DNA of 41,478 bases from Chryseobacterium gleum (GTDB taxonomy: Bacteria > Bacteroidota > Bacteroidia > UBA10329). The DNA lies in NCBI GenBank assembly GCA_945903645.1, contig CAMDOM010000029.1, positions 1-41,478 on the forward strand. The letters run 5' to 3'. The stretch's first letter is position 1. Every line of letters starts with the position of its first letter. Positions 1 through 41,478 of this stretch are shown here, one piece after another. The notes below the pieces were generated by a model that saw only the letters and a program-made list of their open reading frames with translations, was not told the DNA's origin and ran no database searches. The position numbers were made by a program, and so were the translations under genes.

Positions 1-459
1 CAAATGGATGCTTTTATTGCAGTAACCGAAAACTCTGAAACCAATATTATATCGTGCCTAGTGGCAAAAAACCACGGGGTAAAAAAGACCATCGCTTTGG
101 TAGAAAACATGGACTACATCCACCTTTCACAAAATATTGGAGTAGATACTATGATTAACAAAAAACTGATTGCGGCCAATTTCATTTTCCGTCATATTCG
201 ACAAGGAGAAGTGATTTCGCTTACCAGTTTGCATGGTGTAGATGCCGAAATTGTGGAATTTGAAGTGAGTGCAAACTCCAAAGTAAATGGCCGGGCATTA
301 AAAGATATCGGCTTTCCAAAAACGGGCTTGGTTGGCGGTGTAATTCGACAAGGAAAAAGCATTACTCCAAATGGTGATTTTGTGTTTCAGGCGCATGATC
401 ACGTGGTGGTGCTTGCCAAACCAGAGTGCATTCATAAAGTGGAAGGATTGTTTGCATGA
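1..459 (+). CDS. trkA: Trk potassium uptake regulatory protein TrkA (C-terminal part, cut by window edge)
   Basis: This is the last ~152 residues of a TrkA-type protein; the reading frame is open to base 1, so the true start lies upstream and the ATG at base 4 is internal. TrkA is the peripheral cytoplasmic subunit that binds nucleotide through RCK domains and gates TrkH. Visible are the end of a Rossmann-type RCK_N domain (AVTENSETNI, then a VALVEN-like strand and a region ending in IGVDTMI) and a following RCK_C domain (about residues 75-150, with a GRALKDIGFP segment and the closing DHVVVLAKPE strand). The stop overlaps the trkH start (ATGA at 456-459), so the two genes are translationally coupled. 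Identity rests on fold motifs plus the trkH neighbour and is secure. Confidence 0.9.
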   Translation, partial: QMDAFIAVTENSETNIISCLVAKNHGVKKTIALVENMDYIHLSQNIGVDTMINKKLIAANFIFRHIRQGEVISLTSLHGVDAEIVEFEVSANSKVNGRALKDIGFPKTGLVGGVIRQGKSITPNGDFVFQAHDHVVVLAKPECIHKVEGLFA

Positions 460-1913
460 AACTAGACTGGCGGTCGGTAATTCATGTATTGGGCATGTTG
501 CTCATGATAAATGGGGCATTCATGTTCTTTTGCCTGCCCGCCACATTTTACTACCATACAGCCGACCTGCTCCCAATATTATTAAGTGGAGCGATTACCG
601 TTGGCACTGGTTTTATGGCATGGATACTGAACCGACCTTCCGAACGCCCCAACATTAGAAAGCGTGAGGCATTCATTATAGTTACGTTAGGTTGGATTGT
701 TCTTTCCGTTTCGGGGGCGCTACCCTATCTGCTTAGCGGCAGCATTCGCACTTTTACAGATGCCTTTTTCGAAACCATGTCGGGCTACACCACAACTGGG
801 GCTAGCACTATTGTAAACCTTGATATTATAGCTCCCGATATACTGCTTTGGCGTAGCGTTACTCACTGGATTGGAGGTATGGGCATTATTGTGCTTGCAG
901 TTGCGATTCTACCCATTCTTGGAATTGGAGGAATGCAGCTATTTGTGGCCGAAGCCCCGGGCATAACCACTGACAAAATTTCCCCGCGCATCACTGATAC
1001 CGCCAAGCGCTTGTGGCTCATTTATGTGGGGCTCACCGTTGCGCAAATCGTAGCGCTACGATTGGCTGGTATGTCTATGTTCGATGCCTTAAACCACTCT
1101 TTCGCCACTATTGCCACTGGCGGATTTGGCACCCACAATGATAGCATTGCAAGTTTTTCGCCCCTCATTCAATACATTATTGCATTTTTTATGGCAGCCG
1201 CGGGTGTCAATTTTATCCTCTACTATTTTGCGCTTAAGGGAAAGGTTCTCCGCTCTATAAAAGATGAAGAACTGCGCTTCTATATTCTAGCCATTGCCCT
1301 ATTCACTTTAATTTCTTCAATCACTGTGCTTAGAGTTACCGATATGGGTGTAGAAGAAGCCTTCCGCCATTCGCTGTTTTCGGTAATATCACTTATGACC
1401 TCCACCGGGTTTGCCACAGCCGACTATACTCTTTGGGGGCCAGCCATGAATCTCATGTACTTCCTCTTGTTATTCAGCGGGGCTATGGCGGGCAGCACCA
1501 CAGGTAGCATCAAAATAGTGCGGCATGTAGTGCTAATGAAAAACATGATTTTGGAGCTGAGGCGCCAATTGCACCCATCTGCCATTTTGCCCGTGCGCCT
1601 CAATGGTCGCGCCCTTCCGCAAGACATTGCCAATCAAGTTACCACATTTGTTATGGTCTATATAATTATTTGGGCAATCTGCTCAATGCTTGTGGCCTTC
1701 ACTGGGGTAGAAGTAACCACAAGTATGAGCGCGGTGGCTACCTGCATGGGTGGTGTCGGGCCTGGCATTGGCGATGTGGGCCCAGCCACCAACTTTGAAA
1801 AACTACCCGACATTGCTACTTGGATTCTAAGTTTTGCCATGCTCGTTGGTCGATTAGAACTCTTCACGGTGCTCATACTTTTTACCCCATACTTCTGGCG
1901 TAGCCGAGGATAG
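456..1913 (+). CDS. trkH: Trk-type potassium transporter membrane subunit TrkH
   Basis: A 485-residue polytopic inner-membrane protein of normal TrkH length. TrkH forms the K+ translocation pore in complex with TrkA. Selectivity-filter-like P-loops are visible: TMSGYTTTGAS (about residues 107-117), ATIATGGFGTHN, LMTSTGFATADY, and a fourth near CMGGVGPGIG. The conserved HWIGGMGIIVL segment follows the first loop and a SGAMAGSTTGSIK segment lies near residue 345. The gene overlaps trkA by four bases (ATGA), giving a trkA-trkH operon. No promoter is visible within the window, so expression presumably comes from upstream of trkA. The next gene starts 54 bases downstream and may or may not be co-transcribed. 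Confidence 0.95.
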   Translation: MKLDWRSVIHVLGMLLMINGAFMFFCLPATFYYHTADLLPILLSGAITVGTGFMAWILNRPSERPNIRKREAFIIVTLGWIVLSVSGALPYLLSGSIRTFTDAFFETMSGYTTTGASTIVNLDIIAPDILLWRSVTHWIGGMGIIVLAVAILPILGIGGMQLFVAEAPGITTDKISPRITDTAKRLWLIYVGLTVAQIVALRLAGMSMFDALNHSFATIATGGFGTHNDSIASFSPLIQYIIAFFMAAAGVNFILYYFALKGKVLRSIKDEELRFYILAIALFTLISSITVLRVTDMGVEEAFRHSLFSVISLMTSTGFATADYTLWGPAMNLMYFLLLFSGAMAGSTTGSIKIVRHVVLMKNMILELRRQLHPSAILPVRLNGRALPQDIANQVTTFVMVYIIIWAICSMLVAFTGVEVTTSMSAVATCMGGVGPGIGDVGPATNFEKLPDIATWILSFAMLVGRLELFTVLILFTPYFWRSRG

Positions 1914-1967
1914 TACGGGATGAAAGAATGAAGTTTGTGAACGCTTCATCCAAAACGCGCAACGAAC

Positions 1968-2492
1968 ATGATTGAATTCACAGCCCGTCTCGATAAAATA
2001 GATTCCGACCTCTGGCAGTATCTGTTTCGGGTTGAAAAAGAAACAGCCGAGCAGTTTATTGAAGGGGACAACAGGCGAATTGTTTGCACCATTAATGGCA
2101 AGGTTAAATTTCATGCTGCTTTGCTACACGATGGGCTTGGCGGCTACCTCGTGCTACTTAACCAAGAGCGCAGAACTATTCTTGGACTGCGTCAAGGGGA
2201 TACGTTCTCGGTTGTTTTGGAAAAAGATAGTTCCCAATACGGCATGCCAATGAGTGACGAATTTCGGGAGGTGCTGAACCAAAGTCCCGAAGCCAACGCC
2301 ATTTTTCATGCGCTAACACCAGGAAAAAAGCGCACACTTATTCACTTGTGCGATAACGTAAAAAGCTCTGATATCAAAATTAAACGTGCTGCAGTAGTTA
2401 GCAATCATTTATTCGAACAGCAGGGAAAAATTGATTTTAAGCTCTTGAATGAAGAGATGAAAACAGCGAACAAAGTCGCCAATCGCGGGTAA
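1968..2492 (+). CDS. DUF1905 / YdeI (OmdA-like) family protein
   Basis: A 174-residue soluble protein with two parts. Residues ~1-90 look like a DUF1905 small beta-barrel (opening EFTARLDKI, then a GDxFSVVLE strand). Residues ~95-170 are a helical YdeI/OmdA-type segment (FREVLNQSPEANAIFHALTPGKKR), the arrangement known from 'bacteriocin-protection' proteins. The biochemical role of the family is not established. The ATG at 1968 is the only sensible start; no signal peptide is present, so the product should be cytoplasmic. No TAnnTTTG element lies in the 54-base gap after trkH. The family call comes from domain order and characteristic segments and is fairly safe; no function is claimed. Confidence 0.7.
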   Translation: MIEFTARLDKIDSDLWQYLFRVEKETAEQFIEGDNRRIVCTINGKVKFHAALLHDGLGGYLVLLNQERRTILGLRQGDTFSVVLEKDSSQYGMPMSDEFREVLNQSPEANAIFHALTPGKKRTLIHLCDNVKSSDIKIKRAAVVSNHLFEQQGKIDFKLLNEEMKTANKVANRG

Positions 2493-2567
2493 CAATTCTG
2501 CCAAAAACCCGTTTCCTTCCTCCCTAAAGGAAATTACAGCAACTTTACCTGTCCATTTAGCAAGGTC

Positions 2568-3236
2568 GTGCGCGCAGTTTTTGTTCTATTTCTTTTTGTG
2601 CAGCTCGGATATTTTGCATCCCAAGCTCAGATTAGCTGCCCAGCTATGGCCATTACCAAGCCAAAAATTTCGCACAAAAGGATGATGAGTGGCTTTGGTA
2701 GTTTCCGCTCTAGCAAAGGGAAAAAAGACCAAATGGGCGATTTTTTCGCCACCAGAAGTAAGAACCCCGCCAAAGTTCGCGAGTTTTCGGAGTTTGCTAG
2801 TAAAGGAGGTCGCAATCGCTTTTTTAAGGATATAGACGAATTTGCCACCAAACGTTCGGGAAGTGGCAGCAAATACAAAAGTTTCGATGAGTTTAGCACC
2901 CGCAGTCGCTCCAATCGCTTTCGGGATTTTGACGAGTTTGCAAACAAACGCAAAGGTGCAGACGGCCCAAGCACAGCTAGAAAAGGCAAACGAAATGTTA
3001 GCACATTTCACCGCAAGCGACAAGTGGTTAATTCGCAAGACACCCGCAGCGCACGTGGCAAAGCAACCAAGAAAGAGTATTCCCCCTTTGCCATTACCCT
3101 ATCTTCAAATGGGGGTGAAATACAACATCGCGAACCGCAAATGGGCCTTTGGGGCGGCACAATTGGCAAGCGCAGTGGTAAAGACAAACGCCCTATGCAA
3201 GCCCTGCCGGAAAAGAAATCGGAAGAGAAAAAGTAA
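2568..3236 (+). CDS. Secreted, strongly basic tandem-repeat protein of unknown function
   Basis: I do not recognise this 222-residue protein. It starts with GTG at 2568: no ATG or other start lies between it and the in-frame stop at 2490, and it opens directly into a convincing signal peptide (hydrophobic core residues 3-16, probable cleavage after SQAQ at residue 21). The mature protein is rich in Lys, Arg and Ser. It carries a degenerate ~16-residue repeat whose core is [DE]EF[AS][STN][KR], centred on Phe 46, 60, 76, 92, 109 and 124; spacing is 14, 16, 16, 17 and 15. The C-terminal third is basic and low-complexity, ending in KKSEEKK. It lacks a T9SS sorting domain, a lipobox and cysteine pairs. 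Other-frame ORFs over it lack any such regularity, so this frame is judged coding, though the protein may be lineage-specific. Confidence 0.6.
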   Translation: MRAVFVLFLFVQLGYFASQAQISCPAMAITKPKISHKRMMSGFGSFRSSKGKKDQMGDFFATRSKNPAKVREFSEFASKGGRNRFFKDIDEFATKRSGSGSKYKSFDEFSTRSRSNRFRDFDEFANKRKGADGPSTARKGKRNVSTFHRKRQVVNSQDTRSARGKATKKEYSPFAITLSSNGGEIQHREPQMGLWGGTIGKRSGKDKRPMQALPEKKSEEKK

Positions 3237-3304
3237 CTGCGAAGCAAGGAATATCCGGATACTTAGATTCCGTAAATTCTCCTCTTTACCCCATCGTATT
3301 CCCG

Positions 3305-3312
3305 TAGTTTTG
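3305..3312 (+). promoter_or_regulatory. Bacteroidota -7 promoter element (TAGTTTTG) for the SDR gene
   Basis: TAGTTTTG matches the phylum consensus TAnnTTTG and lies 17 bases before the ATG at 3330, which predicts a leader of about 10-13 bases. No clear TTG -33 element sits at standard spacing, so the assignment rests on the -7 match and its position. Confidence 0.4.
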
Positions 3313-3329
3313 ACCCAAACAGAAATGGC

Positions 3330-4121
3330 ATGATGCAATTGGATTTATCAGGAAAACACGCACTTGTATGCGGCAGCACAGCAGGCATAGGCAAGGCCGC
3401 AGCAATGCAAATGGCAGCTTGTGGCGCCACAGTAACGCTGGTGGCCCGCAATGCGGATAAGTTAGCGGCTACTTTGGCAGAACTATCCACTGCGCATAGG
3501 CAAAAACATGAATTCTTAGTAGCCGATTTTGCCCAACCCGAACAGCTAAAAACCGCAATAGCTGCACACATAACCTTGGGAAAAGAATACCATATCCTGC
3601 TGAACAACACAGGCGGACCAGCTGGCGGCAAAGCCATAGATGCCGAACCGTTTGCCTTTGAAGCTGCTTTTAAGTCGCATTTGCTATGCAATCATATTCT
3701 TGTGCAAGCAGTGGTGCCAGGCATGAAAAAGGCTGGGTATGGACGCATCATCAATATCATTTCCACATCGGTGAAAGTGCCGTTGCCAGGGCTTGGTGTG
3801 TCGAATACCATTCGTGGGGCAGTGGGCAATTGGAGCAAAACACTTGCTACAGAATTAGGACCCTTCGGGATAACCGTTAATAATGTGCTGCCTGGTGCTA
3901 CAACCACCGAACGCTTATCATCTATCATTACCGCAAAAGCAGAAAAAATGGTGGTTGAAACCGATGAAATAGAACGCCACATGCTGGCCGAAATTCCTGC
4001 TGGACGGTTTGCTAGTGCAGATGAAGTAGCCGCTGCTGCAGTATTCTTGGCTAGCCCGTTGGCGGGCTACATCAATGGCATCAATATTCCTGTAGACGGA
4101 GGACGGACGGGTTGTTTGTAG
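3330..4121 (+). CDS. SDR-family protein of the divergent 3-oxoacyl-ACP-reductase-like group
   Basis: A 263-residue Rossmann-fold short-chain dehydrogenase/reductase-like protein. The dinucleotide site reads GSTAGIG (residues ~15-21), a variant of TGxxxGIG, and NNTGGP stands where NNAG is usual. The active-site region is unusual: after IISTS the Tyr and Lys of YxxxK are replaced, the segment reading VSNTIRG with Ser158 and Arg162 at the expected places. This matches a known FabG-like SDR subgroup that lacks the classical catalytic tetrad. The C-terminal part has the usual NNVLPGATTTERL segment and a GYINGINIPVDGG ending. Substrate and catalytic activity cannot be inferred. An ATG pair occurs at 3330/3333; either could be used. 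A TAnnTTTG element at 3305 suggests its own promoter. Confidence 0.8.
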   Translation: MMQLDLSGKHALVCGSTAGIGKAAAMQMAACGATVTLVARNADKLAATLAELSTAHRQKHEFLVADFAQPEQLKTAIAAHITLGKEYHILLNNTGGPAGGKAIDAEPFAFEAAFKSHLLCNHILVQAVVPGMKKAGYGRIINIISTSVKVPLPGLGVSNTIRGAVGNWSKTLATELGPFGITVNNVLPGATTTERLSSIITAKAEKMVVETDEIERHMLAEIPAGRFASADEVAAAAVFLASPLAGYINGINIPVDGGRTGCL

Positions 4122-4618
4122 TTGAAATCTAAAGCAAAAAAGGGAAGAACTGGATGACAACTTCATTCTTTACCACACCAAACAATTTATGTTCCGTCCT
4201 TCTTCGGAGATGGTAATGAAGTGGACTTGCAACTTTAATTTGGACAGATAGATAAGACACTAAGCTGCTGTTTTCCAGGTTTGTAAAAAGTTGTTGTATT
4301 GGTTAGGTGTCATGTAGTTTTGGTCAGCAGCATCGGTTCAGGTTTTTAGCAGTTCGCACCACTAAATTACCCAACACCTTTGCTACTATTTATTTGTATA
4401 TCAACTATTTATTCACAAATAGTTGCGATTGTCTTATCCCGAACTCAGGTTATTAGCCTAATTGTCTGATGACGAGTCACCTTTCCGATGGTAATATCCA
4501 ATCTAGAATATGCGCTCATAACCGTCTTCTAATTGTTGATGTAATGTATGAAAGAATTAGAGACCTTAGATTGGAACTTACGTGCAATCGCATGAAATAA
4601 GGGCAACAATTCCTGCCC
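4122..4618. other. Gene-free intergenic stretch between SDR and tsaB genes
   Basis: About 500 bases without an intact gene; only short frames occur. It holds the IS3-family relic at 4217-4337, a small perfect inverted repeat (AACTATTT at 4403-4410 with AAATAGTT at 4417-4424) and, at its right edge, a hairpin overlapping the tsaB stop. The remainder, about 4425-4598, shows nothing I can name. The region is more A+T-rich than the flanking genes and looks like a decayed insertion site. Confidence 0.6.
4217..4337 (-). mobile_element. IS3-family transposase C-terminal relic with element end
   Basis: On the minus strand, 4337-4260 reads TDAADQNYMTPNQYNNF and continues to an AA-stop ending. The segment NYMTPNQY is the typical closing signature of IS3-family OrfB (integrase-core) transposases, which end in x-L-x-YMTPxQ/E-Y. 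An in-frame stop lies directly upstream, so only ~25 codons remain. Beyond the stop, plus-strand bases 4217-4247 read TGAAGTGGAC, then a short spacer, then TTTGGACAG, which resembles a terminal inverted repeat of IS3-type elements (starting TGA and ending in GGACA). The other end and the rest of the transposase are absent. Both pieces are short, so the call is tentative, but their order and distance fit a genuine element end. Confidence 0.4.
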
Positions 4619-4620
4619 TT
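4599..4620 (-). terminator. Weak hairpin terminator overlapping the tsaB stop
   Basis: AAGGGCA (4599-4605) and TGCCCTT (4614-4620) form a perfect 7-bp stem with an 8-base loop, starting at the stop codon of tsaB on the minus strand. The downstream minus-strand tract is ATTTCAT, only weakly U-rich, so termination may be partial. Confidence 0.4.
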
Positions 4621-5311
4621 ACTTCCCTATCCCCGCTACAAAATCCTTTAAATAATACGGTTCAAAGTAGGCGGTATCTTCAACCAATCCTTGAGCGAGT
4701 TTGGTTTCGGCTAGGGCAACCATGCCGCGCGCGCTGGGCCGAATGTCTGGGTGAAAGCGCGCGTTGGGATGGGCAAGGTGGGGGCTGCATTTTTCGGCTC
4801 CATCGCCTACAAATAGCACAGGGCCTTGGCTCAATTCATCGGTAAACGATTGTTCGTCTACAATGATTGCCGCAATGGGCACTTGCAGCACGCCTTGCAA
4901 ATCGTAGGCAGCGGCATACACCTCCATTCTGCGGGCGTCTATCATTGGGCGAATGGCAACAATGCTTTGCCGCTCTTCGCTGCTTAAATGTTGAATGGTC
5001 CACAATGCAAGGCTATGCAAGCTATCTACAGCCAATAGCGGAATTTCTAATGCATAGCACAATCCTTTTGCAGCCGATACTCCAATGCGCAACCCTGTGT
5101 ACGACCCTGGGCCACTCGCCACACACACCGCTTCCAGTTGGGAGGGAACAAGGTCTGCTTCGTGCAGCAATACTTCTATGTAAACGGTCAGTTTTTCGGA
5201 ATGCGAATAAGTACTATCGTGGCTTTCGCGCAGGGCAATCACCTTTCCGTCCACAGCCAACGCCACCGAACAGGTAAGCGTAGAACTTTCGATATGAAGG
5301 ATTCGGGGCAA
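4619..5311 (-). CDS. tsaB: tRNA threonylcarbamoyladenosine biosynthesis protein TsaB
   Basis: A 230-residue protein with the ASKHA-fold N-terminus ILHIESST and the conserved segment VASGPGSYTGLRIGVSAAKGL (split here as residues ~66-86), diagnostic for TsaB/YeaZ. TsaB is the scaffold partner of TsaD, which with TsaE transfers the threonylcarbamoyl group to A37 of ANN-decoding tRNAs in the cytoplasm. TsaB itself lacks the full metal site of TsaD, and this protein has the TsaB length. It starts 6 bases after the stop of the hlyD-type gene and is probably the last gene of a tolC-hlyD-tsaB transcript. A hairpin overlaps its stop codon. Confidence 0.95.
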   Translation of the reverse strand: MPRILHIESSTLTCSVALAVDGKVIALRESHDSTYSHSEKLTVYIEVLLHEADLVPSQLEAVCVASGPGSYTGLRIGVSAAKGLCYALEIPLLAVDSLHSLALWTIQHLSSEERQSIVAIRPMIDARRMEVYAAAYDLQGVLQVPIAAIIVDEQSFTDELSQGPVLFVGDGAEKCSPHLAHPNARFHPDIRPSARGMVALAETKLAQGLVEDTAYFEPYYLKDFVAGIGK

Positions 5312-5317
5312 ACCCGA

Positions 5318-6709
5318 TTATTCTTTTTCCGCTTCTTCCCCTTCTTCAGCAGTGAAGAGTTCCTCGGCAGCCACCACTTTTATGGGTGCTCCGTTGGTTA
5401 GTTTTTTGGCAATGGCGCGGTAGGGAGCCACAATTATCTCATCCCCTTTTTCCAACCCGCTAAATATTTCAATAAACTCGCTGTTTTGTATGCCTGTTTT
5501 TACCTGCCGCATCACTGCTTTGCCGTCTTGGTTCACAAAAACCACTTCCACAGCATCTTCGGCAATTTCTACCGCAATGTTATCCTCCTCGCCCTCTTCT
5601 AGCTTTTTCTCCTCTTTTTCTTCGCCTTCAGCAGCGGGCTTCAAATCGGCTGCACTGCGGGTTGTAACTGCTTGAACGGGTATACCCAAGGCTTTTTTCA
5701 CCGTACGTGTTTTTACATCTACAGTGGCAGACATGCCCGGACGAAATGGCGAAATTCCTGGCTGCTTGGCGTTTACCAAGTGGGCATACGAATCGCGCAG
5801 CAAACGCACTTTCACCTCAAAGTTGGTCACTTGGTCGGTGCCCATTTCGTCTGTTTTTGCCGAGTTGGCTATGCTGGTTACAATGCCTTTAAACGTTTCG
5901 CCCAAGTAGGCATCTACCTCCACATCGCAACTATCGCCCATGCCCACACGAATTATGTCGTTTTCGTTCACCTCTACCAGTACCTCCATTTCGTTCAAGT
6001 TTGAAATGGTCATAATGTCTGAACCAGCCATTTGCGAAGTGCCCACCACGCGCTCTCCTTTTTGAAAGTTGAGCTTAGAAACTGTGCCGTCAACGGGCGA
6101 ATAAATCTCTGTACGCGTCAGGTTTTTCTCTGCTTCGCGAAGACCCGCTTGAGCACTTTTCACGGTAAACCGATTGGCTTCCACACTTTGCTGAGCGGCA
6201 TCTACTTCGCTGCTGGCCACTTCAAACTCGCTTTTCGCCAAATCAAATTCCGATTGCGAAATCACCTTATCAGCATAGAGCTTCTTACTGCGTTCAAAGC
6301 TAGCTGTGGAGTTCGCCAACCTTGATTTGGTTTGCGTGAGTCGCGATTCCGAGTTAGACAAATTGGCCTTGCTTGTATTTAGTGAAGCTTGCAAACGCTC
6401 CACATTCGACTGCTGAATATCTGGATCAATTTTCACCAACAGTTGGCCCACTTTCACTTTGTCGCCTTCCTTCACCATGAGGCGCATGATTTCGCCCGCC
6501 ACATCGGGACTTATAGCCACCGCTACTTCCGATTGTATTTTGCCGCTGGCAGAAACAGTTTCGGTAATGTCTTTCAATTCGGCTATTTCGGTAGCTACTT
6601 CTATGGGAGGCGCAGCACCTACCAAGCCTTTTTTCTTTGCCACCACCGCCACTACTATCAATATAATAGCGGCAATAGCCAGCATTAGGAGAACACGTTT
6701 GTTGTTCAT
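5318..6709 (-). CDS. HlyD/MacA-type periplasmic adaptor subunit of a tripartite efflux pump
   Basis: A 463-residue membrane-fusion protein. An N-terminal membrane anchor (residues ~5-24, LLMLAIAAIILIVVAVVA) is followed by a lipoyl half-motif (VSASGKIQSE, then KEGDKVKVGQLL). A long alpha-hairpin rich in Ser, Gln and Lys spans about residues 95-185, followed by the second lipoyl/beta-barrel part (YSPVDGTVSKLNFQKGERV) and a barrel domain. Towards the C-terminus is an unusually acidic insertion of mostly Glu and Lys (residues ~345-370), and the protein ends in another acidic tail. It overlaps the tolC-type gene by four bases. No ABC or RND transporter gene is present next to it, so the inner-membrane partner must be encoded elsewhere. 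Confidence 0.88.
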   Translation of the reverse strand: MNNKRVLLMLAIAAIILIVVAVVAKKKGLVGAAPPIEVATEIAELKDITETVSASGKIQSEVAVAISPDVAGEIMRLMVKEGDKVKVGQLLVKIDPDIQQSNVERLQASLNTSKANLSNSESRLTQTKSRLANSTASFERSKKLYADKVISQSEFDLAKSEFEVASSEVDAAQQSVEANRFTVKSAQAGLREAEKNLTRTEIYSPVDGTVSKLNFQKGERVVGTSQMAGSDIMTISNLNEMEVLVEVNENDIIRVGMGDSCDVEVDAYLGETFKGIVTSIANSAKTDEMGTDQVTNFEVKVRLLRDSYAHLVNAKQPGISPFRPGMSATVDVKTRTVKKALGIPVQAVTTRSAADLKPAAEGEEKEEKKLEEGEEDNIAVEIAEDAVEVVFVNQDGKAVMRQVKTGIQNSEFIEIFSGLEKGDEIIVAPYRAIAKKLTNGAPIKVVAAEELFTAEEGEEAEKE

Positions 6710-8109
6710 TGGTCGGATGAGAAAGAAAGTGGTTTGCCCTGATAGAAATCAAGGATTTTGGTGCGGAACATATAATCGTATTTGGCGCGAAGTTGCTCTG
6801 ATTTTGCGATAGCCAAGTTGTTTCTGCTGATGTTAAAATCCACATCATTCATGCTGCCAACCGCTTGGCGCTGTTCGGCATAGGAAAACGCCCTTTCCGC
6901 AGCGGCCACACTTTTTATACTGGCTTCATATTGCCTATTGGAAGCCGAGGCATCGTTGTAAGCTTGTTGCACCGAGCTGTACAGCTGGTTTTTGGTGTCT
7001 TGCAATTCCAATTCGGTGTTGATGCGGTTTAAACGCGAGCGGTTTACAGCTGTGCGGCTTTGTAAGCCGTTGAAGATAGGAATACTGAGCGAAAGGCCAA
7101 TGCTTTGGCTTAGGTTACGGTCTAATTGGTCACCGTAGGCAATATCCCTAGCCTCAAAGGTTTCGAGGTTGTAATCTTTGTAGGAACTAGAATACAACGT
7201 ACTTACCGAAGCAGAAGCGCGCAACGTTGGCGTGTAACTCGCAAAGGCAATCCACTCGCTGCGTTTAGCGCTATTCAAGCGGGTTTCTCTCGCCTTAATT
7301 TGAGGCCAATTTTCCATCGCCTTTTCATAAATGGTAGTAACCGTTGTTGACGAAATATCTACTACCGGTAAATCAACAGCAGGGCGTTCAATGGCAAATG
7401 GCTCTGAGGTTTGAAGGTTGAGCAGCTGTTTCAGCGCTACAATGGAGGTTTGCACAGCATTTTCGCCATTCACCACCTGTAATTCGTTGGTAGCAAATTG
7501 CGATTCCACATCCATAAGATTTCCAAGGGGCAGCGAACCTGCTTCCACTAATTTAGCCGTGCGTTCCAATTGCATCTTCGTGGAGGTAAGGCGTTCGCGG
7601 GTCACATTCAGCAATTCTTCGTTGAACATAATTTGCATGAAAGCCGAAGCGATATTCATGCTAATGTCGTTGCTCAAGCCCTGCATATCGTAGGTTGCAG
7701 CAAGCACATCCAATTGCGATTGCCTAAAAGAGTTCAATAATCCAAAGCCATTGAATAAGGTGACGCCTGTTCCCAACCAAAAATTATTGGAATTCACCGT
7801 TTGATTTACGAATGAGTTGGTGCCCGGGTCGATGCTCCTACCAAAATTGCTGTTGTAGCCAACATTGGCATTTAAATCGGGAAACATAAGCGCCAAAGCC
7901 TGCTTTTTACCTTGCTCGGCCGACTGCTGATTGAGCATCGACTGCTTAAGTTGAATATTGTGCTCCTTGGCATAGAGCAAGCACCGTTCTAAAGACCACG
8001 TCTCTTGCGCTGTTACCGAAATCGTCAGAAAACACAAAAGAACAATACTACAAGCAGATGAAAAAAGACGCATTCGTTGTGCTAATGGATAATGCGCAAA
8101 TTTAACCAA
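6706..8109 (-). CDS. TolC-family outer-membrane efflux protein
   Basis: A 467-residue outer-membrane factor. The signal peptide ends near TVSVTAQ; two repeated long-helical OEP regions follow, with typical segments WSLERCLLYAKEHN and QGKKQALALMFPDLNANVGYN. Tyr, Asn and Ser-rich strands and a closing helix with FSYAEQRQAVGSMNDVDFN are also typical. TolC-type trimers form the exit duct of type I secretion or drug efflux and dock onto HlyD/MacA adaptors, in keeping with the overlapping adaptor gene. It is the first gene of the leftward tolC-hlyD-tsaB group and diverges from acpP. Alternative starts lie further in: the second Met at residue ~13 would give a shorter, better-placed signal peptide. 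I see no exact TAnnTTTG element upstream. Confidence 0.9.
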   Translation of the reverse strand: MVKFAHYPLAQRMRLFSSACSIVLLCFLTISVTAQETWSLERCLLYAKEHNIQLKQSMLNQQSAEQGKKQALALMFPDLNANVGYNSNFGRSIDPGTNSFVNQTVNSNNFWLGTGVTLFNGFGLLNSFRQSQLDVLAATYDMQGLSNDISMNIASAFMQIMFNEELLNVTRERLTSTKMQLERTAKLVEAGSLPLGNLMDVESQFATNELQVVNGENAVQTSIVALKQLLNLQTSEPFAIERPAVDLPVVDISSTTVTTIYEKAMENWPQIKARETRLNSAKRSEWIAFASYTPTLRASASVSTLYSSSYKDYNLETFEARDIAYGDQLDRNLSQSIGLSLSIPIFNGLQSRTAVNRSRLNRINTELELQDTKNQLYSSVQQAYNDASASNRQYEASIKSVAAAERAFSYAEQRQAVGSMNDVDFNISRNNLAIAKSEQLRAKYDYMFRTKILDFYQGKPLSFSSDQ

Positions 8110-8268
8110 ATGGGTGTGGGAGTGAGGATAACAGTTAGAGGTCTTTCAAAAATCTTGTTAAACCCCATTTAGAGTCAATTGTTTGCTATGCCACCGTGAT
8201 TTTACCCGAATTCTGAAACGATGAATTTCGGACTTTAAGGTTGCGCGGCTGTCGGTTTGTAATTTTCT

Positions 8269-8276
8269 TATGTTTG
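8269..8276 (+). promoter_or_regulatory. Bacteroidota -7 promoter element (TATGTTTG) for the acpP operon
   Basis: TATGTTTG is an exact match to TAnnTTTG, 32 bases before the acpP ATG, giving a leader of about 25 bases. A TTG at 8241-8243 could be the -33 element but the spacer (25) is longer than usual. Confidence 0.5.
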
Positions 8277-8308
8277 CACCACGAAAAAAACAATTAAAAC
8301 TGAACAAA

Positions 8309-8545
8309 ATGTCCGACATCGCATCTCGAGTTAAGGCCATAATCGTTGATAAACTAGGCGTTGACGAAAATGAGGTTACCCCAGAAGCAAGCTTCACTAA
8401 CGACCTCGGTGCCGATTCACTCGATACAGTTGAGCTTATTATGGAGTTCGAAAAAGAATTTAACATTGCTATTCCAGACGATCAGGCCGAGAATATTGGC
8501 ACTGTTGGTGATGCAATTACTTACATTCAAGCGAACGTCAAGTAA
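8309..8545 (+). CDS. acpP: Acyl carrier protein
   Basis: A 78-residue acidic protein carrying the phosphopantetheine attachment site [11 protein letters not shown], with Ser37 as the modified residue. ACP shuttles acyl intermediates of fatty acid synthesis in the cytoplasm. The ATG at 8309 is chosen because it gives the standard N-terminus [12 protein letters not shown]; the longer frame from 8270 would add 13 basic residues not found in ACPs and would begin inside the promoter element. acpP is followed by fabF and rnc, the classical order of the phylum. A strong hairpin between acpP and fabF (8578-8618) probably gives more acpP than fabF message. Confidence 0.97.
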
Positions 8546-8577
8546 TTCTGGCTTTCGTACAATCAGAGTGGTCATAG

Positions 8578-8626
8578 TACCCGTTGCTTGCCGTTGAAAT
8601 GAACGCAGGCAACGGGTATTTCTTTG
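8578..8626 (+). terminator. Intercistronic hairpin (partial terminator) between acpP and fabF
   Basis: TACCCGTTGC (8578-8587) pairs perfectly with GCAACGGGTA (8609-8618), and the stem extends inward by about four more pairs, including one G-U. It is followed by TTTCTTTGT rather than a pure U-run. It lies wholly inside the acpP-fabF gap, so it should act as an attenuator or mRNA-stability element rather than a full stop. Confidence 0.6.
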
Positions 8627-8635
8627 TAAAACAGG

Positions 8636-9892
8636 ATGGAACTTAAACGAGCAGTGATTACCGGTATGGGTGCATTAACACCCATTGGCAACTCTCTAGA
8701 TGCCTATTGGACTGGCTTGCGCACTGGAGTGAGCGGGGCAGCGTCTATTACACATTTCGATACCGAAAAATTCAAAACTAAGTTTGCTTGCGAAGTCAAA
8801 GGCTTCGACCCATTCGACCATTTTGACCGAAAAGAAGGCCGAAAACTTGACCCATTTGCCCAATATGCCATCGTTGCGGCCACCGAAGCTTGGGAAAATT
8901 CGGGATTGGATGTGAATACCATCGACCACGACCGCGCTGGAGTTATTTGGGGTTCGGGCATTGGTGGACTCAAAACGTTTTATGACGAATGCTCGGAATT
9001 TGCCAAAGGCGATGGCACTCCACGCTTCAATCCGTTTTTCATCCCAAAGATGATTGCCGACATCGCTTCGGGTCACATTTCTATGAAATGGAACCTGCGA
9101 GGACCCAATTTCACTACCGTTTCTGCGTGCGCATCCAGCACAAACGCGCTCATTGATGCCTTTAATTATATTCGTTTAGGAAAGGCTGATATTTTTGTGT
9201 CAGGAGGTTCGGAAGCTGCGGTGAACGAAGCTGGCATTGGCGGATTCAACGCCATGAAAGCCCTTTCAGAGCGCAACGATTCGCCAGCTACAGCATCGCG
9301 ACCATTTGACTTGGATAGAGATGGATTTGTGTTGGGCGAAGGTGCGGGCTGTCTTATTGTGGAAGAATTGGAGCATGCTTTGCGCAGAGGCGCTAAGATT
9401 TATGCCGAAATGGTAGGCGGTGGAATGAGTGCGGATGCACACCACATTACCGCACCGCACCCTGAGGGATTGGGCGCCACCAACGTAATGCGCAGCGCCT
9501 TGGCCGATGCGGGCATGTTGGCTTCCGAAATTGATTACATAAACGTGCATGGAACCAGCACTCCACTGGGTGATATTGCCGAATCGAAAGCCATTTTATC
9601 AGTGTTTGGCGAAAGTGCCTATAAGCTCAACATTAGCTCTACCAAAAGCATGACGGGCCATTTGCTTGGTGCTGCAGGAGCGGTGGAAGCCATTGCAAGT
9701 GTGATGGCGGTGTATAGCAATATTGTGCCGCCCACTATAAACCACTTTACAGACGACCCTCAGTTTGATGCCCGGTTGAATTTCACCTTCAACGCAGCGC
9801 AACATCGCACGGTAAATGCCGCTTTGAGCAATACGTTTGGCTTTGGCGGACACAATGCGTCCCTTATCGTCCGTAAGTTCAAAGGGAAATAG
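8636..9892 (+). CDS. fabF: 3-oxoacyl-[acyl-carrier-protein] synthase II (FabF)
   Basis: A 418-residue thiolase-fold condensing enzyme that elongates acyl-ACP with malonyl-ACP. The catalytic triad is complete: Cys165 in SACASST, His305 in VHGTSTPLGD and His342 in SMTGHLLGAAGAVEA, positions equivalent to the E. coli enzyme. The N-terminus RAVITGMGALTPIG and the C-terminal NTFGFGGHNASLI are family hallmarks. It is downstream of acpP, its substrate carrier, separated by an attenuator-like hairpin, and upstream of rnc. Length is normal and the ATG at 8636 gives the expected N-terminus. Confidence 0.97.
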   Translation: MELKRAVITGMGALTPIGNSLDAYWTGLRTGVSGAASITHFDTEKFKTKFACEVKGFDPFDHFDRKEGRKLDPFAQYAIVAATEAWENSGLDVNTIDHDRAGVIWGSGIGGLKTFYDECSEFAKGDGTPRFNPFFIPKMIADIASGHISMKWNLRGPNFTTVSACASSTNALIDAFNYIRLGKADIFVSGGSEAAVNEAGIGGFNAMKALSERNDSPATASRPFDLDRDGFVLGEGAGCLIVEELEHALRRGAKIYAEMVGGGMSADAHHITAPHPEGLGATNVMRSALADAGMLASEIDYINVHGTSTPLGDIAESKAILSVFGESAYKLNISSTKSMTGHLLGAAGAVEAIASVMAVYSNIVPPTINHFTDDPQFDARLNFTFNAAQHRTVNAALSNTFGFGGHNASLIVRKFKGK

Positions 9893-9932
9893 GATGTCAG
9901 CATCACCATTGACTGAATTGCAACGCGGGTAA

Positions 9933-10673
9933 ATGGCTGGTCTTAACGATTTACTTCGTTTATTTAAACGGCCCTTTGCTCAGGATAAGGTGTTGCGCAC
10001 CAATCTGAACAATATGTTGGGGTTTCATCCTCGAAATATGGCGCTCTACCATTTGGCACTCACCCATAGCTCAGCTGGATTGGTAGTGAAAGATGGTATT
10101 CCCCTCAGTAATGAACGCTTAGAATTTTTAGGCGATGCCATACTAGGAGCGGTGACAGCCAAATACCTTTTCAAGCGATTTCCATTCGAATCGGAGGGAT
10201 TCTTGACCGAAACACGCTCGAAAATTGTGAGCCGAAAAAACCTTGGGGGCTTGGCAAAAAAACTTGGACTTCGAGAATTGGTCACCAAAGAAAACGCATT
10301 AAACAAGAGCGATTCATCCTTGGGCGGGGATGCTTTGGAAGCTCTTGTTGGGGCAGTTTTTCTAGACCGTGGTTATGAACGTACCGAAAAATTTGTTATC
10401 AATAGACTCATTGATACCTACATCGACTTGGACAAACTGCTGAAAGAGGATGCCAATTTTAAGAGTAAGATTATTGAGTATTGTCAAAAGAATAGGGTGC
10501 CTTACACCTTCGAAATGGCGAGCGAAACCCAAAGCAAAGGAGATACCATGTTCGAATGCCACATGGTTATAGATGGGGAAATAAAAGGCAAAGGCAGGAA
10601 TAGAACCAAGAAAGAAGCAGAGCAAATAGCCGCCAAAGAGGCCTGCAAGAAACTGGGGATTTTAGAAGACTGA
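9933..10673 (+). CDS. rnc: Ribonuclease III
   Basis: A 246-residue double-strand-specific endoribonuclease for rRNA and mRNA processing. The RNase III signature NERLEFLGDAILG lies at about residues 60-72, and the second acidic cluster GGDALEALVGAVFLD near residues 130-144 supplies the Mg2+-binding carboxylates. A C-terminal dsRNA-binding domain (residues ~175-243) ends in KKEAEQIAAKEACKKLG. The N-terminus is some 25 residues longer than in E. coli, usual in this phylum. The gene begins 40 bases after fabF and completes the acpP-fabF-rnc operon. No terminator is apparent before the dxs promoter. Confidence 0.97.
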   Translation: MAGLNDLLRLFKRPFAQDKVLRTNLNNMLGFHPRNMALYHLALTHSSAGLVVKDGIPLSNERLEFLGDAILGAVTAKYLFKRFPFESEGFLTETRSKIVSRKNLGGLAKKLGLRELVTKENALNKSDSSLGGDALEALVGAVFLDRGYERTEKFVINRLIDTYIDLDKLLKEDANFKSKIIEYCQKNRVPYTFEMASETQSKGDTMFECHMVIDGEIKGKGRNRTKKEAEQIAAKEACKKLGILED

Positions 10674-10750
10674 TTTGCACGAAAATTTTACAAAATATGT
10701 TACACTGGAAAAGGTGGATTGGCTTGCTATTAATAGAATAGTGAATTGGC

Positions 10751-10758
10751 TATCTTTG
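10751..10758 (+). promoter_or_regulatory. Bacteroidota -7 promoter element (TATCTTTG) for dxs
   Basis: An exact TAnnTTTG match 16 bases before the dxs ATG, predicting a leader of about 10 bases. A TTG at 10724-10726 may be the -33 element, with a 24-base spacer that is slightly long. Confidence 0.5.
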
Positions 10759-10774
10759 ACCGATTAATTCGTGT

Positions 10775-12715
10775 ATGCCGAATTTGGAAAAGAATCCTTT
10801 TGTACCGGGCAAGTTGCTTGCTCAGGTTAACTTTCCTTCCGATCTCAGAAAGCTGAGTGAGGACGAGTTGGAGGGTTTTTGCAACGACCTTCGGCAGTAT
10901 ATTATTGATGTAGTATCTGAACGTGGTGGCCACTTTGGTGCTAGTTTGGGTGTGGTGGAATTAACCACTGCTTTACATTATGTGTTCGACACACCCTACG
11001 ACCAATTGGTGTGGGATGTGGGACATCAAGCCTACGGACACAAGATTATCACGGGCCGCAAAGACGTGTTTCACACCAACCGAATCTACAAAGGCATTAG
11101 CGGTTTTCCGAAGCGCAAAGAGAGCGAATACGACACTTTTGGCGTAGGCCATAGCAGTACATCTATATCTGCGGCATTGGGTATGTCGGTTGCATCGCGG
11201 CTTAAAGGAGATAAAAAAAGACAGCATATTGCGGTGATTGGCGATGGCGCGATGACAGGCGGTATGGCATTCGAAGGCCTGAACCATGCTGGGGTCGAAA
11301 ACTCGAATCTACTGGTTGTTTTGAATGATAATTGTATGAGTATCGACCCCAATGTGGGCGCTCTAAAGGAATATCTTACCGATATCACCGCATCTCCCAC
11401 TTATAATAAAGTGCGCGATGAATTGTGGAATTTACTGGGAAAAGTGAGCAAGTTTGGTCCGAATGCGCAAGAAATTGCTTCTAAAATTGAACATGGCGTA
11501 AAAGGCTCGTTGCTCAAACAGAGCAATATGTTCGAATCGCTCAAATTCCGCTATTTCGGACCCATCGATGGCCATGATGTGAACCACATGGTGAAGGTGA
11601 TGCGCGATTTGAAGGATATTCCCGGCCCAAAAATCCTGCATTGCGTTACCGTAAAAGGCAAGGGCTACGATTTGGCCGAAAAAGACCAAACCAAATGGCA
11701 CGCACCTGGGCTGTTTAATAAAGAAACGGGCGAAATTAAAGTGGTGAAACCCGAACAGCCCGAGCCTCCTAGATATCAGGATGTTTTTGGACACACCTTG
11801 GTAGAATTGGCCGAACGCAACGATAAAATAGTTGGGGTTACACCCGCTATGCCCTCCGGCTGCTCGCTCAATATTATGATGAAAGCTATTCCCGACCGCT
11901 CTTTCGATGTGGGCATTGCCGAGCAACATGCGGTAACGTTTTCCGCAGGATTAGCCACGCAGGGCTTGGTGCCTTTTTGCAATATCTACAGCACCTTCAT
12001 GCAGCGTGCTTTCGACCAAGTGGTGCACGATGTGGCCTTGCAGAATCTCAACGTGGTATTCTGTCTCGACCGTGGTGGGCTAGTTGGTGCGGATGGCGCT
12101 ACGCATCATGGCGTATTCGATTTAGCCTACATGCGCTGTATTCCTAACATCATTGTGGCATCGCCCATGAACGAGGAAGAGCTGCGCAATATGATGTATA
12201 CCGCCCAACTGCCGGATGCAGGCACATGGAGCATTCGCTACCCACGTGGCAATGGTGTGATGACCGAATGGCGCACCCCTTTTTCCACGCTAAAAGTTGG
12301 CAAAGGCAGAATGGTGCAAGATGGTACCGACATCGCCATCCTAACCATTGGCCCCATTGGGAATTCGGTAGTGGAAGCATCGGCCGAACTAGCCAAGCAA
12401 GGAGTTTCTGTGGCGCATTTCGATATGCGTTTTGTGAAACCATTGGATGAAGATTTGCTGCACACAATTTTCAAACGTTTCTCCAAAATAATTACCCTCG
12501 AAGACGGGTGTCGCGCAGGTGGTTTTGGAAGTGCAGTAGTAGAGTTTTTGGCAGATAATGGCTACTTTGCGCATGTGGAACGCATGGGCATTCCCGACCG
12601 ATTTGTAGATCATGGCACGCCAAAAGAACTGTATATCGAATGCGGACTGCACAAAGATGATGTGGTACGCACTGCAATTCGCATGGTGGCAGCCCAAACA
12701 GCAGTTGAGGGCTAG
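10775..12715 (+). CDS. dxs: 1-deoxy-D-xylulose-5-phosphate synthase
   Basis: A 646-residue thiamine-diphosphate enzyme that condenses pyruvate and glyceraldehyde 3-phosphate, the first step of the MEP isoprenoid pathway. Motifs are in order: DVGHQAYGHKI (residues ~88-98), the ThDP motif GDGAMTGGMAFEGLNHAG with NDNCMSI closing it (residues ~150-190), the transketolase-type DVGIAEQHAV (catalytic Glu) near residue 375, and DRGGLVGADGATHHGVFD. Length and architecture are normal. The gene has its own -7 element at 10751 and overlaps or abuts the small outer-membrane protein gene downstream. Confidence 0.97.
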   Translation: MPNLEKNPFVPGKLLAQVNFPSDLRKLSEDELEGFCNDLRQYIIDVVSERGGHFGASLGVVELTTALHYVFDTPYDQLVWDVGHQAYGHKIITGRKDVFHTNRIYKGISGFPKRKESEYDTFGVGHSSTSISAALGMSVASRLKGDKKRQHIAVIGDGAMTGGMAFEGLNHAGVENSNLLVVLNDNCMSIDPNVGALKEYLTDITASPTYNKVRDELWNLLGKVSKFGPNAQEIASKIEHGVKGSLLKQSNMFESLKFRYFGPIDGHDVNHMVKVMRDLKDIPGPKILHCVTVKGKGYDLAEKDQTKWHAPGLFNKETGEIKVVKPEQPEPPRYQDVFGHTLVELAERNDKIVGVTPAMPSGCSLNIMMKAIPDRSFDVGIAEQHAVTFSAGLATQGLVPFCNIYSTFMQRAFDQVVHDVALQNLNVVFCLDRGGLVGADGATHHGVFDLAYMRCIPNIIVASPMNEEELRNMMYTAQLPDAGTWSIRYPRGNGVMTEWRTPFSTLKVGKGRMVQDGTDIAILTIGPIGNSVVEASAELAKQGVSVAHFDMRFVKPLDEDLLHTIFKRFSKIITLEDGCRAGGFGSAVVEFLADNGYFAHVERMGIPDRFVDHGTPKELYIECGLHKDDVVRTAIRMVAAQTAVEG

Positions 12716-13298
12716 TTCGTTCATAAAAGGAATTGGTATTTTTCTGCTTTTTTGCGGATTTGCATTCCATACCAACGGACAGAATCTGTTTGTAAAAGGC
12801 GCAACCAAGGGCACTCCCGACCACGCGCTCTACCTCGAACTTGGAGGCACAGGCTACTATTATACCCTCAATTACGAACGCAAACTACTGCAACGCTCTG
12901 CCTTTGCCATGTTTGCCCGTGTGGGCTTAGAATACCTTCCTGTGCGCCAAGCCGACAAAATGATTCATATTCCGCTGGGCGCAAGTTTCACCTTTGGCCA
13001 ACGCAAACACCGATTCGAAGCTGGCTTGTCCGCCCTTTTCCGCATCGATTTTAACCCAGGTGTTGGCTTTGGCGAAGGCTTTTACCTCACCAATCCACCA
13101 ACGCGCATTTTTATCGCACCCTCCTTGGGTTGGCGCTTTCATGCCAAACCCAACGAATATGGCGAGTCATTTTTTCTTCGTGTAATGTTTACCCCATTAT
13201 TAGGCATGGATGTGTTTCAAAGTAATCCGTATTTCCTTCCGCATGGTGGCATTAGCATTGGCCGTACATGGAATAACCCCAATCGAAAAAAGGGATGA
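12705..13298 (+). CDS. Small outer-membrane beta-barrel protein, unknown function
   Basis: About 197 residues: a signal peptide (SSFIKGIGIFLLFCGFAFHTNGQ region), then amphipathic strands rich in aromatic residues (GGTGYYYTLNYERKL, GASFTFGQRKHRFEAG, SFFLRVMFTPLLGMD), typical of a small outer-membrane barrel. The start is uncertain: TTG at 12705 gives a short basic n-region and only 11 bases of overlap with dxs, whereas ATG at 12657 or 12660 would add ~16 residues and overlap dxs by nearly 60 bases. Its stop overlaps the DUF1801 pseudogene start (ATGA), so the three genes form a transcriptional series from dxs. No named family is recognised. Confidence 0.6.
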   Translation: MRASSFIKGIGIFLLFCGFAFHTNGQNLFVKGATKGTPDHALYLELGGTGYYYTLNYERKLLQRSAFAMFARVGLEYLPVRQADKMIHIPLGASFTFGQRKHRFEAGLSALFRIDFNPGVGFGEGFYLTNPPTRIFIAPSLGWRFHAKPNEYGESFFLRVMFTPLLGMDVFQSNPYFLPHGGISIGRTWNNPNRKKG

Positions 13299-13681
13299 AA
13301 ACATCCGTAGCAGTTAACCTACTGCTAGAATCATGGACTGACGAACAGCGCCAAATGTGTGACGTGCTGCGCGGCATTATTCTCGATGCCTCCCCGTCAA
13401 TTCTAGAGAGCGTCAAATTCAACATTCCATTTTACACCATGAACGGGTTTCTGTTTTAAATCAGCCCAATAAAAAAGGGAGGTGTGCAACTTGCATTTTG
13501 CCAAGGAAGGTTAATGGACGACTTTGACGCAGTTTTTACTGGTCACGACAGAAAGGATGTGCGGCATATTGTGTTGCCAAGTATGGATTATTTAGCTCCT
13601 TTCGATGTGATTCAAGCCTATGTATATGAAGCTGTAGCGCTGAATAAAACACGCAGAAGTTTTACCAAGGATAAGGCATAG
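13295..13681 (+). pseudogene. DUF1801-family protein gene broken by an in-frame TAA
   Basis: Reading in one frame from ATG 13295 to TAG 13679-13681 gives a DUF1801/YdhG-like protein of ~128 codons interrupted by one TAA at 13457-13459. The first half (53-54 codons, ending NIPFYTMNGFLF) and the second half (ISPIKKGGVQLAFCQGRLM onwards, ending in TRRSFTKDKA) join seamlessly across the stop. The family normally has an aromatic or small residue at this point of the GFLF-x-ISP strand, so a TAT or TAC to TAA change is the simplest explanation. No frameshift is needed. The downstream ATG at 13514 is unlikely to yield a folded protein. The start overlaps the preceding gene by ATGA. A sequencing error cannot be excluded. 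Confidence 0.75.
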
Positions 13682-13825
13682 CACAATGCGCTGCTTTTGG
13701 AACTGTACTGTACGAACATCCTGTGTTTCAGAACCATTTCCAATCGGTTTTGTTATTTCTTTTCATGCCATTATTAAGAACCGTTCTAAATAAAATGAGG
13801 AGTGAAGGGTTCTTTCATCGCATGT

Positions 13826-13833
13826 TACATTTG
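13826..13833 (+). promoter_or_regulatory. Bacteroidota -7 promoter element (TACATTTG) for sdhCAB
   Basis: An exact TAnnTTTG match 49 bases before the chosen sdhC ATG, in the 200-base gap after the DUF1801 pseudogene. Predicted leader about 42 bases. No clear -33 TTG is seen. Confidence 0.5.
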
Positions 13834-13882
13834 CGCCTCGATCGCAGAATTTGAGCGTATTCTAAATTAAAACGTGACTTCG

Positions 13883-14557
13883 ATGTCCATTTCCATTATC
13901 AGAAAAGTAGCGATGGCCCTCTCAGGGTTTTTCCTGCTGGTGTTTCTTCTCCAACATTTAATCATCAATTTGTTGTCGGTAGTCAGTCCCGATGCCTTCA
14001 ATAGCGCCTCGCATTTCATGGGCACCTTTTGGCTGGTGCAGTTCATTTTCCAACCCATATTGGCCTTTGGCGTGGTATTTCACCTCAGCTTAGGCTTTGT
14101 TTTGGAATTAAAAAACCGTAGCGCCCGCCCAGTGAAATACGCGTTCAACAACCCATCGGCCAACAGCACATGGATGAGCCGCAACATGATTATCACTGGT
14201 ATAATGATTTTGCTTTTCCTCGGCCTTCACTTCTACGACTTTTGGTTTCCAGAACTGATTCACAAGTATGTTGATAAAGAAGGCGCCTACATTATGCTGA
14301 ATGGTGAAAAAGTGATGAGATACCAACACGAATTGCATGAGAAATTCCATGACCCAATTCGTGTAGGTATTTACTGCCTTTCGTTCGTGTTTCTTAGCCT
14401 GCATTTGATGCATGGTTTTCAATCGGCATTCCAATCTGTTGGATTCAACTATAATAAGTATACACCAACCATCAAGAAAATATCGAATATCTATGCTATC
14501 GCAGTGCCGCTCGGATTTGTGGTAATCGCTGTATTTCATTTTTTGACGCAATCATAA
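13883..14557 (+). CDS. sdhC: Succinate dehydrogenase/fumarate reductase cytochrome b subunit (fused, type B)
   Basis: A 224-residue membrane anchor with five predicted transmembrane helices: [17 protein letters not shown], the [20 protein letters not shown] region, [38 protein letters not shown], and [18 protein letters not shown]. His residues suited to di-haem ligation occur in QHL, FHLS, LHFY and LHLMHGFQS. Single-subunit anchors with two haems are typical of epsilon-proteobacterial and Bacteroidota (type B) enzymes. ATG at 13883 is preferred over the upstream GTG at 13874 because it gives the usual [15 protein letters not shown] beginning. sdhA follows after 10 bases. Confidence 0.92.
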
Positions 14558-14567
14558 ATTAGTAGCC

Positions 14568-16568
14568 ATGTCATTGAATTCCAAGATTCCCCACGGCCCA
14601 GTCGACCGCAAGTGGACCGATTACAAAGACCATGTTCGTTTAGTTAACCCAGCCAACAAACGCAGCATCGATATCATTGTGGTCGGCTCAGGGCTAGCGG
14701 GCTCCTCCGCTGCCGCATCGCTTGCCGAAATGGGCTACAGTGTAAAGTGTTTCTGCTTTCAAGACAGCCCACGCAGAGCACACTCCATAGCAGCGCAGGG
14801 TGGCATCAACGCAACCAAGAACTACAAAAACGATGGTGACAGCACCTATCGCCTATTTTACGACACCATCAAAGGTGGTGACTACCGCTCACGCGAGGCA
14901 AACGTACATCGTTTGGCCGAGGTGTCTTCCAATATCATAGACCAATGCGTGGCACAGGGCGTTCCTTTTGCTCGTGAATATGGCGGACTGTTGGATAACC
15001 GTTCCTTCGGTGGAACCCAGGTTCAACGTACATTCTATGCCGCAGGTCAAACGGGTCAACAATTGCTTTTGGGCGCTTATTCTGCCCTTTCAAAAGAAAT
15101 TGCGAAAGGATCAGTGAAGATGTACGCGCGCCATGAGATGCTTGATGTGGTAAAAATTGGCGGTAAAGCTCGTGGCATTATTGCGCGAAACCTTATAACC
15201 GGAGAAATTGAGCGTCACAGCGGTCATGCAGTACTGATGTGCACAGGGGGCTACGGAAATGTGTTTTTCTTAAGCACTAGCGCTATGGGAAGCAATGTTA
15301 GTGCCGCTTGGAAGGCGCACAAACGGGGAGCCTATTTTGGTAATCCATGCTACACCCAAATCCACCCTACTTGCATCCCAGTTTCGGGCGACCATCAAAG
15401 CAAGCTGACGCTCATGAGCGAATCGCTTCGCAATGACGGCCGCATTTGGGTTCCTGCAAAGTTGGAGGACGCTAAAGCAATTCAGCAAGGCAAAAAGAAA
15501 GGGGTTGACCTTGCCGAGGCCGACCGGGACTATTACTTAGAAAGACGCTATCCTGCGTTTGGCAACCTTGTTCCGCGCGATGTGGCCAGCCGTGCGGCCA
15601 AAGAGCGTTGCGATGCTGGTTTTGGAGTAAACGCTACGGGCGAAGCGGTTTACCTCGACTTTGCAGCATCATTCGAGCGCTATGGTCACATTGAGGCCAG
15701 CAAGCGCAACCTCGTGAATGCCGACCGGGCAACCATCATTGCTATGGGCAAAGAAGTGGTGAAAACGAAATACGGCAATTTGTTCGACATGTACATGCAA
15801 ATATCGGGCGAAAATCCATACGAGATGCCGATGAAGATTTACCCGGCCGTTCACTACACTATGGGCGGTCTTTGGGTCGATTATGAGTTGATGACGAGCG
15901 TTCCGGGGCTTTACGCCTTGGGCGAAGCCAACTTCAGTGACCACGGTGCAAACCGCCTCGGTGCTTCTGCATTGATGCAAGGTCTTGCTGATGGTTACTT
16001 TGTTATTCCTTACACCATTGGCGAATACTTGGCCGATGACATTCGCACAGGAAAAATCGCTACCAACACACCAGAGTTTGATGCCGCGGAGAAAGAAGTG
16101 AAGGAGCGAATCGCGTTCTTCATCAACAACAAAGGCTCAAAAACAGTGGATAGTTTCCACCGCAGATTGGGAAAAGTGATGTGGGACAAATGTGGCATGG
16201 CCCGCAACGCGCAAGGTCTTAAAGAAGCCTTGGCCGAGATACGTGCCATCCGCGAAGAATTCTGGAAAGAAGTGCGTGTGCCAGGATCGGACAAACACTT
16301 CAACCCTGAGTTGGACAAAGCAGGCCGCGTAGCCGATTTCCTTGAGTTGGGCGAACTGATGTGCCTCGATGCACTCACCCGCGAAGAATCGTGTGGCGGT
16401 CACTTCCGCGAAGAGCACCAAACTGAAGATGGCGAGGCCGAGCGCGATGATGTCAACATGGCCTTCGTGTCAGCTTGGGAATTCACAGGCAACCCGGGAA
16501 AAGCCAACCTTCACAAGGAAGAATTGATTTACGAGAACATTAAGGTTGTTCAACGTTCATACAAGTAA
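14568..16568 (+). CDS. sdhA: Succinate dehydrogenase/fumarate reductase flavoprotein subunit
   Basis: A 666-residue FAD-containing catalytic subunit oxidising succinate to fumarate on the cytoplasmic face of the inner membrane. The Rossmann motif [19 protein letters not shown] lies at residues ~38-56. The covalent-FAD histidine region is [14 protein letters not shown]. The substrate-site segments [14 protein letters not shown] and [12 protein letters not shown], and the FAD-binding [21 protein letters not shown], follow in order. The long insertions relative to proteobacterial SdhA match the type B (epsilon/Bacteroidota) enzymes. It lies between sdhC and sdhB. Confidence 0.96.
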
Positions 16569-16589
16569 ACGGAGAAAAGATTAGAAAGC

Positions 16590-17354
16590 ATGGCTGAACA
16601 TGGAATGAACCTCAAACTCAAAATCTGGCGTCAAGAGGATCCAAAGTCTCAAGGGCAAATGAAGGAGTACCCTGTTTCGGGCATATCTCCAGACATGTCT
16701 TTTTTGGAAATGTTAGATATCCTAAATGAAAGTCTTGTCCTAAAAGGCGAGGTGCCAGTAGCATTCGACCATGATTGCCGCGAAGGTATTTGTGGTAGTT
16801 GCTCGCTCTACATCAACGGACAAGCCCATGGTCCACAGCGGTTGGTTACCACCTGCCAACTCCACATGCGCTCATTCAAAGATGGCGAAACCATCTATAT
16901 CGAACCGTGGAGAGCGGAGGCTTTTCCTGTGGTAAAGGACCTTGTGGTGGACCGCAGTGCGTTTGACCGCATCATTCAAGCCGGTGGCTATATAAGCGTC
17001 AACACAGGTTCAGCGCAAGACGCTAACTGCCTCCCAGTAAACAAAGGCGATGCCGACAAAGCCTTCGCTGCTGCCACCTGCATCGGTTGCGGAGCCTGCG
17101 TAGCCACCTGCAAAAATGCCTCGGCCATGCTCTTCGTATCGGCCAAAGTTAGCCAATTGGCCTTCCTACCCCAAGGCCGCATCGAAGCCGAACAGCGTGT
17201 GCTTAGCATGGTTAACCAAATGGACCTCGAAGGCTTTGGCAACTGCACTAACACAGGCGCCTGCGAAGTAGAATGCCCCAAAGGCATCTCCCTGCAAAAC
17301 ATCGCCATGATGAACCGCGAGTATATCTCTGCTGCGTTTACAGGAGAGGAGTAA
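16590..17354 (+). CDS. sdhB: Succinate dehydrogenase/fumarate reductase iron-sulfur subunit
   Basis: A 254-residue electron-transfer subunit. The N-terminal plant-type [2Fe-2S] ligands are Cys63, Cys68 and Cys71 ([11 protein letters not shown]) plus the Cys of VTTCQL. C-terminal clusters use [13 protein letters not shown] and, later, the Cys of [13 protein letters not shown], giving the [4Fe-4S] and [3Fe-4S] centres that pass electrons from FAD to the quinone site in SdhC. Last gene of sdhCAB; a strong rho-independent terminator follows 24 bases after its stop. Confidence 0.96.
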
Positions 17355-17377
17355 CTCGTTTCCCTTTCAAATTATAA

Positions 17378-17411
17378 GCCTCTAATCGCAAATGGGATTA
17401 GAGGCTTTTTT
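17378..17411 (+). terminator. Strong rho-independent terminator of the sdh operon
   Basis: A perfect 10-bp stem, GCCTCTAATC (17378-17387) with GATTAGAGGC (17396-17405), an 8-base loop, and a run of six T (17406-17411). On the other strand the hairpin is followed by TTATAATTT and may also stop transcripts arriving from the convergent acyltransferase gene. Confidence 0.9.
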
Positions 17412-17416
17412 ATGCC

Positions 17417-18270
17417 CTACCTCTTCCCAATCCCTCCTATCACCGGAATCCTGTCCTTCACCAAGCGGTCTACCTCGGCCTGCATAGCGTGCAGCACTTT
17501 CGCGTTCAATTCAGCAATTATTAAAGGGTCATTAGCTGCGTCCTCCGCATATTGACTAGTGTCTATCGGCTCCAACACACTAACCGTAACCTGAGTGGGC
17601 AGCGGCAATCCGAGCGTGGGAAAATGCCCAATGTGCCACCCGAACGGAAACGACCAAAAGACAGGCCATGTATGAATCTTAAAATACTTCTTAAGGCCCG
17701 ACCACTCAGCAAATCGCGACCCAGAAGTGAGCGTAAACACCGATTCTCCTCCACCCACGCCAACCACAGGCACTATCGGCACTCTGGCATTCAACGCCAA
17801 CTTCACATAGCCCGTGTGGCCAAAAAAATCAATTTCATTCCGCTCATAAAAAGGCTTCGCATTGTCCCGATCTCCCGCAGGATAAACCGTCACAGCACAT
17901 CCTTCTCGCAGCGCTTCATGCGCACTTCCTTTTTCCGCATCCAAAATGCCCAACGCATGAAGCGGTAAGCGCAACTTCTCCGCAACTTTATACACAAAAT
18001 CATGCACCAGCGTATACATCGGCCGATGTTCATGATTTGAATGATACTTACACAACCATAAAAACGATTCAGGCATATAATGTATGCCCGTATGGTTGCC
18101 CACTCCCAAAAAAGGCCCGTCAGGAAGTTGTCCAATCCTATAAATTCTGCGCGGTAATACTTCTCCAAAATGGGCAAATACCACTTGGCCACTTTATGCA
18201 CCAAAGCTGGGTCAAAATCTTCTATAAGCCGAAAATCAGCAGAGCCGTTGGGAGTTTTATAACGTGTCAT
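17417..18270 (-). pseudogene. MGAT/PlsC-like lysophospholipid acyltransferase gene with a frameshift
   Basis: The protein is split between two minus-strand frames. The N-terminal 48 codons (18270-18127) end YYRAEFIGLDN; the remainder (from about 18124 to 17417) continues in another frame as LPDGPFLGVGNHTGIHYMPE and runs to IGGIGKR. The family reads GLxN-x-PDGPxLxVGNH without a break, so loss of one base in the TTCCTGACG region (plus-strand 18123-18127, probably a CCC run reduced to CC) explains the split. Restored length is about 284 residues. The NHTG...PE motif and the VYPAGDRD segment (cf. FPGGxRE) fit the monoacylglycerol acyltransferase-like branch of the LPLAT superfamily. A shorter protein from an internal start would lack the N-terminal helix. 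A sequencing error is possible. Confidence 0.75.
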
Positions 18271-18357
18271 ACCGCAAGAATAATCAGGCCGCGCCTACCA
18301 AAACCTGACTTTTGGCATATTCTGACTATCTGGAATCTAGAAAGATGCAAGTTTTGG

Positions 18358-18924
18358 CTAGTGCTCCCCCCACCTGTACCCTTTCAGCTCAAATCCCGCC
18401 AAGGCCAAAGCTCTATCTACCACTGTAAGCGCCAACTCTTCAAAGTTCTTCGGATGGCTATAAAATGATGGACTTGCAGGTGCAATGATAGCCCCAGCCT
18501 CGGTCACTGTCTTCATGTTATTGATGTGAATCAAACTCAAAGGCGTATCACGCGGAAGTAAGATTAGTTTCCTTCGTTCTTTAAGCATTACATCAGCCGC
18601 ACGCGTCATCAAATCGCTCGAAACTCCTGTGGCTATTCGCGCCATGGTGCCCATGCTGCACGGGCATATCAGCATGGCATCGTACCCAGCCGACCCCGAA
18701 GCAAAAGGGGCGAAGAAATCATTTGGAGCATACACTTTAAAGGGCAATTGCTCAAACTCGCGGTTCTTCAATTCATACTCCCAAACATCTTTAGCGTTGG
18801 AACTAAACACAACGCCACAAGTGTCAATTTGGTCGTGCAGCTGTGCCAATCGATCAAACAGCACCTTGGCATAGATGGCTCCACTAGCACCTGTTACACC
18901 CACCACCAACCGATGTTTCTGCAT
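18358..18924 (-). CDS. ubiX: UbiX-family flavin prenyltransferase
   Basis: A 188-residue flavoprotein of the UbiX/Pad1 family, which prenylates FMN to make the cofactor for UbiD-type decarboxylases. The N-terminal VVGVTGASGAIYAKVL is the FMN phosphate-binding loop, and PCSMGTMARIATGVSSDLMTRAADV holds the conserved Ser/Thr and prenyl-phosphate region (ICPCSMGTMA at residues ~92-101). LLPRDTPLSLIHINNM follows near residue 130. The start at ATG 18924 (MQKHRLVVG) is preferred; the upstream ATG at 18951 would add nine residues before the Rossmann strand. The ubiD partner is not in the window. Length is normal. Confidence 0.93.
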   Translation of the reverse strand: MQKHRLVVGVTGASGAIYAKVLFDRLAQLHDQIDTCGVVFSSNAKDVWEYELKNREFEQLPFKVYAPNDFFAPFASGSAGYDAMLICPCSMGTMARIATGVSSDLMTRAADVMLKERRKLILLPRDTPLSLIHINNMKTVTEAGAIIAPASPSFYSHPKNFEELALTVVDRALALAGFELKGYRWGEH

Positions 18925-18992
18925 TATCAATTCTTTAGAAATAGAAACCAATCACACCGCAATTTGTTGCAATAGTTAATAGCCAACCCCGT

Positions 18993-19670
18993 TCATTCCA
19001 AGCTGCGCACACTTTTTTGTTTGCTAGCACCTGCCACGTAGGTAGTCTTAAACCACCATCGCACCGAAAAGGCAAACAGCGAGTTGTATTGCCGTGCCAC
19101 AGGCCAAATAGCCGCAGCCTCTATCCTTTTCACCCGAATAGGAATGGCCGAAATGGCATAACGTGCATTTATTTCCAATCGGCTTTTTAGCAAATAGTAG
19201 CTTAGGCCAACAGCAGCGCCAAAATCAACCCGCTCAAAGGCATTATAGTTGAGGTTTGGAAAATCTCCAAATTGATCCCATTCCTTATAACCCAATAACA
19301 CCGCAATTTGAGGTCCGATTTCTACACTCATATTCTTAATACCCCACCATCTGTACAATACTGGAATTTCCAAATAGTTGAGATTAACTCCTATGTCCGC
19401 AAGATTGTTAGATATTTTCGGCAACTGCCGTGTACCTTTCTGAATAAAGGAAATCTCTAATTGAAGTGTAGATTTTGGAGTAAATCGATAGTCTGTGAAA
19501 GCCCCACCAAAAAACCCAACTTTATTGTAGGAAGAAGGCACACCTTGCTCCAATATGTGACTGCTAATGAGTCCAACATACACTCCGCCACCAAAGCGCT
19601 GGCCATACATCACAAAGGGCAAGCACAGTGTTGTAAGAAGAAAGATTGATGTAGCGCGCCAAAACTTCAT
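18993..19670 (-). CDS. Outer-membrane beta-barrel protein (PorT/OMP_b-brl type)
   Basis: A 225-residue protein with a signal peptide ending near VMYGQ (residues 1-23), then GGGVYVGLISSHI and alternating beta-strands (SKSTLQLEISFIQKG-like, YLEIPVLYRWWGIKNMSVEIGPQIAVLLGY, VDFGAAVGLSYYL, LEINARYAIS). The YLEIPxLxR...GP segment is typical of the eight-stranded PorT-like barrels common in Bacteroidota. It begins 10 bases after the Omp28-like lipoprotein gene, so it is probably the last gene of the leftward TlpA-DUF6029-Omp28 group. Specific function unknown. Confidence 0.8.
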   Translation of the reverse strand: MKFWRATSIFLLTTLCLPFVMYGQRFGGGVYVGLISSHILEQGVPSSYNKVGFFGGAFTDYRFTPKSTLQLEISFIQKGTRQLPKISNNLADIGVNLNYLEIPVLYRWWGIKNMSVEIGPQIAVLLGYKEWDQFGDFPNLNYNAFERVDFGAAVGLSYYLLKSRLEINARYAISAIPIRVKRIEAAAIWPVARQYNSLFAFSVRWWFKTTYVAGASKQKSVRSLE

Positions 19671-19679
19671 GGAGCAAAG

Positions 19680-20690
19680 TTACTCCACAACCGGACGATA
19701 CTCGGCCTGTATCACCTCTTTGGTGTCTTGCCTGTAAATGAAAGCCACCACATTGCAATGGGCATCTCGCCAATCTGGGTTCAATTGCAACGAGTAGCTC
19801 ACATTCACTATTTGCCCAGCGGCAAGATTTCCTGTTCCAACTTGGGTGCCCCAAGTGCCATTGAAGTTCACACGGTGGGCATGATTGTGCACATAACCCG
19901 CTATGTTTTCATCATCCCCAAGCTCATAATCCTTTTGCCAATCTACAATGCTGTCCTCAGTTAGAGCCACAATTATAAAATAAGGGCCATTATTCAAATT
20001 GTTCAATACCGAAATATCTATGCTTGTATTCACCGTACGCGATGCTTCGCTGTAGGTGTTTTGCATGGTGAGAAACGCCTCGGCAGGTAAAGCCAATTCG
20101 GCTGCTACGTGTTCGGCCCACACCGAGCGGTCTTGAGGAAATTGACCAGAAAACGATTTGCGATTTACCAAACCGTTGGGCAATCCCAATGCGCTATTGC
20201 CAAAAGTGGTGTTGTATTCATTTCCCTCAGCTGTTCTATGGTCGGTGGCATAACTGCCGTTTGCGTTGGTTTCGGGCAAAGCAAAAAATCCTGCATGTAT
20301 TGCCATCGGCACCACGCGGTCGCCCCACTGGCATTCCAATTCTTTCAACTTCTCGGCCGCTCGTGGGCAGTTGCCGCAGGTATGACCAGTGTAATCTTCC
20401 ACCAATACCTTCCGCACATTGGCGTAGCTACAATGGCAATCGTTCACCAAAGCTGTAGCGTCATAGTTCGTAGCCGCAGTATCTGTACAGCCTCTAAAAA
20501 GGGATGGGTCGTACACACAAGTTCCATCATCGTGTGTAGCATTGGCGTTATAATTATCGGCCAATGGATTGGTGCAGCCGTAGTAAGGGGCATCCAACAC
20601 ATCGCAAGACGAAATCATTAACAAAACGCCAATGAGTGTCCCAAACAGGGAACTAGTGGTGCGTATGTTTTGAATTTTGAACATGGACAT
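19680..20690 (-). CDS. Omp28-like lipoprotein with two GCTD-type repeats and a CxxC thioredoxin-like domain
   Basis: A 336-residue predicted lipoprotein: signal sequence, then lipobox ISSC with Cys29. Next are two Cys-rich ~28-residue repeats of the type GCTNPLADNYN...DDGTC (residues 38-60 and 67-89; the second is diverged, ending NDCHC). These occur in many surface proteins of marine Bacteroidota. A thioredoxin-like Omp28 domain begins at residue ~92 with YTGHTCGNCP (Cys105, Cys108), and the C-terminal half is beta-rich with a VHNHAHRVNFNG segment. ATG at 20690 is chosen because it lies just past the DUF6029 stop; the longer frame from 20768 would overlap that gene by 70 bases. It is surrounded by other envelope-protein genes in the same direction. 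Confidence 0.8.
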   Translation of the reverse strand: MSMFKIQNIRTTSSLFGTLIGVLLMISSCDVLDAPYYGCTNPLADNYNANATHDDGTCVYDPSLFRGCTDTAATNYDATALVNDCHCSYANVRKVLVEDYTGHTCGNCPRAAEKLKELECQWGDRVVPMAIHAGFFALPETNANGSYATDHRTAEGNEYNTTFGNSALGLPNGLVNRKSFSGQFPQDRSVWAEHVAAELALPAEAFLTMQNTYSEASRTVNTSIDISVLNNLNNGPYFIIVALTEDSIVDWQKDYELGDDENIAGYVHNHAHRVNFNGTWGTQVGTGNLAAGQIVNVSYSLQLNPDWRDAHCNVVAFIYRQDTKEVIQAEYRPVVE

Positions 20691-20695
20691 CCTTT

Positions 20696-22447
20696 TCAAA
20701 AACTTGTGGTTATAGATAGCGATATGCCATTGCTTGCTGGAATGTTGCGGCATATTCCTCCAACGCAAAGAATACCTGCGCGCTGCCTACCATAGCCCAA
20801 GGTTACGCGAGTGGCATTATGGATATATCCAATAAAAATAGAGGGATACACCAATCGCTTTTCTTCCACTTTGTTCCCATAATTATATTGGGCCGAGGCT
20901 GCTACAAACAAATGGGGCGACCATGTATACTCCAACAACGCCATGGCCCAATCGCCTTCGTCTGCCCTGTCTTTTGTGAATAGGCCCTGCACTTCCATTC
21001 GTAAAGCATGCCGGGTGTTTAGGCTGTACGTCAAATCCACAATACCAATGTTGCTATATATGGTACCGTATCCAGCCAAACCCTGCACCACATCCTTGTT
21101 GTAAGCGATATTCAGATAGAGCAAATTGAGCTTAAACTTTGGTGACAATTTCTTGATAATCTCCACATTTATATCTCGGAAATAAAGTTCGCCTGCTTCA
21201 AAAAAAGTGTTGGTATATCCGCTTCCCTCTGCATTGATAGTGTTTTTCAATCCATGCACTTCAGAATAGTTGAGGGCGATGCTCATTCCGTATTTGCCGC
21301 CCAGTTTCGTCTTTTTAGGAATACGGTAATTCACATCTATCTGGAAAGCCCACTCGCCATTGGGCTGTGTGGCATAAGGATACAAACTGGCCGCCAACTG
21401 ATAGGTATGTTGCCTCGTGAGGGCTGGCAGGTAATTCATGTTGAGGTTGAAGCCCGTTGCCGCACGATCTGAACGAAAATCCATGTTGTCGATACGTTTA
21501 GCGCTCACCACAACCCCCAAACCTTTTTGCGAGTATGCCAACGTGGCTAAAAGTCCTGACCCAGGATTGAAATTCCTACGTTGCGAGCCGTTTACGAATA
21601 AAGTATTGGTGGCCTGTGGGTCGTTTATTTTATTGACGTATTCCCCATTCAAACTCCATTTTTTATACTGAAAGTTGCCGCGAACCGCCCATGCGCCCAC
21701 ATTTTCTGGAAGTTCAAAGTCGGGGTCGTTGTCTTCTTGATACTTACTTACAAAACTGCCTCCTACCGTAACTCTTAGTCCTTTATCGGCCAATGATTTG
21801 AACGTTTCATTAATGGCAATTTCTCCATCAAAACCACGCACAATTCCATCTCCAGTGGTAAAAAATGAGCGTTGTTTCCCAATTACCGCCTTGAGGTAAA
21901 CGCCTCCCAAAACATGGGCTTTTACACGAGCTCCATCTATGGCATTATCGAAGCCCAATCCGCGCTCTTCATAAGCCCGCATTATCATTCCAGAGCCAAA
22001 CTGCTCGTAGAAATTTCCTACCGTAATGCTTAGAAAATCGGCATCGAAACTGGCATAGCGATACGTAATTCCTTGCCCTTTGTAGCGCGCATCAAATCCC
22101 TGTAAGGCGTTGAGGTAATTCTCATAACGCACGCCAACCGTGAATTTCCCTTTGGTATAAATGAGGTTGGTAAACCCGTTCATCAATAGCTTTTCTGGAA
22201 CGGGAAGAGCTCCAATTGCCGAATCGGGATTGTAATATTGCGCATCGAATTGGAGATTTCCGTGAATCTCGCCCCACTTGCCCTTCTCTTTGTCTTTGTC
22301 CTTTTTGGCGGTTGCGGTGGAGTCTTGACTCTGAGCCGAGGAAACCGAAACAATGCCCATAATGAAGACCACAGTTAGACCAATTATTTTGACCTGTTTG
22401 GTTCTATTTGAAGAACCTTCGCTGAAGGGATTGCGCACCAAACTCAT
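20696..22447 (-). CDS. DUF6029-family outer-membrane beta-barrel protein
   Basis: A 583-residue protein: a long n-region, a hydrophobic stretch (residues ~21-35) ending SVSSAQ, a Lys-rich linker (KKDKDKEKGK), then a barrel of many short strands alternating hydrophobic and polar residues (GEIHGNLQFDAQYYNPDS, YRYASFDADFLSITVGNFYEQFGSGM, RHALRMEVQGLF, SHLFVAASAQYNYGN-like). The FYEQFGSGMIMRAYEERGLG segment near residue 150 is characteristic of the DUF6029 family, which has no assigned function. The start codon overlaps the stop of the TlpA-like gene by four bases, so translation is coupled and the two products are likely to act in the same compartment. Confidence 0.78.
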   Translation of the reverse strand: MSLVRNPFSEGSSNRTKQVKIIGLTVVFIMGIVSVSSAQSQDSTATAKKDKDKEKGKWGEIHGNLQFDAQYYNPDSAIGALPVPEKLLMNGFTNLIYTKGKFTVGVRYENYLNALQGFDARYKGQGITYRYASFDADFLSITVGNFYEQFGSGMIMRAYEERGLGFDNAIDGARVKAHVLGGVYLKAVIGKQRSFFTTGDGIVRGFDGEIAINETFKSLADKGLRVTVGGSFVSKYQEDNDPDFELPENVGAWAVRGNFQYKKWSLNGEYVNKINDPQATNTLFVNGSQRRNFNPGSGLLATLAYSQKGLGVVVSAKRIDNMDFRSDRAATGFNLNMNYLPALTRQHTYQLAASLYPYATQPNGEWAFQIDVNYRIPKKTKLGGKYGMSIALNYSEVHGLKNTINAEGSGYTNTFFEAGELYFRDINVEIIKKLSPKFKLNLLYLNIAYNKDVVQGLAGYGTIYSNIGIVDLTYSLNTRHALRMEVQGLFTKDRADEGDWAMALLEYTWSPHLFVAASAQYNYGNKVEEKRLVYPSIFIGYIHNATRVTLGYGRQRAGILCVGGICRNIPASNGISLSITTSF

Positions 22448-22953
22448 TTTCTACCTACCAATTCCTTCACTTTACTATACAAGTACTGCTCATCGCCAGG
22501 GGCATATGAATTGTGCTGATAAACAACCTCTTTGGCGCCATTGAATAGAAAAGTATGAGGCACAGTATTCACGTTCATGGCGCGCTTCAAGTCGCCATTT
22601 GGGTCCAGATACACTTCAAAATCCCAATCCTTTCCATTCACAAATGGCTGTACTTTCGATGTGTTTCGTGCATCATCAATAGAAATGGCAATCACTTTAA
22701 CTCCAGTTTCTTCCTGCCATTCGTCATACGTTTCGGCAATGGTGCTCAATTCCAATACACAGGGTTTGCACCAGGTAGCCCAAAAACTCACAATCATGGG
22801 TTTGCCATCATTGTTAAGTTCATCTGTGTTTATGCTGTTGCCGTCAATGGCTTTTATGGTAACCGATGGAAGCTGCCAATCTTTTTTAGCAATTTGAGCG
22901 TGTGCAGATACACTCAAGCATAGCATCAACAGGGTAAAAAGTGTCTCTCTCAT
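22444..22953 (-). CDS. TlpA-like periplasmic thiol-disulfide oxidoreductase
   Basis: A 169-residue exported thioredoxin-fold protein. The signal peptide ends SVSAHAQ at residue 20; the active site is WATWCKPC with Cys62 and Cys65, followed by a VIAISIDD strand and the cis-Pro loop TVPHTFLFNG. It resembles TlpA/ResA-type reductases that keep envelope thiols reduced. ATG at 22953 gives a standard signal peptide; the upstream ATG at 23004 would add 17 hydrophobic residues and lie within the terminator hairpin of the preceding gene. It is coupled to a DUF6029 barrel gene and precedes an Omp28-type CxxC lipoprotein, which suggests a role in their disulfide state. Confidence 0.9.
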   Translation of the reverse strand: MRETLFTLLMLCLSVSAHAQIAKKDWQLPSVTIKAIDGNSINTDELNNDGKPMIVSFWATWCKPCVLELSTIAETYDEWQEETGVKVIAISIDDARNTSKVQPFVNGKDWDFEVYLDPNGDLKRAMNVNTVPHTFLFNGAKEVVYQHNSYAPGDEQYLYSKVKELVGRK

Positions 22954-22971
22954 TGTACCTGCGAAAGTGAA

Positions 22972-23016
22972 TAAAAAAAGCCGCAGAAAGAAAACGAGTT
23001 TCAATCCACGGCTTTT
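22972..23016 (-). terminator. Terminator downstream of the large T9SS Omp28-like gene
   Basis: On the minus strand AAAAGCCG pairs with CGGCTTTT (23016-23009 with 22983-22976), an 8-bp stem with a 25-base loop that has some internal pairing, followed by a run of T. It lies 17 bases past the stop at 23033. Confidence 0.65.
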
Positions 23017-23032
23017 CGGTTATTCGTTGTGA

Positions 23033-24820
23033 TTATTTACTGATGCTGATACGCGAAGTTTGTTGCTGACCACCTACTGTAAGCGTTACCAAATACATGC
23101 CAGAAGCGAAGCCTTCGGAAGAAAGTTTCAAATTGTGCTCTCCAGCTGCCATTTGACCCATTTCACGGTTCAAAACCGACTTACCTAAAACATTATATAC
23201 ACTTAAGGCCACCTTGGTGTTTTGAGCCAATTGGAAGCGTACAGTTGCATCTAAGGCAAATGGATTTGGGTAAACAGAAAGGCCGCTTAGAATTTCAACC
23301 TCTTCTATTCCTACGCCATCTCCTACATTGAAGGGCTTCAATTCTTGAGCGCCAAAGCTTGCTCCAGTAAGCACATTACCATTATTATCGCTTATCGTAT
23401 ATGAGCCATTGCCATAATTACAGCACATTCCATCGCCAAATCCATCATTGATAATAAACTCGTAGCAACCTAACTCAAGGGTGAAATCTTCGGTGAAAGT
23501 CTGTCCTCCGCTCACATTGGTATATGGGCCACCCGAACCAATTGTGTTTCCATTCGATCCTTTCAATAACCACGAAGTCTCGCTGCCATAGTTATCCGTT
23601 TTTATAGTAATGGTAACTTCCGAGTTGGAGTTTTTTGCAGGAAGAAACTCAACCAATTGAATGTCATTGCTAATTAATTGATCGCCTTGTCCATTTGGAT
23701 TCACAGTATGTATCCATAATGTATTGGTTGGTATTGACGAGAAAGTAATGTTTGGAAGGCTTACTACTTCAGTTTGGCCCGTTGTTAAGCTTCCTGTCCA
23801 TTCGTATGTCGAGACACTTCCAGCATTTACCGAGTACAAAATATCCAAGCTGGTCATCGTTTCATTCCCGAAATTTTGAATGGTTACTGATGATTCTAAC
23901 TCATTACCACAGACATACTCTGGAACAGAAACTATATAAGGCAAAGCATCATAGGCGTTTGCAGATACCAAAGTCAGTTCAGCCATGTCTCCAGTAATAA
24001 TATCCTTATTTCCTTCAGCGATAAATACAGAAACTTCTAAATCCGCTACTTTGATTGGAATTTCATGCAAATCAGCTGGAATATCCCAAGTATATGTGTC
24101 GGTGAAAAACGACCCTGCGCTCGTGTTTGAAATAGTAGCGCCCCACTGTCCAGTTAGAAAATGCCGCAGCATATGCTTGTGATTGTACTTGCCATTGGGA
24201 AGGATTTGTGAAGGATTTGCGGACGCTCCAGTTTGATTGCTTTCCAAGTTGTTTTCAGTGACAGCTACTGTCAATTTATTAGTTGCCGTAGCACTATTTC
24301 CAGTGTAATAGGCCTCAACCACCACCGTTAGGGTGCGCCCCACCATGTCAATGGTAGCGCGTGCAGCAACATTTACAGGAGAAGACTCATCAAGTATTTG
24401 GTTTGCTGCACCAGTCCAATCACCACGACTCATCGCAATTGCATTGGTGCCGCATGGTTGGTTGTTGTTATCCGTTTGTGACAGACCAGGGAAATATTGT
24501 CTATTTACAGTTCCAGCAGGATAACCACACAAACCAGACTGCCCTGCTAATGCCGTACCAAAGGCAGTTCGGAAATCAGGCTCGCCTGCATCTGGTGTAG
24601 CATAGCCGCCAACATGCACATTAATCAAAACAACATCGTTAGGATTAGCGTCATGCAATAGTTGTGCAAGCCTATGTCCATCTGGACAAAATGTGCAATG
24701 AATTCCTGTAAACTCTTCCAAAACAGCATTGCGGTTTTCAGGAACAGTACTTACAAAAGTTTGTGCGCACAACGAAAAGCCAGCAAGAGTTAAAGAAAAT
24801 AAAAGTGTAAGTTTCTTCAT
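23033..24820 (-). CDS. T9SS-exported Omp28-like protein with C-terminal sorting domain
   Basis: A 595-residue secreted protein. The signal peptide ends SLCAQ (residue 20). An Omp28/thioredoxin-like domain follows, with TGIHCTFCPDGH (Cys42, Cys45). A beta-sandwich middle part comes next, then at residues ~395-490 a module with TDNYGSETSW and GCYEFIINDGFGDGMCC, a repeat seen in many Bacteroidota surface proteins. The C-terminal ~85 residues are a T9SS type A sorting domain (SVYPNPF, then VYNVLGKSV, GMYLVTLTVGG, ending in SRISISK). It should be exported across the outer membrane and attached or released by the PorU machinery. A TAATTTTG element at 24860-24853 is the likely promoter, and a terminator follows the gene, so it is probably monocistronic. 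Confidence 0.9.
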   Translation of the reverse strand: MKKLTLLFSLTLAGFSLCAQTFVSTVPENRNAVLEEFTGIHCTFCPDGHRLAQLLHDANPNDVVLINVHVGGYATPDAGEPDFRTAFGTALAGQSGLCGYPAGTVNRQYFPGLSQTDNNNQPCGTNAIAMSRGDWTGAANQILDESSPVNVAARATIDMVGRTLTVVVEAYYTGNSATATNKLTVAVTENNLESNQTGASANPSQILPNGKYNHKHMLRHFLTGQWGATISNTSAGSFFTDTYTWDIPADLHEIPIKVADLEVSVFIAEGNKDIITGDMAELTLVSANAYDALPYIVSVPEYVCGNELESSVTIQNFGNETMTSLDILYSVNAGSVSTYEWTGSLTTGQTEVVSLPNITFSSIPTNTLWIHTVNPNGQGDQLISNDIQLVEFLPAKNSNSEVTITIKTDNYGSETSWLLKGSNGNTIGSGGPYTNVSGGQTFTEDFTLELGCYEFIINDGFGDGMCCNYGNGSYTISDNNGNVLTGASFGAQELKPFNVGDGVGIEEVEILSGLSVYPNPFALDATVRFQLAQNTKVALSVYNVLGKSVLNREMGQMAAGEHNLKLSSEGFASGMYLVTLTVGGQQQTSRISISK

Positions 24821-24852
24821 GTTAATAATGAGTTATTCAAATAAATGAACGT

Positions 24853-24860
24853 CAAAATTA
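24853..24860 (-). promoter_or_regulatory. Bacteroidota -7 element (TAATTTTG) for the T9SS Omp28-like gene
   Basis: An exact TAnnTTTG match on the minus strand, 32 bases before the ATG, giving a leader of about 26 bases. The MITE-like element begins only 31 bases further upstream, so no -33 motif at normal distance is visible. Confidence 0.4.
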
Positions 24861-24890
24861 AGAAAATAAAATAGCGCGTTACGTTTCGAA

Positions 24891-25057
24891 CGGGATTCCT
24901 CAGGGGCAACGTATCAAAATTTCAGCAACCACGGGATATGCAGTAAAATCAGGGTTTTCATTTTTGTCCCCATCCAGAATCCCCAAGTTTTAAAGAACCT
25001 GAATCCCATTGTTTACAGGGGATTCAGATTTTGATGCGTTGCCCCTGCGGGATTCCT
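24891..25057. mobile_element. MITE-like non-coding element with 20-bp inverted repeats and 10-bp target duplication
   Basis: The 147-bp core (24901-25047) is bounded by terminal inverted repeats starting CAGGGGCAACG (24901-24920 against the complement of 25028-25047, 19 of 20 matching). Immediately outside both repeats is the identical 10-bp direct repeat CGGGATTCCT (24891-24900 and 25048-25057), as expected of a target-site duplication. Inside the right end, CTGAATCCC (24999-25007) pairs perfectly with GGGATTCAG (25019-25027), directly abutting the right repeat. There is no coding capacity. It sits between the divergent promoters of two T9SS genes. A 9-12 bp duplication with ~20-bp ends resembles some IS4-type elements, but the parent transposon is not identifiable from the window. 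Confidence 0.75.
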
Positions 25058-25114
25058 GCGAAATACATGTAACAATATAATTGTACCTTTATCACGAATT
25101 AAAAACACCGTCTC

Positions 25115-25819
25115 ATGGTAAAATCTTTACTCCCACTAGCACTTGCGTTCACTGCCACTAGCGCACTGGCTCAAAGTAGTCTATCAATAGTGACTATAGA
25201 GCGCGAAGTTTGGGGCAATACCACTTCGTCAATCATACAATCAAATGCCGCGGTAGAAAACATTAGTGACCAGTCCATTTCAGTCAAAGTGAGTTCCGAG
25301 GAAATTTCTGTGGTAGCAGGAACGCTTAATTATTTCTGTTGGGCGCAATGCTACGAGCCAGGAGTTACTGTGTCTCCTACGGCCGTTACTATTGAGCCAG
25401 GACAGCGAATTGATTCCTTTTATGGAGACTACAAGCCCCAAGGTCAGGCGGGAATTACCACCATGAAATACTGTTTTTTCAACGTGGCTAATGAAGCCGA
25501 TTCGGTGTGTGGCATTGTTCGATTCAATGCAACACCTGTTGGAATCCAAGATGTTGCTAATAGTTCAACCCCAGGTATTTCTGATGCATTTCCTAACCCA
25601 GCAGTTGGAGAAATGACCTTTAGCTATGCAACTGGCGGAGGAATAGGACACTTGGATATTTACTCCATGTTGGGCAGCAAAGTAAAATCAGTACGGCTAC
25701 CAGAGCTTTCTGGAAAAGCCAAAGTGAATATAGAATCGCTCACAGCAGGCATGTATTTCTACCGTCTGAATGTGAATGGAAAAGACATCCAAACTCGAAA
25801 GTTAATTATTTCGAAGTAG
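25115..25819 (+). CDS. Small secreted protein with T9SS type A sorting domain
   Basis: A 234-residue protein: signal peptide ending SALAQ (residue 20), a ~125-residue beta-rich domain with four Cys (FCWAQCYEPG, YCFFN, DSVCGIVRF), a short linker, and a ~75-residue T9SS sorting domain (AFPNPAVGEMTFSY, LDIYSMLGSKV, GMYFYRLNVNG, ending TRKLIISK). The N-terminal domain resembles the beta-sandwich found in many small T9SS cargo proteins; its target is unknown. Divergent from the other T9SS gene with the MITE-like element between them. A near-consensus TACCTTTA at 25084-25091 could be the -7 promoter element. A terminator follows the gene. Confidence 0.85.
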   Translation: MVKSLLPLALAFTATSALAQSSLSIVTIEREVWGNTTSSIIQSNAAVENISDQSISVKVSSEEISVVAGTLNYFCWAQCYEPGVTVSPTAVTIEPGQRIDSFYGDYKPQGQAGITTMKYCFFNVANEADSVCGIVRFNATPVGIQDVANSSTPGISDAFPNPAVGEMTFSYATGGGIGHLDIYSMLGSKVKSVRLPELSGKAKVNIESLTAGMYFYRLNVNGKDIQTRKLIISK

Positions 25820-25839
25820 GCCAATAGCCTATAAAAAAG

Positions 25840-25871
25840 AAGGTCGAAACATTCCTGTCTCGGCCTTTTTT
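25840..25871 (+). terminator. Rho-independent terminator after the small T9SS gene
   Basis: AAGGTCGA (25840-25847) pairs with TCGGCCTT (25860-25867), one G-U pair, 12-base loop, followed by a T-run through 25871. It separates the T9SS gene from the histidine kinase gene. Confidence 0.75.
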
Positions 25872-25955
25872 GTTTACATCAATTGGACTTTAAGAGGCGA
25901 ATTCCACAATTCAACTTCTTAAAATCCATTGCCTCCATCATCCCCAAATTTCATG

Positions 25956-25963
25956 TAGGTTTG
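25956..25963 (+). promoter_or_regulatory. Bacteroidota -7 element (TAGGTTTG) right before the PAS kinase ATG
   Basis: An exact TAnnTTTG match ending four bases before the ATG at 25968. With usual spacing transcription would start at or within a base or two of the ATG, so the transcript may be leaderless. A TTG at 25929-25931 is a possible -33 element with a 24-base spacer. Confidence 0.45.
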
Positions 25964-25967
25964 AAGT

Positions 25968-28241
25968 ATGGAACTTCGCCAATCTTCCGAAAGTCAATGG
26001 AATCTGGACTTACTGCAAGGTCTTAAAGGCGAATACTCCCTCTTTCGCGAAATTGTGGAAGGTTTAGGCGACTTGGTTTTTGTGAAGGACCTAGCGGGAA
26101 ATTACATTTCGGCAAATAATTCATTTGCCCGTTTTCTAAAACGACCCAAGGATAATATAATTGGATCAAACGATATAGCCATTTTCGGAATTCCTTTGGC
26201 CAATGAAATTGCGGGGCACGAAAGAAAACTGACTATAGAAAATGGAGCGGTTCAGTATGCCTTAGTGCATACAGTATTGGACCATACAACTCATTTTGAA
26301 TGCCGATTGTTTCTTCTTCAAAATAGTGGAAAGACACCAACTGCACTTGTAGGCATTTGGCGCGATGTAACCCGTGAAAAGCGAGCTGAAGCAAAATATC
26401 GGTTCATTTTCGACAATGCTCCTATTGCATTTTGGGAAGAAGACTTTTCAAACGTGAAAATCATCCTGGATGAGTTGCGCCAGAATGGCGTAATAGACTT
26501 TGAAAACTATTTTAGAACGCATCCTGATGTGCTGGCAGAATGCGTTAAAAACATCCGAATTACGGACGTGAATTTGGCAACGATGCGTATGAATCATGTG
26601 CTGAATAAGCCCAAGTTTATTACCGAAATCCAGCGAAAATTCACAGAAGAGTCGCAGCAAATTTTTAGTGACGAGTTTGTGGCACTAGCCGAGGGACGCA
26701 CATTCTATCAATCGGAAGCTACCACAATAGATGTAGAAGGAGAGAAACTTAATGTGCTCTTTCACATGAATGTGCTTCCCGGCCACGAAGAAGATTTATC
26801 GTTGGTGTTGGTCTCCGTCATAGATGTATCCAGTCTCAAACGCACCGAAGGCCAACTATCGCACATTAAAGAACTGTATCGAAGTGTAGTAGAGGGACAA
26901 CGCGAAATGATTTGTCGATTTCTACCCACAGGAAAAGTGACGTTCTATAATTCGGCATTTCAGCATTTTTTCGAACGGGAAAGCCTGAATTTGGCCAACT
27001 TAAAATTTACGGAATTGTTTCCCCAAAAAACCAGTGCAGATTCTTTAGACAAACTCAGTAATTTAACCAAGGCCAATTCAACTTGTGCAATGGAGTTGCG
27101 CAACTATCGTGCGGACGGCTCGATGGTTTGGCAACAATGGGAAGTGCGTTCTCTTTTCAATGCCAAAGGAGAAGCAGTGAAATTTCAAGCGGTGGGAACA
27201 GATATTACCAATCGTAAGAATTCCGAAGATCAACTAGCTACTTCTGAAGCAAGATGGCGCTCCATATTTGAGAATGCAGAAGACCTTATTCTAACCGTGA
27301 ACTCCACAGGGCTAATACTTACTGCCAACGAACATGTGCTTGGGATTGAAGGCTTAAAACTTGCGGGCAAATTGATGACCAATCTTATAAGCAAAAGATA
27401 TTCATTGGCATTGAGCACAGCAATTCAAGAAGTTTTTGAACGTGGAAATAGAGTGACCGAGGAACTAAAACTGTTTCGAAATACTCCTTCAGAACGTATT
27501 ATGAGTTGTGTGGTCACACCTATTTTTCATGGCGAAAGAGTGCTTATGGCCACCATTATTGCTCGAGATATTACAGAAAGCAGAAAACTAGAAAATCAAG
27601 TGCGCGAAGCCTTGATAGAAGGACAAGAGAATGAGCGAAAACGAGTTGCACAAGAACTTCATGATGGATTAGGCCAGTTATTTACTGCCATCAAAATGAA
27701 TGTGCAGCACTTGCGAAGCGGTATCGAAACAGATGTTTCAGATAGTGCCTTGGAACGCCTTCATTTGCTGGAACAGAACATTGGCGTGGCTATAAATGAG
27801 GTGAAACATATTTCGCGCAATTTGATGCCTGATATATTGGAGCAATTTGGCCTTCGGGCTGCGTTGCAAGATTTGGTGCAGCATTGGAATGCCACCAGCG
27901 AAGTCAACATCTCAATCGAAATTGTCGCATTGCATCAAGCACTTTCTCCCGCAGTGGAATTGGCTATTTTTCGAATAGCGCAAGAGTTGATTACCAATGC
28001 AATGCGCCATAGCCATGCCACCACTATTTTCGTGCAGCTCATAGACCACACAACCTCCTTGGTGTTAATGGTGGAAGATGATGGCAATGGATTTGACCCC
28101 AATGCCGTGAAGTCTGGATTGGGATTGCGCAATATCCAATCGCGCACCGAGCTCTTCGAAGGATCTGTTGAGATTGATTCGTCCATCGGGCGCGGAACGG
28201 TAACCACAATCGAAATTCCTATTAGAACTACAAAGCCATGA
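25968..28241 (+). CDS. Multi-PAS sensor histidine kinase (NarL/HisKA_3 type)
   Basis: A 757-residue soluble kinase with no transmembrane segment, so cytoplasmic sensing is likely. Four PAS-type domains are visible: about residues 24-138 (LGDLVFVKDLAGNYISANNSFA, closing in WRDVTREKRAE), 140-292 (a divergent, long PAS region), 297-415 (closing in GTDITNRKNSEDQ) and 420-545 (closing in ARDITESRKLENQ). The HisKA_3 dimerisation domain has ERKRVAQELHDGLGQ with His565 as phosphorylation site. The HATPase_c domain follows (N-box ELITNAMRHSHA, G1 VEDDGNGFD, G2 GLGLRNIQSR). The stop overlaps the response-regulator start (ATGA), so it pairs with that LuxR-type regulator. Ligands are not inferable. Confidence 0.92.
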   Translation: MELRQSSESQWNLDLLQGLKGEYSLFREIVEGLGDLVFVKDLAGNYISANNSFARFLKRPKDNIIGSNDIAIFGIPLANEIAGHERKLTIENGAVQYALVHTVLDHTTHFECRLFLLQNSGKTPTALVGIWRDVTREKRAEAKYRFIFDNAPIAFWEEDFSNVKIILDELRQNGVIDFENYFRTHPDVLAECVKNIRITDVNLATMRMNHVLNKPKFITEIQRKFTEESQQIFSDEFVALAEGRTFYQSEATTIDVEGEKLNVLFHMNVLPGHEEDLSLVLVSVIDVSSLKRTEGQLSHIKELYRSVVEGQREMICRFLPTGKVTFYNSAFQHFFERESLNLANLKFTELFPQKTSADSLDKLSNLTKANSTCAMELRNYRADGSMVWQQWEVRSLFNAKGEAVKFQAVGTDITNRKNSEDQLATSEARWRSIFENAEDLILTVNSTGLILTANEHVLGIEGLKLAGKLMTNLISKRYSLALSTAIQEVFERGNRVTEELKLFRNTPSERIMSCVVTPIFHGERVLMATIIARDITESRKLENQVREALIEGQENERKRVAQELHDGLGQLFTAIKMNVQHLRSGIETDVSDSALERLHLLEQNIGVAINEVKHISRNLMPDILEQFGLRAALQDLVQHWNATSEVNISIEIVALHQALSPAVELAIFRIAQELITNAMRHSHATTIFVQLIDHTTSLVLMVEDDGNGFDPNAVKSGLGLRNIQSRTELFEGSVEIDSSIGRGTVTTIEIPIRTTKP

Positions 28242-28876
28242 TTCAACTCCTTATTGTTGACGATTACGAAATGATTCGCAATGGTTTAAAAGCGCTCATT
28301 TCCGATGAAAAAGACATGCAGGTGGCCGCTTTGGCAAGCAATGGATTGGAGGCCATAGAGCAATGCTCCAAGCAAGCCATTGATGTTGTTTTAATGGACA
28401 TTATGATGCCAGAAATGAATGGAGTGGATGCTACAGCTGTTATTACACGAAGGTATCCTGGCACCAAAGTTTTAGCCGTTACTATCAACGAGCAAGGGCG
28501 ATACATTAGAGAGGCATTAAAGGCTGGAGCATCTGGTTATATCCTTAAACATTCGAGCAAGGACGAGATTCTTGCTGCAATTCGCACTGTGTGCAAGGGA
28601 CGGCCATATTTCAGTGGCGAAATATTGTCGCTCATTTCGGAGGAGTTCACCAACAAATCTGCGGTAAACAATAATCCTTCCTTAACCAAAAAAGAAGGAG
28701 AAGTACTTCGGCTTATCTCGCTCGAATTCACCAATCAGGAAATTGCCGAGCAGCTTCATTGCAGCATGCGAACTATTGATACCCACAAGCGCAATTTGAT
28801 AAAGAAACTTGGGGTGAAAAATGTGGTGGGGTTGGTGAAATACGCGGTGAAGCTTGGTATGATAGACGGACGCTAG
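28238..28876 (+). CDS. LuxR/NarL-family response regulator
   Basis: A 212-residue two-domain regulator. The receiver domain (residues 1-120) has the acidic pair Asp8/Asp9, phospho-acceptor Asp54 in VLMDIMMPEMNG, the switch Thr in LAVTIN and Lys in ILKHSS. The C-terminal LuxR-type helix-turn-helix (residues ~145-210) contains LTKKEGEVLRLISLEFTNQEIAEQL and SMRTIDTHKRNLIKKLGVKN. Translationally coupled to the multi-PAS kinase, its evident partner. No terminator is visible before the next gene 44 bases downstream. Confidence 0.94.
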   Translation: MIQLLIVDDYEMIRNGLKALISDEKDMQVAALASNGLEAIEQCSKQAIDVVLMDIMMPEMNGVDATAVITRRYPGTKVLAVTINEQGRYIREALKAGASGYILKHSSKDEILAAIRTVCKGRPYFSGEILSLISEEFTNKSAVNNNPSLTKKEGEVLRLISLEFTNQEIAEQLHCSMRTIDTHKRNLIKKLGVKNVVGLVKYAVKLGMIDGR

Positions 28877-28920
28877 TTGCAATCAGTTCAGTTCCACCAT
28901 CCAAATTCGATTTAGGCGCA

Positions 28921-30066
28921 ATGCGATTTCCCGACATTCAAGTGCTCCGAATCGTAGGATGGGTAACGCTTGTGGCACTTTTGGTGGGCATGGTGATGTC
29001 TGCAAACCTATGGCAGCTTGAGCGGAACTTCCCAGTTCTTCCAATTTTCGGAAACCAACCATTTATAGCAGCCTGGTTAGATAAAGTGCTTGTCGCGTTG
29101 GCAATTCTAGCTTACGCTTCTTTTCTACTTTATAGGAAAGCATTTCTTCTAGCGGTATTTCTAGGCGCACTACTAGTTGTGCTGCTGCAAGATTATATGC
29201 GCCTGCAACCTTGGGTGTATCAATACCTCATAGTCTGTGGAATAGTTGGACTGGGATTACTTCAAAAATCACCAAAGGAGCCATTACACAGCCTTCGTTT
29301 CATTCTAATAGCCATCTATTTCTACGCGGGGCTTTTCAAGGTAAATTATACCTTTTTCGAGCTTGCGAGCATCACCTATCTATCGTTTTTAACTCCAGTT
29401 GTCCCAAAAGATTTCATGTCAATTTTGGTAATTCTTGGGGGTACTGTTCCGTTTATTGAAATGAGTATTGCCGCGGGTTTACTCACTAAAACCTATCGCA
29501 AATTGGCTTTGATTGCAGCCCTTGGTTTGCATGCATTTATCATTGTATTCGTGTCCATTCGGCTCAACTGGAATCCCGTAATCATTCCATGGAATTTGGC
29601 AATGATGGCGCTGGTGGTTTTGCTTTTCCCTAGTAGTAGCGAATACATGTGGAAAGATGTTCTCCTGAACAAACTGAGACCCAAGCACATGGCATTAGTT
29701 CTTCTTGTTGGCATGATGCCCCTTTTCCATTTTTTTGGTCTTTGGGACACCTATCCTTCCTTCGATTTATACAGCTATCGCGGCACTAGCGTAAAAATAG
29801 AGTGGACGCCAGAGGAGCGTGATGCTTTTCTCAAAGCATATCATCTTAATCCAAGCGACTATCCAAAAATAGACTCCAATTTTAGGTTGGATGATTGGTC
29901 CTATCGCGAACTGGGCGTGCCTATTTATCCTGAAAAACGGGTGCTACAGCGCATTGTAAAAGAACTGTGCTCCAAAGGAATTGTACAAAATTCCATTGCC
30001 CATATGGGCCCAGTTTACTTTGAAGAAAACAGTAACGAAACGATACGCTGCGAAGACTTATACTAA
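28921..30066 (+). CDS. Polytopic membrane protein resembling HTTM/DoxX-like proteins, unknown function
   Basis: A 381-residue protein with about seven or eight hydrophobic helices in residues 8-265 (e.g. IVGWVTLVALLVGMVMS, VLVALAILAYASFLL, FLLAVFLGALLVVLL, LIVCGIVGLGLL, SILVILGGTVPFIEMSI, KLALIAALGLHAFIIVFVSI, AMMALVVLLFP, ALVLLVGMMPLFHFFGLW). A ~100-residue soluble C-terminus follows. The segment IAIYFYAGLFKVNYTFFE and the GLHAFIIVF...NPVIIPWNL pattern recall HTTM (vitamin K-dependent carboxylase-like) and related membrane proteins, but no catalytic motif is evident. Its stop overlaps tail-to-tail with the convergent DUF5777 gene by four bases. Possibly co-transcribed with the kinase/regulator pair. 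Function unknown. Confidence 0.65.
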   Translation: MRFPDIQVLRIVGWVTLVALLVGMVMSANLWQLERNFPVLPIFGNQPFIAAWLDKVLVALAILAYASFLLYRKAFLLAVFLGALLVVLLQDYMRLQPWVYQYLIVCGIVGLGLLQKSPKEPLHSLRFILIAIYFYAGLFKVNYTFFELASITYLSFLTPVVPKDFMSILVILGGTVPFIEMSIAAGLLTKTYRKLALIAALGLHAFIIVFVSIRLNWNPVIIPWNLAMMALVVLLFPSSSEYMWKDVLLNKLRPKHMALVLLVGMMPLFHFFGLWDTYPSFDLYSYRGTSVKIEWTPEERDAFLKAYHLNPSDYPKIDSNFRLDDWSYRELGVPIYPEKRVLQRIVKELCSKGIVQNSIAHMGPVYFEENSNETIRCEDLY

Positions 30067-31028
30067 GCCTTAGCCGCTTTCTTCGCCAACCTGTCGGCTT
30101 TGCGTTGCTTGAATTTGTTCTTGTTATACACCGTAAACACGCGACTTATATTGAAACCAATATGAATATCGCCCGCGCCCCAATCGCCATTGGTTTCAGT
30201 AACGAACGCTTTTTCATGAAGTCCACGCGAGTTGGTGGCATGGATTTGAAACACGTGACCTCCGGTTTCCAAGTCGAAGCCCACAGAAAAGGAATCACGC
30301 ACTTTTTGACCATCAAATGCAGAGACAATCTGGTTTTGTGGCACCCAGTAATATTCAAGGTTTAATGCAAAACTTTTGGTTATTTTAACTCTGCCTCCTG
30401 CGCCTAAAGCAAATACCGTGTTGGCATCGTCAGCAGTCTTCACCAAGTTGCGATGCACAATGGTTGGTGTAAGTTGGAAGGATAAACGCTCCGAAAATTT
30501 GCGGGCTATCATTATCTGATAGCTGTAGTACATCCTCGAGGTGAAATAGTTTTCGCGAGTTGGGTCAGCATAATCTTGCGATACAATCGCCATGCTTGCA
30601 AACAAGGTCATACTAAGCGGCATTTTCTTTTTGCCTTTGCTTTGGCGCAGCACCTTATACTTGATAAAGCCATCATAGCATTTTTGAAACGTGCTGCGGC
30701 CAAATCCGATATTTATGTTGTCGGTTATGCCATATTCAAACCCAAGGCGCATTTTGGCATTATCAATCCCAAAAAACTCTTTCGCACCTTCGTTCACCCG
30801 TCCAAATCGGTGACCAATAAGCATATTGAGCACGCCTTTTCCATTGGTTTCTATGGAATGTCCGGCCACCAACCGAGTAGATTTGAAGGTGGCAATGGCA
30901 TATTCGGTTTTTGCTTCTTCGGGCTCAGACTCATTGAGGATGTCCATCAAATCGTCTTGAGCAAATGCCGCTGGGGCAGAAATAATCAGGGCCAAAGCCC
31001 CAGCAAGCAATCTACTTGTTATATGCAT
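30063..31028 (-). CDS. DUF5777-family outer-membrane beta-barrel protein
   Basis: A 321-residue protein with signal peptide (LLAGALALIISAPAAFAQ), an acidic linker, then the family hallmark HSIETNGKGVLNMLIGHRFGRVNEG (residues ~57-81), DNAKMRLGFEYGITDNINIGFGRS and YDGFIKYKVLRQ, and further strands ending in GFNISRVFTVY with a Lys-rich tail. DUF5777 proteins are predicted barrels of unknown role. ATG at 31028 is preferred, giving a standard signal peptide and 17 bases of overlap with the yceI gene; ATG 31043 is possible. It is the last gene of the five-gene leftward operon that also encodes haem-binding lipoproteins, so a role as an outer-membrane partner of those cytochromes is an inference. 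Confidence 0.8.
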   Translation of the reverse strand: MHITSRLLAGALALIISAPAAFAQDDLMDILNESEPEEAKTEYAIATFKSTRLVAGHSIETNGKGVLNMLIGHRFGRVNEGAKEFFGIDNAKMRLGFEYGITDNINIGFGRSTFQKCYDGFIKYKVLRQSKGKKKMPLSMTLFASMAIVSQDYADPTRENYFTSRMYYSYQIMIARKFSERLSFQLTPTIVHRNLVKTADDANTVFALGAGGRVKITKSFALNLEYYWVPQNQIVSAFDGQKVRDSFSVGFDLETGGHVFQIHATNSRGLHEKAFVTETNGDWGAGDIHIGFNISRVFTVYNKNKFKQRKADRLAKKAAKA

Positions 31029-31566
31029 CATACTTGGCGTCAACAGTTACTTCCACTTGTGTGGCAATTTTATCTTTTACAGGGCCAGGTATTTTAATTC
31101 CATAATCTGACAGGGTAATTTTGAATTTGGAAGTACCACTCAAAACGCCTTTTTCCACTTTAAATATACCTTCTGCTTTCATAGGGGTAACTTTTCCTTT
31201 AAGCTCCATGGTACCTTCAAGCGTTACTGGATAAGTGCCGTCTTTTACAAGTGCAAGGTCTCCTTTTGGGGTAAATTTTCCTTTGAATGTTGCTTTTGGA
31301 TAGGTGGCCGATTCCACATATTTCTCGTTGAAATGCTCCTGCATCAAAGCCTTATCAAACTCGAAGGATTTCATCAATACGGTGAATACCATTTCTTTTT
31401 TCTCAAAATCGACAACGGTTGTACCTTGATGATTGTCGGCTTCAATCTTTTCCATTGGAGTTTCGGAAAAGAACCTTACGTGAGCTGTTTTAGAAAGGTA
31501 TTTCTGTGCAAACGAAGCGTTGATGCTAACAGAACTAGCAAGGGCAATAAAGAGGAACTTTTTCAT
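31012..31566 (-). CDS. YceI-family periplasmic lipid-binding protein
   Basis: A 184-residue exported lipocalin-like protein. The signal peptide is MKKFLFIALASSVSINASFAQ; then a beta-barrel with SKTAHVRFFSETPMEKIEADN, VLMKSFEFDKALMQEHFNEKYVES and YPKATFKGKF (the standard YceI F-x3-LMxxHFN region), ending in KFKITLSDYGIKIPG...VEVTVDAKYD. Family members bind polyisoprenoid or quinone-like lipids. ATG at 31566 is chosen over the upstream 31608 because it starts the signal peptide. It lies between a cytochrome-like lipoprotein gene and the DUF5777 barrel gene, with which its end overlaps. Confidence 0.92.
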   Translation of the reverse strand: MKKFLFIALASSVSINASFAQKYLSKTAHVRFFSETPMEKIEADNHQGTTVVDFEKKEMVFTVLMKSFEFDKALMQEHFNEKYVESATYPKATFKGKFTPKGDLALVKDGTYPVTLEGTMELKGKVTPMKAEGIFKVEKGVLSGTSKFKITLSDYGIKIPGPVKDKIATQVEVTVDAKYDAYNK

Positions 31567-31588
31567 GATGATTGTTTTAGTGAGTTTT

Positions 31589-31939
31589 TTAGTTGTTTGG
31601 CGCACCATTCAAAATCCATGCCCCAATTTTATCAACTTGGCAACTGGTGAGTCCACCATTGGGAGGCATGCTTTGTTGGTCAACCACCCGTATTTGCATG
31701 GAACCGTTGGTAACCTTAGCCAATACAGAGGCATGATCGGTAAAAATGTGACCCGTAGCACTGCCGCCTGGGCCATGGCAAGCCGTGAGGCAATTGCCTT
31801 CTATAATAGGCCAAACATCATCGGTATAGCTCACTGCTGTGGTGTCGCAACCAGTATACAGTTCGTCTTCCACATCATAATAGCAAGACGATAGCCCAAA
31901 CAGCGATACGATTACAAGAGAAATAAGAATGCGATCCAT
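31589..31939 (-). CDS. Small cytochrome-c-like lipoprotein with CX3CH motif
   Basis: A 116-residue predicted lipoprotein (lipobox LSSC, Cys19). The mature part has one haem-binding-like motif NCLTACHG, i.e. C-X3-CH instead of C-X2-CH, preceded by YTDDVWPIIEGN and followed by QQSMPPNGG with a probable axial Met, and LTSCQVDKIGAWILNGAPNN. This order (C..CH, then MPP, then a closing W-I-x-x-GA helix) is that of the planctomycete-type cytochrome C (PSCyt1) domains also seen in the next gene upstream. It may carry a covalent haem on the periplasmic or surface side. The gene is 9 bases after the di-haem-like gene and 22 before yceI. Confidence 0.75.
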   Translation of the reverse strand: MDRILISLVIVSLFGLSSCYYDVEDELYTGCDTTAVSYTDDVWPIIEGNCLTACHGPGGSATGHIFTDHASVLAKVTNGSMQIRVVDQQSMPPNGGLTSCQVDKIGAWILNGAPNN

Positions 31940-31948
31940 AGTGAGGTT

Positions 31949-32671
31949 CTAGTTGTTTAAAGCGCCTTGATTTATCCAATTGCGAATAAGAGCAACCCTA
32001 CAAGCTGATAGCTTGGGTTGGTTTTTTGGCATGGCACTAAAACCAGCCAAATGTTCGATTGAACCAATTAACCGTCCACTTGTAACCGTGGCATTCACTT
32101 GGTCGAAAGTGGATAGGGCTATTCCTCCCTGCGGAGCAGTTGCATTATGACAACCTAAGCAATAGGACGAAATAATGGGAGCAACATCTGAAGTATAAGA
32201 AACATTAACCGTATCGCAGGCCGCATTTTCAACACAACTATTATTACGAGCACCTTGAGCAATCCAATCGCGAACGGTGTTTATTTGGTCTTGTGTTAGT
32301 GTAATGCCCGAGCCTGTAGGAGGCATAATGTCTACGGGATTGTTTTCTATCATAACCTTATATGCCTTACTTTCTCCCGGATTTCCTGCCACAATATCTC
32401 CCGTGTTAACGATATTACTGTAGGTGTTGAGGATTACTTCTGCTTCTGCAGTGATGGCATCATGACAACCAGTCACCGCACAGCTTGATGCAAAAATGGG
32501 CAACACATCATTTTGAAAATAGGAAGTATCTGGGTCGCAGTTGGTTCCTAGTGTATCATCAGGCACCGTATCCGTTGGGTCAATAGTTTCGTTGGGAATA
32601 ATGGGTTCGTGCTTACAGCCAGCAGCCACTAGAAACCCAATAAATACAAGAACAGGGAAGGTAGTTTTCAT
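31949..32671 (-). CDS. Di-haem cytochrome-c-like lipoprotein (CX4CH and CXXCH)
   Basis: A 240-residue predicted lipoprotein (lipobox VAAGC, Cys19) with two consecutive PSCyt1-type domains. The first has YFQNDVLPIFASSCAVTGCHD (C-X4-CH) and, later, DIMPPTGSG with TVRDWIAQGARNN. The second has VSYTSDVAPIISSYCLGCHN (canonical CXXCH) and SAMPKNQPKLSAC with LIRNWINQGALNN. Pro/Asp/Thr-rich linkers precede the first domain. The two domains and the single-domain protein encoded next are clearly paralogous. The start overlaps the OB-fold gene stop by four bases. The predicted role is electron transfer or redox sensing in the envelope; the partner is unknown. Confidence 0.8.
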   Translation of the reverse strand: MKTTFPVLVFIGFLVAAGCKHEPIIPNETIDPTDTVPDDTLGTNCDPDTSYFQNDVLPIFASSCAVTGCHDAITAEAEVILNTYSNIVNTGDIVAGNPGESKAYKVMIENNPVDIMPPTGSGITLTQDQINTVRDWIAQGARNNSCVENAACDTVNVSYTSDVAPIISSYCLGCHNATAPQGGIALSTFDQVNATVTSGRLIGSIEHLAGFSAMPKNQPKLSACRVALIRNWINQGALNN

Positions 32672-33072
32672 TCTACAGAGCAGTTAATCAAGATAACATC
32701 CATTAGGTATCCCGTACAGCGGCATTTTACTGTAACGGCATCACCTTCGGCTACAGTTAAAGGGTTTTTATTTTGCATCGTTGCGATTACTCCCCCTAGC
32801 ATGGCATTGGCTGCAGTAATGGTTACTACCGATTGGCCGGCATCATTAACAGCTACCTCCGCCACCTGACCAGTTACCGCCACCACTTTATCTAAATACT
32901 TTGCGTTGGCCGCAGTTTCATCGGCCTCAAAAGCATCAAACAATTCATCTGCTGTCAAAACAAAGGCTGCCTCTTCGGAAGCAATATCGCGGTGTGGTTT
33001 ATTCCAGAGATAGTATGCCACACCCAAACCAATAACTAGTGCAACAATTCCGAAGAGTACTAATTTTTTCAT
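32668..33072 (-). CDS. Membrane-anchored OB-fold (tRNA_anti-like) protein
   Basis: A 134-residue protein: an N-terminal membrane anchor (residues 3-23, LVLFGIVALVIGLGVAYYL), an acidic helix (ADELFDAFEADETAANAKYLDK), then a small OB-fold (VVAVTGQVAEVAV...SVVTITAANAMLGGVIATM...AVTVKCRCTGYLMDVILINCSV). The pattern 'L-F-x-x-F-x-x-DE-x-x-A-x-x-KY-x-DK-x-x-x-V-x-G' is the tRNA_anti-like envelope family. It is the first gene of a five-gene leftward operon, driven by a TACTTTTG promoter at 33100-33093 and overlapping the di-haem lipoprotein gene by four bases. Confidence 0.75.
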   Translation of the reverse strand: MKKLVLFGIVALVIGLGVAYYLWNKPHRDIASEEAAFVLTADELFDAFEADETAANAKYLDKVVAVTGQVAEVAVNDAGQSVVTITAANAMLGGVIATMQNKNPLTVAEGDAVTVKCRCTGYLMDVILINCSVE

Positions 33073-33092
33073 TCCTTAATTTGATAATGCAA

Positions 33093-33121
33093 CAAAAGTA
33101 ATTGGCAGAAAACCAAAGCAA
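33093..33121 (-). promoter_or_regulatory. Promoter of the OB-fold/cytochrome/YceI/DUF5777 operon
   Basis: On the minus strand TTG (33121-33119) and TACTTTTG (33100-33093) form a -33/-7 pair with an 18-base spacer, within the usual range for the phylum. The -7 element ends 21 bases before the ATG at 33072, so the leader is about 14 bases. Confidence 0.55.
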
Positions 33122-33196
33122 GCGACATTCGTCACCTTATTTCCTGATTATTTTTAGTCCGAGGAAGTCATTTAATGGTGACTCAAAAATTACTTT

Positions 33197-34348
33197 TTAC
33201 TGCACCCTACGTACATGGCTTGCATTCAACTCTTCAATAGAGGTTACTCCAATTAGTCGCATCACCCGCTCCATTTCATCGTTCAAAATAGCATAGCTGC
33301 GCGCTACGCCTTCTTCTCCGCCTGCTGCTAAACCATACAAATAGGCTTTGCCAATAAGCACACCTTTGGCACCGAGAGCCAACGCTTTCACCACGTCCGA
33401 ACCACGCTCTATTCCTCCATCCAACAACACCTCGGTGCGATTGCCCACAGCTGCTACAATTTCGGGCAACAGACTTAGGGTAGAAGGCGAGCCATCCAAC
33501 TGTCTGCCGCCATGATTGCTTATAACTATGCCCGAAGCACCCATATTGGCTGCCATCACGGCATCTTCCGCGCTTTGAATGCCTTTGAGCATAAACTTTC
33601 CGCCCCATTGGGCCATCATCGCTTCGGCCCGTTGCCAATCTACCGTGGCATCGAATTGCGCATTTATTTCTTCAATCACCTTCAGTGCTTCTGCTCCGTG
33701 GGGCAAATGCTGGGTCATATTGGCCATCACCCACTTGGGCGAAGTGAGATAACGATAGAGCCATTGAGGTTTGCTAAGCGCAGCCAAAGCCGTGTTCCTG
33801 CGCAACACACCCGGCCTTCCATGACCATTCCTTAAATCGCGTTCGCGCTTGCCCAATGCAGGTAAATCCACAGCCAGCATAATGCCGTCATACTTCGCTT
33901 TTTTACATCGCTCTATAAAGTCGCTTACCATCTTCCTGTCGTGCCACGCATAAATCTGAAAGAATTTGGGCCCTTGCGATGTGGCGGCCACATCCTCTAT
34001 CGAGGTGGTACTTACCGTGCTTAGCGAATAGGCCGAACCCGCAGCATGAGCGGCCGTTACCACCGCTTTTTCGCCCAAGTAATGGAACATGCGCGACATG
34101 CCCGTGGGTGCAGCAATAATGGGCGTTTTAACCGAAATGCCCTGCACCGTTGTGCTCAAATCTATATACTCCACATTGCGCAGCACACGGGGCACAAACT
34201 CCCATTTGGCATAGGCTTCACGATTCCAACGCAGCGTAAGTTCTTCCTCTGCGCCACCGTGGATATAATCAAACATCACACTGGGCAATTTCTGCTGCGC
34301 GAGGGTGCGCAGGTCTGCAATAGTATGGCAATCGGAAAGTTGGCTCAT
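33197..34348 (-). CDS. FMN-dependent alpha-hydroxy-acid dehydrogenase (lactate dehydrogenase/oxidase family)
   Basis: A 383-residue TIM-barrel flavoprotein. Segments in order: FDYIHGGAEEELTLRWN (residues ~25-41), IIAAPTGMSRMFHYLGE (FMN-binding), SLSTVSTTSIEDVA, FQIYAWHDR, the barrel Lys in KFMLKGIQSAEDA, the active-site SNHGGRQLDGSPS (His base and Arg substrate ligand), and LLDGGIERGSDVVKALALGAKGVLIG. The family oxidises L-2-hydroxy acids such as L-lactate, passing electrons to quinone, cytochrome or O2; substrate cannot be fixed from the sequence. ATG at 34348 gives the usual N-terminus; ATG 34384 would add 12 residues. It diverges from a histidine kinase gene; a near-consensus TACCTTTC lies at 34375-34368. 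Confidence 0.9.
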   Translation of the reverse strand: MSQLSDCHTIADLRTLAQQKLPSVMFDYIHGGAEEELTLRWNREAYAKWEFVPRVLRNVEYIDLSTTVQGISVKTPIIAAPTGMSRMFHYLGEKAVVTAAHAAGSAYSLSTVSTTSIEDVAATSQGPKFFQIYAWHDRKMVSDFIERCKKAKYDGIMLAVDLPALGKRERDLRNGHGRPGVLRRNTALAALSKPQWLYRYLTSPKWVMANMTQHLPHGAEALKVIEEINAQFDATVDWQRAEAMMAQWGGKFMLKGIQSAEDAVMAANMGASGIVISNHGGRQLDGSPSTLSLLPEIVAAVGNRTEVLLDGGIERGSDVVKALALGAKGVLIGKAYLYGLAAGGEEGVARSYAILNDEMERVMRLIGVTSIEELNASHVRRVQ

Positions 34349-34490
34349 GCAATCAATATTTCGCCTTGAAAGGTAGGGAATCACCTATTCCTAGCACAAT
34401 AGCGCATCGCTTCAATCCATGCCCTCATTTGGCTTCACCTCTTGCGCTCACAAAATCTGTTAACTGCGGCAAGGCAATTGTGTGCAGATA

Positions 34491-34498
34491 TACCTTTG
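34491..34498 (+). promoter_or_regulatory. Bacteroidota -7 element (TACCTTTG) for the RprX-like kinase gene
   Basis: An exact TAnnTTTG match just seven bases before a TTG codon (34505) that would give a well-formed N-terminus, and 43 bases before the first downstream ATG (34541). It rules out the upstream TTG at 34442 as the start. Confidence 0.5.
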
Positions 34499-34504
34499 CC
34501 CGCC

Positions 34505-36154
34505 TTGGGAGAAACCACCGTCAAACCTATCATTGTGCTTATGTCCGTGGCCCTTATTGGGCTAATCGGAATACAGCTCTATTGGATTAAAAACGCAATA
34601 AAACTCCGCGAACAGCGCTTTGAAAGTGCAGTAAACGAGGCGCTGAGCGGTGTGGTGTATCAATACGACAAGCTGAAAACTGCTGATAGATTGGCCATGC
34701 AAATGGATTTCGATTTGCGGAAAAGGCGCATTATGATGCAGATGGACTCCATCAATCGCGCTGTGAGTACCACGCAATCAGGGCCAATAGACGAACAATT
34801 TGCGCCACTAGGAGACCAACGCCATCGCTTCGACCCTGACCTTAAAATTGAAGTATACGAGGAGTTTCTAGTCGATTCGGCTGGGCAGTTGGTAAAACGA
34901 AGCCGCCAACGCGAGTTTAAAAACCCCAACTATGCGCCTTTAAAACCACCTTTATCCCTAGAGCCGGCCGACCGCATGGCGTGGGTTACCGATTCTATGA
35001 ACCGCGCCCAACACGTAAACCTGCAATGGCTTGAAAAACGGGCCGAAATGGTGAACGATATTTTCGAAGAATTGGTAACCGTTGACCTTACGGACCAAGC
35101 AGAATCCATAGACCCCATAATTTTAGATTCCATAATTCGCCAGCAATTGGCCGACCGCGGCATAGAGGCCAGCTATGTGTTTGGGCTCTTCGACCCATTT
35201 ATGAACCCACTGCATATCGACTCTAACCAGCAGCATTGGGATAGCATTGCCACCTCCATTCATCGCATCAACCTCACTCCGGGCAATGTGTTTACACCGC
35301 CCATTTTTCTCTCGGTATATTTTCCTCACCAAAGCAATTATTTACTGCGCAATATGTGGGTGCTGCTAGCACTTTCTGCCTTGCTCATTCTGGTTATCAT
35401 CTTCTCGTTTTCGTTCACCATTTCTACCATCAACAAGCAAAAGCAGCTTTCCGAAATCAAGAACGACTTTATAAATAACATGACCCACGAGCTGAAAACG
35501 CCCATCAGCACCATTTCGTTGGCCTGCCAAGCCCTTACCGACCCCGACATTAAAACACGCCCCGGAATTGTGGACAATTACGTTCGCGTTATAGGTGACG
35601 AAAACAAGCGCCTAGCAATGGTGGTCGAAAATGTGTTGCGCACCGCTGTGATGGACAAAGGCGAGCTAAAACTGAAGGTTAATCCCTTGGATATGCACGA
35701 TATTGTGACCCACGTGGCGCAAACAATGCAATTGCAAGTGGAACAGCGCGGAGGTCAAATTGTGTTGCAATTGGAAGCCTCTAATGCCATGGTAGAAGCC
35801 GACCAAGTGCACCTCACCAACGTGGTGTTTAACCTTATTGACAATGCACTGAAATACTCCGAAAACGAACCACTCATTACCGTGGGAACGCGAAATGCCA
35901 ACAACGGCATCATCATTTTTTTGGAAGACAATGGCATCGGTATCTCGAAAGAAAACCAAAAGCGCATTTTCGAAAAGCTGTATCGTGTGCCCACGGGCAA
36001 CATCCACAATGTGAAAGGCTTTGGACTTGGCCTCAGTTATGTGCAAGCCATTATGGAAAAACACCACGGTTGGATTACCGTGAAAAGCGAACTGGGCAAA
36101 GGCAGCCGTTTCGAAATTCAAATACCTCATCATCACAAAGCAGACGAGCGCTAA
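34505..36154 (+). CDS. Membrane sensor histidine kinase (RprX-like)
   Basis: About 549 residues: TM1 near the N-terminus (LMSVALIGLIGIQLYWI), a ~260-residue extracytoplasmic domain, TM2 (MWVLLALSALLILVIIFSFSF), then a HisKA domain with NNMTHELKTPISTISL (His328) and HATPase_c (N-box NLIDNALKYSEN, G1 LEDNGIGIS, F-box KRIFEKLYRVP, G2 GFGLGLSYVQAIMEKHHG). The start is uncertain. TTG 34505 gives the ~12 residues that precede the first helix in related kinases and lies next to the -7 element; ATG 34541 would begin within the helix. The response regulator gene is 54 bases downstream. The pair resembles RprX/RprY of Bacteroides; the signal is unknown. Confidence 0.85.
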   Translation: MGETTVKPIIVLMSVALIGLIGIQLYWIKNAIKLREQRFESAVNEALSGVVYQYDKLKTADRLAMQMDFDLRKRRIMMQMDSINRAVSTTQSGPIDEQFAPLGDQRHRFDPDLKIEVYEEFLVDSAGQLVKRSRQREFKNPNYAPLKPPLSLEPADRMAWVTDSMNRAQHVNLQWLEKRAEMVNDIFEELVTVDLTDQAESIDPIILDSIIRQQLADRGIEASYVFGLFDPFMNPLHIDSNQQHWDSIATSIHRINLTPGNVFTPPIFLSVYFPHQSNYLLRNMWVLLALSALLILVIIFSFSFTISTINKQKQLSEIKNDFINNMTHELKTPISTISLACQALTDPDIKTRPGIVDNYVRVIGDENKRLAMVVENVLRTAVMDKGELKLKVNPLDMHDIVTHVAQTMQLQVEQRGGQIVLQLEASNAMVEADQVHLTNVVFNLIDNALKYSENEPLITVGTRNANNGIIIFLEDNGIGISKENQKRIFEKLYRVPTGNIHNVKGFGLGLSYVQAIMEKHHGWITVKSELGKGSRFEIQIPHHHKADER

Positions 36155-36208
36155 GCTTTTCTCAAATTACACCACATCATCCCTTCACCTTCTAAAACCC
36201 AAAACACC

Positions 36209-36910
36209 ATGAGCGCCAAAAAAACAAACATCCTGCTTACTGAAGACGACCCCAATCTTGGCATGCTGCTGCGCGACTACTTGGAAGCAAAGGGCTATCG
36301 CGTGTCGTTGGCCGTTAATGGCAAAAAAGGCTACGAGCTTTTTAACCAAGGAAACTTTGATATGTGCATTCTAGATGTGATGATGCCCGTGAAAGACGGG
36401 TTCACCATGGCCGAGGAAATACGCCAAACGGATAAGAACATCCCCATCATTTTCCTCACGGCCAAAACCATGAAAGAAGATAAACAACGCGGATTTGAAA
36501 CGGGTGCTGATGACTACATTACCAAGCCATTTAGCATGGACGAATTGCTGATGCGTATGAATGCCATATTGCGCAGAACGCAAGTGGATGTAAACCGTCC
36601 GCAAAAACAAGAACCCATCAAAGTAGGCGAGTTTATGTTCGATTTCGATACGCAAGTGTTGAGCAGAAATGGCGAAAAGCGCAAGCTAACCACCAAAGAA
36701 AACGACCTGCTGCAATTGCTATGTGCCAACCGCTACGATATTCTTGACCGCAACTACACCCTTAACCGCATTTGGGGTGCCGATAACTATTTCAACTCGC
36801 GCAGCATGGATGTGTACATCGCCAAATTGCGCAAATACCTGAGCGAAGACCCCGAAATAGAACTGGTAAACGTGCACGGCAAGGGGTTTAAGTTGCTCGC
36901 TAAGGCCTAA
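36209..36910 (+). CDS. OmpR-family response regulator (RprY-like)
   Basis: A 233-residue regulator. Receiver domain: acidic pocket EDD (residues 12-14), phospho-acceptor Asp56 in CILDVMMPVKDG, Thr in FLTAKT, Lys in YITKPFSMDEL. The OmpR-type winged helix follows (residues ~135-230), with LTTKENDLLQLLCANRYDILDRN, NRIWGADNYFNSRSMDVYIAKLRKYL and VNVHGKGFKLL. The sequence LTEDDPNLGMLLRDYLEAKGY is very like the RprY branch of Bacteroidota regulators. It pairs with the upstream kinase, probably on one transcript. Confidence 0.93.
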   Translation: MSAKKTNILLTEDDPNLGMLLRDYLEAKGYRVSLAVNGKKGYELFNQGNFDMCILDVMMPVKDGFTMAEEIRQTDKNIPIIFLTAKTMKEDKQRGFETGADDYITKPFSMDELLMRMNAILRRTQVDVNRPQKQEPIKVGEFMFDFDTQVLSRNGEKRKLTTKENDLLQLLCANRYDILDRNYTLNRIWGADNYFNSRSMDVYIAKLRKYLSEDPEIELVNVHGKGFKLLAKA

Positions 36911-37142
36911 GTGGCGGCAAAACCATTTCTCTTTTGAGTCAGCGATTTTAATTGTTAGTTGTGCGCTTATGGAGCAAAAATTATCCTCGTACAATCAATA
37001 CGGATAAATACTTCACCTATTTAATTTTCTTAAAACCTGGTAGGTATTACTAAGAACGCATTTCAGCAGCTAAGAAAGGGGTGCGGTGTTTGGTGGAAGG
37101 ATGGTTGGGAGCGCGGGGTGAAAACGCGCGCTATTTTGGGGA

Positions 37143-37922
37143 TTATAGCTGAGTGCGAATAAGTTTAAACTCCGATTCACTCAAATTGAGTTGTATAACT
37201 TTTGCTTTGGGATACTTCTTGTTTCTCAGATTGATAATCATGTCCCTGTTTTCAGGACTAATGGAAGCTCCAAGTAATATTTCACTTATCAGCTCAGCAG
37301 GAAATTGAATTTTCTTAGCAGCACCTTCCTTTAAAATAACTCGGTATTCCTTTTCATAAGACCAGTCCAACGATATATAAAATAGTTGTTTTTACACATT
37401 TTCCACATCATATTTCTGAGGTGCGATGTGAGGATAAATGTTGGTATAATGCACAGGTCCAATCGTTGTAAATTTTTGAAGTCTAGTAAGTAAGTTCATA
37501 TCCATACCTAAGCAAAATCCTGAATGTGATCCACCATAATGCGACCACATTAGGAGGTTTTCAGCATCCCCACTCAAACAATAAACCCCAAAATTCTCTT
37601 TGAATTGTTTGGTTTGAAATTGCACATACTCAGCCTGAACATCCTTGTCTCTCATCCCTTTCCAGACTTCTTCCTTTAAGACTTCTGGTAATTGTGAGTA
37701 ATTCTCATATTGATTAGCGAATTCGTCAAACTGAGTTCTATTTGAAACAAGTAGCTCAATTTTCAAAGGAATGTTGCAGTCAAAAGGGTCATTGAAATTT
37801 GGAGATGAAATATATAATTCCTGATTTTCAAGAAGTATAAACCCAATAGAATCAGAGGCTCGATACTTATACAAAGTATTTGGAACAACTGCTTTCGAAA
37901 TGGGATCAATTATCGGATTCAC
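37143..37922 (-). pseudogene. DUF2971-family gene broken by an in-frame TAA
   Basis: Minus-strand frame from GTG 37922 to 37143 encodes a ~259-codon DUF2971 protein interrupted by one TAA (37394-37392). N-terminal part: TLYKYRASDSIGFILLENQELYIS-type start (split), SSPNFNDPFDCN, CLSGDAENLLMWSHYGGSHSGFCLG, VHYTNIYP, all classic DUF2971 segments. After the stop the same frame continues KQLFYISLDWSYEKEYRVI, the conserved S-x-DWxYExEyR segment. A single substitution in a sense codon explains it; no frameshift is needed. The GTG start overlaps the pntB stop (GTGA), so the gene was part of the pnt transcript. The family has no known biochemical role but is often linked to defence islands and mobile regions. 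A sequencing error cannot be excluded. Confidence 0.8.
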
Positions 37923-39334
37923 AACCCCTTCAACTCACTCACCAACTCTGTCAGCACCTTCTTGGCATCGCCAAAGAGCATGCTGCTCTTGTCGCGATAA
38001 AAGAGGTCGTTGTCAATACCCGCGTAGCCCACGTTCATCGAGCGCTTGTTGATGACGGTGTGCTTGGCATCTTCCACAGAGAGGATAGGCATGCCGTAGA
38101 TGGGCGAGGAGGGGTCTTCCTTGGCGGCAGGGTTCACCACATCGTTGGCACCCAGCACCAGCACCACATCGCAGGTAGAGAATTCGGGGTTAATGTCTTC
38201 CATCTCCACCAGTTTGTCGTATTCCACGTTGCTTTCTGCAAGCAGTACGTTCATGTGCCCGGGCATGCGGCCCGCCACAGGGTGAATGGCGTATTTTACT
38301 TCCACGCCACGGCTTGCAAGAATGCTTTCCAACTCGTGTACCACGTGCTGCGCTTGCGCCACCGCCAAACCATAACCGGGAACGATAATCACTTTAGAAG
38401 AGTAGTTGAGCAATACAGCCAAGTCGCTTGGACTTGTTTGCTTGTAGGATTTCTGTTTGCCATCGCCACCCGCAGCAACGGCAGCACCACCTGTACCAAA
38501 AGCACCGAATACCACCGCACTTAGCGAACGGTTCATGCCGTTACACATCACCACCGTCAAAATCGTTCCTGCCGAACCAACGAGAATACCGCCTGTCAGC
38601 ATGGCCATGTTGCCATAGAGGAAGCCACCAAAGGCAGCCGCCATACCCGTAAAGGAATTCAAAAGCGAGATGACCACAGGCATATCCGCCCCACCAATGG
38701 GTAGTACGAAAAGCACGCCATAGGCCAAACTCAAACCAAGAAGGATATACACCCACATGTCAACGTTTTCAGCTCCGATGTGTCCACCTGCCAAGCAGAT
38801 GGTCAGACCGACCGCAGCTATGATGAGACCTGTGTTCATCACGTTATAGAAAGGAAGTCGGATGTCCTTGTTCAGGTTACCGTTCAACTTCAAGAAGGCA
38901 ATCATACTCCCTGCAAAGGAGGTAGAACCAATCACCAATCCAGCATAAATGGTGAGGAGTATAAGCCCAGATGCCTCTGGGTTGTGCGCATAATGCGGAA
39001 ACTCAATCAATCCAATAATGGCAGCACAGGCACCGCCCATTCCGTTAAATAAGGAAACCATCTGCGGCATATCGGTCATTTGCACGCGCTTGGCCATCAG
39101 GTACCCGAGAATGGAACCAATCACAATTCCGCCCGCGATCCATGGAAGGTTGTGCAGGTGGTTTCCGCTTTCTTCCTTATACAGGAAAATGGTGGCAGCA
39201 ACCGCCACGGTCATACCCGCAGCCGCCCAAAGATTTCCTTTTCGGGCGCTCTTCGGGTCGCTCATCATCTTCAGTCCGAAGATGTAAAGTACCGATGCAA
39301 TGAGGTACGCTATCTCTAAAACATAATGGCTCAT
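37919..39334 (-). CDS. pntB: Proton-translocating NAD(P)+ transhydrogenase subunit beta
   Basis: A 471-residue protein: nine or so transmembrane helices (domain II) in residues 1-285, and the cytoplasmic NADP(H)-binding domain III at residues ~295-471, with VIIVPGYGLAVAQAQHVVHEL, HPVAGRMPGHMNVLLAES and VVLVLGANDVVNPAAKEDPSSPIYGMP. With PntA it couples hydride transfer from NADH to NADP+ to proton entry, supplying NADPH. It starts 3 bases after the pntA2 stop. The end overlaps the DUF2971 pseudogene. Confidence 0.96.
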   Translation of the reverse strand: MSHYVLEIAYLIASVLYIFGLKMMSDPKSARKGNLWAAAGMTVAVAATIFLYKEESGNHLHNLPWIAGGIVIGSILGYLMAKRVQMTDMPQMVSLFNGMGGACAAIIGLIEFPHYAHNPEASGLILLTIYAGLVIGSTSFAGSMIAFLKLNGNLNKDIRLPFYNVMNTGLIIAAVGLTICLAGGHIGAENVDMWVYILLGLSLAYGVLFVLPIGGADMPVVISLLNSFTGMAAAFGGFLYGNMAMLTGGILVGSAGTILTVVMCNGMNRSLSAVVFGAFGTGGAAVAAGGDGKQKSYKQTSPSDLAVLLNYSSKVIIVPGYGLAVAQAQHVVHELESILASRGVEVKYAIHPVAGRMPGHMNVLLAESNVEYDKLVEMEDINPEFSTCDVVLVLGANDVVNPAAKEDPSSPIYGMPILSVEDAKHTVINKRSMNVGYAGIDNDLFYRDKSSMLFGDAKKVLTELVSELKGL

Positions 39335-39337
39335 CGC

Positions 39338-39658
39338 TTAGTCTTTTTTAGCTGGTTTCTTCTTGAACATCTCCAACATGCGGTCGGTCACCACAAATCC
39401 ACCCACCACGTTCACTGTGCCGAGAATTACGGCTAGAAAGCCGAGAATGAGTGCCACATAGTTGTCGGGCGATGCGGTTCCCATTACAATTATGGCACCT
39501 ACTACCACCACACCGTGGATGGCGTTGGCACCGCTCATCAGGGGCGTGTGCAGTACGGTTGGTACGCTTTCGATGACTTCAATTCCGAGAATGATGGATA
39601 GAATCACGATGTAAATCATGTCCATGTGCTCGTAGGCAAATGCTAAGATTGGTTCCAT
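39338..39658 (-). CDS. pntA2: NAD(P)+ transhydrogenase subunit alpha, membrane part (alpha-2)
   Basis: A 106-residue protein with three hydrophobic helices (DMIYIVILSIILGIEVI, AIHGVVVVGAIIVMGTA, YVALILGFLAVILGTVNVVGGFVV), corresponding to the C-terminal membrane domain of E. coli PntA encoded as a separate gene, as usual in three-subunit transhydrogenases. The segment VPTVLHTPLMSGANAIHGVV is the family hallmark. It lies between pntA1 and pntB; the palindromic repeat (39698-39786) separates it from pntA1. Confidence 0.95.
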   Translation of the reverse strand: MEPILAFAYEHMDMIYIVILSIILGIEVIESVPTVLHTPLMSGANAIHGVVVVGAIIVMGTASPDNYVALILGFLAVILGTVNVVGGFVVTDRMLEMFKKKPAKKD

Positions 39659-39697
39659 TCGTTAGGTTTTAGCTATTAGGTATTAGTGAATTGTGTT

Positions 39698-39786
39698 CTT
39701 CGATACGTTCCGATGAAAAATCGGAACACTCGGAATGACCCACGCGTTGGGTCACCCTGAGTGTTGCTGAAAGCAACTTATCGAAG
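39698..39786. repeat. Intergenic palindromic repeat (REP-like) between pntA1 and pntA2
   Basis: The outer ends CTTCGATA (39698-39705) and TATCGAAG (39779-39786) are perfect inverted repeats. Inside are three hairpins: GTTCCGAT/ATCGGAAC (39707-39714, 39720-39727, loop GAAAA), GACCCA/TGGGTC (39737-39742, 39748-39753, with further outer pairing CACTC/GAGTG) and GTTGCT/AGCAAC (39763-39768, 39772-39777, loop GAA). This 'ATCGAAGggtg ... CACCCTGAGTG' type of compound palindrome is a dispersed intergenic repeat form in Bacteroidota genomes. Here it sits in the middle of an operon and will be transcribed. Only one copy is in the window. Confidence 0.7.
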
Positions 39787-39805
39787 GGTGTGCGGTTGGA
39801 GTTCA

Positions 39806-40939
39806 TCAAGCGTTGGTAGCAGTTTCTTTAGGCAACACCGAAAGATGCACCAGTTTTCCGTCTCTGATAATCAGCGAACCAGCAGTTATCTCGTCTTTCA
39901 TGTCCCATTTGAATTGATTGTCTGCCGTAAGGTGCAGCAAGAAGTTCGATACATTCTTAGCAAAAAGTTCGCTGGCGTTCATCGGTAGGGTAGCAGGGAG
40001 GTTCCCTTCTCCAAGGATGGTGACGCCACCAACCCGTACAGTTTCGTTCAGTTTGCTGGCGCTGACGTTACCCCCTTGCGAAACAGCCATATCCACTATT
40101 ACGGCTCCCGGTTTCATCTTGGCAAGCATCTCATCGGTTATCAACAAAGGCGCTTTTTTACCTGGGATGAGAGCGGTGGTGATAACGAGGTCGGCTTCGG
40201 CAACTTTTGCGGTTACAACTTCCTGTTGCTTCTTCAAGAACTCTTGCGAAACGTTGGTCACGTAACCTCCGGCCATGTCCACGCTTTCGTCTCCAGCCAC
40301 TTCAATGAACTTTCCACCGAGCGATTGCACCTGCTCTTTCGTCTCTGGACGGATATCCGAAACCCAGACGTTGGCTCCAAGTCTTTTTGCCGTGGCGATG
40401 GCTTGCAAACCCGCCACACCAGCACCAAAGATGATCACGGTAGAAGGTTTGATGGTTCCAGCAGATGTCATCAACATGGGGAAGATCTTGCCCATTTCGG
40501 CACCGCCAAGCAATACGGCCTTATAACCGGCCAAATTGGCCTGTGAACTCAGCACATCCATGCTTTGAGCTAATGAAGTTCGTGGTATCGCATCCATCGA
40601 AAAGGCATTCACACCTACTTCGGCCAAAGCCTTCACCACATCAAGATTTGCAGCCGCGAACAAGAGGGAAATCAGGGTTGAACCCGCTTTCAACTTCTGC
40701 GCTTCCTCCACGGTTGGCGGATTGATCTTGGCTACGATATCGCATTCGAAGGCGTTCGTCTTGGCACCGATAACGGCTCCGGCCTGCGTGTAATCGCCAT
40801 CCGAGAAGAAGGACTTTTCGCCCGCTCCGCTTTCTACGATAATCTCAAATCCTTTTGCTTTCAATTGCTTCGCGATGGTAGGCGTAATGGCTACTCTAGT
40901 TTCGCGTGCTTGTGTTTCTTTTGGAACTCCTATCTTCAA
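39806..40939 (-). CDS. pntA: NAD(P)+ transhydrogenase subunit alpha, NAD(H)-binding part (alpha-1)
   Basis: A 377-residue protein related to alanine dehydrogenase: MKIGVPKETQARETRVAITP, VESGAGEKSFFSDGDY, FSMDAIPRTSLAQSMDVLSSQANLAGYKAVL (positions ~125-160), the Rossmann motif VIIFGAGVAGLQAIATAKRLGA, SDIRPETKEQVQSLGGKF and ALIPGKKAPLLIT. It is the cytoplasmic NADH-binding domain I, encoded apart from the membrane piece. First gene of the leftward pntA1-pntA2-pntB operon, with a TACATTTG promoter 28 bases upstream. The IS5-family element lies about 300 bases further upstream. Confidence 0.95.
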   Translation of the reverse strand: MKIGVPKETQARETRVAITPTIAKQLKAKGFEIIVESGAGEKSFFSDGDYTQAGAVIGAKTNAFECDIVAKINPPTVEEAQKLKAGSTLISLLFAAANLDVVKALAEVGVNAFSMDAIPRTSLAQSMDVLSSQANLAGYKAVLLGGAEMGKIFPMLMTSAGTIKPSTVIIFGAGVAGLQAIATAKRLGANVWVSDIRPETKEQVQSLGGKFIEVAGDESVDMAGGYVTNVSQEFLKKQQEVVTAKVAEADLVITTALIPGKKAPLLITDEMLAKMKPGAVIVDMAVSQGGNVSASKLNETVRVGGVTILGEGNLPATLPMNASELFAKNVSNFLLHLTADNQFKWDMKDEITAGSLIIRDGKLVHLSVLPKETATNA

Positions 40940-41244
40940 AACTGGATGTGTAATTATTAATTTGAGTCAAATGTATTGTCTAAGCGATGAACAAATAGTT
41001 GCGTTTTAACAATTAACCAAGATAAAACATGATGGTCATTTTCTAAATTCTACTAAAGCTGTGAATTAAAATTTTAAGGTGTTGTAACTTATTTCCACTG
41101 CTAAAATGAAAATCAAATAGTAAAAACGACAGATTGCCTTGGTTTTATCGTCAAAGAGGAAACTGAACAAAGCCATATACTAGTCTAGTCAATCTCCCAA
41201 AGGCTTATTTACTCATGGAGATTTTCCTCACATTTCCCCAAAGT
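40940..41244. other. Upstream region of the pnt operon
   Basis: About 305 A+T-rich bases between pntA1 and the IS5-family end. It contains the pnt promoter (40968-40995, minus strand). I see no gene, tRNA or clear hairpin in the rest. Confidence 0.6.
40968..40995 (-). promoter_or_regulatory. Promoter of the pnt operon
   Basis: Minus-strand TTTG (40995-40992) and TACATTTG (40975-40968) match the Bacteroidota -33/-7 pair, with a 16-base spacer, slightly short. Transcription should begin about 24 bases before the pntA1 ATG. Confidence 0.55.
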
Positions 41245-41478
41245 GAGACCGTTGCACGGCATTATTCGAATAACTAATTGATTTTGAATAGTATAATTTG
41301 TATTTCGGATATTTTTTGTACTTTAGAATCATGAAAAAGACAGAACTCATAGGATTTGCAGATTTAGCTGTTCAAAAGCGTAAGGTGAAGTCGGTATTCT
41401 TCGATCAGGTTAATACCATTTTAGACTGGCGTCCGATAAGCAATATTATCAATAAACACTATGTAAAAGGTTCAAGTG
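41245..41478 (+). mobile_element. IS5-family insertion sequence, left end (cut by window edge)
   Basis: The segment GAGACCGTTGCACGG (41245-41259) resembles the terminal inverted repeats of IS5-family elements, which commonly begin GAGAC followed by TTGCA. The transposase gene starts 86 bases inside at 41331. The right end and target duplication are outside the window, so the exact left boundary is tentative (±3 bases). Confidence 0.6.
41331..41478 (+). CDS. IS5-family transposase (N-terminal part)
   Basis: ATG at 41331 opens a frame running past the window end, 49 codons visible: MKKTELIGFADLAVQKRKV, then FFDQVNTILDWRPISNIINK. This is the well-conserved N-terminal helical region of IS5-type (IS1031/IS903-like) transposases, where 'FFDQVNxxIDWRPI' is highly typical. 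The catalytic DDE residues are beyond the edge, so whether the gene is intact is unknown. Confidence 0.8.
   Translation, partial: MKKTELIGFADLAVQKRKVKSVFFDQVNTILDWRPISNIINKHYVKGSS

Follow-up and report, generated by a model that had tools for sequence, protein, structure and literature searches.

The window, which is the whole stretch of 41,478 nucleotides that was analyzed, harbors an ISAs1-type MITE between two divergent genes for predicted secreted proteins. It is a non-coding element with ISAs1 ends, of an ordinary and already known kind, and it has the usual properties of a MITE except for multiple copies in its own genome. We have little doubt that it is such a MITE, presumably inserted here through an ISAs1 transposase acting in trans on shared ends. 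In the mechanism that we propose, the transposase would recognize the two ~20-bp CAGGGnnAACGcATCAAAA ends, and insertion of the 147-bp core at the intergenic sequence CGGGATTCCT would have duplicated those 10 bp. The observations behind this assignment are the footprint itself, the shared ends, the 10-bp duplications of related short elements and of annotated ISAs1 elements, and two empty sites. The features of the locus are as follows:

23033-24820, reverse strand: leftward neighbor, an Omp28-like protein with a type IX sorting domain (Omp28, Por_Secre_tail), from a domain search and G007 and G003 orthologs in the same arrangement
24853-24860, reverse strand: putative Bacteroidota -7 box TAATTTTG of the leftward gene, from a match to the consensus TAnnTTTG alone
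24891-24900, forward strand: left 10-bp copy of the target site duplication, CGGGATTCCT, from sequence and repeat comparison
24901-25047, forward strand: non-coding ISAs1-type MITE core, 147 bp, from ends common to an ISAs1 element of the same genome and a full-length homolog in G005
24901-24920, forward strand: left terminal inverted repeat CAGGGGCAACGTATCAAAAT, 19/20 against the right end
24999-25027, forward strand: hairpin CTGAATCCC-N11-GGGATTCAG inside the core, adjoining the right inverted repeat, from the sequence, its predicted fold and the alignment with the G005 homolog
25028-25047, reverse strand: right terminal inverted repeat CAGGGGCAACGCATCAAAAT, 19/20 against the left end
25048-25057, forward strand: right 10-bp copy of the target site duplication, CGGGATTCCT, from sequence and repeat comparison
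25115-25819, forward strand: rightward neighbor, a 234-aa protein with a type IX sorting domain (Por_Secre_tail), from a domain search and G007 and G003 orthologs in the same arrangement

The preliminary description of this DNA had reported the core, its 19/20 inverted repeats, the perfect duplication and the hairpin with coordinates that are correct to the base; the hairpin stem is a perfect 9 bp. It had also read the locus as a complete transposition footprint without a transposase, and this reading holds. An exact 10-bp direct-repeat pair flanking inverted repeats of at least 14/20 occurs once in the real window and not at all in 50 shuffles of it, and the core, whose 147 bp allow at most 49 codons, has no transposase gene. 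The motif GGGATTC is common to the target duplication CGGGATTCCT (24891-24900) and the hairpin (24999-25027); since it is absent from the other duplications of the family, this sharing looks coincidental.

Both flanking gene products contain Por_Secre_tail (PF18962), in agreement with their description as secreted proteins of the T9SS. The same divergent pair is found in the same order in G007 (locus L118; ortholog identities of 59% and 57%) and G003 (locus L119; 58% and 49%), where the start-to-start gaps are 124 bp and 144 bp, respectively, and lack the element, compared to 294 bp in the window. The best match to the MITE end in either gap is at most 12/20. Removal of the core and one repeat from the window would leave 137 bp, a plausible pre-insertion state as had been proposed, and the expectation that relatives with an empty site would be found was thus borne out in two genomes. 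The empty site is called from synteny and gap length, the intergenic DNA of G007 and G003 being too diverged for a base-by-base alignment.

When the core was searched against the element's own genome (G000), it matched in full once, and several further matches covered its ends. Two of these end matches (C4:34624 and C4:35862) are the termini of a 1,239-bp element (G000:C4:34624-35862) with a transposase gene, whose product contains PF13808 and PF01609 and matches NF033564, the ISAs1 family profile, with 343 bits (E 1.4e-102; profile cut-off 70 bits). The IS4-type parentage suggested earlier is therefore replaced by ISAs1. The prediction of an IS with the same ends was correct in that the ends of this element, CAGGGTCAACGCATCAAA and CAGGGTTAACGCATCAAAAT, are nearly those of the MITE; it fell short in that they differ, mainly at positions 6-7 (GC in the MITE, TC or TT in the IS), and in that the transposase is broken by frameshifts, with its N- and C-terminal parts in other frames. 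Given the mismatch at positions 6-7, the C4 copy may be a cousin rather than the exact parent. It has no clear flanking duplication. A relic at C20:34363 comprises one end and the last 33 transposase residues. Beyond the C4 transposase, PF13808 gave no protein match in any of the nine genomes of the genus. Nor did the element's own incomplete draft genome (105 contigs, 95% complete) yield an intact transposase for MITE-type ends. The element would now be immobile there, because the only ISAs1 transposase found has frameshifts, and its present activity is doubtful. Another solo end, TAGGGGCAACGCATCAAAAT (L024:1578-1597; G000:C13, near 38078), has no partner and is probably a decayed element, while CAGGGGCAACG at C4:83368 was rejected as an element end, being a chance match within a helicase-like coding sequence.

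The ends and duplication length were also compared with ISAs1 elements elsewhere. Among six annotated ISAs1 loci on plasmids, five have ends starting with CAGGG and three have exact 10-bp duplications: L149, L150 and L153 combine the two, and L148 and L152 have the ends only. The ends of the Stanieria plasmid ISAs1 are CAGGGCAAACGCATCTAA, and those of an intact ISAs1 ORF in a Halothece MAG (L108) are CAGGGTAAACGCAYCAAA. Transposase-encoding elements with MITE-type ends thus include this intact one and the broken one in the own genome. Both features, CAGGG ends and duplications of 10 bp, are thereby linked to ISAs1. Like the MITE, members of the ISAs1 family (NF033564) start with CAGGG, some with CAGGG(T/C)AAACGCATC, and three annotated members have 10-bp duplications; in contrast to the 147-bp MITE without a transposase gene, they measure ~1.2-1.4 kb and carry one.

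Only one copy of the core is present in the assembly that contains it (105 contigs, 95% complete), so that multiplicity, a usual but not obligatory property of MITEs, was not seen there. Several copies with different duplications had been anticipated; this failed for the core in its own genome and held for same-ended elements in the sister species G007, whose 10-bp duplications differ. There are 17 occurrences of the end pattern in G007, and they resolve into ten complete elements of 210-302 bp. Exact 10-bp duplications flank five of the ten (ATGCACCCAT, GGCAGGGATG, GCATTTGGTG, CACTCACCTC and CCGTGTCGAA), two others have 9/10 and two 7-8/10, and one has none; the five exact and the two 9/10 duplications all differ in sequence. 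G311, from another family of the class, carries a 247-bp element that shares these ends and is flanked by the exact 10-bp repeat CGATTTCCTG. These unnamed short elements of G007 and G311 resemble the MITE in their ends, in their 10-bp duplications and in missing a transposase, but not in size or interior, and no homology of their interiors to the core was detectable.

A closer relative was found in the sister species G005 (Flavobacteriales MAG Tobar13m-G11, contig L097), which has a single 146-bp homolog of the core with 71% identity (BLAST) at a different locus. The alignment spans the full length, including the hairpin, which is partially conserved, with a z of 9.6 against shuffled interiors; the flanks preserve at most a decayed duplication (6/10). 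Many other matches of the core in relatives, at E 0.001-0.1, were discarded as short, mostly AT-rich and due to chance. Neither the core against plasmids nor the end pattern against viral contigs gave a match. With the core single-copy and no intact transposase found in its own genome, the case for mobility comes from relatives. The earlier proposal of a footprint left by a MITE mobilized in trans is supported by the near-identical IS ends, the G007 elements and the empty sites.

The single copy and the ISAs1 ends would also fit the insertion of a full ISAs1 copy that lost its transposase in place by internal deletion and never moved as a MITE. We regard this as unlikely, since the G005 homolog, which is of nearly the same size and whose interior and hairpin are related to those of the core, was found at a different locus, which indicates that the short form existed at two places. 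Moreover, to judge from the perfect duplication and the 19/20 ends, the insertion is fairly recent.

Insertion of a MITE in trans remains the preferred reading, and its consequences for the neighboring genes were considered from the predicted promoters. The TAATTTTG box precedes the leftward ATG by 32 nt, with the same spacing in G003, and upstream of the rightward gene TAnnTTTG is matched only approximately, by TACCTTTA at 25084-25091. The left repeat begins 30 bp past the leftward box and the right repeat stops 26 bp short of the rightward near match, spacings at which both core promoters should stay intact. The element lies upstream of both predicted core promoters, with change expected mainly in the DNA beyond them. 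It is considered very unlikely that the ISAs1 ends and hairpin, by replacing the DNA upstream of both promoters, rewired this divergent regulatory region, altered expression of the two secreted-protein genes and were retained by selection.

A functionally retained regulatory or structured RNA element of the two genes (an attenuator, terminator or small RNA) has in its favor the intergenic position between divergent genes and a fold far better than that of shuffled cores (z -7.2), but it is hardly credible, because that fold is largely a product of the inverted repeats, the core has no match in Rfam, no terminator-like site was found, the G005 homolog occupies a different locus, and the same gene pair without the element in two sister species contradicts it as an origin.

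Other bacterial MITEs offer parallels. MITE239, MITEPgRS/MITE464 and BrickBuilt of Porphyromonas gingivalis (PMC4596501) are likewise non-coding with ends resembling a resident IS family, although those ends are IS5-family-like and the duplications are different. MITEPye1 of Paracoccus yeei (PMC11578231) is also low-copy, with IS ends and direct repeats, and mostly intergenic, but its ends are of the IS1182 family. No description of an ISAs1-derived MITE was found in the open-licence literature; as the search was confined to such papers, this is a weak indication of novelty. For a genus of the Flavobacteriales, the present analysis documents an ISAs1-type MITE whose ends, duplication length and empty site were all checked together with its related copies, and provides CAGGGnnAACGcATCAAAA ends plus a 10-bp duplication as a signature for annotating such elements.

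Similar ends were also observed in more distant genomes. In Synergistaceae (L102), one end only was present. In the Chitinophagales MAG UWPOB_CHIT9 (L129-L147), repeat ends CAGGGCAAACGCATCAAA lie at 19 contig edges; when left and right flanks are paired, most duplications measure 11 bp. The G+C content of the 11 bp adjoining the ends is ~86% against a background of 46%, suggesting insertion into G/C runs. This repeat has the same ends and many copies, and was rejected as proof of a parent given its mainly 11-bp duplications and the absence of a transposase from the contigs examined. A ~127-bp element in a Halothece sp. MAG (L101:12-138), with ends CAGGGTAAACGCATC and CAGGGTAAACGCACC, is too short to fit a transposase; the ends match those of an intact ISAs1 gene in the same genome, and the element is likely a cyanobacterial ISAs1 MITE.
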